DNA from: an uncultured Dysgonomonas sp.
GTDB taxonomy: Bacteria; Bacteroidota; Bacteroidia; Bacteroidales; Dysgonomonadaceae
NCBI GenBank assembly: GCA_900556485.1
Contig: USOX01000006.1
Location: 1-64,000 of the forward strand
Reading direction: 5' to 3'
Length of the DNA: 64,000 nt
A program made the translations under genes and the position numbers. Each line of letters starts with the position of its first letter. The first letter of the stretch is position 1. Below, one piece after another: positions 1 through 64,000 of the stretch. The notes under the pieces are model-generated. The model did not search any database, was not told the DNA's origin, and saw only the letters and a list, made by a program, of their open reading frames with translations.

Positions 1-77
1 TTAACCAATCTCAGCCGAGACACTTAGTGGTATACTTTTCAATTACTAAGTGGACTACTTTTCGATTATTATTTACA
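1..77. mobile_element. End of an IS21-like insertion sequence (partial)
   Basis: Two tandem 22-bp direct repeats lie at 24-45 and 47-68, identical at 18 of 22 positions and sharing the block TACTTTTC. The sequence then ends in ACA at 75-77, exactly where recognisable RND pump coding sequence begins at 78. Multiple internal direct repeats near a terminus that ends in CA is the known design of IS21-family ends. The transposase genes lie outside the window, so the family call is inference. The other terminus and the target duplication cannot be seen. Confidence 0.6.
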
Positions 78-434
78 CTCCTGCATACGGTTGGATGCAT
101 ATTGCTGGGCATAAAAATCATCTACACCGTCTTCAAACAAAACCGTTACTACCGCTAAACCGAACAAAGAGGTAGAACGTACATCTGTTTTTCGTGGAAT
201 CGTATTTAATTGTTGCATAATAGGTAATGTGACGAATTTTTCGACTTCCTCGGCACTTCGCCCCGACCATTGGGCAATGATTTTTACACGGGTATTGGTT
301 ACATCGGGGTAGGCTTCGATAGGAGTGCTTTTGAAACAAACTATTCCGGCAACCAATAAGATGACTGTGAGGAAAATTACCAAAACATCATTCCGTAAAG
401 AGAATGCGATTATTTTTTCAACGAATTTATGCAT
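69..434 (-). pseudogene. RND heavy-metal efflux pump (CusA/CzcA type), N-terminal fragment cut by an IS end
   Basis: This encodes the first ~119 residues of an inner-membrane RND pump of the CzcA/CusA family, normally about 1040 residues. The fragment has the N-terminal membrane helix (residues ~15-35), the family motif with AYPDVTNTRVKI, and RSAEEVEKFVTLPI from the start of the porter domain. Homology stops after NRMQE at position 78. The next two codons and the stop come from the adjoining IS-like end. It starts with ATG 12 nt after the adaptor gene and belongs to the TolC-adaptor-pump operon. As it stands no working pump could be made, so the operon is probably inactive unless the rest persists elsewhere. 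Confidence 0.85.
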
Positions 435-446
435 GACGGAAGTCTG

Positions 447-1532
447 TTATTTAAGCTGCGAATAAACTAATAATTGATTTTTAATAACGATGTTTTCACC
501 TGCGGATAAACCTGATTCGAGGTAAGTTGTTCCATTTCCACGATTACTAAGTTTTACTTCCCTGACCTCAAAATTCTCATTTTCCTTTTCAACAACTACA
601 TAGTAATGGTTATTATCGAAAACAAGAGCGTCAGATGGTATAGCAATCATTTCCTTTTCCGATTTATTTTTTAACTTAATAACAGCCGACATTTCAGGTT
701 TGAACAGCAATTCTTTATTATCCATCAGAATCCATGCTTTGAGAATCCGTTCTTCTTTGTCAAAAACATTTGAAATTTTTGTGATTTTTCCGGTAAAAGT
801 CTTATCGGGGTAAGATAATAACTGAATTTCTGTATCTGTTCCTTCATGGACGAACAACAAGTCTTTGGCATATACATTCGCCATGATCCATACTGTACTA
901 AGGTCGGCAATTGTAAAAATGGGTTCGCCTTCATTCGATATAGTGCTTCCCGATGATATATTCCGGTCTACGATGTGACCGCTCATAGGAGCCATAACGG
1001 AAAAAGTACCTGTACTCTGATTATAATGATAAAAGGACATATCTGTTTCAATGCGTTTTAATGAGGCTTTAGCCTGATTGAGTTTTGCCTCCACCTCCAG
1101 AAGTTCTTTTTCGGAATTCATATTATCATCGAACAAAGATTGAACAGTTTTCATTTCGCGTTCGGCTATTTTCATTTCTGCTCTCAGGCTGGTTTCTTCG
1201 GCTTTTAACAGACTTAATTCCGTACTCCGTAAGTCAAGCAGTTTCTGTCCTTTAGTAACCTTATCTCCTGTAGAAAAATAAACCCTATCGACTATGCCGT
1301 TCGTTAAAGGCATATATTTGATTATTTTATCTGGGTTGTATTCTACTTTGCCGGATAATGTCAATTCTACCTCTTGCTTTTTAAGCACTGCCGGAGTTGT
1401 TTTTATAAGTTGCTGAAACGAATCGTGAATGTTATCCGTTACTGTTTCCTGCTTATTTTCTTTCTCTCCCGAACACGACACCCAAAAGATGGCACCGATA
1501 ATGGCTACTATTCTAAATTGTATTTTTATCAT
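447..1532 (-). CDS. RND efflux periplasmic adaptor lipoprotein (HlyD/CusB/CzcB type)
   Basis: This is a membrane-fusion protein that would link the inner-membrane RND pump to the TolC-like outer-membrane channel. It is 361 residues long and begins with a lipoprotein signal ending in WVSC (Cys20). A biotinyl-lipoyl half-motif follows (GIVDRVYFSTGDKVTKGQ), then a long alpha-helical hairpin (residues ~95-170) rich in Glu/Lys. The second lipoyl half (APMSGHIVDRNISSGS), beta-barrel and membrane-proximal domains come after. It sits 3 nt behind the TolC-like gene and 12 nt before the pump fragment, indicating one operon. No His-rich metal-binding tail is present, so the substrate (metal or drug) is not settled. 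Confidence 0.88.
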   Translation of the reverse strand: MIKIQFRIVAIIGAIFWVSCSGEKENKQETVTDNIHDSFQQLIKTTPAVLKKQEVELTLSGKVEYNPDKIIKYMPLTNGIVDRVYFSTGDKVTKGQKLLDLRSTELSLLKAEETSLRAEMKIAEREMKTVQSLFDDNMNSEKELLEVEAKLNQAKASLKRIETDMSFYHYNQSTGTFSVMAPMSGHIVDRNISSGSTISNEGEPIFTIADLSTVWIMANVYAKDLLFVHEGTDTEIQLLSYPDKTFTGKITKISNVFDKEERILKAWILMDNKELLFKPEMSAVIKLKNKSEKEMIAIPSDALVFDNNHYYVVVEKENENFEVREVKLSNRGNGTTYLESGLSAGENIVIKNQLLVYSQLK

Positions 1533-1535
1533 TGT

Positions 1536-2822
1536 TTATTTTATTTCTGTTCCGATCATATATTGCAGTTCCTCAAATTGTAAATTGACATTCTTTTGAG
1601 CAGTGAGTATCGTTTGTTTATTTGTCCGGTATGCTTCCATAAAGTCTATATATTCGAGCATACTTATATTCTTGTTGAGCAGATTTTTTGAATATACTTC
1701 GAGCATATTGTCTAATTCAGGTAATAAACTGTCTTCGGTGATCCTTGTGTAAAATCTGTAAGCATTCACATAATTATTGTAGGTCGCCATTACTTCATGT
1801 CGGATTATATTCTTGTGTTGTTGTTCTAAATACGAACTTTGATCTATATTTAATTTCGCAGCTTTGATATTTCCCTGATTCCGATTGAAAAAAGGAAGAT
1901 CGATACTTACACCAAAACCAATGAAGTCTTTCCACACTCCTCCATAACGATCATAGTTGGCACTTAGAGTAATATCAGGTATCCGTTGGGATTTCTCATA
2001 ATCCAATGTTCTTTTGTGGAATTGTGTATGGAGCCTGTATTGTTTCATATCCGGTCTCGAATCTTCTGCAAGCTGCATTAAATCCTGCAATATAATTTTG
2101 TCCGGGTTGATAGTCTTTTCGGGATTGTCCGCTATTTCAATTTGTACAAATGGGTCTATATTAAGTAGTATTTTGAGGGATTTTTTCTGTTCACCAAGAT
2201 CAGCGCGTGTTGTGTTGATTTCATTTTCTAATTCGAGCAAAGAAGACTGTAAACGGAGCAGTTCGCTTTTTGCTATATTTCCTTGTTGAACCTGATTTTT
2301 GAAAGATTCGACCAGCCGACTAATAGATTCAAGTTGATTAGTTAGGATAGCCATATAAGTTTGGGCATAATGCAAATCGTAAATAGACTTTCTAAGTTCA
2401 ATTTTAAGATTGCGTAATACGTCCTCAAACTCCTGTAATGCAATTTCTTTAGAAACTTTTTCGCGCCTTATCAGTTTTCCCCTCTTGTTCGCAGTTTGAA
2501 TAAGTTGACTTAATTCGATACTGAATTCTGTGTTTTTTGTAAATGAGGATGAAGCGATATCCGATATTTCGCCTCGTTGTCGTTTAGTGCTCCACAGATT
2601 TACATCACTTATTGATAAAGTAGGGTTATCCCACAGCTTAGCTTGTGCTACTGCTGCATCAGCTATATCAATGTTATATCTTTCAGCTAACAATATCAGA
2701 TTATTCTCTATAAACAGGGCTTCTATTTCTTTGCAGCTCAATTTCCGGTATTGTACTTCCTGACTGTAAGTTACCCGAGAGCAGATTAAAGAACAGATTA
2801 AAAAGAGTAAGTATCTTTTCAT
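1536..2822 (-). CDS. TolC-family outer-membrane efflux protein (CzcC/CusC type)
   Basis: This is the outer-membrane channel of a tripartite efflux system, 428 residues from the chosen start. ATG at 2822 is preferred over an in-frame TTG at 2843, because it places a normal signal peptide (MKRYLLFLICSLICSRVTYSQ region) at the N-terminus. The mature part has the two pseudo-repeated helical halves of OEP proteins: LAERYNIDIADAAVAQAKLWDNP in the first, and a second repeat around SYLEQQHKNIIRHEVMATYNNY. It is first in the minus-strand operon, 3 nt before the adaptor gene. A TAnnTTTG box and a phased repeat array lie just upstream. Confidence 0.88.
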   Translation of the reverse strand: MKRYLLFLICSLICSRVTYSQEVQYRKLSCKEIEALFIENNLILLAERYNIDIADAAVAQAKLWDNPTLSISDVNLWSTKRQRGEISDIASSSFTKNTEFSIELSQLIQTANKRGKLIRREKVSKEIALQEFEDVLRNLKIELRKSIYDLHYAQTYMAILTNQLESISRLVESFKNQVQQGNIAKSELLRLQSSLLELENEINTTRADLGEQKKSLKILLNIDPFVQIEIADNPEKTINPDKIILQDLMQLAEDSRPDMKQYRLHTQFHKRTLDYEKSQRIPDITLSANYDRYGGVWKDFIGFGVSIDLPFFNRNQGNIKAAKLNIDQSSYLEQQHKNIIRHEVMATYNNYVNAYRFYTRITEDSLLPELDNMLEVYSKNLLNKNISMLEYIDFMEAYRTNKQTILTAQKNVNLQFEELQYMIGTEIK

Positions 2823-2845
2823 TTTTGCATGATTAATTTCCAATG

Positions 2846-2853
2846 CAAAAATA
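2846..2853 (-). promoter_or_regulatory. -7 promoter element of the efflux operon
   Basis: The minus strand reads TATTTTTG, matching the Bacteroidetes -7 consensus TAnnTTTG. It is 23 nt upstream of the TolC-like start. No TTTG -33 box is present at the expected distance; repeats occupy that position instead, which suggests activator dependence. Confidence 0.55.
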
Positions 2854-2863
2854 ATCTTCTAAG

Positions 2864-2924
2864 ATTAGAAGTTTTTTGGATGTAGATTAGATAGGTATTA
2901 TAGATAGATTAGAAATACATTAGA
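2864..2924. repeat. 11-bp-phased ATTAGA direct-repeat array (candidate activator site)
   Basis: ATTAGA occurs exactly at 2864, 2886, 2908 and 2919, all multiples of 11 bp apart. The intervening 11-bp slots hold the degenerate copies ATTATA (2897) and TTTGGA (2875). The array begins 10 bp upstream of the -7 box of the efflux operon. Direct repeats with 11-bp period are typical of OmpR/PhoB-family response-regulator sites; the regulator itself is not in the window. Confidence 0.6.
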
Positions 2925-3091
2925 ATCGCTATAATAATGTATAACAAGGTAAAATTCTCAATTTTACTTGGGGCTCAATCTGGGTCTCAGGTATGTAACA
3001 TATTAAGGTACAAATTGACACAGATAGGTATAAAACAAGCTAGATAGTCACTATTCGGCTTACTTAAATATTAATGTCTATTCTTTTGTAA

Positions 3092-3105
3092 AACAATTAA
3101 TTGTT
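3092..3105. promoter_or_regulatory. Perfect 14-bp palindrome, possible operator
   Basis: AACAATTAATTGTT is its own reverse complement. It lies about 40 bp upstream of a TAnnTTTG box that would drive the flavin oxidoreductase gene. A dimeric regulator site is possible, but AT-rich palindromes also arise by chance. Confidence 0.3.
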
Positions 3106-3147
3106 AAATTAAATATTAATATACAGTATTAGGTCGATTAATTTTCG

Positions 3148-3155
3148 TATCTTTG
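3148..3155 (+). promoter_or_regulatory. -7 promoter element for the oxidoreductase-plsC pair
   Basis: TATCTTTG matches TAnnTTTG. It would give a leader of about 165 nt before the ATG at 3329. No clear -33 box is visible. Confidence 0.45.
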
Positions 3156-3283
3156 GGCTTTGAGCAATCAAGTTTTTATTGTATCTTTTCTACGTAATGT
3201 TTTGCTCCGCTTAGATTTGCGGGTCTTCCCATCGTCAAAATTGACAACAAAATCAACTTTCTTGTTTATAGTATTAATAAGTC

Positions 3284-3321
3284 GCGAGAAAGTGTTATAC
3301 AATATCGTGACACATTTTCGC
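3284..3321 (+). other. Leader hairpin next to the start codon
   Basis: GCGAGAAAGTGT (3284-3295) pairs with ACACATTTTCGC (3310-3321) at 10 of 12 positions plus one G-U. The hairpin ends 7 nt before the ATG of the oxidoreductase. It could influence initiation; no known riboswitch fold was recognised. Confidence 0.3.
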
Positions 3322-3328
3322 AAATAGA

Positions 3329-4405
3329 ATGAAATCATTTTTTATAGGAAGTCTGGAAGTGAAACTTCCGGTTATTCAAGGAGGAATGGGGGTAGGTGTA
3401 TCCTTATCCGGGTTAGCATCAGCAGTAGCGAACGAAGGTGGTATCGGAGTTATATCATGTGCAGGGTTAGGCTTGATTTATCATAAATCTCCAGGAGATT
3501 ATTTAAATAAGTGTATTTCCGGACTGAAAGAAGAAATTCAGAAAGCTAAGGAAAAGAGTAAGGGGATAATTGGTGTAAACATCATGGTTGCCCTAACTAA
3601 TTATGCTGATATGGTAAAAACTTCAATAGCTGAAAAAGTTGATGTTATTTTTGCCGGTGCTGGTCTTCCTTTCGATTTACCATCTTTCTTGACTAGTGGC
3701 AGCAAAACAAAACTTGTACCTATTGTTTCGTCAGCACGAGCAGCTAAGATTATATGTGATAAATGGAAAATTAATTATGGTTACTTGCCGGACGCTATTG
3801 TGGTGGAAGGACCTAAGGCAGGTGGCCATTTGGGTTTTAAATTAAACCAACTTGAAGATGAGCAATATTCATTAGAACAGCTAATTCCAGAGGTGGTTAG
3901 TATAGCTCATTCATACAAAGAAGAGAAAGAAATACCGGTGATTGCTGCCGGAGGAATTTCTTCGGGAAAAGATATACTTCGTTTTATTGAGATGGGGGCT
4001 TCGGGTGTACAATTAGGTACTATGTTTGTTACAACTACAGAATGCGATGCTTCTGATACCTTTAAAAATGTTTTTATAGATGCAAAGCAAGAGGATGTAA
4101 AGATTATTCAGAGTCCGGTTGGGATGCCAGGAAGAGCTATTGATGGTGAATTTATCCAAAATGTGGAAAAGGGGTTGGAAAAACCTAAAGTTTGTCCTTT
4201 TCATTGTATAAAAACGTGCGATTATACAAAAAGCCCTTATTGTATCGTTCAATGCCTTTATCAGGCGGCAAGAGGTAATATGAAAAAAGGATATGCTTTT
4301 ACAGGTATTAATGTTCACTTGTCTCAAAAAATATCAAGTGTAAAAGAGGTTATCACTAAATTAAAGAATGAATTTCTAAATGCAAAGCTCGAAGGAGGGA
4401 TGTAA
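3329..4405 (+). CDS. NAD(P)H-dependent flavin oxidoreductase / nitronate monooxygenase family
   Basis: This is an FMN-binding TIM-barrel enzyme of the nitronate monooxygenase / enoyl-ACP reductase FabK-like superfamily, 358 residues, cytoplasmic. It opens with PVIQGGMGVGVSLSGLASAV, the N-terminal FMN-loop motif of the family. The phosphate-binding stretch is AAGGISSGKDILRFIEMGASGVQLGTMF. The C-terminus carries a Cys cluster (CPFHCIKTCDYTKSPYC), seen in a subgroup common in anaerobes. The substrate cannot be decided from sequence: nitronate oxidation, FabK-type enoyl reduction and others are possible. The next gene, a plsC homologue, starts directly after its stop, so a link to lipid synthesis is reasonable but unproven. 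Confidence 0.82.
   Translation: MKSFFIGSLEVKLPVIQGGMGVGVSLSGLASAVANEGGIGVISCAGLGLIYHKSPGDYLNKCISGLKEEIQKAKEKSKGIIGVNIMVALTNYADMVKTSIAEKVDVIFAGAGLPFDLPSFLTSGSKTKLVPIVSSARAAKIICDKWKINYGYLPDAIVVEGPKAGGHLGFKLNQLEDEQYSLEQLIPEVVSIAHSYKEEKEIPVIAAGGISSGKDILRFIEMGASGVQLGTMFVTTTECDASDTFKNVFIDAKQEDVKIIQSPVGMPGRAIDGEFIQNVEKGLEKPKVCPFHCIKTCDYTKSPYCIVQCLYQAARGNMKKGYAFTGINVHLSQKISSVKEVITKLKNEFLNAKLEGGM
4393..4398 (+). promoter_or_regulatory. Shine-Dalgarno site of plsC
   Basis: AGGAGG lies 7 nt before the plsC ATG, inside the last codons of the upstream gene. Strong Shine-Dalgarno sites are unusual in Bacteroidetes and this one fixes the start of plsC. Confidence 0.6.
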
Positions 4406-5137
4406 ATGCAAAAAATACTAGCATACCCATTATCTATTATTTATTATCTGTTGTTTGGAAGTTCATTAGTTATTTTCCATGTGATTCAATGGATATGTTT
4501 TAATCTATTTGGTTATGATGCTCACAAAAAGAGTGTGGACGTTTTGTGTTTCTTTCTTGTAGCAAATACTTATGTTTTAGGAACAAGATATAAAATTAAA
4601 GGATTAGAAAAACTTCCGACAGATGTTCCTCTTATTATTGCTTCTAACCATCAAAGCTTATATGATATTACAACTATTGGTTGGTTTATGCGAAAGGTAC
4701 ATCCTAAATTCATCAGTAAAATAGAATTAGGTAAAGGAATTCCGAGTATATCATATAATCTGAATCATGGCGGCTCAGTGCTTATTGATAGAAAAGATCC
4801 AAAACAATCTTTATCAGCAATACGGGAAATGGCTAAATATATAGAAACCAATAAACGCTCGACAGTAATTTTCCCTGAAGGGACAAGGAGTAAAACTGGT
4901 AAACCAAGACCATTTGCTGAAAACGGATTAAAAATTCTTTGTAAATATGCCCCATCAGCCTATATGGTTCCCGTTACAATCAATAATGCGTGGAAAATGA
5001 CGAGATGGGGATCTTTTCCTTTAGGAATAGGGATTAAGCTCGAACTTATAGTTCATGATCCTATTCTTGTAAAAAGTATGCCTTTTTCTGAACTTTTTGA
5101 AAAGACAGAACAGGCCGTAACTCAAGCTATCAATTGA
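4406..5137 (+). CDS. plsC: 1-acyl-sn-glycerol-3-phosphate acyltransferase
   Basis: It acylates lysophosphatidic acid to phosphatidic acid in phospholipid synthesis at the inner membrane. The protein has 243 residues and an N-terminal hydrophobic segment (~5-35). The catalytic HX4D motif is in SNHQSLYDI (His ~83) and the glycerophosphate-binding motif is FPEGTRSK (~155). Length and motif spacing are normal for PlsC. The ATG begins immediately after the upstream TAA, so the two genes are co-translated. A related lysolipid acyltransferase role cannot be excluded. Confidence 0.88.
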   Translation: MQKILAYPLSIIYYLLFGSSLVIFHVIQWICFNLFGYDAHKKSVDVLCFFLVANTYVLGTRYKIKGLEKLPTDVPLIIASNHQSLYDITTIGWFMRKVHPKFISKIELGKGIPSISYNLNHGGSVLIDRKDPKQSLSAIREMAKYIETNKRSTVIFPEGTRSKTGKPRPFAENGLKILCKYAPSAYMVPVTINNAWKMTRWGSFPLGIGIKLELIVHDPILVKSMPFSELFEKTEQAVTQAIN

Positions 5138-5154
5138 TAGCAGAAATTTAACAC

Positions 5155-5180
5155 TACTGTTGGTGTAATTTACAACAGTA
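5155..5180 (+). other. 8-bp perfect inverted repeat upstream of the helicase gene
   Basis: TACTGTTG (5155-5162) and CAACAGTA (5173-5180) flank a 10-nt loop, 12 nt before the helicase ATG. There is no T-run, so this is not a classical terminator. It may be an RNA element in the helicase leader or a protein site. Confidence 0.35.
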
Positions 5181-5192
5181 AAATATTAGAAA

Positions 5193-6308
5193 ATGACATT
5201 TAAAGAATTAAATATTATTGAGCCCATTTTAAAGGCTCTGAATGAAAAAGGATATACAACTCCAACACCCATACAGAATCAGGCTATTAAGCCTGCACTT
5301 GACAATCGTGATATTTTAGGATTGGCTCAAACAGGGACAGGTAAGACAGCTGCATTCTCTCTTCCAATCATACAGCAACTGTATTTGAATAAAGGGAACG
5401 GGAAGAAAAGGGAGATTAAGGCGTTGATAATAACGCCAACACGAGAATTGGCTATCCAAATTGACGAGTGTCTGAACGATTATACCTATTATACAGGTAT
5501 TCGTCATTGTGTGATTTTTGGAGGAGTGAAGCAAAATGCACAAGTGAACAAACTAAAAGCTGGAATAGATATATTGGTAGCTACTCCCGGCCGCTTATTG
5601 GATTTGATGAATCAAGGAATTATCAATTTAAATTTTGTTCAGCATTTTGTATTGGATGAAGCGGATCGTATGTTGGATATGGGATTTATCCATGATATAA
5701 AACGTTTGTTACCAAAATTGCCAAAGAAAAAACAAACTCTTTTCTTTTCGGCTACTATGCCTCCTTCTATAGCTACTCTTGCCAGGTCTATATTGCATAA
5801 TCCTGTAAGGGTGGAGGTTACGCCAGTATCATCAGTTGTGGATACTATAGAACAGTATCTCTATTTTGTAGAAAAGACGGAGAAAAAAGATTTATTGATC
5901 AACTTACTGAAAAAAGATAAAGAAAAGTCTGCTCTAATATTCTCGCGAACGAAGCATGGTGCGGATAAAATAGCACGAATACTATCTAAGGCCGGAATAG
6001 GCAGTGCTGCTATTCATGGTAATAAATCGCAGAATGCCAGGCAAAGAGCCTTATCTGATTTTAAATCGCATGAGATACAAGCTCTAATAGCAACAGATAT
6101 TGCCGCTCGCGGAATTGATATTAGTAATCTGGAATTGGTAATCAATTATGATTTGCCTGATGTTGCAGAAACGTATGTACATCGCATTGGACGTACAGGT
6201 AGAGCTGGAAATTTGGGTACAGCTTTGACATTCTGTGCAAATGAAGAGAAAGAAATGCTAAAGGATATACAAAAGCTGATAGGAAAAAGCCTTATGGTAT
6301 CGGGCTAA
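5193..6308 (+). CDS. DEAD-box ATP-dependent RNA helicase (RhlE-like)
   Basis: This is an RNA-unwinding ATPase of 371 residues, essentially the bare two-RecA-domain core. It has the Q motif (PTPIQNQAI), motif I AQTGTGKT (~45-52), Ia PTRELA, TPGR, the DEAD box (~155), SAT (~186), motif V ARGID (~305) and motif VI HRIGRTGRAG (~330). There is no long basic C-terminal tail, unlike many RhlE/CsdA proteins; the RNA-tethering role may be supplied in trans by the RRM and cold-shock proteins downstream. It heads a four-gene operon ending at the hairpin at 7457. Likely role: RNA remodelling at low temperature or in ribosome assembly. Confidence 0.9.
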   Translation: MTFKELNIIEPILKALNEKGYTTPTPIQNQAIKPALDNRDILGLAQTGTGKTAAFSLPIIQQLYLNKGNGKKREIKALIITPTRELAIQIDECLNDYTYYTGIRHCVIFGGVKQNAQVNKLKAGIDILVATPGRLLDLMNQGIINLNFVQHFVLDEADRMLDMGFIHDIKRLLPKLPKKKQTLFFSATMPPSIATLARSILHNPVRVEVTPVSSVVDTIEQYLYFVEKTEKKDLLINLLKKDKEKSALIFSRTKHGADKIARILSKAGIGSAAIHGNKSQNARQRALSDFKSHEIQALIATDIAARGIDISNLELVINYDLPDVAETYVHRIGRTGRAGNLGTALTFCANEEKEMLKDIQKLIGKSLMVSG

Positions 6309-6339
6309 TAATGAATACCTATTTTAAAACAGAACAAAT

Positions 6340-6576
6340 ATGGCAGCAAAACAAAGTTCTTCTGTAAACAAAAAAGAAGGCGAAATAAGCCGTTTCGAAA
6401 AGACTTCGGCAACACAACAGGCCGAATCAGTGTTGAAAAGTGCTAAGGAAAAAGCCGGAGATGTTATTCATATCACAATTAATGATAGAACTACCATTGA
6501 GCTTCCTGCCCATTTGTCACAAGAAGAAGTAGATGCCCGGGTAGAGAGATACATCAGACTTCATAATTTGAAGTAG
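6340..6576 (+). CDS. Small conserved-context protein of unknown function (78 aa)
   Basis: Not recognised as a named family. It has a charged, Ser/Lys-rich N-terminal half (residues 1-40) followed by a compact, folded-looking C-terminal half: VIHITINDRTTIELPAHL, then an acidic/basic helix EEVDARVERYIRLHNLK. There is no signal peptide or membrane segment. It sits 31 nt after the DEAD-box gene and 72 nt before the cold-shock gene, so an accessory RNA-binding or helicase-partner role is inferred from position only. Confidence 0.65.
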   Translation: MAAKQSSSVNKKEGEISRFEKTSATQQAESVLKSAKEKAGDVIHITINDRTTIELPAHLSQEEVDARVERYIRLHNLK

Positions 6577-6648
6577 TTTATCCACTCTATTTTTGCGAGA
6601 TATAAAATGAATTATTAAATATAAAATAAAAATATTTCTGATATAAAT

Positions 6649-7095
6649 ATGGCGAAATCAAACTCATTTAACAAAAGAGAAATAGAAAAAAATAAACAAC
6701 AAAAACGAAAAGAGAAACAACAGCGAAAAGAGGATAGGAAAAACAATCCGACAAGTTCTTTTGAGGATATGATAGCTTATGTGGATGAAAATGGGGTTAT
6801 TACAGATACTCCTCCTGATCAAACAGATAAGCAGAAAGTTGAAATTGAAGATATAGCTATTTCTACACCAAAGAAGGAAGATGTAGAAGACCCAATTTTG
6901 AAAGGGCGGGTAGAATTTTTCAATTCAGATAAAGGATATGGTTTCATTAAGCATATAGGGAGTACAGATAAATACTTTTTTCATGTGAGTAGTGCTCCAT
7001 TCCCTATTACAGAAGGAAATCTGGTAACATTCGAATTGGAACGTGGTCAAAAAGGCATGAATGCTGTAAGGATCGCTTTAGCCAATAAAGAATGA
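6649..7095 (+). CDS. Cold-shock-domain protein with basic N-terminal extension
   Basis: This is a 148-residue RNA/ssDNA-binding protein. Residues ~1-35 are extremely Lys/Arg/Gln-rich (KREIEKNKQQKRKEKQQRKE). An acidic linker follows. The C-terminal cold-shock domain (from ~80) has the RNP1-like KGYGFIKH and RNP2-like YFFHVSS motifs. It is about twice the length of a CspA protein because of the basic extension. It lies third in the helicase operon, 35 nt before the RRM gene, which fits an RNA-chaperone role in cold or growth-rate adaptation. Confidence 0.88.
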   Translation: MAKSNSFNKREIEKNKQQKRKEKQQRKEDRKNNPTSSFEDMIAYVDENGVITDTPPDQTDKQKVEIEDIAISTPKKEDVEDPILKGRVEFFNSDKGYGFIKHIGSTDKYFFHVSSAPFPITEGNLVTFELERGQKGMNAVRIALANKE

Positions 7096-7130
7096 CTAGT
7101 AAATCAAATAATAATTAACAAAGAAAAAGA

Positions 7131-7439
7131 ATGAACATTTATGTATCAAATCTAAACTTTAGCACATCAAGCGAAAGTTTACAAGAATTATTTGCAGAAC
7201 ACGGTGAAATAGATTCTGCTAAGATTATAACAGACAGAGACACTGGAAGATCACGTGGATTTGGATTTGTTGAAATGCCTAATGATGCAGAAGGCCAAAA
7301 AGCTATTGACGAATTGAACAATACTGATTTTGAGGGTAAAACAATTAGTGTAAATGTTGCGCGCCCTAGAACAGAAAGAAGTAGTGGTGGTTACAACAAT
7401 CGTGGTGGAAATGGTGGTTATAATAGAAATCGCTATTAA
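7131..7439 (+). CDS. RRM-domain RNA-binding protein
   Basis: The 102-residue protein consists of one RNA recognition motif (residues 1-80) and a short Gly/Arg/Asn-rich tail. RNP2 is IYVSNL at the N-terminus and RNP1 is RGFGFVEM (~41-48). The spacing is that of bacterial single-RRM proteins of Bacteroidetes and cyanobacteria. The tail (SSGGYNNRGGNGGYNRNRY) resembles RGG/FG-type segments and could add weak RNA binding or self-association. It is the last gene of the helicase operon and is followed by a strong terminator. Confidence 0.93.
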   Translation: MNIYVSNLNFSTSSESLQELFAEHGEIDSAKIITDRDTGRSRGFGFVEMPNDAEGQKAIDELNNTDFEGKTISVNVARPRTERSSGGYNNRGGNGGYNRNRY

Positions 7440-7456
7440 TTGATATAATAGAATAT

Positions 7457-7495
7457 AAAACAAGCAAGTCCATCTAAGGACTTGCTTGTTTTTAT
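7457..7495 (+). terminator. Rho-independent terminator (bidirectional)
   Basis: A perfect 15-bp stem (AAAACAAGCAAGTCC with its complement) surrounds a 6-nt loop and has T-rich flanks on both strands. It ends the RNA-binding operon and also serves the converging phosphoesterase gene. Confidence 0.85.
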
Positions 7496-7517
7496 ATAAA
7501 TAAATTTTAATATAGCT

Positions 7518-8597
7518 TTATTCTATAGTAAAATCGAACTGATCGTATTCACTGGTTCGCCATGCTTGAGATGCTGCTGCTTCAGATATTGCCAATAGTG
7601 GTGAAAAAGTCTTGACTTTTATCGTTTTTCCGTCAGGCAAAAATTCGAGGATACGCAGCCATCCATCGCCTCCATTGCCTTCCCAACCTCCTCCGGCTGT
7701 CTGGGCATTCCACATCATTTGATATACATTTTTATTGGCTATATTTTTGTCGCTACGGAAGCCGACATTATCTTTAAAACTGCCTTCTCTTGCATCGTGG
7801 CCACAGATGACCAGCTTTACATTCGGACAAGGATATACTACTCTTTCCCAAATATCCTTTCCATAATTGGCGGGACTTATCAGGTAGTTTTCTTTTTCAT
7901 ATATTTTTCCTTTATAATCCATATATGAATGTGTCAGGAGAATTATTTTATGGTCTTTGTATTTAGCATTGTCACATACTTTTTTTGCCCATTCTAGTAT
8001 TTCACTACGTGGACTGAATTCAAGTGTTAGAACAAGTATTTTTCCCCAAATGTCATTTTTGAATTCATATGCAGCATTTTCTAATGTTGGTTTTCCTTCG
8101 TAATTATTGGCAACCTCTACCAGACAATCTCTCCAAAGTGAGTTGCGGCTGACAGGAAAATAGGTTGAAAAGTTAGTAATGCGTTTTTCAGATGATTTGT
8201 ATCCATAATCGTGGTTACCCAAACAATTTATATAAGGTATTTTATTGTCGAGCCATTCGAAAGCTTTGGAAGCTGATTTCCATTGCTCCACACTGTTTTG
8301 ATTGCTCATCCGAGGATCGGCAATAGGTAGTTCATTAAATTCTACAATATCTCCGGTACATAGTACTGCCATTATATTAAGCTGTTCTATATTATATGCA
8401 GTCCATGCTGTCATAAGTTCAAAGATTGGTTGGTTCTCTGCATATTTGGCATATCCCTGTGGATCAGGGTAAACTACCATTGAAAACGAATTTTTATCTG
8501 TTAATTCAGCTTTTACTGGGCGATAAGGGCGGTCTTGTGCATAAATACCGGATGAAATAACGATTGTTAAGAAATAGAATAATACTTTTTGTATCAT
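7518..8597 (-). CDS. Exported calcineurin-like metallophosphoesterase
   Basis: The protein has 359 residues with a signal peptide (MIQKVLFYFLTIVISSGIYAQ). The metallophosphoesterase motifs appear in order: PDPQG (in place of DxH), CTGDIVE, LGNHDYG, LLTHSY and ICGHDA. The DPQ variant of the first motif is usual in one secreted subgroup, so activity is expected. The substrate is unknown; extracellular phosphodiesters or phosphomonoesters are likely. It is a single gene converging on the RRM operon, and no clear promoter box was found upstream. Confidence 0.82.
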   Translation of the reverse strand: MIQKVLFYFLTIVISSGIYAQDRPYRPVKAELTDKNSFSMVVYPDPQGYAKYAENQPIFELMTAWTAYNIEQLNIMAVLCTGDIVEFNELPIADPRMSNQNSVEQWKSASKAFEWLDNKIPYINCLGNHDYGYKSSEKRITNFSTYFPVSRNSLWRDCLVEVANNYEGKPTLENAAYEFKNDIWGKILVLTLEFSPRSEILEWAKKVCDNAKYKDHKIILLTHSYMDYKGKIYEKENYLISPANYGKDIWERVVYPCPNVKLVICGHDAREGSFKDNVGFRSDKNIANKNVYQMMWNAQTAGGGWEGNGGDGWLRILEFLPDGKTIKVKTFSPLLAISEAAASQAWRTSEYDQFDFTIE

Positions 8598-9004
8598 ACT
8601 GTTTAATTATTTTAAGGTTAGAGTAATATTAATTTCATTGATTATCAGAGCCTCTTTTTATGTATAATGGCATAATTTGTATATGTCTGTTTATGGGCAT
8701 GTATATACTTTCATCTGAGATTCATAGAATAATCTCTTAATGAAAAACAAAAATACAATTTTAACTTAATAATATTGACTATTTAATTTCTAAAATTTTA
8801 GCTATAGTAGGACTGGATTTATCTTCTTAGCATTCAGTATGTTGTATGATAGGAATAAATGTTAACTTGTCTCGGTTATAGAATATTAGAAAAGAGGAGG
8901 TAGTTCTGGGCAACATCTTCAATTCTTTCACTTGTTGATCTATAACACGGGGATTTGCATCCGAATACTTACGATGCAGAGGTAGCAATTTAAATAATAA
9001 ATAT
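8598..9004. other. 407-bp gene-free stretch with a possible gene remnant
   Basis: No RNA gene or promoter box is convincing here. On the minus strand one frame stays open from about 9040 down to a stop at 8827-8829, about 70 codons. It includes the protein-like stretch LPLHRKYSDANPRVIDQQVK but no upstream ATG, and it overlaps the 3' end of the DUF1848 gene. It may be a decayed gene end or chance. Confidence 0.3.
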
Positions 9005-9943
9005 TTAGAATAGAGAAAGTTGATCGTTGCGTAGACTTTTTATTTCTCTATTTTTTATTATATCGCCTTCTGTTATGTTGCCTATCAGCATTGGCGAATT
9101 TTTGTCATGTTTTTTACTGTTAAATTCAGCCGTATTATAGTTTCCTTTTATTGCATAGCAGTAAATACAGCCATTTAGGCAACTTTCGTATGTTCCAATG
9201 TCTATGCTTTCTATGCAATTGCATATATGTCGTTGATTTTTGTCTTTTCGGGCAGAAATAGGGTAGCCAATAATTCTCTCTATTAAATTCTTATCAACAC
9301 ATAATCCGCTGGGAATATCGAGATGAGTTAAGTCTACTTTCTTTGTACATGTGTCAAGCTCAATAGTGGGGTATTGATCTATAGTTTGTTTGAATGATAT
9401 GGCTATCTCTTCTATTTCCTCCTTAATTAAAGGTTTTATATCAAATTTGCTAACCTCGTTTCGGATATGGTGATAATGATCTATAAAACCAAGCATACAC
9501 CTTTCGGTATGATCTCGGAGCCCATAAGCAATCTGTGCGAATGTTTCTTTATGAAAATCGACATTATACACATTATTTGTTAGTAAAGGATCGTATCTCC
9601 AAATAACTTTTTCGCGACCTATTTTGTCTGAAAGACGTTTAAATATTTCTATACGGTTTTGGATAGATGGTAAATGATTCTCAATATCCTTGCCATAAGG
9701 GTTGAGTGTGAATTGGAAATAATATTTATAGTCTTTCAGTTTATCCAGTTTGCCAATCATCGGATTTGGATTCTTTGTCCAGAAGACAAAACAATCAACT
9801 AAAGCAGGATCTAGATTTATCCTGCTTATTTGTTTAGGATTATATGGATTAGGAACTAATACATAGTTTTCTTTTATTCTGTTGAAAAACCATTCAGAAT
9901 AAAAGGCAGGAATATCAGTTCTTCTACTGGCACTAATTATCAT
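9005..9943 (-). CDS. DUF1848 family protein (radical-SAM-like Cys cluster)
   Basis: The protein has 312 residues and begins MIISASRRTDIPAFYSEWF, the hallmark N-terminus of DUF1848, followed by FVFWTKNPNPM. Near the C-terminus is a cysteine cluster (ICNC, then YESCLNGCIYCYA) that matches a CX3CX2C [4Fe-4S] arrangement, but placed at the end of the protein rather than the start. The family is associated with radical SAM-type chemistry, but no reaction is known. There is no signal peptide, so it is cytoplasmic. It is a solo gene. Confidence 0.85.
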   Translation of the reverse strand: MIISASRRTDIPAFYSEWFFNRIKENYVLVPNPYNPKQISRINLDPALVDCFVFWTKNPNPMIGKLDKLKDYKYYFQFTLNPYGKDIENHLPSIQNRIEIFKRLSDKIGREKVIWRYDPLLTNNVYNVDFHKETFAQIAYGLRDHTERCMLGFIDHYHHIRNEVSKFDIKPLIKEEIEEIAISFKQTIDQYPTIELDTCTKKVDLTHLDIPSGLCVDKNLIERIIGYPISARKDKNQRHICNCIESIDIGTYESCLNGCIYCYAIKGNYNTAEFNSKKHDKNSPMLIGNITEGDIIKNREIKSLRNDQLSLF

Positions 9944-10011
9944 GATATTATTTAAACAATTAAGATGCCATTCTTCCTGAAAAAAGAATAAAATAAATCA
10001 ATAAAAAAGAA

Positions 10012-12168
10012 TTAATTTTTAGGTACAGTTTCTTTTTCGATATATGAAGTAAAACGGTCGCACTGTATAAGTTCCCAGTCAGAATACGAGGTGCGTGTTG
10101 TTAAATCTATTGCTGTTTTTACAGATTGATTCAGATGTGCATAAAGAGGCTTGCTCCAAGTGTCGAAGTTATCAGGGCCAAGATTGTAATCCGATCCATT
10201 TTTGTATCGCAATAGTGGCCAGCAATTGTTTAATGCTTGTTGCATACCAAGGCCATATTTGTAATAGGCATCGGCTTTTACTTCATTGTTTTTTGCAGTA
10301 TTTATTATCTTCTGCAGGTCGAGCATATAGGAGGCGAAGTTTAACTTATAATTTTTTATTGGCTTGTCGGCCCGAAATTTGCGAAAAATATCAGTAAAAG
10401 GATCGTATCTGAAATGATGATATATATTCAATGTAGAATCATAGCCTTGTGATACCATTGAAAGATATTCTACCGCTTTATCGAAACGTTCTATGCGCAT
10501 ATATTTAGTTCCAATGATTTCGTTGAAGTAATCTTTATTTTTATAGCATCTATCAGAAAGAAAACGCTCGAAAGGAGTTTTATTTTTTCCATATAGTTTG
10601 TTCTTGTAGGCTATTACATTATCTACAGAGAGAGTGTCCATTGCGATAAATACATCTGTATAGAAATCAGAATTCCAAAAGTTTTCATCATTTACATCCG
10701 GCCTTGATTTTCTATAATTAGTCAGCATTCGCATTCTTTCACTAGCTAGACCATTCAGTAAGATTGTTTTTACTGTTTGTCCTTTTTTTAGATAACGGGG
10801 TGACATGATGGATAGGGTGATCTTACGCATCATATCATTGTAGTAATATTCGCTGTAATTATAAAATGTACCATGATCGGAATATCTACTATATTCTTTA
10901 TATCTTGTTTTTACTTCTTCTGTTAGGTTATTTGCCGTCATTTTATCCAACCATTTCAGTTTAGGTAGAATTTGTGCTTCGAATTTGGAATCATAGTTTC
11001 CGGTTATTGCATCTATCATTATATCCAGTACTTTTATATTGTTCTTGATCAATGAAGTACCTTTCATTTTCTCTGCTCTCTTAGCATATTGTGATGCTAA
11101 TGATGGTTTTCCATCAAGTAAGGTAAGAAATGCAGCAGTATATTGCCACATAGCAGGATTATCGGTTCGTTTTTCGGAAGTAACCTGCAATGCAAAATCG
11201 CGTAAAGAGAGGTATCGTTCCCGATTTTTCTTATATCCCTTGTATCCGCTATAGTAATAATAATCATTTTCGTCATCGCTGTGGTATTCAGCCCAGGCAT
11301 CTTTGTCATCGAAAACCATTGTATTCGCATATTCTTCTGCTTCTCTGCATATCTTTTGTACCATAACTGCCAGTTCCGAAGATTTAGGAGCATATTTGTA
11401 TAGAACTTTTAGACGTTCGATGTCTGATTTTGATTTGTTGTTTATGTACCACCAAAAACTGTCGGAAACATCCACTGCATTGCCATAATGCTCTACAGCT
11501 GTCTGATAGTCGCCACGCTTGAAGTATATACCTCCTATATATTCTTCACACAGGGATTTTACCGCTGTTCGTGGAGTTTTTTTTATATACTTTTCCCATA
11601 AGTCTAAACACAAGTCGTAGTCCTGCATTGTATATGCAGCACGTATAGCTTGTAATAAGTAGCGTATTTTTAGTTTTTTACCTTTGTAAGCTAAGGCTCT
11701 GTCTATAATGTCCTTCATATCCCGATATTCTAAGTCGTCCTTAGTCGGATACCACCATTCATCGTTTCTGATAGCACGGGAAACCTCACAGTCTTTAGCC
11801 AAAATTAGATATTGAATGACTTCTTTGTCTTTTTTATCTATGAGATATTTTAAAAAGGAATTTTTACTGTAATTGGTTGTATCACCTTTCAACATATTGT
11901 TTAATTGCATAGGTGAATATTCGTAGACGACCTCTTTTACATCATCGTAACAAATATCTGTAGAATTTGTGTAATCAATCCATTCGGCTATGTTTAATTT
12001 ATAAGACCGATTGGGTTCGTAATCATTTATGTCTTTTTTTTCATATGTATAGAATACATAATATTCGCTTGGTTTGTATTTAGGAAACCAGCAGGCATTG
12101 ACTTCTAAAGGTAGCGTATTGAATAATATGAATACACAACTAATTATTATATATCTTGTTGATTTCAT
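10012..12168 (-). CDS. Large exported TPR-like protein of unknown function
   Basis: The protein has 718 residues with a signal peptide (residues 1-26, ending NACWFP). The mature N-terminus is Tyr-rich (KPSEYYVFYTYEK). Helical repeat-like segments at ~165-240 (AYTMQDYDLCLDLWEKYIKK, then GGIYFKRGDYQTAVEHYGNA) look like TPRs, and more helical repeats follow to the C-terminus. No catalytic motif was recognised. Its start overlaps the end of the upstream lipoprotein gene by 29 nt, so the two are translationally linked and probably act together in the periplasm or at the outer membrane. Confidence 0.7.
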   Translation of the reverse strand: MKSTRYIIISCVFILFNTLPLEVNACWFPKYKPSEYYVFYTYEKKDINDYEPNRSYKLNIAEWIDYTNSTDICYDDVKEVVYEYSPMQLNNMLKGDTTNYSKNSFLKYLIDKKDKEVIQYLILAKDCEVSRAIRNDEWWYPTKDDLEYRDMKDIIDRALAYKGKKLKIRYLLQAIRAAYTMQDYDLCLDLWEKYIKKTPRTAVKSLCEEYIGGIYFKRGDYQTAVEHYGNAVDVSDSFWWYINNKSKSDIERLKVLYKYAPKSSELAVMVQKICREAEEYANTMVFDDKDAWAEYHSDDENDYYYYSGYKGYKKNRERYLSLRDFALQVTSEKRTDNPAMWQYTAAFLTLLDGKPSLASQYAKRAEKMKGTSLIKNNIKVLDIMIDAITGNYDSKFEAQILPKLKWLDKMTANNLTEEVKTRYKEYSRYSDHGTFYNYSEYYYNDMMRKITLSIMSPRYLKKGQTVKTILLNGLASERMRMLTNYRKSRPDVNDENFWNSDFYTDVFIAMDTLSVDNVIAYKNKLYGKNKTPFERFLSDRCYKNKDYFNEIIGTKYMRIERFDKAVEYLSMVSQGYDSTLNIYHHFRYDPFTDIFRKFRADKPIKNYKLNFASYMLDLQKIINTAKNNEVKADAYYKYGLGMQQALNNCWPLLRYKNGSDYNLGPDNFDTWSKPLYAHLNQSVKTAIDLTTRTSYSDWELIQCDRFTSYIEKETVPKN

Positions 12169-13165
12169 CTTGGGTATATTTAGAAAGGTTAGTTGAATCG
12201 AGATGATAAATGATAATGGAATAGTTCTTTAATTGATGTTCCAATAATTCTTTTGCTTTGACAATTTCTTCCATAGGAGAGCTTTCAAAACGGATTTCGT
12301 CGTCAACAGCTAAATAGTGGCCTTCCTGATAAAATCCATTCTTTACTTTATAAATATTGTCTTTTACATGTTCCAGGTTTTCATTATCTGGATTTAATCC
12401 TCGTAGTAATGCTTTGAAAGAATTGTATCGGAACCATACTCCCCATGAAAATGTAGGGTAGGCGATATCCAGAGGCAACTGATAGGCAATAAGAGAGGAT
12501 GCATATGGGTCAACATCACCAACTTCCAGGATTGAATTTTTGGTGTTTTTGTTTAATACAGCTCCTGTATTATAGCACATTAATACTCCGCGATCTACGG
12601 GTGGAGCATCCATCCGTAATTGATGAAAGCGGATAGTTGCCGAAAGACTTATATTATGTTTTTTGAGTTCCTGTTTTATTTGCTTCAGAAAAGAAAAATA
12701 TTTTTCTTCGGACGATTTTGTCCAGTCACAGTCAATTTGGATTTCGTGTACATTAGGGACATCATTTGTTTTGGACATAACTAATATACGTTTTACAATA
12801 CTTTCTGCTATATGAGTGGATATTCCATATACTTTGAATAATTCATTGTCGATAAATATAGTAGGTATTACTTCCAGATTTGCAGGGATGCTATCTTTAA
12901 ACCGAATTGTGGCTTTGGGTGCGGGGGTATACATCATTTCAGCTTTACAGGCAACATCGAAATACCGGATATAAAGACGTTTAATATTATTATCAGATAA
13001 AAATTTCCGTTCGGCATCGTTTAACGAAAATGTTGTTTTCCAGTAGTAAATAGCATTGTCTAATTTTACAGATGGATCGGGTGGGGGTGTGTTTTCACTT
13101 GTGCTACTGTTTCTACAAGAACAGAAGCAAATGAAAATGATTGAGATAAATAGCATTTTTTTCAT
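12140..13165 (-). CDS. Lipoprotein, possibly TIM-barrel (DUF3142-like)
   Basis: The chosen ATG at 13165 gives a clean lipoprotein signal MKKMLFISIIFICFCSC (Cys17); an in-frame TTG at 13189 would add eight residues in front. The mature protein has alternating strand/helix segments such as LYIRYFDVACK, EVIPTIFID, VHEIQIDCDW, LSATIRFHQL, GVLMCYNTGA and PLDIAYPTFSWGVWF. This is reminiscent of a TIM barrel like that of DUF3142 or glycoside-hydrolase-like proteins. That resemblance is from memory and weak. It is 115 nt downstream of the glycosidase-like gene and overlaps the TPR-like gene. Confidence 0.6.
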   Translation of the reverse strand: MKKMLFISIIFICFCSCRNSSTSENTPPPDPSVKLDNAIYYWKTTFSLNDAERKFLSDNNIKRLYIRYFDVACKAEMMYTPAPKATIRFKDSIPANLEVIPTIFIDNELFKVYGISTHIAESIVKRILVMSKTNDVPNVHEIQIDCDWTKSSEEKYFSFLKQIKQELKKHNISLSATIRFHQLRMDAPPVDRGVLMCYNTGAVLNKNTKNSILEVGDVDPYASSLIAYQLPLDIAYPTFSWGVWFRYNSFKALLRGLNPDNENLEHVKDNIYKVKNGFYQEGHYLAVDDEIRFESSPMEEIVKAKELLEHQLKNYSIIIYHLDSTNLSKYTQDEINKIYNN

Positions 13166-13280
13166 GAACGAATTTTTTAAAAGAGACAATACGAGTTCTG
13201 ACGAAGAATATATCCACGTTTTAATTGTTTTGTTATTAGATGATTATATAATTATATTAATGAAAATACAGAGATAGTTC

Positions 13281-14135
13281 TTATTCTCGTTTCCAAACTA
13301 TATATGATATGTTTTTAAGTTCAGCGTCCGGTATATTTCCATATTCATTTTTAACTCCGTTTTCGTCTTCATACCACCCATAGGCTCTGTTAGAACCAAC
13401 TAGTGTGATGGCATCGGTTATGCCAATATCGATAAGGGCTTGAGCAAAATCGTGTAATGACTCATTACTTCGGCTTTCTACCATAATAACTTTTCCTGAT
13501 TTTATGCCAATAGCTCTTCTTATTGATTTATTCTTTAACGTGTTTTTAATTAATTCGCCCTGATGTACGAGTGGATACTGCCTGAAAAAATATCCGGTGG
13601 AGTCTATACTCTCCTGTAATAGGGGAGTGCTGTCGCCTGTTCCTATTGCCACTTTATTTTTTATTATAGAACAGAATCCTTTTTTTGCTATACCTCGCGA
13701 GAGGCGATTTCCTTTCAGAACAAAGTCTCCCACTATTTCCATATTATCGCCTCTGATATCGGCTGCCTGCATAATACAAATTATTGAGGAGTCGGTAATA
13801 TTGTTGTGCATGTATAGTTCTAATGATAATTTTGCATTGTGTGGTATGTATACATACATAGGAACATCGTTTATTGTTTCTTCCAGACGTTCGATATAAC
13901 TCTTAATAGTATCATTACTGTTTTTCTCTACAACAATGGCTGTATTAGTCTCCGGTTCGAAATAATAGTCATCTTTATTATTTCCCTTCAGGATAAAGAA
14001 TAGAATAATTATCACTAATAGTGTAACAAGACCAGCAGCAATCCAAATCCATTTGCATTGAGGAGTACCTTGTTCTTTTTTCTTTGTACCAAGAAAATAA
14101 ACATCATTGTCAGTATGTTGATCTTTTTTACTCAT
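13281..14135 (-). CDS. Membrane-anchored phosphodiester-glycosidase-like (NAGPA/DUF2233) protein
   Basis: The protein has 284 residues: a short cytoplasmic head, one transmembrane helix (~29-49) and a periplasmic domain. The C-terminal part (RRAIGIKSGKVIMVESR, then ALIDIGITDAITLVGSNRAYGWY) matches the core of the phosphodiester glycosidase family (NAGPA, the uncovering-enzyme domain), where it lines the active site. The family cleaves sugar-1-phosphodiesters; the substrate here is unknown. Its ATG overlaps the TGA of the LytTR gene (ATGA), so the regulator and this protein are co-translated. Confidence 0.7.
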   Translation of the reverse strand: MSKKDQHTDNDVYFLGTKKKEQGTPQCKWIWIAAGLVTLLVIIILFFILKGNNKDDYYFEPETNTAIVVEKNSNDTIKSYIERLEETINDVPMYVYIPHNAKLSLELYMHNNITDSSIICIMQAADIRGDNMEIVGDFVLKGNRLSRGIAKKGFCSIIKNKVAIGTGDSTPLLQESIDSTGYFFRQYPLVHQGELIKNTLKNKSIRRAIGIKSGKVIMVESRSNESLHDFAQALIDIGITDAITLVGSNRAYGWYEDENGVKNEYGNIPDAELKNISYIVWKRE

Positions 14136-14500
14136 TTATTCTTAAGATTTTCTTCCAGCATATTTTTAAGTGCCTTAAGTGCTTCTTTGGATGCTGATAA
14201 TGTAAACTTGTTCATAAAGTGATTGTCACATAAGATTAATTGTTGTCTGGGTATATTGATGTAATGGATATACTCACTGTTGATAATCAGACTTTTCCCT
14301 AGACGAATAAAGATTCCTGCCTCTTCTCCCAACTGCTCTTCGATAATACGCTCGACTGTTCCTAAGTTTATTGTAAACAGATGTTCCTCTTTATCAACAA
14401 GAAATAGGGTAGAGTAGTTTCCATCCGAAGAAATATAGGCTATTCTATTGGACGGGACTCTAACTAAGTCGTTGCTATTTATTAATATAAGATATTTCAA
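14132..14500 (-). CDS. Stand-alone LytTR DNA-binding protein
   Basis: The 122-residue protein is essentially only a LytTR domain (VPSNRIAYISSDGNYSTLFL, then FIRLGKSLIINSEYIHYI). There is no receiver domain, so it is not a classical response regulator. No ATG is available: the start is TTG at 14500, supported by a -7 box 20 nt upstream and an in-frame stop further up. It overlaps the phosphodiester-glycosidase-like gene by 4 nt and probably regulates its own operon. How it senses a signal is not visible; the membrane protein next to it could be a partner. Confidence 0.8.
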   Translation of the reverse strand: MKYLILINSNDLVRVPSNRIAYISSDGNYSTLFLVDKEEHLFTINLGTVERIIEEQLGEEAGIFIRLGKSLIINSEYIHYINIPRQQLILCDNHFMNKFTLSASKEALKALKNMLEENLKNK

Positions 14501-14519
14501 GGTTCTGTTTCTTTTTATA

Positions 14520-14527
14520 CAAAAATA
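14520..14527 (-). promoter_or_regulatory. -7 promoter element of the LytTR operon
   Basis: The minus strand reads TATTTTTG, 19 nt upstream of the TTG start. Its closeness supports the TTG as the true start. Confidence 0.5.
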
Positions 14528-14631
14528 TATATTTCCTTGATTAATTACTTATGTTCATTCGGAGAATGTATCAAATGTACTTTTGGGTGTATGAAATGAT
14601 TATTTATAATGATAAGATTTATCTTTATTAT

Positions 14632-14671
14632 AGAGCTTGTTTAAATTTTCGATAAAATTCAAACAGGCTCT
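14632..14671. repeat. Imperfect inverted repeat between divergent genes
   Basis: AGAGCTTGTTTAAATTTT (14632-14649) is mirrored by AAAATTCAAACAGGCTCT (14654-14671) with two mismatches around a 4-nt loop. It lies between two divergently transcribed genes and has no role as a gene-end terminator there. It may be a REP-like dispersed repeat. Confidence 0.45.
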
Positions 14672-14712
14672 AAAACGAATGAAGAAAAAAAGTTACAATG
14701 AGGAATTATACT

Positions 14713-14738
14713 AAAAAGTGTCACTTTTGTCACTTTTT
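14713..14738 (+). repeat. Dispersed 26-bp intergenic element, copy A
   Basis: Core GTGTCACTTTTGTCAC with A5 and T5 flanks that are mutually complementary. It differs at one position from copy E (49225) and at one from copy C (30773). Confidence 0.6.
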
Positions 14739-14900
14739 TATTTTAACAAGCATATCAGATTGAACAATATATCTGTGTCAAATGTTAAAAATATACTATA
14801 GTAATAATGGGTATTTATCAGTAAAAAGCTATAAATGAGTATGATTGTTTAATTTATAGTATTTATTTTATGTGATTAATTACTAAAATGATCATTGTGT

Positions 14901-14930
14901 TTTGAAATACAAAAAAAAATAATAACTTTG
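14901..14930 (+). promoter_or_regulatory. Promoter of rho
   Basis: The -33 element TTTG (14901-14904) and -7 element TAACTTTG (14923-14930) are 18 nt apart, a full match to the Bacteroidetes housekeeping promoter. Transcription would start near 14937. Confidence 0.7.
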
Positions 14931-14937
14931 CAACTCC

Positions 14938-15365
14938 AAAGTAAGAATTACTTCAATATTTTTCTACTCTGAAGGACATAAAGCACAAAATATAAATTAT
15001 TCAGGATAGGGATTTGAAAATATCTTATTGGATACAAAAATCAAAAAGATCTCACATTTACTAACAATCAATAGAAATAAATATTTTTTACGCATGCCTG
15101 CAGTGGACTATGATGTAAAAAGTTGTGATTTTATTCGTGGGAATTTTTCTTGGTTATTTTTATGGAATAGACTTTTCCAGTAAAAATGTTAAAAAGCAAA
15201 CTTTTTAGGCGATCGATAATAATAGAATCTTTATTTATAAGTTTATTTTTTATTCTTTCACCATAAAAATGGGTTCGTAAGATCATTCATTAAATAGCTA
15301 CCAAAAGGGTAAACCATTCCTTGCTGCTTATTTGAAAATATAATCAATTTACTAAATAGATATAC
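14938..15365 (+). other. Long (~430 nt) 5' leader of rho
   Basis: This is gene-free sequence between the predicted promoter and the rho ATG. No ORF of note and no known riboswitch was recognised. A leader this long fits the autogenous attenuation known for rho in other bacteria; that role here is inference. Confidence 0.45.
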
Positions 15366-17276
15366 ATGCGTATATACAACATTCTAGAGCTAAATGAAAA
15401 GCTCACGATAGAACTAAGAACTATAGCCAAAGAGCTAGGTATACGGCGTCCGGATGCATATAAGAAGGACGAACTTATTTACAAAATACTAGATGAACAG
15501 GCTATAATGGAAGCTCGTAATAAAAATTCGGAAAGCTACCAAAGCGAAGAGCGTATCGAGCAACAGCAGAAAAAATCATATGCTGCTAAAGGAGGAAATA
15601 AGACAAAGCAAAAAGCTCAATCAACTCCAGATAAGAAAAAAGAGAAAGAAACAGCACAGCCTGCGCCTAAAGCAAAGGAAGAGAAGGTTGTACAACAACC
15701 TAAAGAGCCTAAAGAAGTGAACGAGGCTAAAAAACAGCCTGTGGCAGCGGCGAAAGAGCCTCAAAAGGAAGTTGTTGCTCCGAAAGAAGCCGAAGCACCA
15801 GCTCAAGAGGATAATGCTTCTAAAAAGGGTGTTGTTAAGAAGAATAATCCGGAGGTGAAGGAGACTAAACCAGAAACGAAGCCTCAAGCTCAGGCAGCTG
15901 CGCCAGCTCCGGTAAAACCAACACAATTGGTTTTCCGTTCTAATAAAGTGAGAGAAACAGAGCCTCAGGAGCCGATACAAGGTTTACCTTTGTTATCTCC
16001 ACTGGAATTAGACCCTGAAGTTACTCCTGTAGAATTAGTTGAAACGCCCCCTGCTAAAAAACAGCCAGCTCAACAAAATAATAATAACAATAATAACGGA
16101 GCAGCAAATACTCAAAAGCAAAATAATAATAATCAGCCGCAGGAAAAAACTTTTGATTTTGAAGGTATTCTTTCAGCAACCGGAGTATTAGAGATTATGC
16201 AGGAAGGATATGGATTTCTTCGTTCTTCTGATTATAACTATATGTCGTCGCCAGACGATATTTATATATCGCAATCGCAAATACGCTTGTTTGGATTGAA
16301 GACAGGGGATATCGTGGAAGGTCCTATTCGTCCACCGAAAGAATCAGAGAAATTCTTCCCATTGGTTAAGGTTGATAAAATAAATGGTCGCACTCCTGAT
16401 GAGGTACGTGACAGAGTTCCATTTGATCACTTAAAACCTCTTTTCCCTAACGAAAAGTTCCGCTTAACCAAAGGAAGAAATGATAGTCTTTCGTCTCGTG
16501 TTGTGGATTTGTTTTCTCCAATAGGTAAAGGACAACGTGGATTGATTGTTGCTCAACCAAAAACGGGTAAGACAACATTGTTGAAAGATATTGCGAATGC
16601 AATAGCTGATAACCATCCGGAAGTATATATGATCGTTCTTCTTATTGATGAACGTCCGGAAGAGGTTACCGATATGGAACGTAGTGTAAATGCAGAAGTA
16701 ATTGCTTCTACATTTGATGAACCAGCCGACCGCCATGTGAAGATTGCTGAGATCGTACTAAATAAGGCGAAGCGAATGGTAGAATGTGGACATGATGTAG
16801 TTATACTGTTAGACTCTATAACACGTTTGGCAAGAGCTTATAATACAGTACAGCCTGCATCAGGTAAGGTATTGACGGGAGGGGTGGATGCTAATGCATT
16901 GCATAAGCCAAAACGTTTCTTCGGAGCAGCGCGTAATATTGAAAATGGAGGATCGCTTACTATTATAGCTACTGCATTGACAGAGACCGGTTCTAAGATG
17001 GATGATGTTATCTTCGAAGAGTTTAAAGGTACTGGTAATATGGAGCTTCAACTTGATCGTAAATTGTCTAATAAACGTATATTCCCTGCAGTGGATATTA
17101 TTGCTTCAAGTACACGTAGAGATGACTTATTGTTAGATCAGGATGCTCTGGGCCGTATGTGGGTACTTCGTAACTTCTTGGCAGATATGAATTCTGTAGA
17201 AGCGATGCAATTCCTGGAAAACAGATTAAGGAAAACGGTAAATAATGAGGAATTTTTAATTTCGATGAACGACTAA
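15366..17276 (+). CDS. rho: Transcription termination factor Rho with long disordered insertion
   Basis: This is a hexameric RNA helicase that ends transcription. At 636 residues it is about 200 longer than E. coli Rho. The Rho_N domain (~1-45) is followed by a low-complexity Lys/Glu/Pro/Ala/Gln stretch (~50-255) ending in an Asn run, then the RNA-binding cold-shock fold (GYGFLRS, ~280) and the ATPase. Seen there are Walker [11 protein letters not shown] (~400), [15 protein letters not shown], Walker [17 protein letters not shown] and the R-loop region [18 protein letters not shown]. All catalytic parts are intact. The insertion matches the intrinsically disordered region known in Bacteroides Rho. 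It has its own promoter, long leader and terminator. Confidence 0.97.
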
Positions 17277-17302
17277 TTAAAGAATTCTGTTCTAAAATAT
17301 TT

Positions 17303-17345
17303 AATAGCAAGGGAAAAAGTTATAACTTTACCCTTGCTATTTTTA
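17303..17345 (+). terminator. Terminator of rho
   Basis: The stem AATAGCAAGGG / CCCTTGCTATT encloses a loop that contains its own AAAGTTATAACTTT palindrome, followed by TTTTTATT. Confidence 0.75.
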
Positions 17346-17365
17346 TTAATTCTAAATAATAAACA

Positions 17366-18295
17366 ATGGGACACGATCATAGCCACGATGGACATAACCA
17401 TTCACATTCGCATAATCATAGCCATAATGCTAACAAGAAAGCTCTGACTATCAGTTTTATATTGATAGCCAGTTTTATGATAATCGAATTTGTGGGAGGT
17501 TATTTTACTAATAGCTTAGCCCTGATTTCGGATGCCGGTCATATGTTAAGCGATGCGGTAGCTTTAGGTTTAAGCCTTAGTGCATTGATATTTGGCGCAA
17601 AAGCAGCTACGCCTTCAAAAACATATGGTTTTAAACGGTTTGAGATTTTAGCAGCTCTATTAAATGGTATTGTGCTTGTTTTTATTGCTGTATTTATCTG
17701 TATAGAAGCTATACAACGCTTATCGGCTCCTCCTCAGGTGATAGGGAAAGGAATGATGCTTATATCTGTGATAGGATTGATTATTAATATTATTGTTGCA
17801 TGGATATTACATTCTAAAGGATCTACTGAGGAAAATTTGAACGTGCGCAGTGCCTTTCTTCATGTAATTGGAGATTTGCTAGGATCGGTAGGAGCTATAA
17901 TTGCTGCTATATTGATAATGTTGTTTGGATGGTATATTGCTGATCCTATTGCCAGTATGATTGTATCTGTATTGGTATTGTACAGTGGATGGCATGTATT
18001 GAAAGAGTCTGTTAATATTTTGATGGAAGCAAAACCTGCAGACATTGATTCGGAGAAGGTTGCTCAATTATTAAAAGTTATAGATGGAGTAGAAGATATT
18101 CATGATTTACATATATGGATGATTACTTCAGACTTTTCGGTAATGACAGTTCATCTGAAAGTTACACCGAAGACTGATCGTGATGTAGTTTTAGAAAAGG
18201 CTAAGAAACTGATTGAAAAAGAAACAGGCATAAAACACGCTACTATACAGATAGAAGGCCGTGAATTATGCCCGTGTGAGGAAGTATGTAATTAA
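17366..18295 (+). CDS. Cation diffusion facilitator, zinc-type exporter (CzcD/ZitB-like)
   Basis: This is an inner-membrane proton-coupled metal exporter of 309 residues. A His-rich N-terminus ([19 protein letters not shown]) precedes six transmembrane helices. The metal-site motifs are [10 protein letters not shown] (helix II) and HVIGDLLGS (helix V), both with His/Asp as in Zn2+ transporters. A C-terminal cytoplasmic domain ([14 protein letters not shown]) follows. Zn2+ is the most likely substrate, with Co/Cd possible. The stop codon overlaps that of the converging glycosyltransferase gene. Confidence 0.93.
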
Positions 18296-20193
18296 GCTAA
18301 TTCTTTACTACTAAAGTATTTGTAAAGAATGTTACTTATTCTGTCTATATTTACACCTGACTTAATGATATGATATACAAAATACCCTAAGCGGTTGGCT
18401 AAATTATTATCCGGATCGTTTTTGTTATTTTTGAAAAAGTAGGTTAAACACATACAGGCATTTTTTTCCCTTTCGTTCATCTCATCATAATTTCTGCATT
18501 TGTCGGATAGTTCCTGATTTATTTTATCAAGTTCAGCCTCATTTATTGTGTCACAGTTCCATATCCTGCGAACTCTATCTCTGTATACGTTCATATCTAC
18601 TGATGTGGAGAATATAGAGAATGAATGAAGGAGATTTAAGCACTCATCTTCAAATGATACCATTCTTTGGAAAAAACTGGAAGGCTTATTCTCTAAATAG
18701 TATTTTTCTATTTTTCCAATGTCTTCTCTCATCTTTTCTTTTTTACAGAAAGCTTTTCTGGCATCTATTTCCCATGTTCTGAGCCTGTCTTTATAGGTAT
18801 TGTGTATATTTATCTTTGTTATATCCAAAGCCGCATCGGAGTTTTCTTCCCAACGACGACAGAGATATAGTACATCATAAATACGCCCGATTTTGTGCTG
18901 GCGCGAAATGTGTAATCCTAAAGCATAATCTTCTCCATAACTAGTGTTTGGTACTTTTATTTCTCTTAAAAGTGTTGTATTAAATGCACGTGGTGCTCCG
19001 AGGCCATTTATACGTAGAGCATTATTCCTACCATTTTCGGGAGTCCATTCTTTATGGTCTATAATTCCGGGAGGTATAGGATTCAGATTAAAATCTGTGA
19101 GCATATACGAACCTATTACCATTGCACATTTTTGCTCGTAGAAGGCATCCACTATTTTTTGTAATGTATTTTCATCAGAATAAATGTCATCGCTATCTAA
19201 TTGTACAGAAAATTTACCACATTTAGGATGATGTACGCCAACATTCCAACAACCGCCAATGCCAAGACCTTTATAGTCAGGAATAATATGAATCAGACGT
19301 TCGTCAGAGGAGAATTTTTCTATTGCTTCTGAAGTTCCATCTGTGGAATAGTTATCTATTATAATAAGGTTGAATTTGAAATTCGTCTTTTGTTTTAGTA
19401 CAGATTCTATAGCATCGTTGATTGTACGGACACGATTCCGTACAGGAATAATAACTGATGCCTCAGATTCGAAATCTGAGGGTTGCGAATAGTCTGTCTC
19501 TCTGATTAATTCAGGTTTGAGGTAAGCACCTATCATTTTCAGATGGCTAGTGCATGCATGTTCCATTTCTAACTGTAAATCTCTGTTTTTAGGATCTACA
19601 TAATCGAAATTCTTTTCTCCGCTATCCCTGATATCGTCTTCAATTTCAGTGTATAAGTATTCATTTATATGGGCAATGTCATTATTTTGCGAAACTTTCA
19701 ACCGGAGATCATATAAACCTGCAAATTTATATTCGGTATTCATATTCATCACGGCCTTCTTTAATTCGTTGGAGTTGTAAAATAATACTGATCCGAAGTT
19801 GAAATCATCTCGGAGGCTCCCTTTCTGATATGTAATAACCGGACTATTCCTTTTTTCTCCATTTATCATTTGGTAATGATCAGCATATACTAATCCGGAT
19901 GCTGTATCGGTTGCAATCTGAAACATGCGCTCGAGAGCAAACATACCAAGATTAAGAGGTGTATACTTCGTGTAAATAAGAGAATATTCAGTATTTGCTT
20001 GTTCTGCTATTCTTTTTATTGTTTGCGTAGAATAAATAGAATCTACTTCTAATGTAAAACATCCTTCTATATTATCTTGGCCATTTTTGCTTAGAAGATA
20101 TATTTTTTCTACTAATGTAGATTGCCTTAAGGTTTTGATGGTTTGTTTTACCTTTTCCGAACCACTAAAAGGTATGAAGCAATTAATTTTCAT
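18292..20193 (-). CDS. Two-domain family 2 glycosyltransferase
   Basis: The protein has 633 residues and is cytoplasmic. The second domain (~240-470) is a clear GT2 fold: [20 protein letters not shown], the nucleotide-binding [12 protein letters not shown], the DxD motif QLDSDDIY and an acceptor-site region [13 protein letters not shown]. The first ~210 residues look like a diverged GT-A domain ([14 protein letters not shown], then [10 protein letters not shown] where a DxD would lie). The last 160 residues are helical and unrecognised. It is third in the operon with NlpC/P60 and dipeptide epimerase genes (gap 42 nt), suggesting a cell-wall or envelope glycan role. Confidence 0.8.
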
Positions 20194-20235
20194 AATGATG
20201 TGTGTATGTAAGTGTTATATAGTTTTTGTTTCTAA

Positions 20236-21378
20236 TCATTTAATAGGTTTAATCCCTATTCCGGGTAAATCATTTAATGTCATTTTTCCATTATTGACAG
20301 TTACGCCATTAAAGCAATCGTTACTGATAAGTAAATTGCCGTCAAGGTCAGCCCATTCTGCTACAGGAGAAAGCTGAGTTGCTGCCGAAATGGCACAAGA
20401 GGTTTCTACCATGCATCCAATCATAACTTTCATATTGGCTGCACATGCTACTGTCTGTATTTTCCAGGCTTCGTGCATTCCTGTGCATTTCATAAGCTTT
20501 ATATTAACTCCGGAGAAAGCACCTTTGAGTCTTAATACATCAGGTAAACGTTGGAAAGATTCATCAGCAAATATTGGTAAAGGACTACGCTCGGTAATCC
20601 ATGCTGCGTCATCCAGATTATATTTGGGTGTTGGTTGTTCTATCATTACAATACCTTTTTCTTTTAGCCAAAGTATCATATCAAGAGCCATATGTTTATC
20701 TTTCCATCCCTGATTGGCATCAACAGCTATCGGTTTGTACGATACAGAGCGGATGGTATCTATCATTCGTTTGTCTTCGGTTTCTCCACGTCCAAGTTTG
20801 ACTTTGAGTATATTGTATGGTGATGCTTCTTTGGTTTTCTCTTTTACCACTTCGTCGGTATCCATTCCAATTGTAAATGTTGTGGATGGAGTATTGTTTG
20901 GGTTCAATCCCCAAATCTTATACCAAGGCTGATTCATTATTTTGCCTACAAGATCGTGCAGAGCAATATCTATCGAAGCCTTTGCAGCAGTATTGTTTTC
21001 AGCTATTTTGTCTATATAGCTCAAAATATCTTCTATTTCGAAAGGACTTGAAAATTGATCAAGATTTACCTTCTTCAAAAATTCGGTAACAGATGCTTGT
21101 GTCTCCCCTAGATAGGGCGGGAGAGAGGCCTCACCATATCCTGTAACTCCATCGTAAAATATTTCGGTAAGAACAACGGGAGTAATAGTACGAGAAGAGT
21201 TAGCAATTGTAAATACATGACGTAATTGTAAGTCGTAAGAACGAAAAGAAAGCTTCATTTTGCTGTTGCCTAATGAAATTGTTTTCTTGTTGTTCTGAGA
21301 AAATAAAGAGAGTGGATTGCTTACAGCCAATCCGGTAGTAATAGCAGCAGCTTTTATGAAATTACGTCTCGATTGCAT
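20236..21378 (-). CDS. Dipeptide (L-Ala-D/L-Glu) epimerase with Tat signal
   Basis: This is an enolase-superfamily enzyme of 380 residues that epimerises murein-derived L-Ala-D-Glu to L-Ala-L-Glu. Catalytic features seen are the KxK motif in ILKVKLGRG, metal ligands in VDANQGW, IEQPTP and FADESF, and the second-face Lys in VNIKLMK. The N-terminus MQSRRNFIKAAAITTGLAVS is a twin-arginine signal, so it is probably exported, unlike the cytoplasmic E. coli enzyme. It lies 12 nt after the NlpC/P60 gene, whose product would release its substrate. Confidence 0.88.
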   Translation of the reverse strand: MQSRRNFIKAAAITTGLAVSNPLSLFSQNNKKTISLGNSKMKLSFRSYDLQLRHVFTIANSSRTITPVVLTEIFYDGVTGYGEASLPPYLGETQASVTEFLKKVNLDQFSSPFEIEDILSYIDKIAENNTAAKASIDIALHDLVGKIMNQPWYKIWGLNPNNTPSTTFTIGMDTDEVVKEKTKEASPYNILKVKLGRGETEDKRMIDTIRSVSYKPIAVDANQGWKDKHMALDMILWLKEKGIVMIEQPTPKYNLDDAAWITERSPLPIFADESFQRLPDVLRLKGAFSGVNIKLMKCTGMHEAWKIQTVACAANMKVMIGCMVETSCAISAATQLSPVAEWADLDGNLLISNDCFNGVTVNNGKMTLNDLPGIGIKPIK

Positions 21379-21390
21379 ATTTTCTCTTAT

Positions 21391-22593
21391 TTATTGTTCT
21401 TTATACATCGGGTTATTATCAATAGACCAAATTCCTTTAGAATCTACAGCGCCTATAATACGTGAAGCACGAATAAATTCTTTAGCATTTGCGTCGTCAT
21501 ACAGTTCACTGTTTTTATCCAGACTACTTACGCGAATGCATCCTGAGGCATGTATAAATTCATTATTTCCTATATAAAAACCTACGTGGCGGATACGGTC
21601 TTTTCCGTCTTTCCCTTTTTTACCAAAGAAGAGAAGGTCTCCAACTTGTAGGTTGCCATAGCCTTTACTAATGTCTATAGGGATACCTGTATTTACTTGT
21701 TGTGAGGCATCGCGCATAAGGATAACCCCATGCATGAAAAGTATTATTTTTGTATAACCACTACAGTCCATTCCTTTTACAGATGTTCCGCCCCATACGT
21801 AAGGTATTCCCATCATCGTAAAAGATTTTTTTACAAGACTTTCGCCCGTGAGTTCTATCGATTTTTTCCAATTATCGTATGGCTTGGCTTGAGATTTTAG
21901 TATATATGCAGATTTTCCATCGGGATAGCTTACTCTATAAAAATCTCCATCTTCGCCTTCAAGCTTAAGAATATTGCCCATTACTAAATCAGAGATAGTC
22001 TGACTGTTCTTGTTTGGTTGTTGGTATGAAAATCCCCAGAAGTCAGTAAATATAACTTTTGGGGAAGATATCCAGGTGTTAAATTCTTCTTTTGTCATAG
22101 GGTGGAAGTTAGCCAATTGTGACCATCCTATGTATCCGTCGGGAGTTTGTATGCGATACCATTTATCTTTTTGATATATACGTATGGGAGTACCTAATAA
22201 TGCCTGTGTGGCCATTCCTAGAGTGAAATCGGCTCCTTCGCGTATATCGGCTACAGAGAGGTTGATAACTCCATACGTTTTATCTCCCAATGCTTTATCG
22301 GGCAATAAACGAATTTTATTGACTAAATTTTTACTATAATCTTCTGTTGCAGTCTTTATAAGTATATTATATGCTGTTGTATCGGATATGATACCTTTCA
22401 GAGTTGGTTGTTTCTGGTAATCGTCTACTTCAACTTCGTAAATGCTGATTCTTTTATCGGGTGCATATTCATCTTTCACATACGAAACTATTGCATGTAG
22501 ATCTACATGCTTATATATAAGGGGTCCTTTATTTTGTGAAAATAAAAAGGACGTAAATATTGATATGATAAAGAATATATATAATCTTTTCAT
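21391..22593 (-). CDS. Exported NlpC/P60 peptidase with SH3-like domains (gamma-D-Glu-diamino acid endopeptidase type)
   Basis: This is a murein-peptide hydrolase of 400 residues from the ATG at 22593; an in-frame TTG two codons upstream is less likely. A signal peptide (MKRLYIFFIISIFTSFLFSQ) is followed by two SH3-like segments (~150-260) and a C-terminal NlpC/P60 domain. The catalytic Cys is in GMDCSGYTK, the His in RHVGFYIG and the third polar residue in HASG. The architecture matches Bacteroides enzymes that cut between gamma-D-Glu and the diamino acid, releasing L-Ala-D-Glu for the next gene's epimerase. A -7 box lies 33 nt upstream. Confidence 0.9.
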   Translation of the reverse strand: MKRLYIFFIISIFTSFLFSQNKGPLIYKHVDLHAIVSYVKDEYAPDKRISIYEVEVDDYQKQPTLKGIISDTTAYNILIKTATEDYSKNLVNKIRLLPDKALGDKTYGVINLSVADIREGADFTLGMATQALLGTPIRIYQKDKWYRIQTPDGYIGWSQLANFHPMTKEEFNTWISSPKVIFTDFWGFSYQQPNKNSQTISDLVMGNILKLEGEDGDFYRVSYPDGKSAYILKSQAKPYDNWKKSIELTGESLVKKSFTMMGIPYVWGGTSVKGMDCSGYTKIILFMHGVILMRDASQQVNTGIPIDISKGYGNLQVGDLLFFGKKGKDGKDRIRHVGFYIGNNEFIHASGCIRVSSLDKNSELYDDANAKEFIRASRIIGAVDSKGIWSIDNNPMYKEQ

Positions 22594-22625
22594 TTTCAAA
22601 AAAACGGATTTTTAAGCATTTATTG

Positions 22626-22633
22626 CAAATGTA
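22626..22633 (-). promoter_or_regulatory. -7 promoter element of the NlpC/P60 operon
   Basis: The minus strand reads TACATTTG, 33 nt before the ATG. A TTG triplet about 20 nt further upstream could serve as the -33 box. Confidence 0.5.
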
Positions 22634-22758
22634 AGAGTTTCTCAGGCAAATAACAATTGTTAATAATAAAAAAGGTAGATTATTTATCTTAAATAGATAT
22701 GGTATAAATAAGATAAATGTTTATCAATGTTTGCAGGTATAATGTTTTTTTGCTACGC

Positions 22759-22981
22759 GCAATCATAGATTGCTTGTGTTACTTTTGGCTAAATCCCCAA
22801 AAGTAACCAAAAAGTCTTTTGCGCCCCGCTTCGCTGTACGACCCACCAACATCTTGATGACTGAATGAAGTGAAACTAAATCTGATTCTTCTAATGTTTA
22901 GGAAGGTTTGTAAAACAGCACCTCCACTTCATTCTACGCCATCTTCGATGGGTGGGTGCCCCGTACGCTAGCTAATGGCGC
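22759..22981. repeat. GC-richer foldback repeat element (nested hairpins)
   Basis: GCAATC/GATTGC (22759-22773) and GTTACTTTTGG/CCAAAAGTAAC (22778-22807) are perfect hairpins. A larger foldback follows, pairing GCGCC 22821 with GGCGC 22977, GTAC 22836 with GTAC 22963, CCCACC 22842 with GGTGGG 22951, CATC with GATG, and GAATGAAGTG 22863 with CACTTCATTC 22925. Its base composition is richer in G and C than its flanks. There is no ORF with coding character. It looks like a dispersed non-coding repeat or a structured RNA. Confidence 0.6.
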
Positions 22982-23087
22982 TAGGGCAAAGCCACGATAA
23001 GATGATTTCAGTATATAAATTACCAGAAAGATATTCTTATTGTGAAATCATAAAAAGGACACAAAAAGAGCTTTGCATTAGTTATGG

Positions 23088-23113
23088 AAAAAGTGTGTCA
23101 TTTGTGTCATTTT
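23088..23113 (+). repeat. Dispersed 26-bp intergenic element, copy B (diverged)
   Basis: AAAAAGTGTGTCATTTGTG followed by TCATTTT keeps the layout of copy A with substitutions in the core. It lies 122 nt upstream of the radical SAM gene. Confidence 0.4.
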
Positions 23114-23235
23114 ATATTTATACTTATTTGTAAGTATTTTGTTTATAATGGTTTAATAAACTTTTCAACAGTATAGTTATTTTAGCAATTTTGGATACCT
23201 TTTCTATGAAATGAAATGCTTTTCTTTGTAACAAT

Positions 23236-24501
23236 ATGAATGAAAATGTGCTCGAAAAACTGAAAGTATTAGCAGAGTCGGCTAAATATGATGTCTCCTG
23301 CTCTTCTAGTGGTACTGTTCGCAAAAATAAAGCGGGCGGGCTAGGAAATACTGTAGGTGGAATGGGTATCTGTCATAGTTTTACAGAAGATGGGCGTTGT
23401 GTGTCTTTATTGAAAATCATGCTGACGAATTTCTGTATCTATGATTGTGCATATTGTATCAACCGGAGGAGTAATGATATCAGGCGTGCCACTTTTACGG
23501 TGCAGGAGCTTGTTGATTTGACTATTGAATTTTACAGGCGAAATTACATAGAGGGTTTGTTTCTAAGCTCAGGTGTAATAAACAATCCGGATTATACAAT
23601 GGAACGTATGGTAAGGGTGATTAAAGAACTTCGTCAAACGCATCGTTTTAATGGCTATATTCATATGAAAAGTATTCCGGGTGCTAGTCAGGAATTAGTA
23701 AACGAAGCCGGGATGTATGCAGACCGCATGAGTGTGAATCTGGAAATACCGACTGAGGTAAACCTAAAATTACTTGCACCTGAGAAGGATCATCGTAGCG
23801 TATATAAACCTATGCGTTATATTCAACAAGGTGTTTTACAGAATATAGAAGATCGTCGGAAGTATCGTTCGGCGCCAAAATTTGTGCCTGCCGGACAAAG
23901 CACACAAATGATCGTTGGGGCTACAAATGAGAAAGATAAGGATATATTACGCGTTTCGTCTATTCTTTACCAGCAGACACAGATGAGACGTGTTTATTAT
24001 TCCGGGTTTATACCTGTAAACAGTTACGATAACCGGCTTCCGTCTCTAAAGCAAGCCCCTTTGGTGAGGGAAAACAGGTTGTATCAGGCGGATTGGCTGA
24101 TGCGTTTTTATCAATACAGGGCTGACGAGATTGTGGATGATGCATATCCGGATTTAGATCTAGAAATAGATCCGAAGCTAGCTTGGGCACTTCGTCATCC
24201 GGAAGTATTTCCTGTGGATATAAATAAGGCTGATTATGCAATGATATTGCGTGTACCTGGTATTGGTGTTAAATCAGCACAATTTATTGTAATGTCGCGT
24301 AAGCATGGACGTTTGAATGCCACTCATTTGAAGAAGATAGGAGTTGTGATGAAAAAAGCACAGTATTTTATTACATGTAATGAACTACCTATGATCACTG
24401 TAAATGAAGCTACACCTGAATATGTACGCAAGGTATTGACAGAGCCAAAGAAAAAGAAAAGGGATGATAAGCAATTGTCTATTATATTTCCTGATACTTA
24501 G
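23236..24501 (+). CDS. Putative DNA modification/repair radical SAM protein (TIGR03916 type)
   Basis: This is a 421-residue radical SAM enzyme. The [4Fe-4S]-binding CX3CX2C motif is in NFCIYDCAYCINRR (~70). It sits after a conserved N-terminal segment with SCSSSGT and GICHSFTEDGRCVSLLK. A helix-hairpin-helix motif near the C-terminus (ILRVPGIGVKSAQFIV, ~340) suggests DNA or nucleic-acid binding. The family is annotated as linked to uracil-DNA-glycosylase-like proteins; no reaction is known. Its TAG overlaps a possible GTG of the next gene, so the pair is translationally coupled. Confidence 0.88.
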   Translation: MNENVLEKLKVLAESAKYDVSCSSSGTVRKNKAGGLGNTVGGMGICHSFTEDGRCVSLLKIMLTNFCIYDCAYCINRRSNDIRRATFTVQELVDLTIEFYRRNYIEGLFLSSGVINNPDYTMERMVRVIKELRQTHRFNGYIHMKSIPGASQELVNEAGMYADRMSVNLEIPTEVNLKLLAPEKDHRSVYKPMRYIQQGVLQNIEDRRKYRSAPKFVPAGQSTQMIVGATNEKDKDILRVSSILYQQTQMRRVYYSGFIPVNSYDNRLPSLKQAPLVRENRLYQADWLMRFYQYRADEIVDDAYPDLDLEIDPKLAWALRHPEVFPVDINKADYAMILRVPGIGVKSAQFIVMSRKHGRLNATHLKKIGVVMKKAQYFITCNELPMITVNEATPEYVRKVLTEPKKKKRDDKQLSIIFPDT

Positions 24502-24503
24502 TG

Positions 24504-25265
24504 ATGACTGTATTCTTCTACGATAAGACATTTGAAGGTTTATTGACAGCAGTATTTGATGCATATAACCGGAAAGTATTTCCTGACAAGCTATTAGGTA
24601 TAGGAGACGTTCCGCCAATGTTTATGGAGGAAGAATATACAGTAATAACTCAGAAAGAGAGGTCGGATAGGGTATGGGCTGCCCTTGAGAAAAAAATGAG
24701 TAAACTGGCTCGTAATATGTTGTCATATGCCTGGTTGTCTGAAACATATGGTAGTGATGATTTATTATTTCGCTATATACGGAAGACAATTGATAGTAAG
24801 CTGCCTATAGAAACTAATTTTGCAGATAGTGATGTTTTACAATTGCATCAGTTAGCTAAAAAAGTGTCGCATGAGAGGCAATATTTGCTACAATTTGTCC
24901 GGTTTCAGAGGGCTGCAGATGATATATTCTTTGCCTCTGTTTTTCCTATATACAATGCTTTACCGTTGGCTATAGAGCATTTTAAAGATCGTTTTTCTGA
25001 TCAGAAGTGGGTTATTTATGATATTAAGAGGAAGTATGGCTATTATTATGATTTGCATACAGTAGTAGAAATGACTCTTGATAATGATGAGCATCTGCTG
25101 AGCGGTAAGCTGGATGAAAATTTGATGGCTGAGGATGAAAAGCTTTTTCAGGAGCTTTGGAAAGGATATTTTAAATCGATGACTATAAAAGAACGTATAA
25201 ACCTGAAACTACAACGTCAGCATATGCCAAAGCGATTTTGGAGGTATCTGACTGAAAAACAATAA
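24504..25265 (+). CDS. TIGR03915-type probable DNA metabolism protein
   Basis: This is the partner of the radical SAM gene, 253 residues from ATG 24504; a GTG at 24501 overlapping the upstream stop is an alternative. It is recognised by the opening TVFFYDKTFEGLLTAVFDAY, the central FQRAADDIFFASVFPIYNALPLAIEHFKDRF with WVIYDIKRKYGYYYD, and the closing KRFWRYLTEKQ. In other bacteria this domain is found next to or fused with a uracil-DNA-glycosylase-superfamily domain. That domain is absent here. Cytoplasmic; function unknown, inferred nucleic-acid modification or repair. Confidence 0.85.
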   Translation: MTVFFYDKTFEGLLTAVFDAYNRKVFPDKLLGIGDVPPMFMEEEYTVITQKERSDRVWAALEKKMSKLARNMLSYAWLSETYGSDDLLFRYIRKTIDSKLPIETNFADSDVLQLHQLAKKVSHERQYLLQFVRFQRAADDIFFASVFPIYNALPLAIEHFKDRFSDQKWVIYDIKRKYGYYYDLHTVVEMTLDNDEHLLSGKLDENLMAEDEKLFQELWKGYFKSMTIKERINLKLQRQHMPKRFWRYLTEKQ

Positions 25266-25326
25266 GTAATATCTTCTGAAAGGATAAAATAAACAGAAAA
25301 AAACGATGTAAATAAAAATATCTTTA

Positions 25327-25334
25327 TATCTTTG
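25327..25334 (+). promoter_or_regulatory. -7 promoter element of the 1338-aa protein gene
   Basis: TATCTTTG matches TAnnTTTG. It would leave a leader of about 280 nt. The rest of the 351-bp gap (25266-25616) shows nothing recognisable. Confidence 0.4.
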
Positions 25335-25616
25335 TGTGACGAAGACACTTTGATTAGACAAACTAAACAGACAAAACTACTATAAACTTTAACATAAAAC
25401 ATATTTTTGAAGACAAATACTATTTGGTTTTAAACACATATCAGAAAAACATTAATCTAGATTATCTATAGTAGTGATAATGGCTTGTAGTGATTTATTA
25501 TTGCTGCACAGATGAAAGTTATAGTTGATGCTTAAAGCCATACTTTAACTAAAAATTCGCCAAAAATGTTGCATATGTATTTGTAACCGAATACTATATC
25601 TAGAAAACTAATATCT

Positions 25617-28600
25617 ATGAAGATGAAGAGCAAAATATTATTTACTATGTTATTGCTACTGTTTGTGGGAGAAGCAATGGCTCAATGTGCGTTCTCGGTA
25701 GATGTAACGAGAAAAAATGCAACTTGTGGACACAATGGAGGTATATATGCAAACTTATCTTTTCTATCAAATTCCTCTGAATATGATTTTCAAGGGTTTA
25801 CATACCATTTGGAGAGATCGGCAGAACCGGGGATTCCTATTACTTCTGTAAATAATGTTGATCCTGTAATCGGTAATCTGGCTCCTGATACATATAATCT
25901 TATTGTGAGGGGTCTATGTATCTCTTCACAAACAGTGGTTGAACAGAAAGTCTTTGATATTGTAGTGAGTCAAAGGGTTGTGGAACCGTTTACTGTAAGA
26001 TATATAGGAACAGGTTATAAATCGTTACCAAACTATGGAACCGGAGAATTGAAGTTTAGCATTACAGGTGCTAATATTGGATTGTCTTTTACTGTTGATA
26101 TTTTGGAACATCCTGTTGCATATACAGGGCCTAAAAAACTAATAGTTGAGAAAGGAAATATAACTATAGATGGTTTAGTCGGTTCTGATGCAGAACCTTA
26201 TAAGTTTATGTTTTCTGATGGATGTCGTAATGTAACTACAGCTGCTTATTATGTGGAGCAACTACCTTCAGACTTTCCGTCTTCGGACAAAACTGTTTTT
26301 TTGATAAACCCGAATACTGGAGAAGTGGATGGAAAAGTAATTCCAGCCGTCGACTTATCCAAGGTCAGATTATCAATGGGTATTACGAATAAATACAGGA
26401 ACGAATATTCGCGCGATTGGTATGAATGTGGTTATAATCTTACAACTAACAATCCTAGTACAGCAATATGGACAACAACGCATTCGGAAGGGCTATTAAT
26501 ACCATCTTTGATTAGTTATAAAGAATATGCTCAAAATGGAGATAATAGCACTTTGGGCACTCCATATACATGGATGCGTCTCAAACAAAATCCCAATGAT
26601 AAACAGGCTTATCAAACAAAAGTTAGGTGCCGGAAGCCGGAATATCATATGATGTACGACTTAAATTCGATGGATGCAATACTGACTTTCGAACCTATAT
26701 TTGAAAGTGATTCAGAATCTTGGGCCAGATCGATGAGTTGGCATTATGGACCTATAACTGTAAAGGCGGTTGGTCCGGGTTACTTTGATACTTCTTATAA
26801 TCCTGCATCCGATGGGACTAATTATCCAAAACTGAATATGTTTATGGAACCAAGTTTTAGAGGGGAGTACAATTTTACAGTAACGATGGGTGAAGGAGCT
26901 AATCAGTACACGCTTGATCTGGGAAACTATGATATAAGACCCAAAGCATATGCAGAGCTGGATTTCCTGACGGGAAATGTGCCTTGTGTTAATTTTAGTT
27001 CGGCAATGATTCGAGCCAAGACATATCTACCTAAAAAACAAACAGCTACCTGTTATTCTATATTTTGGTTTCAAGACAAGAACTGGGTATATACACCTTA
27101 TCCACCTGATGGAGAAACTTATCCATCTTCGTTAATCCCTATTCAACGAGGAAAAGATAAATTTCATTATAATAACTGGATATATCTTACTTCATCTAAT
27201 CCTGATGGTTCGGATTCTGATTATAAACCAATTCCACATCAGACATATAGGTGGAAGGTTGATGTATATCCAAGCGATGGAGGTGTATTTAATTTTCCTC
27301 CTGAGCAATTGGAAAAGACTATAACAATTTCGGCTCCTCAATACCCTGAGGTAGTAGGTGGATATGTCACTCCATTGACCTCTTTGTCTCAAGGACGAAA
27401 GACTTGTCAAGGTTTTACTTTCACTTTAAACAGAGACGAAATATGGAATAAGATGAAGGTAGAAGGAACTAATATTAATTATCCTTATGTAACATTATTT
27501 GCAATGTATGATCGTGGTATTAATGGATGGACTTCTATTTATTCTACGACATTGGAATTTACAGGAAGCACTGCAAGTTCAAAAAGTTTTATAGGCTTGG
27601 AGAGTGCTCAGGAAGTTGTTGAATTTACAGTGTCTGAAGAATGGCCTTTAAGGAGAGGTGATAACACATATCCTGTATATTTATGTGCTATTCCGAATCG
27701 GTACGGCAGTGGGGCACCTACAGGTAATTATTTGCAACGAATCATTACGGAAGGTTGCTATTGGAGAAGTTCTGAGCCTATAACTGTAAATTTGAATGAT
27801 TTAAGTACTGTGATGATTGATGATGAAAAAACAGGGGGGTACCGATGTACATCTACCTCTGCAGGCATAATGTATATAGGGATGAAAGAGGCTGGAACAT
27901 ACCAGGTAAATATAAAAAACAGAGCACGTTCTTTAGATTTTGAGAGAACTATAGACTTTACTGGTACTCAGGGGGTAATATCTGGATTGCCTGCTCATAT
28001 TTCAGACTATATAGTTGAGGTAACAGTTTTAGATTCTCAAGGGAATAATTGTTTGTCCGGAAGTGAAACCAGAGAAATACATATTCAAAGTTTATATAAT
28101 CCTCGACTGGCAGGATATGAAAGGGGTACAGATTGTGTGACCGGAGATAGAGAAGACCTTTATCTGAGAGCTACATCTATTGTACATACTTCATATAAAT
28201 GGTATGATCCCCAAGGTAATGTTATAACCACAGCATTGACGGGAGCCAAGACTTATCCTGGCGACAATGATATTACAGATATCCCTAAAGGGGAAGATTG
28301 TATAATACGACTGCCTGCAGATATGATAAAAGAAGGGCAATATTCATGTGTAGTAAGTGTAAACTCGGACTGTAATCCTGTGATAGCCAAGACACCATAT
28401 GTAAGCCTTTCAGGAGGGGTTCCTTTATATTGGCGTGTTGACGCTGTGGATGCTAACTGGAATAATGATGAAAATTGGAATGATGCATTGGGGCAAATAG
28501 CTTATCGTGTGCCAAATAAATGTACTGATGTGTTTATTCCGGGGAAAGTAAATTCGTTTTATCCTAATTTGGATGCCAATATTACTATTGGTGAAGCTAT

Positions 28601-29633
28601 GTGCAGGGATATAACATTTCAGTATGGTGCTCAAACTTTATTTACAAATCTTTTGAATTATGATAGGGCTTTTGTGGAATATAATTTTAAATATTATGGT
28701 TCTGGTGTTATCCCTGAAGAAGGGGATCTACCTCAAATTAATTCAGATGAGTATAATAACCCTTCAGGAAGTTTTTCGGATGGAAAAACATTATCGCGTA
28801 ACAGATGGTGGATGTTAGCATCTCCATTAAAAGAAATGGCAACAGGAGATTTTGAGTTAATGGGAAGCCCATACACGTTTAATGCATTATATAATAAAAA
28901 GTTAGACTTCTATAATAATTATGTATTCAATATAAAGAATGAAACAGAAGATAATTTCTTTAGTGTAGTTTCGGATAATACATTGAGATTGTCGGACTAT
29001 TATAATGCATTTGTATTGTGGATGCCATCATACACCAGAGCAGTAGGAGGAAGTCAAAATATTTTGGATAATCTTCAAGGAATTATCAGATATCCTTATT
29101 TTGATGATGAAAATATCAAAAGAATTCGTCAGATATCTCATAATAATACTGTAACTTCTCTGAAGAAATTTAATATTGCAAATCCTGCACAGTCGTTAGG
29201 TGTAAATTCTGTAAACAGATCGTATTATGATGTTATACAAACATTATATCAGGCAAACCGTTTTGTGTATGAGGATAGAGATGGAAATATTGCAAAGGAT
29301 GAATTTGGTAATCCTGTTTATAAACTCAAAATAAAAGCTGATGCAGAGAGGGTAAATGGTAAGGTGATGATCGGAAATCCGTTTATGGCACCTATAGACT
29401 TTAGACTATTTTGGAAAAAGAATCAATCGAAAATACAAGGCTATTATTATATATTGGAAAATGATATTTGGAAAATGTTTGAGATGGCTTCTAATCCTGT
29501 TATAGCTCCACAACAGGCATTTGTGATAGAATTGATAGATAAAACGGGTACAGTTGAATTAGACTTTGATATTAATGAAATAGTAGTTAATAATTTTCAG
29601 GTAAGACCAATAATAGGAGAAAGTAAAGAATAA
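25617..29633 (+). CDS. Very large exported protein of unknown function (1338 aa)
   Basis: Signal peptide residues 1-22 (ILFTMLLLLFVGEAMAQC). The mature chain is beta-rich with Ig-like/SprB-like spacing, including repeated short Cys-containing segments (NATCGHNGGIY, GLCISSQ, SDGCRNVT). A segment around residue 940-980 (YWRVDAVDANWNNDENWND, then RVPNKCTDVFIPGK) is common in large Bacteroidetes surface proteins. No catalytic motif, cell-wall anchor or clear type IX secretion C-terminal domain was seen; the end (INEIVVNNFQVRPI) is beta-like and might be a diverged sorting domain. It is a single gene with its own terminator. Likely a surface or adhesion protein, by inference. Confidence 0.7.
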   Translation: MKMKSKILFTMLLLLFVGEAMAQCAFSVDVTRKNATCGHNGGIYANLSFLSNSSEYDFQGFTYHLERSAEPGIPITSVNNVDPVIGNLAPDTYNLIVRGLCISSQTVVEQKVFDIVVSQRVVEPFTVRYIGTGYKSLPNYGTGELKFSITGANIGLSFTVDILEHPVAYTGPKKLIVEKGNITIDGLVGSDAEPYKFMFSDGCRNVTTAAYYVEQLPSDFPSSDKTVFLINPNTGEVDGKVIPAVDLSKVRLSMGITNKYRNEYSRDWYECGYNLTTNNPSTAIWTTTHSEGLLIPSLISYKEYAQNGDNSTLGTPYTWMRLKQNPNDKQAYQTKVRCRKPEYHMMYDLNSMDAILTFEPIFESDSESWARSMSWHYGPITVKAVGPGYFDTSYNPASDGTNYPKLNMFMEPSFRGEYNFTVTMGEGANQYTLDLGNYDIRPKAYAELDFLTGNVPCVNFSSAMIRAKTYLPKKQTATCYSIFWFQDKNWVYTPYPPDGETYPSSLIPIQRGKDKFHYNNWIYLTSSNPDGSDSDYKPIPHQTYRWKVDVYPSDGGVFNFPPEQLEKTITISAPQYPEVVGGYVTPLTSLSQGRKTCQGFTFTLNRDEIWNKMKVEGTNINYPYVTLFAMYDRGINGWTSIYSTTLEFTGSTASSKSFIGLESAQEVVEFTVSEEWPLRRGDNTYPVYLCAIPNRYGSGAPTGNYLQRIITEGCYWRSSEPITVNLNDLSTVMIDDEKTGGYRCTSTSAGIMYIGMKEAGTYQVNIKNRARSLDFERTIDFTGTQGVISGLPAHISDYIVEVTVLDSQGNNCLSGSETREIHIQSLYNPRLAGYERGTDCVTGDREDLYLRATSIVHTSYKWYDPQGNVITTALTGAKTYPGDNDITDIPKGEDCIIRLPADMIKEGQYSCVVSVNSDCNPVIAKTPYVSLSGGVPLYWRVDAVDANWNNDENWNDALGQIAYRVPNKCTDVFIPGKVNSFYPNLDANITIGEAMCRDITFQYGAQTLFTNLLNYDRAFVEYNFKYYGSGVIPEEGDLPQINSDEYNNPSGSFSDGKTLSRNRWWMLASPLKEMATGDFELMGSPYTFNALYNKKLDFYNNYVFNIKNETEDNFFSVVSDNTLRLSDYYNAFVLWMPSYTRAVGGSQNILDNLQGIIRYPYFDDENIKRIRQISHNNTVTSLKKFNIANPAQSLGVNSVNRSYYDVIQTLYQANRFVYEDRDGNIAKDEFGNPVYKLKIKADAERVNGKVMIGNPFMAPIDFRLFWKKNQSKIQGYYYILENDIWKMFEMASNPVIAPQQAFVIELIDKTGTVELDFDINEIVVNNFQVRPIIGESKE

Positions 29634-29646
29634 GTTTCAATAAAAA

Positions 29647-29679
29647 AGTGCATGCATATAAAACAAATATGCATGCACT
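29647..29679 (+). terminator. Bidirectional terminator hairpin
   Basis: A 13-bp perfect stem AGTGCATGCATAT / ATATGCATGCACT with a 7-nt loop lies between two converging genes. The A-run before it acts as a T-run on the minus strand. Confidence 0.65.
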
Positions 29680-29696
29680 ATATATTTATTTGTATT

Positions 29697-30029
29697 TTAT
29701 TGGTTCTGTTTTTCTTTTAATCTTATAAATGCCCGCATAGCTAAAAAGAGTACAACAACAAGCCCGACTCCAACGATACAAGCTATAATTCTTAATAAAA
29801 TCATGTTATGAATAACACTATATAATGCGACTCCAGTCCATCCGAACCCAACAAAAAAGTTTACAATATTTCTAAGGGCATAAAGCTGGAATGAAGAATC
29901 TTCTCTGATATCTGTACTAATACCAACTAAAGTCATAACACTTTGAATAATAAATATAAAGCTTGCTCCACTGGCTATATACCAATATAGTTGAAGACCG
30001 CCATCCATGTTGAAGAAAAACTCTTTCAT
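29697..30029 (-). CDS. Small multi-spanning membrane protein (110 aa)
   Basis: Three hydrophobic helices are visible (~14-36, ~53-72, ~77-98), followed by a basic C-terminus. The opening (LQLYWYIASGASFIFIIQSVMTLVG) resembles the membrane part of NfeD-like proteins found beside flotillin genes in Bacteroides. This protein lacks the OB-fold domain such proteins carry, and it has no flotillin neighbour. Function unknown. Confidence 0.65.
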   Translation of the reverse strand: MKEFFFNMDGGLQLYWYIASGASFIFIIQSVMTLVGISTDIREDSSFQLYALRNIVNFFVGFGWTGVALYSVIHNMILLRIIACIVGVGLVVVLFLAMRAFIRLKEKQNQ

Positions 30030-30069
30030 AATATTGTAGTTTTTTTGAGTTAACTATTAAGCTCAAATG

Positions 30070-30077
30070 CAAAAGTA
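30070..30077 (-). promoter_or_regulatory. -7 promoter element of the 110-aa membrane protein gene
   Basis: The minus strand reads TACTTTTG, 40 nt before the ATG. Confidence 0.45.
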
Positions 30078-30127
30078 AATCTTTTTTTGAAAGCTGCAAC
30101 TAATTCCGGATTTTGTAACAGAATATT

Positions 30128-30135
30128 TATCTTTG
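30128..30135 (+). promoter_or_regulatory. -7 promoter element of the AAA ATPase gene
   Basis: TATCTTTG lies 63 nt upstream of the chosen ATG at 30199. It overlaps an in-frame TTG at 30133, which is therefore unlikely to be the start. Confidence 0.5.
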
Positions 30136-30198
30136 TTAAACTTTCCCGTTTTTATATTCACATTATTTTATCTTTATCATTGTAATAAATATCTATTT

Positions 30199-30747
30199 AT
30201 GACTAAAAATAATTTTTATATCATAACTGGCGGACCTGGTGTTGGTAAAACTACATTATTGGAAGTATTGCGTTCCAGAGGGTATAATTGTATGCCAGAA
30301 GTTGCGCGTAATATAATAAAGGAACAGATGGAGGTTGGAGGTGATGCTCTACCTTGGAAAGACACACGGAAATATTCCGACTTGATGTTATCCCGTTCGA
30401 TTGACGATTACGTAAAGTTATCGGTTTTGGAAGAATTATATTTTTTTGATAGGGGAATTCCTGATACTTATGGATATGAAGTGTTGATGAACTTTGAACT
30501 ATCACAGCAATTGAAATATGCTGTAGAAAATTATAGATATAACCTGACAGCCTTTATTCTCCCTCCTTGGAAAGAAATATATGAGACAGATGATGAACGG
30601 AAACAAAATTTTGACACAGCGATACAGACTTACGAAACAATGACATCTGTATATAAAAAATTAGGGTACAATCTAATAGAAGTACCTAAATTAACAGCAG
30701 ACAACAGAGCTAATTTCGTATTACAGAGAATTGGTATAATATGTTGA
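30199..30747 (+). CDS. AAA_28-type P-loop NTPase
   Basis: The protein has 182 residues from ATG 30199 (MTKNNFYIITGGPGVGKTTL), where the Walker A motif follows the first strand directly, as is normal. Longer translation from TTG 30133 would prepend an unrelated hydrophobic stretch and overlap the promoter box. Later motifs are MPEVARNII (~36), FFDRGIPDT (~85) and a C-terminal IEVPKL strand, all typical of small AAA ATPases related to NadR/thymidylate-kinase-like proteins. The substrate is unknown and it may act as a kinase-like NTPase. Confidence 0.82.
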   Translation: MTKNNFYIITGGPGVGKTTLLEVLRSRGYNCMPEVARNIIKEQMEVGGDALPWKDTRKYSDLMLSRSIDDYVKLSVLEELYFFDRGIPDTYGYEVLMNFELSQQLKYAVENYRYNLTAFILPPWKEIYETDDERKQNFDTAIQTYETMTSVYKKLGYNLIEVPKLTADNRANFVLQRIGIIC

Positions 30748-30772
30748 AAAAATAACACTAATAAATATATGG

Positions 30773-30797
30773 AAAAGTGTCACTTTTGTCACTTTTT
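30773..30797 (+). repeat. Dispersed 26-bp intergenic element, copy C
   Basis: It contains the same core, GTGTCACTTTTGTCAC, with A4 and T5 flanks. It sits in the 65-nt gap between two converging genes, where it could double as a weak terminator. Confidence 0.6.
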
Positions 30798-30812
30798 CAT
30801 ATCTGTTTTTTT

Positions 30813-31856
30813 TCAATATAAATAGATACTTCTCATTTTATCCAAATCAACATTTAAAACTTTGATCAGATAATTTTCTATAGAGCCATGATCTTTTTTT
30901 ATTTGTTCTAACCCGGCTTGTAAGAAGTCTGGTTTTACTTCGAAAAGGGGAGTTAAGGCAGGATTATCAGCTTTATATTTTGCATACTTATTTGCTAGGT
31001 ATTTGTTTGAAAGCATATAGTCCTCTAATATCGTTTTTTCATTAACGCCAAGCGATGATAAAAACAGAGCGGCTCCCATACCTGTACGGTCTTTCCCAGC
31101 AGAACAATGAAACATTAAGGGAGTATTTTTTTCATTCTGAAGCAAATCAAAGAATTTACGGTATTGTTCAATACAAGCGGAGTCTGTAACTAATAAGATA
31201 TTCATATCTTTCATAAGTTTCTCTGCATATTCAGGTGTTAGTTTGTTCAGGTCTTTGGATATTGCTTCCATTAAATTTCCCGGATTTATTGAGTATGCAT
31301 AGTTATTCTCTACAGATGACGGATTTTTGTCAGGGGCATTATCCATTTCTTCTTTAGACCTGAAATCAACAATAGTTGTTAATGGGATCGATGCAAGATA
31401 TTTTAAATCAGCATCTGTGAGGTTATGTAAATCATCGGAACGAAGCATCTTACCCCATTTTACATATTTCCCGTCAGTGGTTTGATACCCTCCTAAATCG
31501 CGGAAATTATAACCACCTGTCATAGGTAAGTGTCTTTCTGCAATGATTGCTTTACCTTTTTCAGTAGCTATCTGAAAATATGATCTGGTATCGTTTGGTA
31601 CATCTATAGGGAAGGTACCACTATTAATACCTTCTGCTATTGGCTGTGTTAAATCTATTTGATCAATACTTTTTCCAGCATATAAGGACCATTTTTCGTC
31701 TGTATATATTTTAAAATTGGCTGATTTAGATGTTTTCTCTCTTATTATCGATACATCGTTTGATATATTTTGTCCGGCGTAACCGACAGAGCTTTTTTGT
31801 GTACAGGAAGTAAAGATTGAAGATCCTAAAATCATAAAGTAAATGAGCTTTTTCAT
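30813..31856 (-). CDS. Tyrosine/serine phosphatase-like lipoprotein
   Basis: The protein has 347 residues with a lipoprotein signal (ILGSSIFTSC, Cys18). An N-terminal ~100-residue beta domain precedes a dual-specificity phosphatase fold of the bacterial Y_phosphatase3 type: GGYNFRDLGGYQT (family hallmark), WGKMLRSDDLHNLT, the P-loop FHCSAGKDRTGMGAALFL with Cys ~250, and Asp in TIVDFRS. All residues of the CX5R active site are present, so it should be active, outside the cytoplasm. Physiological substrates are unknown (phosphopeptide, phosphoinositide or other). Confidence 0.87.
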   Translation of the reverse strand: MKKLIYFMILGSSIFTSCTQKSSVGYAGQNISNDVSIIREKTSKSANFKIYTDEKWSLYAGKSIDQIDLTQPIAEGINSGTFPIDVPNDTRSYFQIATEKGKAIIAERHLPMTGGYNFRDLGGYQTTDGKYVKWGKMLRSDDLHNLTDADLKYLASIPLTTIVDFRSKEEMDNAPDKNPSSVENNYAYSINPGNLMEAISKDLNKLTPEYAEKLMKDMNILLVTDSACIEQYRKFFDLLQNEKNTPLMFHCSAGKDRTGMGAALFLSSLGVNEKTILEDYMLSNKYLANKYAKYKADNPALTPLFEVKPDFLQAGLEQIKKDHGSIENYLIKVLNVDLDKMRSIYLY

Positions 31857-31885
31857 ATTATACTATATATAGTCTTTTAATGATG

Positions 31886-31893
31886 CAAAAGTA
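31886..31893 (-). promoter_or_regulatory. -7 promoter element of the phosphatase gene
   Basis: The minus strand reads TACTTTTG, 29 nt before the ATG. Confidence 0.45.
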
Positions 31894-32064
31894 AGGATAT
31901 TCTATAAATAGTAGAAAGCAATAGTTTGAGTTTCGTAATATACTTCCGGTATTTTTAAGTAAATTAATTATTCTGATACATAATGTTAAAAATTAAAATT
32001 AGATTAAACTAAAATTATCTTTTTATATCTAAGCATTATAAACAATTTAAAACAAAGACGGAAT

Positions 32065-32874
32065 ATGAAAAAGTTATTTTTATCACTAGCAATATTAATG
32101 AGTGTCTCTTTTAGTACAATTAACGCTCAAAATGGACCACGCAAAGGAGATCATTCAAAGAATAAAATATCAAAGGAATTGAGCTTATCTGAAGAACAAA
32201 AGACAAAAATGGAATCAGCAAGTTTAGAATTTAGATCAAAAATGAAAGACTTGAGAAGTCAATCAGATTTGACTAAGGATCAGAAAACTGCAAAAATGAA
32301 AGAAATAAAGGAACAGCATGAAGCTGTTGTAAATAATATATTGACTCCCGAACAGCAAACTAAAATGAAAGATTTACGGGCTAAAAAAGATGATTCAGAT
32401 AAATTTAGGAAAGATAGACGAAATATGACGATGCATAAAGGTAATAATAGGCATCACAGGGGAGGTCTTGACAAAGAATTGAATCTTACAGATGATCAAA
32501 AAGCAAAAATTAAAGTGTTAAATGATGAATATAGGTCTCAGTCTAGAGAATTAGCTCAAAAGCATAGAGAAGAGCTAAATAAGATTTATACTCCTGAACA
32601 GCAAGAAAAAATAAAAGAATATAGAAAGGATTCTCGTAAAGACAATAAAGCTCCTTTCCGTGATAGAAAGAGAATGGATCGTAATTTAGATCAGGCTAGT
32701 AAAGACAAGCTAAAGGAACTAAGAAATAATTTTGAGAAAGAAAAGAAAGCTGTTGAACTAAGCCGGATTGCCCCTGACGCCCAAAAACAAAAAATTAAAG
32801 AGTTAAGAGAAGGATATATGAAAGAAAAAAGACAAGTGATAGAGAATGCAAAGAAAATAGAAAAACCTGTATAA
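32065..32874 (+). CDS. Exported Spy/CpxP-like protein with three helical repeats
   Basis: The protein has 269 residues with a signal peptide (LFLSLAILMSVSFSTINAQ). The mature chain is highly charged and helical, with recurring LTxxQK-type turns: LSLSEEQKTKMESA, LTPEQQTKMKDLR, LNLTDDQKAKIKVLN and TPEQQEKIKEYR, then a third diverged copy. The two-helix unit with LT-xx-Q motifs recalls Spy/CpxP periplasmic chaperones, here duplicated to about three units. A periplasmic stress chaperone role is inferred; DUF4890-like proteins are an alternative description. Confidence 0.72.
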   Translation: MKKLFLSLAILMSVSFSTINAQNGPRKGDHSKNKISKELSLSEEQKTKMESASLEFRSKMKDLRSQSDLTKDQKTAKMKEIKEQHEAVVNNILTPEQQTKMKDLRAKKDDSDKFRKDRRNMTMHKGNNRHHRGGLDKELNLTDDQKAKIKVLNDEYRSQSRELAQKHREELNKIYTPEQQEKIKEYRKDSRKDNKAPFRDRKRMDRNLDQASKDKLKELRNNFEKEKKAVELSRIAPDAQKQKIKELREGYMKEKRQVIENAKKIEKPV

Positions 32875-32895
32875 CACATTTATTATAAAGATGAG

Positions 32896-32930
32896 AAGTT
32901 GCCTCTGAATTTAAAGAGGCAACTTTTTTA
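32896..32930 (+). terminator. Terminator of the Spy-like gene
   Basis: The perfect 11-bp stem AAGTTGCCTCT / AGAGGCAACTT is followed by a T-run. Confidence 0.85.
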
Positions 32931-32949
32931 TTTTATAATTGTTAATTGA

Positions 32950-32957
32950 TATATTTG
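32950..32957 (+). promoter_or_regulatory. -7 promoter element of the DUF5106 gene
   Basis: TATATTTG lies 22 nt before the ATG, giving a very short leader. Confidence 0.45.
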
Positions 32958-32979
32958 TTCGAAATAAGAATTACTTATA

Positions 32980-33945
32980 ATGAAGATGAGATATATAATT
33001 AATATTACTGCAATACTTGTACTGATACTTTCCTATAGTGCGTGTACTAACGATAAGGGAAAAGAGTCACAAGAATCGAAGGAGATCGAAAAAGTATTCC
33101 CGATGGTTGTAATTCCTCAAAATTATACGACTCCAAAAGAAAAAGCTGATTTTCTTGTAGAGCATTATTGGGATAATTTTGATTTTACAGATACTACATA
33201 TCTTAATTACCCTGAAGTAATGGGCCAAGCGGTGGCTACCTATGCAGAAGTCTTACCTTACACAGATTCGGTAATTATCGAAGCCTCAATAAATAAATCG
33301 TTGATGAAAGCTTCTGAAAGAAGAAATATGCTGAATTATTTTCTTACAGCCTATAAGAAATATTTTTATGATCCTAATTCACCTGTTCGTAATGAAGATG
33401 CTTATATTGTGGTATTAAAATATATTGTGAAAAAAGAGGTAGATGAAGCTGAAAAACAGAGAGCTCAATTTGACTTGGATATGTTATTAAAAAATAGAGT
33501 AGGGGATAAGGCAACTGATATAACTTATACTTTATCTACAGGGAATATTTCCACTCTGTATAATTTGAAAAGTGATTATACAATCCTTATGTTTTATAAC
33601 CCTGATTGTGAATCATGTGAAGAAACAATTGCAATAATGAGAGCTTCTCCAATTATATCAAAATTGGTTCAATTGAAGATAGCATCAGTTTTGGCTTTTT
33701 ATCCGGACAGAGACTTAAGTATATGGGAAAAACATAGGAAAGGTATTCCTTCTGATTGGATAAATGGATATGATAAAAATCAAGAAGTAGAAATAAAACG
33801 ATTGTATGATTTGAAAGCAATACCTACACTTTATCTTTTGGATAGAGATAAAAAAGTCTTATTAAAAGATGCGCATATAAAACTAATAGAGGCATATCTG
33901 GTCAATAGTAACCCTATGATATTTTCCGAAGAAATCAGAAATTAA
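32980..33945 (+). CDS. DUF5106 / thioredoxin-like lipoprotein
   Basis: The protein has 321 residues with a lipoprotein signal (LVLILSYSACTND, Cys22). The N-terminal half has the DUF5106 pattern (KADFLVEHYWDNFDFTDTTYLN, then ERRNMLNYFLTAYKKYFYDPNSP). The C-terminal half is a thioredoxin fold with MFYNPDCESCEETIA, a CxxC redox pair at ~210-213, and the cis-Pro region KAIPTLYLLD. It probably acts as a periplasmic thiol-disulfide protein, a role inferred from the fold. It is a single gene between two terminators. Confidence 0.83.
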   Translation: MKMRYIINITAILVLILSYSACTNDKGKESQESKEIEKVFPMVVIPQNYTTPKEKADFLVEHYWDNFDFTDTTYLNYPEVMGQAVATYAEVLPYTDSVIIEASINKSLMKASERRNMLNYFLTAYKKYFYDPNSPVRNEDAYIVVLKYIVKKEVDEAEKQRAQFDLDMLLKNRVGDKATDITYTLSTGNISTLYNLKSDYTILMFYNPDCESCEETIAIMRASPIISKLVQLKIASVLAFYPDRDLSIWEKHRKGIPSDWINGYDKNQEVEIKRLYDLKAIPTLYLLDRDKKVLLKDAHIKLIEAYLVNSNPMIFSEEIRN

Positions 33946-33969
33946 GTACTATTGATATAATAAAAAATA

Positions 33970-33994
33970 AAGGTTAGATAGATTATCTAACCTT
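33970..33994. terminator. Bidirectional terminator
   Basis: The 11-bp perfect stem AAGGTTAGATA / TATCTAACCTT has a 3-nt loop. It separates the DUF5106 gene from converging rpsT. Confidence 0.75.
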
Positions 33995-34024
33995 ATTATA
34001 TTTAAGTTTTATATTAGTATATTC

Positions 34025-34276
34025 TTATAAAGAATTCACGTGAGCAGCTAATTTCGATTTTAAGTTTCCTGCTTTATTTTTATGTATCACGTTCTTTTTA
34101 GCAAGTCTATCTAACATAGAACATACTGATGGATACAATTTTTGAGCCTCTTCTTTATCTGTAACAGCGCGTAATTTTCTTACTGCATTACGTGTTGTTT
34201 TAGCTACATATCTATTCCTCAAGCGTCTTACTTCTGCTTGTCTGATTCTTTTTTCTGCCGATTTATGATTTGCCAT
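34025..34276 (-). CDS. rpsT: 30S ribosomal protein S20
   Basis: This is a primary 16S rRNA-binding protein of the small subunit. It has 83 residues, is very basic and has the family opening [21 protein letters not shown], with helical continuation to [20 protein letters not shown]. Length and ends are normal. It lies 45 nt downstream of tRNA-Glu on the same strand and probably shares that promoter. Confidence 0.97.
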
Positions 34277-34321
34277 ATTGACTAATCCTTAAATTATGTT
34301 TTTATTTATATTTTTTTTGAG

Positions 34322-34393
34322 TAGCCCATAGGGGAGTCGAACCCCTCTTTCCAGAATGAAAATCTGGCGTCCTAACCGATAGACGAATGGGCC
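34322..34393 (-). tRNA. tRNA-Glu (anticodon TTC)
   Basis: The minus strand folds as a tRNA. The acceptor is GGCCCAT / ATGGGCT with discriminator A, the anticodon stem is CCAGA/TCTGG with loop TTTTCAT, giving anticodon TTC, and the T-arm is GAGGGGTTCGACTCCCCTA. CCA is not encoded. A consensus promoter lies upstream and rpsT follows. Confidence 0.95.
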
Positions 34394-34446
34394 ATCTTAC
34401 GAGGTCGTCTGTTTTTCAGAGCTTGTTTCCTTCGTGATTGCGGATG

Positions 34447-34477
34447 CAAAGGTATAGCATTTTTTGATACTTGCAAA
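34447..34477 (-). promoter_or_regulatory. Promoter of the tRNA-Glu / rpsT unit
   Basis: The minus strand has TTTG (34474-34477), a 19-nt spacer and TACCTTTG (34447-34454), the best -33/-7 match in the window apart from rho. Confidence 0.7.
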
Positions 34478-34781
34478 TAAATCTGTGTATTTTTTTTGAA
34501 AATATTATGCTTTTATTCTTATGTGTTTGAATATCAATGTCGTTTTTCTTTCATTTTTTTTCTCTGATTTTTATCCTATTGATCGAAAGACTTGCCATTC
34601 TGAAAGATGATGAACTATATTTATCTTTTGATTTATGCATTTCTATTTCGTTTGATGATAGAAATCAAAAAGTAAAAATATGATACTGTTTTATGTCTTT
34701 GCATATGATTTTGATTTATTTTCATATATTTATGTTGGAATAATAAAGACCTTTAATATATTTTAGACTAATACTTACATA
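34478..34781. other. 304-bp AT-rich gap, nothing recognised
   Basis: This lies between the divergent tRNA/rpsT promoter and cstA. No ORF, hairpin or exact -7 box was found. Confidence 0.4.
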
Positions 34782-36215
34782 ATGATTACTTTTTTTATTG
34801 CTATTGCCATCCTTGTGGGAGGATATTTTATCTATGGAGCTTTTGTTGAAAAAATATTCAGAATAGATAAAAATAGAGAAACACCAGCATATACATATAA
34901 AGACAATGTAGATTACGTTCCCATGGGCTGGGGGCGCATATTTCTTATTCAATTTCTAAATATTGCAGGATTAGGCCCAATCTTTGGAGCAGTAATGGGT
35001 GCTGTATATGGACCATCTGCTTTTTTATGGATTGTTTTTGGTACTATCTTTGGTGGGGCAGTCCATGATTTTTTGTCGGGAATGATTTCTTTGCGTAACA
35101 AAGGAATTAGCTTACCTGAATTGGCAGGGAAATATATGGGTAGTGGATTTAAGCAATTCATGCGTGTATTTACTCTTTTCCTCATGGTATTAGTTGGCGC
35201 TGTATTTATTGCCGGTCCTGCAGGTTTATTAGCAAAATTAACGCCAACTACTTTAGATTTTACTTTTTGGAGTATTGTTATTTTCATATATTACGTTTTA
35301 GCTACTTTGTTACCTATAGATAAAGTTATAGGAAAAATATACCCATTATTTGGAGGAGCTCTTTTATTTATGGCTGTGGGTATTGCTTTTTCCATAATAT
35401 ATTATGGAGCTCCTGTTCCGGATATTACAATTGATAATTTACATAATATGCATCTGGATGCAGAAAATTATCCAATTTTTCCAATGTTGTTTATCTCTAT
35501 AGCTTGTGGTGCTATTTCAGGATTTCATGCTACTCAATCGCCAATGATGGCACGCTGTCTGAAAAGTGAGAAACAAGGACGCCGTATATTTTATGGGGCT
35601 ATGGTTGCAGAAGGTTTAGTTGCATTGATATGGGCAGCTGCAGCTATGAGTTTTTTTTGTTCGGTGGGCGGTTTGCAAACCTTTTTAGCTGAAAATGGGA
35701 ATAATGCAGCAGTGGTTGTTGATACGATAGCTCATTCATGGCTAGGCAAAATAGGAGGTTTATTAGCTATAATTGGGGTGATTGTAGCTCCAATAACTTC
35801 GGGAGATACAGCCTTTCGTTCTGCGCGGCTTATTGTTTCAGATTTTATAAAATATAATCAAAAACCATTGAAAAATAGGTTGATGATTTCAGTTCCATTG
35901 TTTATAATTGGATTCATCCTTCTTCAAATAAACTTTGATGTTTTATGGAGGTATTTTGCTTGGGCTAATCAAATGTTGGCAACAGCTACATTGTGGACAA
36001 TAACAGTATATTTAATCAGGGAAAAGAAATTTTTCTGGATAACTTTCCTTCCAGCAATGTTTATGACAATGGTTGTTTCAACTTATATTTTAATTGCTCC
36101 GGAAGGTTTTAGACAACCTATTTATATAGGATATATTTTCGGTGGAATCTGTACATTACTTGCTACTATACTACTCTTAAGATGGAAGTACAAATTTGAA
36201 AACAATATAATCTAA
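34782..36215 (+). CDS. cstA: Carbon starvation protein CstA-family transporter
   Basis: This is a polytopic inner-membrane carrier of the CstA family, known for peptide or pyruvate uptake on carbon starvation. The protein has 477 residues, the short form lacking the C-terminal domain of E. coli CstA (about 700). Family signatures are QFLNIAGLGPIFGAVMGA, FGGAVHDFLSGMISLR, FHATQSPMMARCL, and PITSGDTAFRSARLI near helix 9. About 12-13 hydrophobic segments are visible. It is a solo gene; which substrate it carries here cannot be told. Confidence 0.9.
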   Translation: MITFFIAIAILVGGYFIYGAFVEKIFRIDKNRETPAYTYKDNVDYVPMGWGRIFLIQFLNIAGLGPIFGAVMGAVYGPSAFLWIVFGTIFGGAVHDFLSGMISLRNKGISLPELAGKYMGSGFKQFMRVFTLFLMVLVGAVFIAGPAGLLAKLTPTTLDFTFWSIVIFIYYVLATLLPIDKVIGKIYPLFGGALLFMAVGIAFSIIYYGAPVPDITIDNLHNMHLDAENYPIFPMLFISIACGAISGFHATQSPMMARCLKSEKQGRRIFYGAMVAEGLVALIWAAAAMSFFCSVGGLQTFLAENGNNAAVVVDTIAHSWLGKIGGLLAIIGVIVAPITSGDTAFRSARLIVSDFIKYNQKPLKNRLMISVPLFIIGFILLQINFDVLWRYFAWANQMLATATLWTITVYLIREKKFFWITFLPAMFMTMVVSTYILIAPEGFRQPIYIGYIFGGICTLLATILLLRWKYKFENNII

Positions 36216-36274
36216 CACAATCTATTTTAACACTGTTTTCATTTATACATACCCAAATATTCATTAGATTCATG

Positions 36275-36282
36275 TATTTTTG
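36275..36282 (+). promoter_or_regulatory. -7 promoter element of the M23 peptidase gene
   Basis: TATTTTTG lies 27 nt upstream of the ATG at 36310. It overlaps an in-frame TTG at 36280, arguing against that TTG as the start. Confidence 0.5.
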
Positions 36283-36309
36283 TGCGGATTTATTAAAAGA
36301 TACATTCTA

Positions 36310-37995
36310 ATGAAGAAGACAGCTTTATTTGCATTTATATTTTTAACATTAAACTTATATTCTCAAAATCAATATAGATCACCTCTGGATATACCTCTTA
36401 TTTTAAGTGCTAATTTTGGGGAGTTAAGGCCAAATCACTTTCATTCGGGTATTGATCTCAAAACAATGGGAGTTATAGATAAACCTGTATATTCTATTGC
36501 AGATGGATATGTCTCCAGAATTTCCATATCCCCATCGGGCTACGGACTCGCTATATATGTAGACCACCCTTCTACCGGGCATACAAGTGTATATGGACAC
36601 CTAAATAGTTATGCGCCTAAGATAGCCGAATATATAAAGAATAAGCAGTATGAACAGGAAAAATATCGCATTGATATTTCTCTCGATAATACAGAATTAC
36701 CACTAAAAAGAGGCGAATTAATCGCCTATAGTGGCAATACGGGCTCTTCTGGCGGGCCTCATGTTCATTTTGAAATAAGAGATACTAAAACTCAAAATGC
36801 ATTGGATGCTTTAGAGTTTTATAAGAGCGATATAAAAGATTCCCAATCGCCGATAATCAAAGGAATAGCTGTATATCCGATGAATGGTAAAGGTGTAGTA
36901 AATAATGGCAAGGAGTCATTTCGAAATAATATATCAATATTGAAAAAAGGAGGTTATGCTTCTCTAAAAGATTCGATACAAGCATGGGGTACTATTGGAC
37001 TAGGTATCTATGCTAATGATAAGATGACAGGAACCAGCAATATTTATGGAGTCAAAATAGTACGTTTATTTTGCGATGAGAAGGAGATTTTCAGCTCAAA
37101 TATATCATCTGTTGATTTTGATCAGACCAGAATGATTAATAGCCTGACAGATTTTGATTACTGGTATAGGAATAAAGCATTCTATATGAAATCTTTTGTA
37201 GAGCCAGGAAATAAACTACCTATTTATAATGCTGTAAATAATGGGTTTGTTGATATTAATGAAGAGCGGAAATATGTATTTAAATATGAATTGGAGGATC
37301 TCTATGGAAACAAAAGTTCATATACGTTTAATATTCAAGGGAAGAAGCAGCCTATTCCCGAGCCGGAAAAGTGCTCGCAAGTAATGTTATGGAATCATAA
37401 TAACAGATACATCTCCGATTCATTTACTTTGCTTATACCTAAAGAATATCTTTACGATGATATATGCTTTGTACTCAATCAAACGAAAAATGATAATTAC
37501 TTCTCTGATATATACGAAGTTAACAACCGATATGTACCTTTGCATTCATACTGTGATATGATGCTGAAAATGACTAAAGATACCTTAGTCAATAAGTCGC
37601 AATATGGAATTGTTAGCCTTAAAGGCAACAGAGAGTATTGGGTAGGAGGTACTTATAGTGATGGCTATATGATTGGACGTATAAGGGAATTAGGTAATAC
37701 ATATACAGTAAGTACGGATATAAAAGCCCCGACAATTACTCCGGTTCAACCAGCCAGATGGGTTGCCCAAAAAGAGATTAAAATAAGAATAACAGATAAT
37801 AAGAGCGGAATAGCCTCATGTAAAGGTGTTATAAACGGCGATTTTATGTTATTTGAGAATGACGTGAAGTCTAGTGTATATTCTTATAAATTCGATCCAA
37901 AACGCCTTAAAAAGGGGCAAAATCAAAAACTCATATTCACAGCTACAGATGCTTGTGGAAATATAGCAACCTTTGAATATGAGTTTAAATATTGA
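36310..37995 (+). CDS. Exported M23-family (LytM) metallopeptidase-like protein
   Basis: The protein has 561 residues from ATG 36310 (signal peptide MKKTALFAFIFLTLNLYSQ); the upstream TTG overlaps the promoter box. The M23 domain follows directly: NHFHSGIDL (metal ligands His and Asp), YGLAIYVDHP, SVYGHLNSY and GPHVHFEIR (HxH). All four zinc-site motifs are present, so it should cleave peptidoglycan cross-bridges. The ~370-residue C-terminal part is beta-rich and unrecognised, with a final domain (ITPVQPARWVAQKEIKIRITDNKSGIASCKG) like an Ig or filamin-type fold. It probably acts in envelope remodelling or division. Confidence 0.87.
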   Translation: MKKTALFAFIFLTLNLYSQNQYRSPLDIPLILSANFGELRPNHFHSGIDLKTMGVIDKPVYSIADGYVSRISISPSGYGLAIYVDHPSTGHTSVYGHLNSYAPKIAEYIKNKQYEQEKYRIDISLDNTELPLKRGELIAYSGNTGSSGGPHVHFEIRDTKTQNALDALEFYKSDIKDSQSPIIKGIAVYPMNGKGVVNNGKESFRNNISILKKGGYASLKDSIQAWGTIGLGIYANDKMTGTSNIYGVKIVRLFCDEKEIFSSNISSVDFDQTRMINSLTDFDYWYRNKAFYMKSFVEPGNKLPIYNAVNNGFVDINEERKYVFKYELEDLYGNKSSYTFNIQGKKQPIPEPEKCSQVMLWNHNNRYISDSFTLLIPKEYLYDDICFVLNQTKNDNYFSDIYEVNNRYVPLHSYCDMMLKMTKDTLVNKSQYGIVSLKGNREYWVGGTYSDGYMIGRIRELGNTYTVSTDIKAPTITPVQPARWVAQKEIKIRITDNKSGIASCKGVINGDFMLFENDVKSSVYSYKFDPKRLKKGQNQKLIFTATDACGNIATFEYEFKY

Positions 37996-38006
37996 TTTTT
38001 AATATC

Positions 38007-39173
38007 TTAATATTCGAAACGTCCGAATTCGCTTTCTATAACTAATTCTGTTTTGTCCGACTTTTCTACAAATCCTACAATCTGCGCCTCTATACCGTAA
38101 GATTTGGAAATATCGATGACCTCTTGCGCGTATTCAGGAGCTAAGTATATTTCCATACGATGCCCCATATTGAATACCTTATACATCTCTTTCCAATCCG
38201 TTCCGGATTGTTCTTGTATAAGTCTAAATAACGGTGGAACAGGGAATAAGTTATCTTTAGTAATTTTCACCTTATCTACAAAATGTAAAACCTTTGTTTG
38301 GGCGCCTCCCGAACAATGAACCATTCCGTGGATCATTGGCCGCATTTTTTCCAATATTGTTTTTATAACAGGTGCATAGGTACGGGTAGGGGAGAGAACT
38401 AATTTTCCGGCATCAATATTAAGCTCAGCTATTTTGTCTGTAAGCTTCATTTTACCGGAATATACCAAGTCTTTCGGAATTGAAGAGTCATAGCTTTCTG
38501 GATATTTGTCTGCTAAATAATTAGCAAATACATCATGACGAGCCGAAGTAAGGCCATTACTTCCCATTCCTCCGTTATATTCTTTCTCATAAGTTGCTTG
38601 TCCCGAAGACGATAAACCTACAAGAACATCTCCACCTTGAATTTTATCATTCGATATAACATCCGAACGCTTCATTCGGCATGTAACAGTACTGTCTACT
38701 ATGATTGTTCGTACTAAATCACCAACATCAGCTGTTTCACCGCCTGTAGGATAAATATTTACTCCCAATTGAGTCAACTCTTCACACAAATCATTCGTTC
38801 CGTTAATGATAGCTGAAATAACTTCTCCAGGTATCAACATTTTGTTTCTTCCTATAGTGGATGATAACAGGATATTGTCAGTTGCACCAACACAGAGCAA
38901 GTCATCAATGTTCATTATTAATGCATCTTGTGCAATACCTTTCCACACAGATATATCACCTGTTTCCTTCCAATACATGTATGCTAATGACGATTTTGTA
39001 CCGGCACCATCAGCGTGCATTATATTACAGTACTCTGGATCCTCTCCCAGAATATCAGGAATGATTTTACAAAAGGCTTTTGGAAAGATGCCTTTATCTA
39101 TGTTTTTGATCGCATTATGCACATCTTCTTTTGATGCTGAAACACCACGTTGATTGTATCGTTGATCGCTCAT
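38007..39173 (-). CDS. purM: Phosphoribosylformylglycinamidine cyclo-ligase (AIR synthetase)
   Basis: It closes the imidazole ring in purine synthesis, converting FGAM and ATP to AIR. The protein has 388 residues, the longer Bacteroidetes form. The N-terminal GVS start is followed by MHADGAGTKSSLAYMYW and IAQDALIMNIDDLLCVGA (the ATP/Mg site). GGETADVGDLV and VGLSSSGQATYEKEYNGGMG match the PurM family, and the C-terminal domain has FNMGHRMEIYL. Solo gene with its own -7 box; other pur genes are not nearby. Confidence 0.93.
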   Translation of the reverse strand: MSDQRYNQRGVSASKEDVHNAIKNIDKGIFPKAFCKIIPDILGEDPEYCNIMHADGAGTKSSLAYMYWKETGDISVWKGIAQDALIMNIDDLLCVGATDNILLSSTIGRNKMLIPGEVISAIINGTNDLCEELTQLGVNIYPTGGETADVGDLVRTIIVDSTVTCRMKRSDVISNDKIQGGDVLVGLSSSGQATYEKEYNGGMGSNGLTSARHDVFANYLADKYPESYDSSIPKDLVYSGKMKLTDKIAELNIDAGKLVLSPTRTYAPVIKTILEKMRPMIHGMVHCSGGAQTKVLHFVDKVKITKDNLFPVPPLFRLIQEQSGTDWKEMYKVFNMGHRMEIYLAPEYAQEVIDISKSYGIEAQIVGFVEKSDKTELVIESEFGRFEY

Positions 39174-39211
39174 GTTCTTTGAGATGGATAAAGTTTTTAT
39201 ATTTTAGGTTA

Positions 39212-39219
39212 CAAAGGTA
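39212..39219 (-). promoter_or_regulatory. -7 promoter element of purM
   Basis: The minus strand reads TACCTTTG, 38 nt before the ATG. The dispersed element copy D lies directly upstream, at the usual place of an operator. Confidence 0.5.
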
Positions 39220-39237
39220 ATAAAATAGCTTAAATTA

Positions 39238-39263
39238 GAAAAGGTGACAAAAGTGACACATTT
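39238..39263 (-). repeat. Dispersed 26-bp intergenic element, copy D
   Basis: Reverse orientation with a fully conserved 16-nt core (minus strand GTGTCACTTTTGTCAC) and changed flanks. A second palindrome, AAATGTCACATTT, follows at 39276. Confidence 0.6.
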
Positions 39264-39320
39264 ATCAATCTTTTTAAATGTCACATTTCCGTTTTATAAC
39301 TTCTACAAGTATAGATAAAT

Positions 39321-39357
39321 AAAATAGCCTACGAAACACATTTTCGCAGGCTATTTT
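39321..39357 (-). terminator. Terminator of the ROK kinase gene
   Basis: The stem AAAATAGCCT / AGGCTATTTT has an inner CGAAA/TTTCG pairing, and a T-rich tail on the minus strand. Confidence 0.75.
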
Positions 39358-39374
39358 TAATATATAGAAATCAA

Positions 39375-40337
39375 TTAATAATCTTTTACTTCCCAACCCA
39401 AAGCACTAGCTCCTAATACAGCAGCATCAGCTTCTTTTAGTTCAGACATAAGCAATTTAATTTTATTACGATAAATAGGCAACATATTCTCTTCCATATG
39501 CTTACGAACAGAATCAAAAATAAATTTACCGGATTTTGTTAAACCACCGAATAAAATAATTGCTTCAGGACTAGAGAATGCAACGAAGTCAGCAAAAGCC
39601 TCACCTAGAAGCTGGCCAGTTATATCGAATATTTCCTTAGCTAAAACGTCACCTTTTACTGCAGCATCATATACATCTTTCGATGTAATTTCATCAGCAT
39701 TAAGTTCGCGCAATAAGCTAGGTTCCTTTCTTGTTTCTAAAAATTCTCTGGCTGTGCGTGCAACGCCTGTCGCTGAGCTATAAGTTTCTAAACATCCTTT
39801 TTTACCACATCCACACAGACGTCCGTCACGACGGATAGTTGTGTGTCCTAATTCTCCGGCAAAACCATCATGTCCATATACAAGCTGTCCGTTTACTACG
39901 ATACCGCTACCTACACCTGTTCCGAGAGTAATTACGATAAAATCTTTCATACCACGTGCAGCTCCATAGGTCATTTCACCAATAGCCGCTGCATTGGCGT
40001 CATTGGTAAGGGCTACAGGTATATTTAGCTTGTCTGTGAGCATTTGAGCTAATGGAATAACACCTTTCCAAGGCAGATTTGGTGCAAACTCGATACATCC
40101 GGTAAAGTAGTTTCCGTTTGGTGCTCCTACGCCAATACCTTTAATATTGCCTGAGCCACCAACCTGATCTATAATTTCTTGAACTCCAACCGAAAGATGG
40201 TGTACGTATTCATTAATTTCTTTATAAGCGTTTGTTTTTATAGAACCTTGGTTTATGATATGTCCTCTTTTATCAACAACGCCAAATACAGAGTTAGTTC
40301 CACCGATATCGATTCCAATAGCATATGGTTTTTCCAT
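39375..40337 (-). CDS. ROK-family sugar kinase (glucokinase-like)
   Basis: The protein has 320 residues and is cytoplasmic. The ATP phosphate loop is IGIDIGGTNSVFGVV. The catalytic Asp lies in ALTNDANAAAIGE. The zinc-binding ROK signature is CGCGKKGCLETYSS, and the second phosphate loop is ITLGTGVGSGIVVNG. Glucose is the most likely substrate, but other hexoses or N-acetylated sugars are possible in this family. There is no helix-turn-helix domain, so it is an enzyme rather than a ROK repressor. Flanked by its own -7 box and terminator. Confidence 0.9.
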   Translation of the reverse strand: MEKPYAIGIDIGGTNSVFGVVDKRGHIINQGSIKTNAYKEINEYVHHLSVGVQEIIDQVGGSGNIKGIGVGAPNGNYFTGCIEFAPNLPWKGVIPLAQMLTDKLNIPVALTNDANAAAIGEMTYGAARGMKDFIVITLGTGVGSGIVVNGQLVYGHDGFAGELGHTTIRRDGRLCGCGKKGCLETYSSATGVARTAREFLETRKEPSLLRELNADEITSKDVYDAAVKGDVLAKEIFDITGQLLGEAFADFVAFSSPEAIILFGGLTKSGKFIFDSVRKHMEENMLPIYRNKIKLLMSELKEADAAVLGASALGWEVKDY

Positions 40338-40400
40338 GATGTTTTTATGTTAATTTAACAATGATATATAAATTAGTAATTAAAGTCTCAACAAAGCGTA

Positions 40401-40408
40401 CAAATATA
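40401..40408 (-). promoter_or_regulatory. -7 promoter element of the ROK kinase gene
   Basis: The minus strand reads TATATTTG, 63 nt before the ATG. Confidence 0.45.
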
Positions 40409-40479
40409 AGGAATTCTCGCTTAATATAGAGTTAATTTAAAGCACTAATCTATCATTTTATATGTGAAAAAATAAAATT

Positions 40480-41574
40480 TTATGAATGTTTAAAGTAAAT
40501 ATCCAAAACTTTACTGGCAGCGGCAAACGAACTTATCTGAGAGTTTAGTATTTGTTGCTCACAATTTTTTAATTCTTTTTGGATTTCAGAATTATTATAG
40601 AAGCTATTTTTGAGCTTTTCGTTTATTGTTTCATACATCCAAAAACGAGATTGCTCATTGCGTCTGTGATCAAAATACCCATTTTCTTTTACAAATGTGA
40701 TATATTCGTCAATCATATTCCAAACTTCGTCTATTCCGATTTCATAATAGCCGGAATATGTAAGTACTTTGGGAGCCCATCCGGAGTCGGGTAGGGGGAA
40801 TAGATGAAGAGCATTACGAAAATGGGACTGGGCTAAGCGGGCTTTTTCAATATTGTTGCCATCTGCTTTATTTATGACTATTCCATCAGCCATTTCCATT
40901 ATACCACGTTTTATGCCTTGTAATTCGTCTCCGGTTCCTGCTAGTTGTATTAATAAAAAGAAATCTACCATAGAGTGAACAGCAGTTTCAGATTGTCCGA
41001 CCCCCACAGTTTCTACAATAATACGATCGAATCCCGCAGCTTCGCAAAGAATAATCGTTTCCCTTGTCTTTCTTGCAACACCTCCCAGAGAACCAGCAGA
41101 AGGAGAGGGGCGTATAAATGCATTCTTTTCGACAGAAAGTTTCTCCATACGAGTCTTGTCTCCTAAGATGCTGCCTTTGGTTACTTCACTTGATGGATCA
41201 ATTGCCAGGACTGCTACTTTGCTGTTATTTTTAAGTAAATGCATACCAAAAGCATCAATTGAAGTGCTTTTACCAGCTCCAGGAACACCTGTAATGCCCA
41301 CGCGAACTGAATTTCCGGTATAGGGAAGACATCTTTCTATAACTTCTTGAGCTATAATTTGATGATCTGGTTTCGAGCTTTCTATCAAAGTTACAGCTTG
41401 TCCTAATATTGAGATATTTCCTTTCAAAATACCTTCTACATATTCTGAAGTTGTATAAGTTTTACGCTTATATTTCTTGAAATTACTTAAATATGGATTT
41501 ACTGTAGGTTGCTCTGAAATTCCTTTATTTACTTTCAATCCTTGGTATTGATCGTCATTTTCAATATGTTCCAT
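40480..41574 (-). CDS. meaB: Methylmalonyl-CoA mutase-associated GTPase MeaB
   Basis: This is a G3E-family GTPase that protects and reloads adenosylcobalamin on methylmalonyl-CoA mutase. The protein has 364 residues. The P-loop is GITGVPGAGKSTSIDAFG, followed by VAVLAIDPSSEVTKGSILGD, the conserved IRPSPSAGSLGGVARKTRE, VETVGVGQSE (Walker B region) and the NKAD guanine motif. The C-terminal dimerisation helices are intact. The mutase genes are not in this window, though the pathway (succinate to propionate) is common in this order. Confidence 0.93.
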   Translation of the reverse strand: MEHIENDDQYQGLKVNKGISEQPTVNPYLSNFKKYKRKTYTTSEYVEGILKGNISILGQAVTLIESSKPDHQIIAQEVIERCLPYTGNSVRVGITGVPGAGKSTSIDAFGMHLLKNNSKVAVLAIDPSSEVTKGSILGDKTRMEKLSVEKNAFIRPSPSAGSLGGVARKTRETIILCEAAGFDRIIVETVGVGQSETAVHSMVDFFLLIQLAGTGDELQGIKRGIMEMADGIVINKADGNNIEKARLAQSHFRNALHLFPLPDSGWAPKVLTYSGYYEIGIDEVWNMIDEYITFVKENGYFDHRRNEQSRFWMYETINEKLKNSFYNNSEIQKELKNCEQQILNSQISSFAAASKVLDIYFKHS

Positions 41575-41760
41575 TATTTATGAGGCGTTTTTATATTGAA
41601 TCTTTTTTGTCTTGAATTTTCGTTGTAAATATAGTAAAAAATAGGGGCTTTATAAAAGATTGATTATAGGATTTATTAAAACTATAATTAAACATAATGA
41701 TAATTATATAACATTATATAACAAAAGAATGAATTATTTTTAGATCGTTAACCTTAAAAG

Positions 41761-41794
41761 AAAAAGCATCTGATTTTTCAACCAGATGCCTTTT
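41761..41794 (-). terminator. Terminator of the gyrA-TPR operon
   Basis: The GCATCTG / CAGATGC stem (41766-41772 with 41783-41789) is followed on the minus strand by a T-rich tail. Confidence 0.7.
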
Positions 41795-41812
41795 ATAATT
41801 AGGGAATATTTT

Positions 41813-43087
41813 TTAAATAGTACCAAGTTCTTTTTGAACAGCTTCTAATTCTTTTGATTTGTCAATGTTTAGAAGACTTAAGTTGTAATAAACATTCTCC
41901 AACTTTTTCAATGCAGCTTTAATTTCATAATCTTCAGCATTTTTACCTTTCAATATATCGCGGTATTTTTCTAAGTATGGCAATGCTTTGTTATATAAAT
42001 CAGCTGTACCTTGATCTAATTCAGCTTGTTCTCTTCTGTTTGTTGTTTGACCAGCTTTTTCCTTCAAATCTTGAGCTTGCAATACATACAATACGCCAAT
42101 ACCTTCAAGTGATCTTTCGCAATTTGCATTTGCATTTATAGCAACTTTGTATGCTTCTTCTGCTTTTGCATAGTCTTTTTGGTCTGCAAATAATGTTCCT
42201 TTCACGCTCATCAAGTCACATGCACTTGATGGATCATTTTTGATCGCTTGATCCAGATAAGAAATAGCTTCTGCTGTTTTACCACCTCTAATAAATTCGT
42301 TAATTAAGTTAGGTGTAAAGAATTTATTTGTAGGGAATTTTTCTGCACCTTGACGTAGTATATTCACATAAGCCAAGCTATCTTCTTTTTGTTGATATTC
42401 GCTAGCTAACAATTCATAAGGGTCACTTTCCTTATAAGTAGTTTGAGGAACATATCCTTCGTCTATTATTTTGTGCAATAATTTAATAGAACGAGGGTGA
42501 TCTTTCGATTGTATTGCACTGATTACAGTATAATATTTAATTGTTTGATATGTAGTGTCTTGTAGATTAAAATCTTCGGTTCCTGCAAACATAGGAAGAG
42601 TTGGCAGTTCCCAATATCTTTCGAAGAAATCAGCAGCTTTCTTATAATCTTTTTGATCGTTATAAAATACTCCTCCATTGATATAGAATCTATGAGCTTC
42701 TTTCAATCTTTGAGCAAGGTCTTTTCTAACTTTGTTCTTAATTTTACCTTTTTCATCAGGTTGTTCTGCTAATTCATCAGCTTTAGCATATGGCTCATAC
42801 ATATTGTAAAGGCCTGTATACATTCTTGCTTCGTCACCACCTTTTCCTGTGATTTCCTTTTGCATTTCTAATGTACGTTGGTCATCGAACTCTTTATATT
42901 CGATGTCTCCGGCAACTTTCCATGTTTCAGGGTCGTTTGCTGTTTCAGGATCAGTCTGAGCTTGTTTGATAAGTCCTCTGGCTTCGTTAATATCTTTCGA
43001 TGATTTCGCTTCCTTTACTGCTTTTTTCTGAGCGAATGAGAAGCCAGCAAACATACATAATGTTGCAACTAAAAATATTCGTTTCAT
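41813..43087 (-). CDS. Exported tetratricopeptide-repeat protein in the gyrA operon
   Basis: The protein has 424 residues with a signal peptide (IFLVATLCMFAGFSFAQ). Several TPRs are visible, for example DYKKAADFFERYWELP, GKTAEAISYLDQAIKNDPSS and DYAKAEEAYKVAINANANCE. The protein is periplasmic and probably a scaffold; the partner is unknown. It starts 18 nt after the gyrA stop and is followed by a terminator, so it is transcribed with gyrA. This coupling is familiar in Bacteroides but unexplained. Confidence 0.85.
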   Translation of the reverse strand: MKRIFLVATLCMFAGFSFAQKKAVKEAKSSKDINEARGLIKQAQTDPETANDPETWKVAGDIEYKEFDDQRTLEMQKEITGKGGDEARMYTGLYNMYEPYAKADELAEQPDEKGKIKNKVRKDLAQRLKEAHRFYINGGVFYNDQKDYKKAADFFERYWELPTLPMFAGTEDFNLQDTTYQTIKYYTVISAIQSKDHPRSIKLLHKIIDEGYVPQTTYKESDPYELLASEYQQKEDSLAYVNILRQGAEKFPTNKFFTPNLINEFIRGGKTAEAISYLDQAIKNDPSSACDLMSVKGTLFADQKDYAKAEEAYKVAINANANCERSLEGIGVLYVLQAQDLKEKAGQTTNRREQAELDQGTADLYNKALPYLEKYRDILKGKNAEDYEIKAALKKLENVYYNLSLLNIDKSKELEAVQKELGTI

Positions 43088-43105
43088 AGTTCTCTATTAT
43101 TTGAA

Positions 43106-45688
43106 TTAGTTATTTTCTTCAATATTTTCACTTGTAGAATCTATAATTTCATCACTGGATTCGATTTCCTCTTCCTCTGACTCGGATATAACTTTACATA
43201 CAGAAGCTATTTCATCGCTTCGTTTTCCTAGATTAATGAGTCTGACGCCTTGTGTAGCGCGTCCCATAGTGCGAATATCTGAAACTTTTAGACGAATTGT
43301 AATACCAGACTTGTTAATAATCATTAAATCGTTATCATCTGTAACACTATTAATAGATACTAGTTTACCTGTTTTATCTGTAACATTCAGAGTTTTAACA
43401 CCTTTTCCACCTCTGCTTGTTATCCTATACACAGGAACGATTACTCCGTTTTCGTCAAAGATATCGTTTCCTTCATCGTCTTTTTCATTCAGATTAGTAC
43501 GTTTTCCGTAACCTTGTTCCGAAACAACCATTATTGTTTCAGCATTTTGTGCAGCTTTATCCAAAGCCAACATGCCAATTACTTCATCTTCGCCATCTTC
43601 ATCTATGCGCATACCTCTGACTCCTGTGGCTGTACGACCCATTTCTCTGATTTGGCTTTCATGGAAGCGTATAGCCCGCCCATTACGGTTAGCTATTAGT
43701 ATTTCACAGTCGCCATCAGTCATTAATACTTCAATCACTCTGTCGTCTTCGCGGATAGTGATTGCGTTCACACCATTCTGACGAGGGCGAGAATATGCTT
43801 CAAGACTAGTTTTCTTAATAACACCTTGTTTAGTACAGAACATTAAATAGTGACTCTTTATAAAATCTGTATCACTAAATCCTCTTACACGTACAAAGGC
43901 TGTAACCTTGTCATCAGAATCAATATTAAGAAGGTTTTGAATAGCCCTACCTTTCGAATTTTTAGTTCCTTCAGGAATATCGAATACGCGTAACCAAAAA
44001 CATCTTCCTTTCTGTGTGAAAAGGAGCATATAGTTATGCATAGATGCTGGATATATATGCTCTATGAAGTCTGCATCACGGGTTTCCGATCCTTTGGCTC
44101 CCACTCCACCACGGTTTTGAGATCTGAATTCGGATAGAGGAGTACGTTTGATATAGCCAAGGTGAGAGATTGTTATAATCATTTCATCGTTAGCATAGAA
44201 ATCCTCAGGGTTTAGTTCTTCCGATGCATATACTATTTCTGTACGACGCTGATCTCCATATTTATCTCTTACTTCTATCAATTCGTCGGTGATCACCTTC
44301 ATAAGAAGTTCTTCATTCGATAAAATCTCGTTCAGATAAGCAATTAATTTTTGTATTTCTTCATACTCATTTCTTAACTTATCTTGCTCTAGTCCTGTTA
44401 ATTGACGCAGACGCATCTCAACAATAGCACGAGCTTGGATATCTGTAAGATTAAACTTAGCTATCAAGCCTTCTATTGCTTCCTGTGGCGATTTAGAACC
44501 TCTGATAATAGCGATTACTTCGTCTATATTGTCGGATGCAATAATCAATCCTTCTAGTATATGAGCACGTTCTTCGGCTTTACGTAAGTCAAATCGAGTT
44601 CTACGGATAACAACATCTACTCTGTGTTCCACAAAGTAAGATATCATATCTCGTAAGTTCAATGTTCTTGGACGTCCTTTCACTAGGGCGATATTATTAA
44701 CACTGAAAGATGATTGTAAAGCTGTTAGCTTATATAATTTGTTTAGAACGACATTCGCATTTGCATCTCGTTTGATATCAACTACGATGCGCATTCCCTG
44801 ACGGTCTGACTCATCATTTACATTGCTGATACCCTCAAGTCTTTTTTCTCCAACTAAGTCAGCTATATGCTTGATTAATTCAGCCTTGTTAACCAGATAA
44901 GGAATCTCTGAAATTACAATTTTCTCATGGTTTCCTTCCATTTCTATTTCGGCACGTCCACGCATAACTACACGTCCACGTCCTGTCTCAAAAGCATCTT
45001 TTACACCTTGGTAGCCATAGATGAATCCACCTGATGGGAAATCTGGTGCTTTAATATGATGCATTAAACCTTCGGTGTCAATGTCTTTATTTTCAATATA
45101 TGCAATAGTTGCATTGATTACCTCCGTCATATTATGAGGAGGCATATTTGTAGCCATACCTACAGCAATACCAGAAGCACCGTTAATAAGTAGATTTGGT
45201 ATTCGTGTAGGTAAAACAGTAGGTTCTTTTAATGTGTCGTCAAAGTTTAACTGAAAATCAACAGTTTCCTTATCTATGTCTTTCAGCATTTCTTCGGCTA
45301 AACGACTGAGGCGAGCCTCTGTATAACGCATGGCGGCTGGGCTATCTCCGTCAACACTACCCATATTTCCTTGTCCATCTACAAGTAGGTAGCGCATGCT
45401 CCATTCCTGAGCCATACGAACCATTGCAAAATAAACAGATGAATCGCCGTGAGGGTGGTATTTACCTAATACCTCTCCGACAATTCTGGCTGATTTTTTA
45501 TGGGGTTTATTCGATGCATTACCTAATTCACTCATCCCGAAAAGGATTCGACGGTGAACAGGTTTAAAACCATCTCTAACATCAGGTAAGGCACGAGATA
45601 CAATCACCGACATTGAATAGTCGATATATGCCGATTTCATCTCGTCTTCGATGTTTATCTTAATAATTCTGTCCTCTGCTTCTGCCAT
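43106..45688 (-). CDS. gyrA: DNA gyrase subunit A
   Basis: This is the breakage-reunion subunit of gyrase, which introduces negative supercoils. The protein has 860 residues. The N-terminal [22 protein letters not shown] is followed by [20 protein letters not shown], the catalytic Tyr in AAMRYTEAR and the GyrA box [10 protein letters not shown]. The C-terminal domain has six beta-pinwheel repeats and an acidic tail. At the quinolone-resistance site Ser83 (E. coli numbering) is kept, while the Asp87 equivalent is Phe, as is usual in Bacteroides. Followed by the TPR gene in the same transcript. Confidence 0.98.
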
Positions 45689-45817
45689 TATTATTAATTA
45701 TATGATAAAATTTTAATATTTAATAGTTTGTAAGCTTTTTGTAAAAGGTTGTATTTTGTATACTCAAAAAGCATGCTAAGATACAAATTTTCTTCGTATT
45801 GAGGAAATATAATGACC

Positions 45818-45855
45818 TAAAAAAGCCCACTAAATCTAACTTTAGCAGGCTTTTC
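45818..45855 (-). terminator. Terminator of secA
   Basis: On the minus strand GCCTGCTAAA pairs with TTTAGTGGGC, including two G-U pairs, and a T-run follows. It ends 36 nt after the secA stop. Confidence 0.7.
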
Positions 45856-45890
45856 TATATCAATTTTGGAGTTTCTTATTTATTCTGTAA

Positions 45891-48800
45891 TTATTCTCCT
45901 TTTCCGTGGCAATTCTTATATTTTTTACCACTTCCACAGAAACAAGGATCGTTTCGTCCAGGCTTCTTATCAACCTGAATTGGAGCTGCTTTTTGGGGCT
46001 GTTGTTGTGGTGGACGTTGTCCATCTCCACCTTGTTGCTCCATGTTATTTCTTTCAGTACGGTAACGACTATAGTCTGTTTTTTGCTCAGGTGCGGCCTG
46101 ACGAACTTCTTCTGGCTCGCGTACCGGTATCTGACCACGCATTAAGATTGTAACAGATTTGCTATTCACACTATTGAGCATTGTCTTGAATAGAGTAAAT
46201 GATTCAAGCTTGTAGATTAATAGCGGATCTTTCTGTTCGTAGCTAGCGTTCTGTACCGAATGGCGCAAATCATCCATTTCGCGAAGGTGTTCTTTCCATT
46301 CTTCGTCAATTGTATGCAATACAATCGATTTTTCGAACGATTTAATCACATCTTTCGACTGAGAATCGTATGCTTCTTTCAGATTACAAGATATATTATA
46401 TATACGTTTTCCATCTGTGATAGGAATAAGTATATTCTCATACCTATCTCCTTGTTCTTCAAAAACTTGTTTGATAACAGGATTAGCTATTTCAGCCAAA
46501 CGATCCATTTTAAGCTTGAAGTTCTGAACAGCCTTTTCGTATATTTTATCAATCATAGCCTCCTGTTTCATCGAACGGAATTCTTTTTCATCAAACGGAG
46601 TTTCTATAGCTAATATACGTAGCAAATCTATTTTTAGCCCTTCATAATCAAGGCTTTCAGAATATTGTTCTACCAAATTAACGGCTGTGTCATAGAACAT
46701 GTTAACGATATCGATACCAATACGTTCACCCATAAGTGCGTGGCGACGACGTTTGTAAATAACCTCACGTTGAGAGTTCATAACATCATCATATTCCAGC
46801 AAACGTTTACGGATACCAAAGTTGTTCTCTTCTACTTTTTTCTGGGCACGTTCTACGGACTTACTAAGCATATTGTGCTCAAGCATTTCACCTTCTTTGA
46901 AGCCCATGCGGTCCATCATTCCCGCAATACGTTCAGAAGCGAACAAGCGCATCAAATCATCTTCAAGAGATATATAGAATACAGAAGAACCCGGGTCTCC
47001 CTGACGTCCTGCACGACCACGTAACTGGCGGTCAACACGACGAGATTCATGCCTTTCAGTACCAATAATAGCCAAACCTCCGGCTTCTTTCACACTAGGT
47101 GCCAATTTGATGTCGGTACCACGACCAGCCATATTAGTAGCAATAGTAACAGCTCCTGGTTGTCCGGCAAGGGCTACAACTTCAGCTTCACGTTGGTGTA
47201 ACTTCGCATTCAGTACATTGTGTTTAATCTTACGCATTGTAAGCATCTTGCTTAATAGCTCAGATATTTCAACCGAAGTAGTACCTACAAGCACAGCACG
47301 TCCTTCGCTTACAAGTTTTTCTATTTCCTGAATAACTGCCGTATATTTTTCGCGTTTAGTTTTATATATACGGTCATTCATATCTTTACGGGCAATTGCT
47401 CTGTTTGTTGGGATAACAACTACATCTAGTTTATAGATGTTCCACAATTCCCCAGCTTCCGTTTCAGCAGTACCTGTCATACCGGACAGCTTATTATACA
47501 TACGAAAGTAATTTTGTAGTGTAATAGTTGCAAATGTTTGAGTAGCAGCTTCTACTTTCACTCTTTCTTTTGCTTCTATTGCCTGGTGTAAACCATCTGA
47601 GTAACGGCGACCGTCCATAATACGTCCGGTTTGCTCGTCTACAATCATTACTTTATTGTCAATCACCACATATTCATCGTCTTTTTCGAACAATGCATAT
47701 GCTTTAAGTAATTGGTTTACTGTGTGCACACGCTCAGATTTGATCGAATAATTTTGCATCAATTCATCTTTTTTCTGAGCCTTATCGCTATCACTTACTG
47801 TAAGGTTTTCCAATTCAGATAATTGGGCACTGATGTCAGGTAACACAAAGAACTGAGGGTCATCAGAATTTCCTGTCATTAAGTCAATTCCTTTATCAGT
47901 AAGTTCTATACTGTTATTCTTTTCATCGATAACAAAGAACAATTCATCTGTAACAATATGCATATTACGCATTTGCTCAGACATATAATGTTCTTCTGTT
48001 TTTAACATAGATGCTTTGATACCAGGTTCACTTAAGAATTTAATCAACGGTTTGTTTTTTGGCAAACCTTTAAATGAACGGTATAGCAACAAACTACCTT
48101 CTTCTTGTACTTTCTTGTCTTCCGAAGCCATTTTGGATTTAGCTTCAGCCAATAATTTTGTACAAAGGTCTCTTTGCGCTTTAACTAATATTTCGACACG
48201 AGGGCGGAATTCTTCGAATAACTGTTGTTCTCCTCTCGGAACCGGTCCTGAAATAATTAAAGGTGTACGGGCGTCATCAATCAAAACCGAGTCAACCTCG
48301 TCGACAATTGCGTAATTATGTTTACGCTGTACAAGATCTGACGGATTGATCGCCATATTATCACGCAGATAATCAAAACCAAATTCGTTATTGGTTCCAA
48401 ATGTAATATCTGCCATGTATGCCTTACGACGGCCTTCCGAGTTTGGTTGGTGTTTATCTATACAGTCTACAGTTAGTCCATTAAACATATACAAAGGTCC
48501 CATCCATTCCGAGTCACGTTTTGCAAGATAATCGTTGACAGTAACTACATGTACTCCGTTTCCTGTAAGAGCGTTTAAGAATACAGGGAGTGTACCTACC
48601 AATGTTTTACCTTCCCCTGTAGCCATTTCGGCAATTTTTCCCTTATGAAGAACAACCCCTCCGAATAACTGTACATCGTAGTGGATCATATCCCAATTGA
48701 TTTCATTACCTCCGGCTAACCAATGATTCAGATAGATTGCTTTATCACCTTCTATACGAACAAAGTCTTTGGTTTCAGCTAGTTCTCTATCGAGGTCTGT

Positions 48801-49193
48801 AGCAGTAACTTCTATTTCTTCGTTTTGAGTAAGACGGCGTGCTGTATCTTTTACTATCGAAAATACTTCTGGTAACACTTTATCAAGTATTTCCTCGTAT
48901 TTATCAGTGATTTCTTTTTCAAGCCTGTCTATTTCAGCCCAAATTTCTTCACGTTTGTCAATATCAATACTTTCGATGTCTTTTTTCAGTTCAGCTATTT
49001 TATTTTTCTCTTCAGAAACATAGTCTTGAATCTGCTGTCTTATTTCTACCGTTTTGGCGCGTAGTCCGTCATGCGACAGACTTTCTATTTGTGGGTAAAC
49101 TGCCTTGATGCGGTCTACGTACGGGTTAATCTCCTTTAAGTCGCGTTGAGATTTATTCCCGAATAATGATGTTAAAAAATCAGCGAATCCCAT
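45891..49193 (-). CDS. secA: Preprotein translocase ATPase SecA
   Basis: This is the motor that drives unfolded proteins through SecYEG. At 1100 residues it is about 200 longer than E. coli SecA, because of the insertions common in Bacteroidetes. Features in order: the Walker A region [16 protein letters not shown], Walker [34 protein letters not shown] and the arginine-finger region [13 protein letters not shown] Pro/Gln-rich linker leads to the C-terminal zinc-binding tail ([14 protein letters not shown]) that binds SecB and phospholipids. The long Glu/Lys-rich segment (~70-100) is a family insertion. Confidence 0.97.
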
Positions 49194-49224
49194 ATATTTA
49201 GTTGTTTATTTTCTATTTTTTTTG

Positions 49225-49250
49225 AAAAAGTGACAAAGGTGACACTTTTT
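49225..49250 (-). repeat. Dispersed 26-bp intergenic element, copy E
   Basis: Reverse orientation, 25 of 26 positions identical to copy A. It lies in the 92-nt gap between the pseudo-phosphatase stop and secA start, 32 nt upstream of secA. No TAnnTTTG box is present in that gap, so the element may act in secA expression. Confidence 0.6.
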
Positions 49251-49285
49251 GTATACTTTTTTCTTTCTTGTTTTTTGTTACTTTT

Positions 49286-50872
49286 TTATAATAATTCCGA
49301 TAATGCCTGCTCTTTGGCCGCATTAGGAGACCGGATACGCATAATATAAGATACAGTTGGAGCTATTTCGGTAGCCTTGATTGTTCTTTTTATCTTTTGC
49401 GCTTTTATATTATGCCCAAAGAATATAACCGGACAAACAATAGCATTGCTTCTGACCTGTTTTTCTTTGAATGTGTAATCTTGTTCATTTACAATTTTGT
49501 ATCCTGGTTGGATTTCAACAAAAAGGTCTCCCGAAGTTTCTTTTGTATACCCGTTTCGGTAATATTCCATTACCGGGTTCCATTGTCCTAACTGTATCTG
49601 ATAAGAAGTATAAACTTCCTGAACACCGGAAAATTCGGATACAAACTCGGCTGCTTTTTGTTGTATTTCTGATAATGAAACGTTTTTCTTTTTAATAAGT
49701 TCTCTGTTCAGATAAATTTGTCCATTATAGAATTTATCTACCCATTTATCGTCTTTACCATATATAGCCATCAGGTACATATTGAGCAAAGCCTCACAAC
49801 GGTTTATGTGGAACTTATTGTCAGGTATATTTTGTTCTCCTTTATAGTCCGTTTCGTTTGAATTATAGTAACCTGTAGAAGTAAGGAAGATTAATGTGTT
49901 TTTTAACCCTACAGTCTTTTCTACTTCATCAAGCAGTGCTTCTATTTCACGGTCTAGGCGGGTATAAGTATCTTGTATTTCAAACGAATAATCCGACACT
50001 TTTCTATAATTTCCAGCATAGAACGTCAGTGCTAAAAAGTCGGGGCTGGTACGTTTACCTAAATCAGCTTTTGCTAAAACTTTTACAGCTGTGTTTCTAA
50101 TATTCTCGTTAACAGAGGGCGTCTGCTTAGCTTTAATGTATGTCTCTTTGTCAGTTCCCATGTCATGCGCAAACGACGTTAAGTCTTGCATGTATGGAAA
50201 TGCTTTATATTCATTTATACTAAGTAACGGTGTCCAGCGCATGCCCCAGGCACGTACAGAATAATCTGTTCCGCTTCTGTTTTCTTGATCTACAGTCCAA
50301 TAGAAATTTTTGTAATATGTAGATGAAGCCCATTTACCGGTATAATCATCAATCCAGAAAGCACTATTTCCTCTTAATCCTGCGGTGATTAGGGCTTGAC
50401 TGATATTTGGCGCAAAGGAATATATGTCAGATGAGCCTCGCGAAGCTATTTTGAGTTCATCGGCTATTGTTGATGTTTTAAGGGCTAGTGGCGATACATT
50501 ATCCTGTGTATAGTTTCCCAGATAAGCAGGATCAGAAAATGTTGTTATTTCCTGTTGTTTATCAGCTAGATATTTTTTATTTCCAACTATACCATGATAG
50601 AATGGAGCTGCTCCTGTATATATAGTAGCTATTGCTGAAGCATCATCCAGATTCGGAAAATCAAATTTAATATTCTGATATACAAGTCCTTCATTAAGTA
50701 GACGCTTAAATCCTCTTTCGGTAAATGTATTTTGGAAAAGTTCAAGATAATCGCCTCGCAACTGGTCGATAGTGATGCCGATAACTAACTTAGGCGTTTC
50801 ACGCACAGTTGTTTGTGCCTGAACCGACGATATAGTCAGTACTGCGACTAAGGAGGTTATTATTCTTATCAT
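49286..50872 (-). CDS. Alkaline-phosphatase-superfamily protein, probably catalytically inactive
   Basis: The protein has 528 residues with a signal peptide (ending SSVQAQ). It has the PafA/phosphodiesterase-like fold: PKLVIGITIDQLRGDYLELF with Asp36, then ATIYTGAAPFYHGIVGN and IQDTYTRLDREIEALLD. However, the catalytic residues are gone. The nucleophile Thr position (normally in a TAPGH-like motif) reads DDASAIAT, giving Asp77. The DHG motif after the strand IFLT reads STGYY. TDYVGH-like reads GNYRKV. The last His motif before the strand CPVIFFG reads NAIV. Only Asp36 is left. It overlaps the lnb gene by 4 nt. A structural or regulatory partner role is inferred. Confidence 0.78.
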   Translation of the reverse strand: MIRIITSLVAVLTISSVQAQTTVRETPKLVIGITIDQLRGDYLELFQNTFTERGFKRLLNEGLVYQNIKFDFPNLDDASAIATIYTGAAPFYHGIVGNKKYLADKQQEITTFSDPAYLGNYTQDNVSPLALKTSTIADELKIASRGSSDIYSFAPNISQALITAGLRGNSAFWIDDYTGKWASSTYYKNFYWTVDQENRSGTDYSVRAWGMRWTPLLSINEYKAFPYMQDLTSFAHDMGTDKETYIKAKQTPSVNENIRNTAVKVLAKADLGKRTSPDFLALTFYAGNYRKVSDYSFEIQDTYTRLDREIEALLDEVEKTVGLKNTLIFLTSTGYYNSNETDYKGEQNIPDNKFHINRCEALLNMYLMAIYGKDDKWVDKFYNGQIYLNRELIKKKNVSLSEIQQKAAEFVSEFSGVQEVYTSYQIQLGQWNPVMEYYRNGYTKETSGDLFVEIQPGYKIVNEQDYTFKEKQVRSNAIVCPVIFFGHNIKAQKIKRTIKATEIAPTVSYIMRIRSPNAAKEQALSELL

Positions 50873-52104
50873 CTTCTTGTTCTCGGTAAGCTGTATTCAG
50901 CTTTTTTCTTTAATTTTCTTTGTTGCAACAAATTCATTCCTGATCTTATCATTATAGATAAAATAAATGGAATAAATGCTATTTCTAATTGTTGTGGAAT
51001 CAAACTCCATGCCAATATAAACACCAATAGCGCCGCAAAGTTAATAAAATGATAACAATTAATTGCTTTTGAAAGTGGTTTTACAAAGAATAAAAAGGCA
51101 ACTATCAGTTGCAGAGGATTTAACCATACAATATTCCAGTTAGGATTAACGCATGGATGTTCAGAGAAAAACATCAAAAAGAAAATTATACATCCGCCTG
51201 CACCTGCCACAATAAAGAGCAGTGTATCAAAAATCTTTCCTAAAGTGAAAAGTTTCTTCTTATATACAAGGAATGATAACAGTATAGTGAGAGCTAATAG
51301 TATACAGCCTGCATATAGTGGTGATAAAGAAGAATCTTTCTGTAATGGATTAGCTACAAGTATATCATTTGTTTCCAGAAGGATATTGCGTTCTTCTCCG
51401 TTATTATCGATAACTTTGGCATTATTATATGCTGATAATAGATAAAGAGGTAGAAAATCTTTTTGTCTGTCAGTTATAACTTTATCAGCATCTGCTCCGA
51501 TAACAAGGTCTATCCCAAATTTTGACCAAGGTTGTATATCTGTACATTCCCATACCAAATCTCTATAAGTTTGTTTTTTGTCGGTTGGCGTATAAATAAC
51601 GCGTCCATCGATATATTTTTCTATAATATCTCTGGGACGGGTTGAACAGTTATCATAAAAATAGTTGTACCTGTATACTCTATTCTCAGGTAAACTATTG
51701 ATTAATAATGCATCAAATATTTTTTGTTTCTCCTGTAGCGAAAGGTTGAAAACTTGTTCTATAATTCCTACACCTCTTTCTTGATATTCTATAGTATAGT
51801 ATTTGTATGGAACTGCGGCAACGATATAATCTGTTTCTCCTTTGATAAAGCGTAACATAAAATTAGGGCTATTGAAACTGAATATTCCATAATTGAAAAC
51901 AACATCCAGATCATTTACAGGGTCATTGATCCGTATAGCTGTGTGTCCGAACAAAGCATATATGGCTCCATCCCAAGGTGTGCTGGTAAGGAGACTAACT
52001 TGTGCTGTATCGCTTAAAATTGCTTTTGGTACTTCGTATTGAGCTTTTAAGGAATGGAATATTCCCATGAAAGCGATAAGGAGGAGTATTATATATTTTC
52101 GCAT
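50869..52104 (-). CDS. lnb: Lipoprotein N-acyltransferase Lnb (DUF4105 domain)
   Basis: Lnb-type proteins N-acylate outer-membrane lipoproteins in Bacteroidota, which lack Lnt. The protein has 411 residues with a signal peptide. An exported catalytic domain (to ~260) carries FGHTAIRIND (His54) and YDNCSTRPRD (Cys153), the likely thiol-protease-like pair. Four to five transmembrane helices follow (from ~265, LYAGCILLALTILLSFLVY), then a basic C-terminus. The start of the pseudo-phosphatase gene overlaps its stop by 4 nt (ATGA), so their amounts should be linked. Other DUF4105 functions are possible, but the catalytic pair is intact. Confidence 0.85.
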   Translation of the reverse strand: MRKYIILLLIAFMGIFHSLKAQYEVPKAILSDTAQVSLLTSTPWDGAIYALFGHTAIRINDPVNDLDVVFNYGIFSFNSPNFMLRFIKGETDYIVAAVPYKYYTIEYQERGVGIIEQVFNLSLQEKQKIFDALLINSLPENRVYRYNYFYDNCSTRPRDIIEKYIDGRVIYTPTDKKQTYRDLVWECTDIQPWSKFGIDLVIGADADKVITDRQKDFLPLYLLSAYNNAKVIDNNGEERNILLETNDILVANPLQKDSSLSPLYAGCILLALTILLSFLVYKKKLFTLGKIFDTLLFIVAGAGGCIIFFLMFFSEHPCVNPNWNIVWLNPLQLIVAFLFFVKPLSKAINCYHFINFAALLVFILAWSLIPQQLEIAFIPFILSIMIRSGMNLLQQRKLKKKAEYSLPRTRR

Positions 52105-52120
52105 CAGTAATTTTTATACG

Positions 52121-52128
52121 CAAAGATA
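52121..52128 (-). promoter_or_regulatory. -7 promoter element of the lnb operon
   Basis: The minus strand reads TATCTTTG, only 16 nt before the lnb ATG, implying a very short leader. Confidence 0.55.
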
Positions 52129-52259
52129 AAATATATGTAAATATGATGTGTGCATTTACGGGAATCAATCTTACCAAATGGTGTGAATTTTACTTAAAAT
52201 CTGACTCTTTATTCCAAATATATTCAACATTAGCTATAGTTTTAATGCTTATTATTACA

Positions 52260-52267
52260 TAATTTTG
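52260..52267 (+). promoter_or_regulatory. -7 promoter element of the nitroreductase gene
   Basis: TAATTTTG matches TAnnTTTG and lies 23 nt before the ATG. Confidence 0.5.
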
Positions 52268-52290
52268 TTTTTGTCGTTAATTTAAAATAG

Positions 52291-52899
52291 ATGAAAATGA
52301 AGAAAGGATTAATTATTATTGCGTTGTTATGTGCTACATCATACATTTGGGCGCAAGATATTCAGTTACCTACACCTACAAAAACAGGCGGTAAACCATT
52401 AATGGAAGCTCTTAACGAAAGACAATCTCATCGTAGTTTTGAGAAAAAAGATTTACCGGCTCAGACTCTTTCCGATTTGCTGTGGGCGGCTAATGGATTC
52501 AACAGAGATGACAAACGCACAGTTCCTACATCACAAAATCGTCAGGAAATGGATGTGTATGTAGTGTTTAGTAGTGGTATTTATCTTTACGATGCAAAAG
52601 CTCATAAACTGACATTGAAAGAAAAAGGAGATTTCAGACAAGCTTTGGGACAGCCAAATATTTCTAATAATGCTTCTCTAACATTGGTTTATGTAGCTAA
52701 TCTGGATAAAGCATCTAATCGTGAAGCCGGATTTATTGACAGTGGTTTTATTGCACAAAACGTCTATCTTTATTGCACATCAGCAGGTTTAGGTTCTGTA
52801 GTTCGTGCTTCATTCACTCGTCCGGGATTGCATGAAGCTTTGAAATTGACAGAGAAACAAGAGATTACAATCGTTCAACCTGTAGGATATATTAAATAA
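52291..52899 (+). CDS. Exported nitroreductase-family protein (SagB-like)
   Basis: The protein has 202 residues with a signal peptide (LIIIALLCATSYIWAQ), so it is periplasmic, which is unusual for an FMN-dependent nitroreductase. Family motifs are LNERQSHRSFEKKDLPAQTLSDLLWAANG (N-terminal FMN-binding Arg/Ser region), RTVPTSQNRQEMDVYVV, IDSGFIAQNVYLYCTSAGLG and the closing IVQPVGY. It is shorter than average but complete. Bacteroides species carry similar secreted members; substrate and electron donor are unknown. It is a single gene with promoter and terminator. Confidence 0.88.
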   Translation: MKMKKGLIIIALLCATSYIWAQDIQLPTPTKTGGKPLMEALNERQSHRSFEKKDLPAQTLSDLLWAANGFNRDDKRTVPTSQNRQEMDVYVVFSSGIYLYDAKAHKLTLKEKGDFRQALGQPNISNNASLTLVYVANLDKASNREAGFIDSGFIAQNVYLYCTSAGLGSVVRASFTRPGLHEALKLTEKQEITIVQPVGYIK

Positions 52900-52920
52900 G
52901 GGAGAATCGACAAATAACTA

Positions 52921-52955
52921 AAAAATGCTGTAAGGGTTTTCTCTACAGCATTTTT
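52921..52955 (+). terminator. Terminator (bidirectional) after the nitroreductase gene
   Basis: The 12-bp stem AAAAATGCTGTA / TACAGCATTTTT has an 11-nt loop and further T residues. The converging gene ends 6 nt later. Confidence 0.85.
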
Positions 52956-52960
52956 TTATA

Positions 52961-53905
52961 TCAATTTTCTTTTCCTAATTCATTTAAAACATCAACAAAT
53001 TCGCCCGGCGGAGAGAAGACAAGTTTCTCATTTTCCATTTTGTGAGGTAGATTGGTAAATTTACCGTCGTTATACCAATATAGTCTGTCGGTAATAGAGC
53101 CGGGACCATCTTCATGCATACGCGAAGTAAGATATAGCATATTATTGAGAACTCCTATCACATCTAAGTTTCGGATAGGGTATATTATAACAGTGTGCCT
53201 GTTAGGAATAGAAACTAAAGAGCCCTGGCTACCTACTACCTGAGGATAGTTTTTGATATCAAAAGCAAAATTGGATGCAAAAAAGTGATCAGCTTCTGCA
53301 AACCAAATCATATGTTCTCCAACTTTATGCTCGGAAAGGTCTATAGGGTAATTTTTTCTTATATTTTCATTACCTAATTCAAAAAGTTCGTCAATAGTTT
53401 TGTTCCAGGGGGTTACCTGTTCAGGTTTTATATTGACAACACTTTCAGGTAAATCAAAAACTAACATAGCAATAATCCCTTCTGCAAAATCTCTTACGAT
53501 AATATTATCTCCTTCTAAATTAGCCCCATATTCCATGTTATAAAGCCTTACAGCTATATATTTCTCTATTTTTTCGAAATTAGAAACAGTTTCTTCAAAT
53601 TCCTTATTGAATTTATGGATTCTGACCATCGCATCAAAATGATCTTTTACAATCGCTTTGTAATCTTTGATATCATTTTGCTTACATATCTGAGCAATGT
53701 TATGCAGGCCTAGTTGTCCGAATCCGAAATCATTTTCGCTGACCAGTACAACTCCTTCATTTTCTATTGAATATCCAATATTCAACTTGTTAAAATACTC
53801 TTCTGTTGCCTTTATAAATATTGAATATTCTTTCGGTGTCATAAAAGTAGCCCAGTCCGGTACGCTTATTTGAGAGCCTTTCTTTTTCTTGAAAAATGAA
53901 AACAT
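52961..53905 (-). CDS. Cytoplasmic protein of unknown function, DUF1444-like
   Basis: The protein has 314 residues and no signal peptide; the basic N-terminus is FSFFKKKKG. The middle and C-terminal parts (TPWNKTIDELFELGNENIRKNY, HMIWFAEADHFFASNFAF and GSLVSIPNRHTVIIYPI) resemble the DUF1444 (YtpQ) family. There the C-terminal domain also follows an ELFELALENTR-type helix. This match is from memory and moderate. Function unknown. No clear promoter was seen. Confidence 0.6.
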   Translation of the reverse strand: MFSFFKKKKGSQISVPDWATFMTPKEYSIFIKATEEYFNKLNIGYSIENEGVVLVSENDFGFGQLGLHNIAQICKQNDIKDYKAIVKDHFDAMVRIHKFNKEFEETVSNFEKIEKYIAVRLYNMEYGANLEGDNIIVRDFAEGIIAMLVFDLPESVVNIKPEQVTPWNKTIDELFELGNENIRKNYPIDLSEHKVGEHMIWFAEADHFFASNFAFDIKNYPQVVGSQGSLVSIPNRHTVIIYPIRNLDVIGVLNNMLYLTSRMHEDGPGSITDRLYWYNDGKFTNLPHKMENEKLVFSPPGEFVDVLNELGKEN

Positions 53906-53970
53906 GATAGTAATTTTTATATTGGTATTTTTGTTAAGAGTTTAAATATAAGTAGAAATTACATTGTTTA

Positions 53971-54633
53971 TTACATTTTTTCTTCAATTTCAATTATATA
54001 TTGAATAATTTGTGAATTCATAGATTTGAGTTGGACTAATTTTTCCTCTAATTCACCAGAGGTTAATACTTGCCAATCTTTTTTATCTACCAATATGTAT
54101 GCACCATTCTGGTCTGTGCCTAAAAACTTAGTATTCCAATTATATCTTTTATTGATCTTAAGAATATCCTTTGTCAAAAGAAAGATATTAGATTCAAATT
54201 GTACTTTTATTTGTTTTTTAGTTATAATTAATCCGGCTGTTCTTTCTACTGTAATAAAAAAAGATGCTTCATCCCAGAATCCAATGGTTTTAAATCTAAT
54301 AAAATTCATTTTTGGATTCCCTTCTAGTACCAATAATTTTAAATTGAATATTTCAGAAAATTCTTCTTTGAAAGATAACTCGATATCATTTTTTTGTTTA
54401 AAATAAGTATCAAAAAAAGCCAATAAAATAAGAAGTAATCCAAATAAGTTAGCTCCAACAAATAGAGTGATGGCTAATGATATTGTATATTCCAAGCTTT
54501 CCATCTTCTCTTTTCCCAAAAACATGGGGGCGAACATTATGAAAACAGAAATAACAGACATAATTATGCCTGTTATTTTCACTGCCCAAAGTATTCTGGC
54601 TTTATTTATTTCGTAATAAAATTTGAGTTTCAT
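53971..54633 (-). CDS. Membrane protein of unknown function downstream of pyrD
   Basis: The protein has 220 residues with two transmembrane helices (~15-40 and ~50-73), followed by a cytoplasmic beta-rich domain (FWDEASFFITVERTAGLIITKKQIKVQ) that looks like a YcxB-type or PH-like sheet. The last part is helical and charged. It starts 11 nt after the pyrD stop, so it is probably in the pyrKD transcript. There is no known link to pyrimidine synthesis. Confidence 0.6.
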   Translation of the reverse strand: MKLKFYYEINKARILWAVKITGIIMSVISVFIMFAPMFLGKEKMESLEYTISLAITLFVGANLFGLLLILLAFFDTYFKQKNDIELSFKEEFSEIFNLKLLVLEGNPKMNFIRFKTIGFWDEASFFITVERTAGLIITKKQIKVQFESNIFLLTKDILKINKRYNWNTKFLGTDQNGAYILVDKKDWQVLTSGELEEKLVQLKSMNSQIIQYIIEIEEKM

Positions 54634-54644
54634 GACTCATAATT

Positions 54645-55556
54645 TTATATTTCCATTGCTCCAACCAATTCTTTCACAGAATTTATATTGTTTTTGTCCA
54701 GATATTCTTTTATACCATCCGCTACTTTTACCGAAATAGCCGGATCTACAAAATTGTGAGTGCCTATTTGTATTGCAGACGAGCCTGCAAGAATAAACTC
54801 GATAGCATCTTGCCAACAAGAAATTCCTCCCATACCAATGATTGGAATTTTTACAGCATTATATGTTTGCCATACCATGCGTAAAGCCACAGGTTTGACA
54901 CAAGGACCGGAGAGACCACCTGTAATAGTAGATAAAACAGGGCGTCTTTTATTGATATCAATTGCCATTCCCAATAACGTATTTATTAGGGAAACAGCAT
55001 CGGCACCTTCTCCTTCTACAGCTTTTGCTATTTCTGTAATGTCTGTTACATTAGGTGATAATTTTACAATCAATGTCTTGTCCCAAACTTTACGGATTGC
55101 TTTGGTTACTTCAGCTGCCGAGCCTGCACATGTACCAAAGGCCATGCCGCCTTCTTTTACATTGGGACATGAAATATTGACTTCAATTGCAGGTATTTTA
55201 TCTAAAGAAACTAATTTTTCGGTACATTCTACATAATCTTCGATAGTAGAGCCCGAAACATTAACAATAATATGTGTATCTATATCTTTTATCTCAGGAT
55301 AAATGCTTGAAACAAAGTAATCAACACCCTTATTTTGCAGTCCCACAGCGTTTAACATACCCATAGGGGTTTCAGCCATACGAGGGTAGTCATTTCCTTG
55401 TCGCTCACGAATGGTAGTTCCTTTTACAAAAACACCACCTATTCGCGACAGATCAATGAAGTCTGAATACTCCTTTCCATACCCAAAAGTACCCGATGCA
55501 GTCATTACCGGGTTCTTCAAATGTAATTTACCTATGTTTATTGCTAATTTGTCCAT
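54645..55556 (-). CDS. pyrD: Dihydroorotate dehydrogenase, class 1B catalytic subunit
   Basis: This FMN enzyme oxidises dihydroorotate to orotate using NAD+ through PyrK. The protein has 303 residues and a TIM barrel. Family motifs are [51 protein letters not shown] with the catalytic Cys131, [10 protein letters not shown], and the phosphate-binding [26 protein letters not shown]. Its first 13 nt overlap the end of pyrK, so the subunits are made together. Cytoplasmic, normal length. Confidence 0.97.
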
Positions 55557-56326
55557 GTCAACTTTTCTATATTAAATACGGGACCTTCTGTGCATACACA
55601 TATATTCCCTTCGCGCGTCTTCTCCACACAACATAAACATACGCCAAATCCGCATGCCATAACGTTTTCGAGAGATACCTCGCATGTGGTTTTAGTTACA
55701 TTTGCATATCTGGCTACAGCCATCATCATAGGCTTAGGCCCACAAGTGTAAATTGCATTAAATTGGTTGTTTTTAAGCACAGAATGTTCGGTTACATATC
55801 CTTTTTCGCCAAAACTGCCATCTTCTGTTGTACAAAAAACTTCACCGTATTTAGAAAACTCATCTAACTGAAGCAAGTCATTTTGAGATCTGGCACCTAA
55901 AAGAAATTTTGGTTTAAATCCTCTTTCTTTAAGACAGGCTCCGAGATATAACATAGGAGCTGTGCCAACACCACCTCCAATTAGAAGTAATTCCTGCTTA
56001 TTATTTCCGGTAGGAATAGAAAAGGAGTTACCTAATGGGAGTATCAGGTTTACAATTTCTCCCTTTTGCGAATCACACATTCGTTTTGTTCCATCGCCCA
56101 CCATCTGAATTAATAACCACAATTCATTTGTTCCCTTATCAACAAAATTGACAGAAATAGGACGTCGCAAATAAGTCGATTGTGACCCATCAACTCTTAC
56201 TTCAACAAATTGTCCGGGTAACATTTCCGGTAGTGGGGAATTGTCTGTGGTAGTTAATTTAAGAAGGCAATAAGCTTGGTTTAGTCGGTTGTTTTCGGTA
56301 ACAACTAAATCCAGGATTTTTTTCAT
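55544..56326 (-). CDS. pyrK: Dihydroorotate dehydrogenase electron transfer subunit
   Basis: This FAD and [2Fe-2S] protein passes electrons from PyrD FMN to NAD+. The protein has 260 residues. The FAD-binding RRPISVNF is followed by [20 protein letters not shown] (NAD-binding Gly-rich loop) and the C-terminal iron-sulfur cluster cysteines in [21 protein letters not shown]. The 13-nt overlap with pyrD and a -7 box 38 nt upstream of the start show that this is the first gene of the operon. Confidence 0.96.
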
Positions 56327-56363
56327 TAACCTTTTATTTTTTAGTAGATAATTTTTTCAAGTG

Positions 56364-56371
56364 CAAAGTTA
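56364..56371 (-). promoter_or_regulatory. -7 promoter element of pyrK-pyrD
   Basis: The minus strand reads TAACTTTG. A typical -33 box is not obvious. Confidence 0.5.
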
Positions 56372-56534
56372 AGGAATAAATAAGTGAAAATTGAATATAG
56401 AAAAGTGAAAAAATGATTTATATTTTATATATTAGTAGATCTAAATAAAAAGTGTTTAAAAATATATCATATTTTTTTTCATTATTGAGAAAAAACACTA
56501 TTTTTACAGCATTAATTTACGTGGTGAACTTACA

Positions 56535-56630
56535 ATGCATTATATTTTAAAAAATATTCCTACTTTTTCTCCTTTCCTTAATATTAAGGATAGGGATCAT
56601 TTTTTTATAAAACTATCTAATCTTGTATAA
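56535..56630 (+). CDS. Possible 31-aa leader peptide upstream of tnaA
   Basis: An ATG-initiated small ORF, MHYILKNIPTFSPFLNIKDR plus 11 more residues, lies 102 nt before the tnaA start. It is about the size of E. coli TnaC and has an NIxxxDH-like stretch, but it lacks the Trp residue required for TnaC-type tryptophan sensing. Inside it lies the inverted repeat at 56571-56594. It may be a real regulatory ORF or chance; no Shine-Dalgarno is present. Confidence 0.3.
   Translation: MHYILKNIPTFSPFLNIKDRDHFFIKLSNLV
56571..56594. promoter_or_regulatory. 24-bp near-perfect inverted repeat upstream of tnaA
   Basis: The central 16 bp TCCTTAATATTAAGGA is a perfect palindrome. It extends to 24 bp (CCTT... 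to ...TAGG) with one mismatched pair. It lies 138 nt before the tnaA ATG and would suit a dimeric transcription factor or an RNA hairpin. The rest of the 406-bp gap (56327-56732) shows nothing else recognised. Confidence 0.45.
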
Positions 56631-56732
56631 CTAGAAATCATTTTCTTTTTTTTATCTTAATCACAATTTATAGTATACTTTATTTTGAGTAGCTATACTT
56701 ATTTCTATTTACATAATAAATAGTTTTATATT

Positions 56733-58109
56733 ATGGAATTACCTTTCGCCGAATCTTGGAAAATCAAGATGGTTGAGCCTATACGCAAAAGTACACGTAA
56801 AGAACGCGAACAATGGCTTGAAGAAGCTAAATATAATATGTTTCAATTGAAAGCAGAACATGTATATATCGACTTAATTACCGATTCGGGTACAGGAGCA
56901 ATGAGTGATCGTCAGTGGGCTTCGATGATGCTCGGCGACGAAAGCTATGCCGGAGCTTCATCTTTTTATAATATGAAAGAGGCTGTTACCCGTATTACTG
57001 GTTTCGAATATGTTTTGCCTACCCATCAGGGACGTGCTGCAGAGAATGTTTTATTTTCTTGTTTAATAAAAGAAGGGGATGTTTGTCCGGGTAACTCTCA
57101 TTTCGATACAACAAAAGGTCATATAGAGTCACGTAAAGCTATAGCTTTAGATTGTACAATAGACGAAGCAAAAGATACCCAATTGGAAATTCCATTCAAA
57201 GGAAATGTCGATATCAAAAAATTGGAGAAGGTATTAAACGAATATGGAGATCGTATCCCTTTTATTATAATTACTATAACTAATAATACATCGGGAGGAC
57301 AACCGGTATCTATGCAAAATTTACGCGAAGCGCACGAATTGGCTAAGAAATATAACAAACCTGTGCTTTTAGATTCTGCTCGTTTTGCCGAAAATGCATA
57401 TTTTATTAAGACCCGGGAAAACGGGTATGAAAATAAAACTATAAAAGAAATTTGCCTGGAAATGTTTTCGTATGCAGATGGTATGACTATGAGTGCAAAA
57501 AAAGATGCCATAGTAAATATGGGAGGATTTTTTGCTACTAATTTGAAAGAATGGTATGATGCAGCGAAAGTGAAGGGGATAGTTTATGAAGGCTTCCTTA
57601 CATACGGAGGTATGAATGGACGCGATATGAATACTCTGGCTATAGGTTTGGATGAAAATACTGAATTTGAAAATTTAGAGAGTCGTATAAAACAGGTTGA
57701 ATATCTGGGAAAGAAACTAGATGAATACGGAATTCCTTATCAGCGTCCGGCAGGAGGGCATGCAATATTTGTTGATGCCAGCAAAATATTGACAAATGTA
57801 CCTAAAGAGCAGTTTCCTGCGCAGACACTTGCTGTAGAGTTATTTTTGGAGGCTGGTATCAGAGGCTGTGAGATTGGATATCTATTAGCCGACCGTGATC
57901 CTGTGACAAGAGAGAATCGCTATGATGGTTTAGATCTATTGCGTTTAGCTATTCCTCGACGTGTGTATACTGACAATCATATGAATGTTGTGGCTGTAGC
58001 CCTAAAAAATATATTTGATAGAAGAGAATCTATCGCTAAAGGACTAAAAATCACTTGGGAGGCCGATTTATTACGGCACTTCACAGTGGAATTGGAAAAT
58101 ATGGGTTGA
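56733..58109 (+). CDS. tnaA: Tryptophanase (tryptophan indole-lyase)
   Basis: This PLP enzyme splits tryptophan into indole, pyruvate and ammonium. The protein has 458 residues. Characteristic stretches are LPFAESWKIKMVEPI at the start, LLTDSG-type YIDLITDSGTGAMSDRQW, GRAAENVLFS, the cofactor-binding LLDSARFAENAYF and the PLP-lysine site MTMSAKKDAIVNMGGFF (Lys256-Lys257). The same fold is used by tyrosine phenol-lyase, but the site here reads like Bacteroides TnaA. It starts after a long untranslated region with a possible leader and inverted repeat, and is followed by two hairpins. It would make the organism indole-positive. Confidence 0.95.
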   Translation: MELPFAESWKIKMVEPIRKSTRKEREQWLEEAKYNMFQLKAEHVYIDLITDSGTGAMSDRQWASMMLGDESYAGASSFYNMKEAVTRITGFEYVLPTHQGRAAENVLFSCLIKEGDVCPGNSHFDTTKGHIESRKAIALDCTIDEAKDTQLEIPFKGNVDIKKLEKVLNEYGDRIPFIIITITNNTSGGQPVSMQNLREAHELAKKYNKPVLLDSARFAENAYFIKTRENGYENKTIKEICLEMFSYADGMTMSAKKDAIVNMGGFFATNLKEWYDAAKVKGIVYEGFLTYGGMNGRDMNTLAIGLDENTEFENLESRIKQVEYLGKKLDEYGIPYQRPAGGHAIFVDASKILTNVPKEQFPAQTLAVELFLEAGIRGCEIGYLLADRDPVTRENRYDGLDLLRLAIPRRVYTDNHMNVVAVALKNIFDRRESIAKGLKITWEADLLRHFTVELENMG

Positions 58110-58139
58110 TTACAATCCATAATATTAAGTAACTTGGTA

Positions 58140-58180
58140 GGACTTACTTCTTTGTGATAAAGCGGTAAGTCCATTTTTTT
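58140..58180 (+). terminator. Terminator of tnaA
   Basis: The GGACTTAC / GTAAGTCC stem (58140-58147 with 58165-58172) has an inner CTTT/AAAG pairing, followed by a run of seven T. Confidence 0.8.
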
Positions 58181-58207
58181 GTACCTATTGGAAAATAATA
58201 TAGAAAT

Positions 58208-58250
58208 AAAAGAAGGATCTTTCACAGGGAGAAAAATCCTTCTTTATTTT
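58208..58250 (-). terminator. Second terminator, for the XRE gene (bidirectional)
   Basis: The 10-bp stem AAAGAAGGAT / ATCCTTCTTT lies between the tnaA end and the end of the converging XRE gene, with T/A-rich flanks on both strands. Confidence 0.65.
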
Positions 58251-58293
58251 TTGTTTAGTATTAAATCTTCTTAGAATTCCTATAATTATTACT

Positions 58294-58809
58294 TTATAAT
58301 GGACTATGATCGGCATTAAATGTTTCGAATGTATTATCTGAGTAATATATAATTATCTTAGTAATTTTTCGTTCAGGCAATTTTTGATATATAATCTGTT
58401 TATTATCAGTGATTTCAATGTCGTTCTCAGGCTCTTTAACCTCAATTTCCTTGCGATATTCAGTTTCAACCGGCCGAATGGTCGGGTTTACAGAACTCTG
58501 CGAAAATAAATCGGGTTGATTTTGGTTAGAAGTCGGAGGTTGGCTAATCGAAGTTTGTTGAACCTGATTAGTTGGCGAATTTTTTCCTGACTCGAATTTA
58601 TACATTTCACCTTTTCCGGTTATTAACCATTCTGAACTTATATAATTCATCTTAGCCAAGATTCGGGAAACAACATCAAGGCTCGGATTATTGCGTCCAT
58701 TTAATATATGGGATATAACAGCCCGGCCTAATTGTAATTGGTCGGCAAAGGCTGAAGGTGTGAGATGCTCATTCTCCATTATTTGCCTGATTCTATCTTT
58801 CATTTCCAT
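58294..58809 (-). CDS. XRE-family helix-turn-helix regulator with extended tail
   Basis: The 171-residue protein has an N-terminal HTH (residues ~5-60; TPSAFADQLQLGRAVISHILNGRNNPSLDV), typical of phage-repressor-like XRE proteins. A Pro/Gln/Ser-rich linker (75-125) and a short beta-like C-terminal part (TKIIIYYSDNTFETFNAD) follow. No LexA-type protease motif was recognised. The inverted repeat overlapping its own -7 box suggests autoregulation. Other targets are unknown. Confidence 0.85.
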   Translation of the reverse strand: MEMKDRIRQIMENEHLTPSAFADQLQLGRAVISHILNGRNNPSLDVVSRILAKMNYISSEWLITGKGEMYKFESGKNSPTNQVQQTSISQPPTSNQNQPDLFSQSSVNPTIRPVETEYRKEIEVKEPENDIEITDNKQIIYQKLPERKITKIIIYYSDNTFETFNADHSPL

Positions 58810-58833
58810 TATAGTAATGTATAATAATGATAG

Positions 58834-58918
58834 AACAAATGTAAATAATATATTTTACAAATGAAAATTAAATTGATTTACATTTGTTTTATACAAAAGT
58901 ATCAGTGATTTACATTTC
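58834..58918. promoter_or_regulatory. Promoter/operator region of the XRE gene
   Basis: AACAAATGTAAAT (58834-58846) recurs inverted as ATTTACATTTGTT (58876-58888), a perfect 13-bp pair with a 29-nt spacer. A further copy of its core, GATTTACATTT, is at 58907, and TTTTACAAATG is at 58853. The first copy contains TACATTTG, which is the -7 box of the XRE gene on the minus strand. Confidence 0.55.
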
Positions 58919-59283
58919 TTATTTATACAGTTGTATATGACCTAATAATAGATTAAAGTATAACTTCTATTTATGTATATATGATATTGATAATTAGCAT
59001 ATAATTATGATATATTATATGTTTAAATAGCACTATCTTTCCCCTATCCTACTAATTAGCCTTAATGCTTAAAGAATTTCTTTTAATTATATATATAATA
59101 ATCTGATTTATATGTTTTTATATTTATATAATTTCTCTATATTTATATGTTTACTTTTGTTTGTTTCTCATTTGTATATTAGTATATATATTTCTATATT
59201 GTAGATATATTGTTGTATTAATTTATCTGTATACATTTCTACACTTCTTGAATTTACATATGTTTCTCTGCTTTGATTTACTC
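58919..59283. other. 365-bp strongly AT-rich spacer, no gene
   Basis: TTGTATAT occurs here at 58931 and 59172, and twice more at 59284 and 59308 in the promoter region. No ORF, RNA gene or DnaA box was recognised. Confidence 0.4.
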
Positions 59284-59310
59284 TTGTATATTACTCAATG
59301 TATATCTTTG
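59284..59310 (+). promoter_or_regulatory. Promoter of the C69 dipeptidase gene
   Basis: TTG (59284-59286 region) and TATCTTTG (59303-59310), 16 nt apart, lie 81 nt before the ATG. Both boxes sit within TTGTATAT-rich sequence. Confidence 0.5.
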
Positions 59311-59391
59311 TATATTTATTCAACCGCTATTTTCTAATTATAAATAATAGAAGTATCTTTACCTTTATTAAAAGAAAACTTATTAGATCAC

Positions 59392-61026
59392 ATGAAAAAG
59401 ATTTTTTTATTTACACTATTCTGTTTACTCTTCCAGATTCACGTATTTGCGTGCACTAATTTTCTTGTGGGGAAAAATGCGTCTGTCGACGGGGCTACTA
59501 TTATCAGTTATTCGGCAGATTCTTATGCCTTATTTGGCGAATTGTATCATTGGCCAGCAAAAAAGTATGCTAAAGGTGAAATATTGAAAGTACATGACTG
59601 GGATACCGGAAAATATTTAGGAGATATAGCCCAAGTTCGCGAAACCTATAATGTAGTAGGCAATATGAACGAGCATCAGCTCACTATTGGTGAAACAACC
59701 TTTGGTGGCCGCGAAGAGTTGACAGATCCGGATGGAATAATTGATTATGGAAGTCTTATCTATATAACATTACAAAGGGCAAAAAATGCCCGTGAAGCTA
59801 TTAAAGTGATGACTGAGCTTGTTGCTGAATATGGTTATTACAGTGGTGGAGAATCGTTTTCGATAGGCGACCCTAATGAAATTTGGGTACTGGAAATGAT
59901 TGGTAAGGGTAAAGGAAATAAAGGTGCTGTATGGGTGGCTATCCGTATCCCTGACGATTGTATATCGGCACATGCCAATCAGGCACGTATACATCAGTTC
60001 CCTTTAAAAGATCCAAACAATTGTATATACTCTAAAGATGTTATCTCATTTGCTAAAGAAAAAGGATATTATACAGGTAAAGACGAAGATTTTAGCTTTG
60101 CAAATGTATACAATCCGCTTGACTTTGGAGGACAGCGTTTCTGTGAGGCTCGTGTATGGAGTTTCTTTAACCGCTATAATAAAGATATGGTTAAATATGT
60201 AACATATGCCCAGGGTAAAACTCAGGAACCTATGCCTCTTTATATTAAGCCTGATACAAAAATATCTGTTGCTGATATCCAAGAGATGATGAGAGACCAT
60301 TATGAAGGAACAGAATTGGATTGGACTAACGATATTGGTGCCGGACCATTTAAGTCGCCATATAGATGGGCTCCTCTAACCTGGGAAGTGGATTCGGTAC
60401 AGTATTGCAACGAACGTCCTGTAGCTACTCAACAAACAGGATTTGTTTTCACATCTCAGATGCGTTCATGGTTGCCTAATGCTATTGGAGGTATACTTTG
60501 GTTTGGTACTGATGATGCAGATCAGACAGTATTTACACCTATGTATTGTTCTATAACAGAAATACCGGAATGTTATCGTGAAGGTAATGGTGATTTGTAT
60601 ACATTCTCATGGACTTCGAGTTTCTGGATTCAAAACTGGGTTTCGAATATGGTATATAACAAATATGACTATATGCATCCGGATCTGGAAAAAGTACAGA
60701 AAGAATTGGAGGGTAAATTCTTTGCTGAGCAAGGCTCAATTGAAAAAGAAGCACAGGAGCTATATAAACAATCTCCTGCCAAAGCTGTAGAGTTTTTGAC
60801 TAACTATAGTGGTACTCAAGCTCAATATGCTTTTGACAGATGGAAAAAACTAGGCGAATTTTTGCTTATAAAATATATGGATGGTGTTGTCCGTAAAGAA
60901 AAAGATGGAGAATTTATCCGTAATGAACATGGTAAGCCTTCATCACCACAACGCGTTGGCTATCCAAAAGAATTCTATCAACGTGTAGTTAAAGAAACCG
61001 GAGATAAGTATAAAGTATTATACTAA
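59392..61026 (+). CDS. Exported C69-family dipeptidase
   Basis: The protein has 544 residues. After the signal peptide (to residue 20, IHVFA) the mature protein begins at Cys21, which is the N-terminal nucleophile of peptidase family C69 (CTNFLVGKNASVDGATIISYSADS). Other family segments are EHQLTIGETTFGGREEL, FSIGDPNEIWVLEMIGKG, YTFSWTSSFWIQNWVSNMVYNKY and the C-terminal RWKKLGEFLLIKYMDG. It cleaves dipeptides; periplasmic location is inferred from the signal. A single gene with its own promoter, followed by the ABC importer operon. Confidence 0.92.
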   Translation: MKKIFLFTLFCLLFQIHVFACTNFLVGKNASVDGATIISYSADSYALFGELYHWPAKKYAKGEILKVHDWDTGKYLGDIAQVRETYNVVGNMNEHQLTIGETTFGGREELTDPDGIIDYGSLIYITLQRAKNAREAIKVMTELVAEYGYYSGGESFSIGDPNEIWVLEMIGKGKGNKGAVWVAIRIPDDCISAHANQARIHQFPLKDPNNCIYSKDVISFAKEKGYYTGKDEDFSFANVYNPLDFGGQRFCEARVWSFFNRYNKDMVKYVTYAQGKTQEPMPLYIKPDTKISVADIQEMMRDHYEGTELDWTNDIGAGPFKSPYRWAPLTWEVDSVQYCNERPVATQQTGFVFTSQMRSWLPNAIGGILWFGTDDADQTVFTPMYCSITEIPECYREGNGDLYTFSWTSSFWIQNWVSNMVYNKYDYMHPDLEKVQKELEGKFFAEQGSIEKEAQELYKQSPAKAVEFLTNYSGTQAQYAFDRWKKLGEFLLIKYMDGVVRKEKDGEFIRNEHGKPSSPQRVGYPKEFYQRVVKETGDKYKVLY

Positions 61027-61052
61027 TATACTTTCTTTAAAGATATAAGTTT

Positions 61053-61060
61053 TATCTTTG
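61053..61060 (+). promoter_or_regulatory. -7 promoter element of the ABC importer operon
   Basis: TATCTTTG followed by C matches the extended -7 consensus. It would place a 90-nt leader with a hairpin in front of the permease gene. Confidence 0.5.
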
Positions 61061-61069
61061 CATTCTAAA

Positions 61070-61120
61070 CGGAGTGAAGTGTGTCTCTTAAAATCCAGTG
61101 AGATATTTCATTCCGCTTTT
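61070..61120 (+). terminator. Hairpin plus T-run in the importer leader (terminator or attenuator)
   Basis: CGGAGTGAA (61070-61078) pairs with TTCATTCCG (61107-61115), one G-U pair included, with an inner TCTC/GAGA pairing; CTTTTT follows. If the -7 box upstream is real this is an attenuator in the leader; otherwise it is the terminator of the dipeptidase gene. Confidence 0.5.
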
Positions 61121-61156
61121 TAGTATAATTAAAAGTTGATTCACTAAGAGTTTTCT

Positions 61157-62188
61157 ATGGTAAAAAGGCTGATTTTTGGTCTTTTGTTAGCTATAAGCAT
61201 AATTATATTGTTTGTTTTAACTCTTTTTCTTGGCTCTGTATCGATACCAGTATCAGCAGTTATTGAAATATTGCAAGGAAATGAAGTTGAAAAACAAGCA
61301 TGGACATATATTGTGCTCGATTCTCGGCTGCCTCAGGCTATTACAGCCTTATTCACCGGTGGTGCTATAGCTGTTTCTGGTTTACTTTTACAAACAGCTT
61401 TCCGAAATCCGTTAGCAGATGCCGGGATCTTAGGTATAAGTGCCGGAGCTAATCTAGGTGTTGCTTTGGTAATTCTACTTCTAGGTGGAAGTATAGGCTC
61501 TGTCTCGGGTTTTGACTTATCATATTCTATGAGTGTAGTAATCGGAGCATTTTTTGGTGCTGCTCTTATTTTGGCTGTTATAATGGGGTTTGCATCTGTT
61601 ATCCGGAATAATGTGATGTTGCTTATAATTGGTATAATGGTTGGGTATCTGACTTCTTCTATTATTTCAATTTTGAAGTTTTGGAGTACCAGCGAAGAGT
61701 CTTATTCTTTTATGATATGGGGAATGGGTGATTTTTCGGGCATATCTATGGATCAGTTACCATTCTATTGTATTGTTGTTAGTGTTGGTTTATTATTGTC
61801 TATACTGCTCATAAAACCATTGAATGCATTATTATTAGGAGAGCGCTATGCTTCAAATTTGGGAGTGAATATTAAATTAATTCGTTTTTTGCTTCTGTTT
61901 TGTGCAGGGCTACTAACCGCTATAACTTGTGCTTTCTGCGGACCTGTAGCATTTATTGGTCTGGCTGTTCCACATATGGCCAGATTAGTATTAGGTACAT
62001 CTAATCACAAATCGCTCTTACCGTTTACCATTCTGATTGGTTGTGCTATGGCACTGTTATGTAATCTTATCTGTGTACTGCCAGGTGATTCCGGTGTTTT
62101 GCCTTTAAATGCCGTTACTCCTATTTTCGGAGCTCCGGTAATCCTTTATGTCATTCTGAATCAGAAGAAAATACAATATTTTAATTGA
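61157..62188 (+). CDS. FecCD-type ABC permease (iron-siderophore / cobalamin)
   Basis: This is an inner-membrane permease of 343 residues with about ten hydrophobic helices. Family signatures are SRLPQAITALFTGGAIAVSGLLLQ, NPLADAGILGISAGANLG, LLGERYASNLGVNIKLIRF and FCGPVAFIGLAVPHMARL (coupling-helix region). This is the BtuC/FhuB/FecCD fold. It belongs to an importer for iron chelates, heme or cobalamin. No substrate-binding protein is adjacent. The ATPase gene begins 2 nt after its stop. Confidence 0.92.
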   Translation: MVKRLIFGLLLAISIIILFVLTLFLGSVSIPVSAVIEILQGNEVEKQAWTYIVLDSRLPQAITALFTGGAIAVSGLLLQTAFRNPLADAGILGISAGANLGVALVILLLGGSIGSVSGFDLSYSMSVVIGAFFGAALILAVIMGFASVIRNNVMLLIIGIMVGYLTSSIISILKFWSTSEESYSFMIWGMGDFSGISMDQLPFYCIVVSVGLLLSILLIKPLNALLLGERYASNLGVNIKLIRFLLLFCAGLLTAITCAFCGPVAFIGLAVPHMARLVLGTSNHKSLLPFTILIGCAMALLCNLICVLPGDSGVLPLNAVTPIFGAPVILYVILNQKKIQYFN

Positions 62189-62189
62189 T

Positions 62190-63194
62190 ATGAAAAGAAA
62201 GGCCATTATATCAGCTGAAAATATTGAGATCGGTTATATCAAATCGAAACAAAGCTTATATAGAAATCTTTCATTCGACTTGTATCAAGGTGAATTAGTC
62301 TGCTTATTGGGAGCGAATGGAGCCGGAAAATCGACTCTTCTTCGTTCGATAAGTACCTCTCAGCCATTATTAAACGGAAAAATTTTCTTTAATAACAAAG
62401 ATATTTCAACATATTCGGACAAAAAACTTTCACAAATGATGGGCTTGGTTCTGACAGATAAGACATCAAGCGGAGGCTTATTAGTCCGGGAGCTTGTTGA
62501 ATTAGGCCGTTATCCTTATACCGGATTTTTCGGACAATTGAATAAGCTAGACAAAGAGATTGTAGAAAAAGCGATGTCGGATGTATGCATTCTTCATAAA
62601 GCTGATTCGTATGTAGCCGAATTGTCTGATGGAGAGAGACAGAAAGTGATGATAGCTAAAGCATTAGCTCAAGAATGCCCAATAGTTATTCTGGACGAAC
62701 CAACAGCATTTTTAGATATTGAGAGTCGTATCGAAATAATGAATTTGCTGCACTATCTTGCTATGAATCAGAATAAAACAATATTGCTGTCTACACATGA
62801 TATTGATATAGCTCTGCTCCTAGCCGATCGTTTATGGTTACTGTCCAAGGAGAAAGGATTAGTTTCCGGAGTTACTGAAGATGTTATACTTTCGGGCCAA
62901 TTGGATAACTTTTTTGGTTCTGGAAATGTTGTATTTAACAGAGAATCAGGAAATTTCTTACCAAACAGACTAAGCAATAAGAAAGTCTTTTTGAAAACAG
63001 AAAACCACCTCTTTCATTGGGCAAAAAATATGCTCGAAAGAAATGGCTTTGCTATAACTGATAATGAAACAGATGGTTTGTTTACATTAATTGTATCGTC
63101 CAATTGTTTGATTACAATTGAAAAAGATAAAACATTAGAGAACTTTTCTTCTTTCGAAGAATTTGCATATTGGTTGAAAAATACTGAATATTAA
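62190..63194 (+). CDS. ABC transporter ATP-binding protein with C-terminal extension
   Basis: The protein has 334 residues. Walker A is GANGAGKSTLLR (~38), the Q-loop lies near LTDKTSSGG, the signature is ELSDGERQKVMIAKAL and Walker B is VILDEPTAFLD, with the switch His in STHDID. This is a FepC/BtuD-type ATPase plus ~80 extra C-terminal residues (from ~255, NRLSNKKVFLKTENHLFHWAKN), typical of a Bacteroidetes subgroup and of unknown role. It pairs with the FecCD permease. The stop overlaps that of the converging small DNA-binding gene. Confidence 0.92.
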   Translation: MKRKAIISAENIEIGYIKSKQSLYRNLSFDLYQGELVCLLGANGAGKSTLLRSISTSQPLLNGKIFFNNKDISTYSDKKLSQMMGLVLTDKTSSGGLLVRELVELGRYPYTGFFGQLNKLDKEIVEKAMSDVCILHKADSYVAELSDGERQKVMIAKALAQECPIVILDEPTAFLDIESRIEIMNLLHYLAMNQNKTILLSTHDIDIALLLADRLWLLSKEKGLVSGVTEDVILSGQLDNFFGSGNVVFNRESGNFLPNRLSNKKVFLKTENHLFHWAKNMLERNGFAITDNETDGLFTLIVSSNCLITIEKDKTLENFSSFEEFAYWLKNTEY

Positions 63195-63379
63195 TCAGTA
63201 CTTTCTTCCTTGTCTTTTTTTACTCTTCCCGCTTTTCGTAATGCCTGATCAAGAATATACTGTATCTGTCCATTTGTACTGCGAAATTCATCCGCAGCCC
63301 ATTTTTCTATTGCTTCCATCATTGAAGGGTCTATCCGCAATACGAAACTTTTGGTAGATTCTTTTTCTTTTTTTGCCAC
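63191..63379 (-). CDS. Arc-type ribbon-helix-helix DNA-binding protein
   Basis: The protein has 62 residues from a GTG start; no in-frame ATG exists and a stop lies just upstream. A beta-strand (SFVLRIDPSMMEAIEKWA) is followed by two helices (FRSTNGQIQYILDQALRKAG), the Arc/MetJ-type fold. Such small proteins often follow SPFH genes in Bacteroides. It begins 9 nt after the SPFH stop and so belongs to the same transcript. A regulatory or non-DNA role is possible. Confidence 0.8.
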   Translation of the reverse strand: MAKKEKESTKSFVLRIDPSMMEAIEKWAADEFRSTNGQIQYILDQALRKAGRVKKDKEESTD

Positions 63380-63388
63380 AATTTTATC

Positions 63389-64000
63389 TTAATGGTGAAG
63401 TGTTCCTGCATTAACTATTGGTTGAGCAGCTTCGTCGGCGCAAAGTACTACTAACAGATTGCTGACCATTGCAGCTTTGCGTTCTTCGTCGAGTTCCACA
63501 ATATGATCTTTCTCAAGTTTATCCAAAGCTAATTGTACCATGCTTACAGCTCCTTCTACTATTTTTTCGCGAGCGGAAATTATAGCATCCGCTTGCTGAC
63601 GGCGTAACATCACACTTGCAATCTCAGCTGCATATGCCAAGTAATTAATACGGGCTTCCACAACTTCTATTCCTGCTATAGCTAAACGGCTATTTAGTTC
63701 TTGTTCTAGTTTTTCACTTACTTCTTCACTATTTGACCGAAGTGTTATTGCATCTTTCTCATGGTTATTATTATCGTATGCATACATACCAGCTACCTGA
63801 CGCAATGCAGCATCGCTCTGTATATATACAAATGAAGAGCAAGCCTGCATTATATCGTTATGATTAGAGTCAATATCGAATGTTGCTTTGAATGTATCTT
63901 TGACTTTCCATACCAATACAGCCCCAATCATTATCGGATTACCTACTTTATCGTTTACTTTTACCGGCTCTATATCAAGATTTCGGGCACGGATAGGAAT
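63389..64000 (-). CDS. SPFH/Band 7 domain protein, 3' part (5' end outside window)
   Basis: The frame stays open to the window edge (the ATG at 63931 is internal), so at least 203 residues are seen and the start is missing. The stretch NPIMIGAVLVWKVKDTFKATFDID is the typical SPFH core, followed by a long helix (RLAIAGIEVVEARINYLAYAAEIASVMLRRQQADAIISAREKIVEGAV) as in stomatin/prohibitin-like proteins. These form membrane-linked rings or microdomains. The partner Arc-type gene is 9 nt downstream. Confidence 0.85.
   Translation of the reverse strand: MPIRARNLDIEPVKVNDKVGNPIMIGAVLVWKVKDTFKATFDIDSNHNDIMQACSSFVYIQSDAALRQVAGMYAYDNNNHEKDAITLRSNSEEVSEKLEQELNSRLAIAGIEVVEARINYLAYAAEIASVMLRRQQADAIISAREKIVEGAVSMVQLALDKLEKDHIVELDEERKAAMVSNLLVVLCADEAAQPIVNAGTLHH

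Follow-up and report, generated by a model that had tools for sequence, protein, structure and literature searches.

In the genome of an uncultured Dysgonomonas sp., the gene of an Lnb-family protein overlaps that of a protein of phosphatase ancestry, here named Pse, whose active site is, judging from its sequence, dead. We think it probable that this pair encodes Lnb together with a non-catalytic periplasmic subunit for Lnb. That the two proteins are functional partners at all is likelier still on the sequence evidence. A more specific proposal seems to us evenly balanced: in one Bacteroidales clade, N-acylation would be performed by a two-part enzyme, made of Lnb and a dead-phosphatase docking or gating subunit and twice fused into a single chain. 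Lnb and PafA, the phosphatase that Pse resembles, were already known; the natural single-chain Lnb-Pse fusions are new here.

The window locus and its Lnb-family protein

The window, that is, the whole stretch of 64,000 nucleotides that was analysed, carries on its minus strand lnb, pse, a gap of 92 nt and secA, in this order. A sequence-only reading of this DNA had reported a 4-nt overlap between lnb and a phosphatase-like gene, and it is indeed present as ATGA. The features of the locus are the following.

52121..52128, minus strand: TATCTTTG box, resembling a -7 box, upstream of lnb (sequence)
50869..52104, minus strand: lnb, lipoprotein N-acyltransferase of the Lnb family, 411 aa (Pfam domains, conserved His/Cys), with a signal/anchor segment, a periplasmic Lnb_N domain containing His54 and Cys153, and C-terminal membrane helices
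50869..50872, minus strand: overlap of the lnb stop and the pse start, 4 nt, ATGA (sequence)
49286..50872, minus strand: pse (name given here), predicted catalytically dead PafA-like protein, 528 aa (sequence, alignment, fold)
50813..50872, minus strand: N-terminal hydrophobic export segment of Pse, residues 1-20, ending in VQAQ (hydropathy and sequence)
50642..50644, minus strand: Asp77 codon of pse, at the place of the PafA nucleophile Thr79 (PafA alignment)
49997..50011, minus strand: Asn288 to Val292 codons of pse, at the place of the PafA ligands Asp305 and His309 (PafA alignment)
49871..49876, minus strand: Thr333-Gly334 codons of pse, at the place of the PafA ligands Asp352-His353 (PafA alignment)
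49225..49250, minus strand: hairpin AAAAAGUG/CACUUUUU between pse and secA (-7.4 kcal/mol, z -3.44)
45891..49193, minus strand: secA, the conserved downstream neighbour

Residues 1-20 of Pse would be a signal peptide. Promoters of Bacteroidota have a -7 box with the consensus TAnnTTTG; the TATCTTTG box, which lies 17 bases upstream of the lnb start and accounts for the end of the described region at 52128, is a possible promoter of the lnb-pse pair. A scan for sigma-70-type promoters returned 15 against 15.1 expected, and an Rfam scan of positions 43000-57000 gave no match. The AAAAAGUG/CACUUUUU hairpin is a possible terminator; it is absent from the computed terminator list, whose rule demands G+C-rich stems.

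The window Lnb protein matched PF25221 (5TMH_Lnb; E-value 1.9e-45, 154.9 bits for a curated cut-off of 25.2) as well as PF13387 (Lnb_N; 1.3e-24, 87.1 bits for a curated cut-off of 22.2). With the NCBIfam equivalog NF051878 it reached 396.9 bits, under the cut-off of 550, and for this reason we call it an Lnb-family protein and not a proven equivalog; the Lnb of locus L249 scored 593.5 bits with the same model. H54 and C153 were invariant in the 20 Lnb proteins aligned, of which the window protein is the first. According to passages of PMC12994826, a His and a Cys are catalytic in the Lnb/DUF4105 family, and Lnb is placed with permuted NlpC/P60-type enzymes that share a conserved His and Cys. 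Passages of PMC12994826, PMC13103446 and PMC11694511 credit Armbruster et al. (2024, PNAS 121:e2410909121) with the description of Lnb as a lipoprotein N-acyltransferase in Bacteroides.

Loss of the phosphatase active site in Pse

Pse matched PF01663 with an E-value of 2.6e-24, and its closest solved structure by sequence was PafA 5tj3, aligned over nearly the whole length (residues 18-527, E-value 5.4e-47). Its score with the NCBIfam PafA equivalog NF042991 was 298.8 bits, under the cut-off of 650. In the title of PafA structure 5too, T79, N100, K162 and R164 are given as active-site mutations, and we take D38, D305, H309, D352, H353 and H486 to be the metal ligands. Pse keeps D38 (its D36) and N100 in the 5tj3 alignment. 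In place of the other residues it has D77 for T79, N for K162, S for R164, N288 for D305, V292 for H309 and T333-G334 for D352-H353. The replacements that had been read directly from the sequence, of the nucleophile by Asp, of the DH pair by Thr-Gly and of the TDxxGH-like motif, are thus confirmed in the PafA alignment. The same reading held that the last His is replaced too. An E does stand at the H486 position in the nearest orthologue, L001; the stretch aligns poorly, with an H in 9 of 82 orthologues, so this replacement is less certain than the others and we do not lean on it.

We aligned with PafA 82 Pse orthologues, from the 80 loci of named genomes plus L081 and L082, and the catalytic losses proved common to them, which rules out an artefact of one genome and answers the earlier call for an orthologue alignment. 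T was never found at the T79 position, where the orthologues have K (24), D (19), R (17), E (10), Q (6), A (3), L (2) or S (1). H309 was lost in all 82, and so was the 352-353 pair, with T (72) or S (10) at the first position and G in every orthologue at the second. D305 was lost in 81, N being present in 75 and D in one, and D38 was kept throughout. As a positive control, eight distant homologues (P0204-P0211) in the same alignment kept all ten residues save one E for D305. As regards metal ligands at alternative sites, the PafA positions were those examined, and there the ligands are lost. Altogether, the alignments indicate that Pse has a dead phosphatase active site in a PafA fold.

The AlphaFold model of Pse (pLDDT 81.4, pTM 0.71) had PafA as its best fold match (E-value 2.7e-38), but with 11.3 A over the whole length. 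For P0121, a fusion protein (see below) modelled from an alignment of 72 sequences (pLDDT 91.0, pTM 0.63), the phosphatase part superimposed on PafA with a TM-score of 0.85-0.86 by target length and 3.3-3.8 A. The linker, residues 398-407, was of low confidence. This model fixes the domains themselves but not their position relative to each other; with a pTM of 0.63, a fixed interface between Lnb and Pse was not obtained.

The loss of catalytic residues is accompanied by strong constraint. In the ten closest locus pairs, some of which share members, the dN/dS of pse was 0.02-0.10 and lay below that of lnb in every pair; between the window and its nearest locus, L001, Pse is 86% identical and Lnb 66%. 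These values rule out a decaying pseudogene and, since the catalytic residues are gone in the 82 orthologues, indicate a maintained pseudoenzyme, as the sequence-only reading had suggested.

The decay set in before the linkage to lnb. A Pse profile matched 121 of 198 genomes of the order; in 35 of them pse is linked to lnb, fused to it or of the secA/topA type, whereas the remaining 86 have a lower-scoring match at some other place. Among 17 unlinked relatives read from these 86 genomes, H309 was lost in all, and D352 and H353 were both kept in six. An intact PafA with all ten residues (L270) is the second match in G251, a genome that also has the lnb-pse pair. In the pse tree the unlinked relatives branch off one after another between active PafA and the linked clade, with several supports under 95. 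Since unlinked relatives that diverge below the linked clade are already partly degenerate, linkage to Lnb can be rejected as the cause of the active-site loss. Within four genes of 20 unlinked loci we found genes of YchF type (7), PcrB type (6), phosphopantetheinyl-transferase type (5) and GldD type (5).

Conservation of the gene pair and single-chain fusions

Conservation of the gene pair was examined at three scales. The closest set comprises 80 of the 389 loci encoding a relative in named genomes. Here lnb lies directly upstream of pse in 79 loci and secA downstream in all 80; in the exception, L076, the pse match starts at base 12 of the sequence covered. The record titles of these loci include Dysgonomonas, Seramator, Proteiniphilum, Petrimonas, Fermentimonas, Massilibacteroides and Parabacteroides, the closest named relatives being Dysgonomonas plus some MAGs labelled Prevotella.

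At the scale of the phylum, the Lnb membrane domain was found in 71 of 247 genomes. Pse stood beside lnb at 3 of the 72 Lnb loci, in three genomes that recur in the order search, and was absent from the DNA covered at the other 69. For 27 of these the DNA amounts to only about 1.5 kb per side, as is the case for L081-L110 in general.

Within the order, Lnb was found in 95 of 198 genomes (97 by a full-length profile, the two extras being short pieces), and we examined 98 of the 99 Lnb rows, G268:C65, which has stops, being left out. An adjacent same-strand pse was present at 32 of these loci and a fused one at a single locus, and no pse was seen in the DNA covered at 65, including five with less than 0.8 kb after lnb (L184, L190, L200, L219 and L222) and two from genomes with pse elsewhere (L162 and L166). 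The 4-nt overlap occurs in 12 of the 32 linked loci, as judged from longest frames, and secA follows the pair in 31. The pairing is thus kept in almost all close loci and in about a third of those of the order. The idea of a two-component system is supported by the linked pairs and by the natural fusions; an obligatory system is not supported, given the loci without pse in the DNA covered, 69 of 72 in the phylum and 65 of 98 in the order. In L181 and L194 lnb adjoins secA with no pse between, and the profile search found no match to the Pse family in their genomes (G309 and G400). This loss argues that Pse is not strictly needed, and Pse would be an accessory, since many Lnb proteins have no such neighbour. 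Conversely, L251 and L252 carry a pse that belongs to the linked clade but is separated from lnb and stands beside a putative topA, in L252 also beside secA.

Counted over the 198 genomes, 84 have both families, 37 the Pse family only, 11 Lnb only and 66 neither (Fisher p 7e-15, a value that ignores kinship). Lnb was thus not recognised in 37 of the 121 genomes with a Pse-family match, and 11 of the 95 Lnb genomes gave no match to the Pse family. Each of the 35 genomes whose pse is linked, fused or of the secA/topA type has Lnb; as 33 of them were found through Lnb, only G377 and G275 test that co-occurrence.

The fused locus of the order, L153 in genome G286, is a single frame of 924 aa with Lnb at residues 1-379, a hydrophobic segment at 393-415 and the Pse domain at 409-913, and it has no secA within the 10 kb covered. 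A search with this protein returned 92 proteins, and 73 fusion protein clusters of 820-947 aa have both Lnb Pfam domains and a Pse profile match; PF01663 is precomputed in 61 of the 73. Their source names include Paludibacteraceae, Bacteroidaceae and Bacteroides sp. In the alignment of 72 fusions (P0123 was left out) every sequence has the Lnb Cys, and at least 90% keep the His. As to the phosphatase positions, the 73 fusions have N in 16 and E in 7 at D38, and mostly K-P at the 352-353 pair; in the tally of separate against fused residues, the 54 'separate' rows include the L153 fusion and the eight commonest letters are shown. By a simple threshold, 66 of the 73 fusions have a hydrophobic stretch before the Pse domain, which in some rows is the last Lnb helix. 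By a loose rule, 30 of the 73 keep an A-x-A-like cut motif, so that the chain could be cleaved after synthesis. Overlapping genes fuse easily, an observation that counts against the partnership reading.

The fusions fall into two groups in the pse tree, one deep and one sister to L249/L250, both with starred support. This tree contains 24 of the 73 fusions plus L153 and was obtained by a quick search that gave long-branch warnings. A single fusion clade was rejected (p-AU 0.0011, for a group named after the tree was seen), which speaks against one ancient fusion; one fusion with later splits is another reading of the two groups. P0181, P0189 and P0192, which lack Lnb domains and sit within the first fusion group, are, as far as sequence tells, fissions or fragments. 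The Lnb tree, built from 18 of the 73 fusions plus L153 by an equally quick search with long-branch warnings, and without the low-scoring L245 and L247, agrees with the pse tree on both groups and places the second once more with L249/L250 (support 94). It unites every linked or fused Lnb protein in one clade of 62 rows, which includes nine rows without pse and two with pse elsewhere. The presence of fusions in two places of each tree favours a functional partnership.

Possible role of Pse and relation to known systems

How could a dead phosphatase serve an acyltransferase? Pse would be exported and would work next to the Lnb_N domain, on the periplasmic side of the inner membrane. Lnb, for its part, would load its Cys with an acyl chain taken from a phospholipid and hand this chain on to the amino group of diacylated lipoproteins, the acyl-Cys step being suggested by the grouping of Lnb with permuted NlpC/P60-type enzymes and by the conserved His and Cys. 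Most likely, the old phosphatase pocket of Pse, or the surface close to it, would either hold a substrate, be it the phospholipid headgroup or the incoming lipoprotein, or steady or gate Lnb. As a former phosphomonoesterase, Pse may hold a phosphate-bearing headgroup without cutting it. Such a binding role is a guess guided by ancestry, and we hold it to be somewhat less likely than not. In the fusions, the old signal segment would become an added membrane helix that keeps the Pse domain periplasmic, unless it is cut.

One could also wonder whether Pse does something else in the envelope that has nothing to do with acylation, the two genes having become neighbours through an old secA block and fused by chance. 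This explanation, which we hold to be rather unlikely, draws on the pse genes that lie by topA, and in one case also by secA, without lnb in L251 and L252, on the distant and partly degenerate relatives found in another neighbourhood with no lnb in the DNA covered, on the decay that predates linkage and on the frequency of Lnb without Pse. It accounts poorly for the 73 clusters of proteins fused to Lnb, for the two separate positions of the fusions in each tree, and for a fused L153 with no secA in the 10 kb covered. The link to secA could itself be primary, with Pse assisting the Sec pathway or an early step in the handling of lipoproteins, such as their passage from SecA-dependent export to Lnb: the gene after pse is secA in all 80 close loci, in 31 of the 32 lnb-pse loci of the order and in L252, where lnb is elsewhere, and a survey of papain-like proteins states from gene context that DUF4105 might support a 'translocation process' (PMC10318531). 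On the other hand, SecA is cytoplasmic whereas Pse is predicted to be periplasmic, a possible terminator separates pse from secA in the window, and no SecA fusion came up in searches aimed at Lnb and Pse; we judge this option improbable.

Finally, Pse could still be an enzyme with a rebuilt active site, formed by Asp38 and new ligands and acting on lipids or lipoproteins. The linked orthologues lend this some colour, as Asp38, Gly334 and a Thr or Ser at position 333 are each found in 82 of 82. However, Asp38 and the 352-353 pair are replaced in fusions as given above, the nucleophile position takes eight different residues among the 82 orthologues, and no ligand set at the PafA positions is common to the linked and fused forms, so that a rebuilt enzyme appears very improbable. 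Partnership with Lnb, with Pse as a non-catalytic subunit, is the reading that we retain.

Much of the surface machinery of gut Bacteroidota is carried by lipoproteins, and the identification of Lnb reportedly dates only from 2024. A dedicated pseudoenzyme subunit, if true, would add a layer to lipoprotein maturation and would clearly exemplify how a phosphatase can become a non-catalytic module. There is also a warning for annotation. Pse-type proteins have 'alkaline phosphatase family protein' as their source name, and L253 lacks most catalytic residues and yet scores 660.8 bits, above the NCBIfam PafA cut-off of 650. Passages of PMC8812569 report that gut-related PafA sequences cluster with Bacteroidales. 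In our view, some members of that PafA set may be pseudoenzymes.

In the titles, starts of abstracts and passages that made up the literature searched, a body that did not include the 2024 Lnb paper, we recognised no description of Pse or of an Lnb-Pse pairing or fusion. The Pse neighbour and the fusions go unmentioned in the cited passages of PMC12994826, PMC13103446 and PMC11694511, and the main text of PMC12994826 has no mention of alkaline phosphatase or SecA. The LNB of PMC11992087 is a sugar, irrelevant to Lnb.

A parallel can be drawn with several known systems. The window protein resembles the Lnb of Bacteroides in both Pfam domains and in the conserved His and Cys, and differs from it in its NF051878 score, below the cut-off as given above. 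The apolipoprotein N-acyltransferase Lnt catalyzes the same overall reaction as Lnb, and we know of no phosphatase-fold partner of Lnt. Its sequence and predicted structure are distinct from those of Lnb, according to passages of PMC13103446, and passages of PMC12994826 describe DUF4105 as repeatedly displaced by Lnt in three genomic contexts. With PafA (5tj3, 5too), Pse shares fold and origin, but it has lost the catalytic Thr and five of the six metal ligands, H486 being less certain, and it is encoded with Lnb or fused to it. In Escherichia coli, the inner-membrane protein PbgA/YejM has a hydrolase-fold periplasmic domain that senses lipid and does not cut it. Like Pse, it would illustrate how a fold of the alkaline-phosphatase superfamily is reused without catalysis at the periplasmic face of a membrane; this is an analogy only, as PbgA/YejM belongs to another family and acts in another pathway, the control of lipopolysaccharide.

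Separation of lnb and pse

At the two loci L181 and L194, secA directly follows the gene for the Lnb-family lipoprotein N-acyltransferase (lnb), and pse, the gene for the catalytically dead PafA-like protein, is missing. A search of both genomes for the pse family gave no match. These loci are thus natural losses of pse in which Lnb has been retained. At L251 and L252, on the other side, a pse belonging to the clade otherwise encoded beside lnb lies remote from lnb and adjoins a gene that we read as topA-like.

Surroundings of the pair and a further Lnb-type protein

Two other elements of the window lie around lnb and pse:
49225-49250, - strand, in the gap from pse to secA: hairpin AAAAAGUG/CACUUUUU, z -3.44
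52291-52899, + strand, facing away from lnb: gene of the nitroreductase family, whose product begins with a signal-like segment

The hairpin could be a terminator, and a nitroreductase-family gene adjoins lnb in many Dysgonomonas loci. Besides the Lnb-pse single-chain fusions already described, the 674-aa Lnb-type protein P0203, which also contains PF01678 (diaminopimelate epimerase), is perhaps another Lnb fusion. At locus L131, a frame that we read as dapF-like is found two genes before lnb.

Unlinked relatives and the PafA name

Bacteroidales also encode a broader group of partly degenerate PafA-like proteins without linkage to lnb (L253-L269 and L271-L290; L270, an intact PafA, was excluded). 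H309, a metal-ligand position of PafA, was absent from all 17 unlinked relatives whose residues were read. Some genes of this broader group neighbour YchF-, PcrB-, phosphopantetheinyl transferase-, GldD- or CNNM/CorC-type genes. Although most PafA catalytic residues are missing from the L253 protein (genome G415), it scores 660.8 bits, above the NCBIfam PafA equivalog cut-off; the L255 protein (G330:C93), also devoid of most of them, exceeds it with 653.6 bits. The NCBIfam PafA name is therefore no guarantee of a phosphatase.
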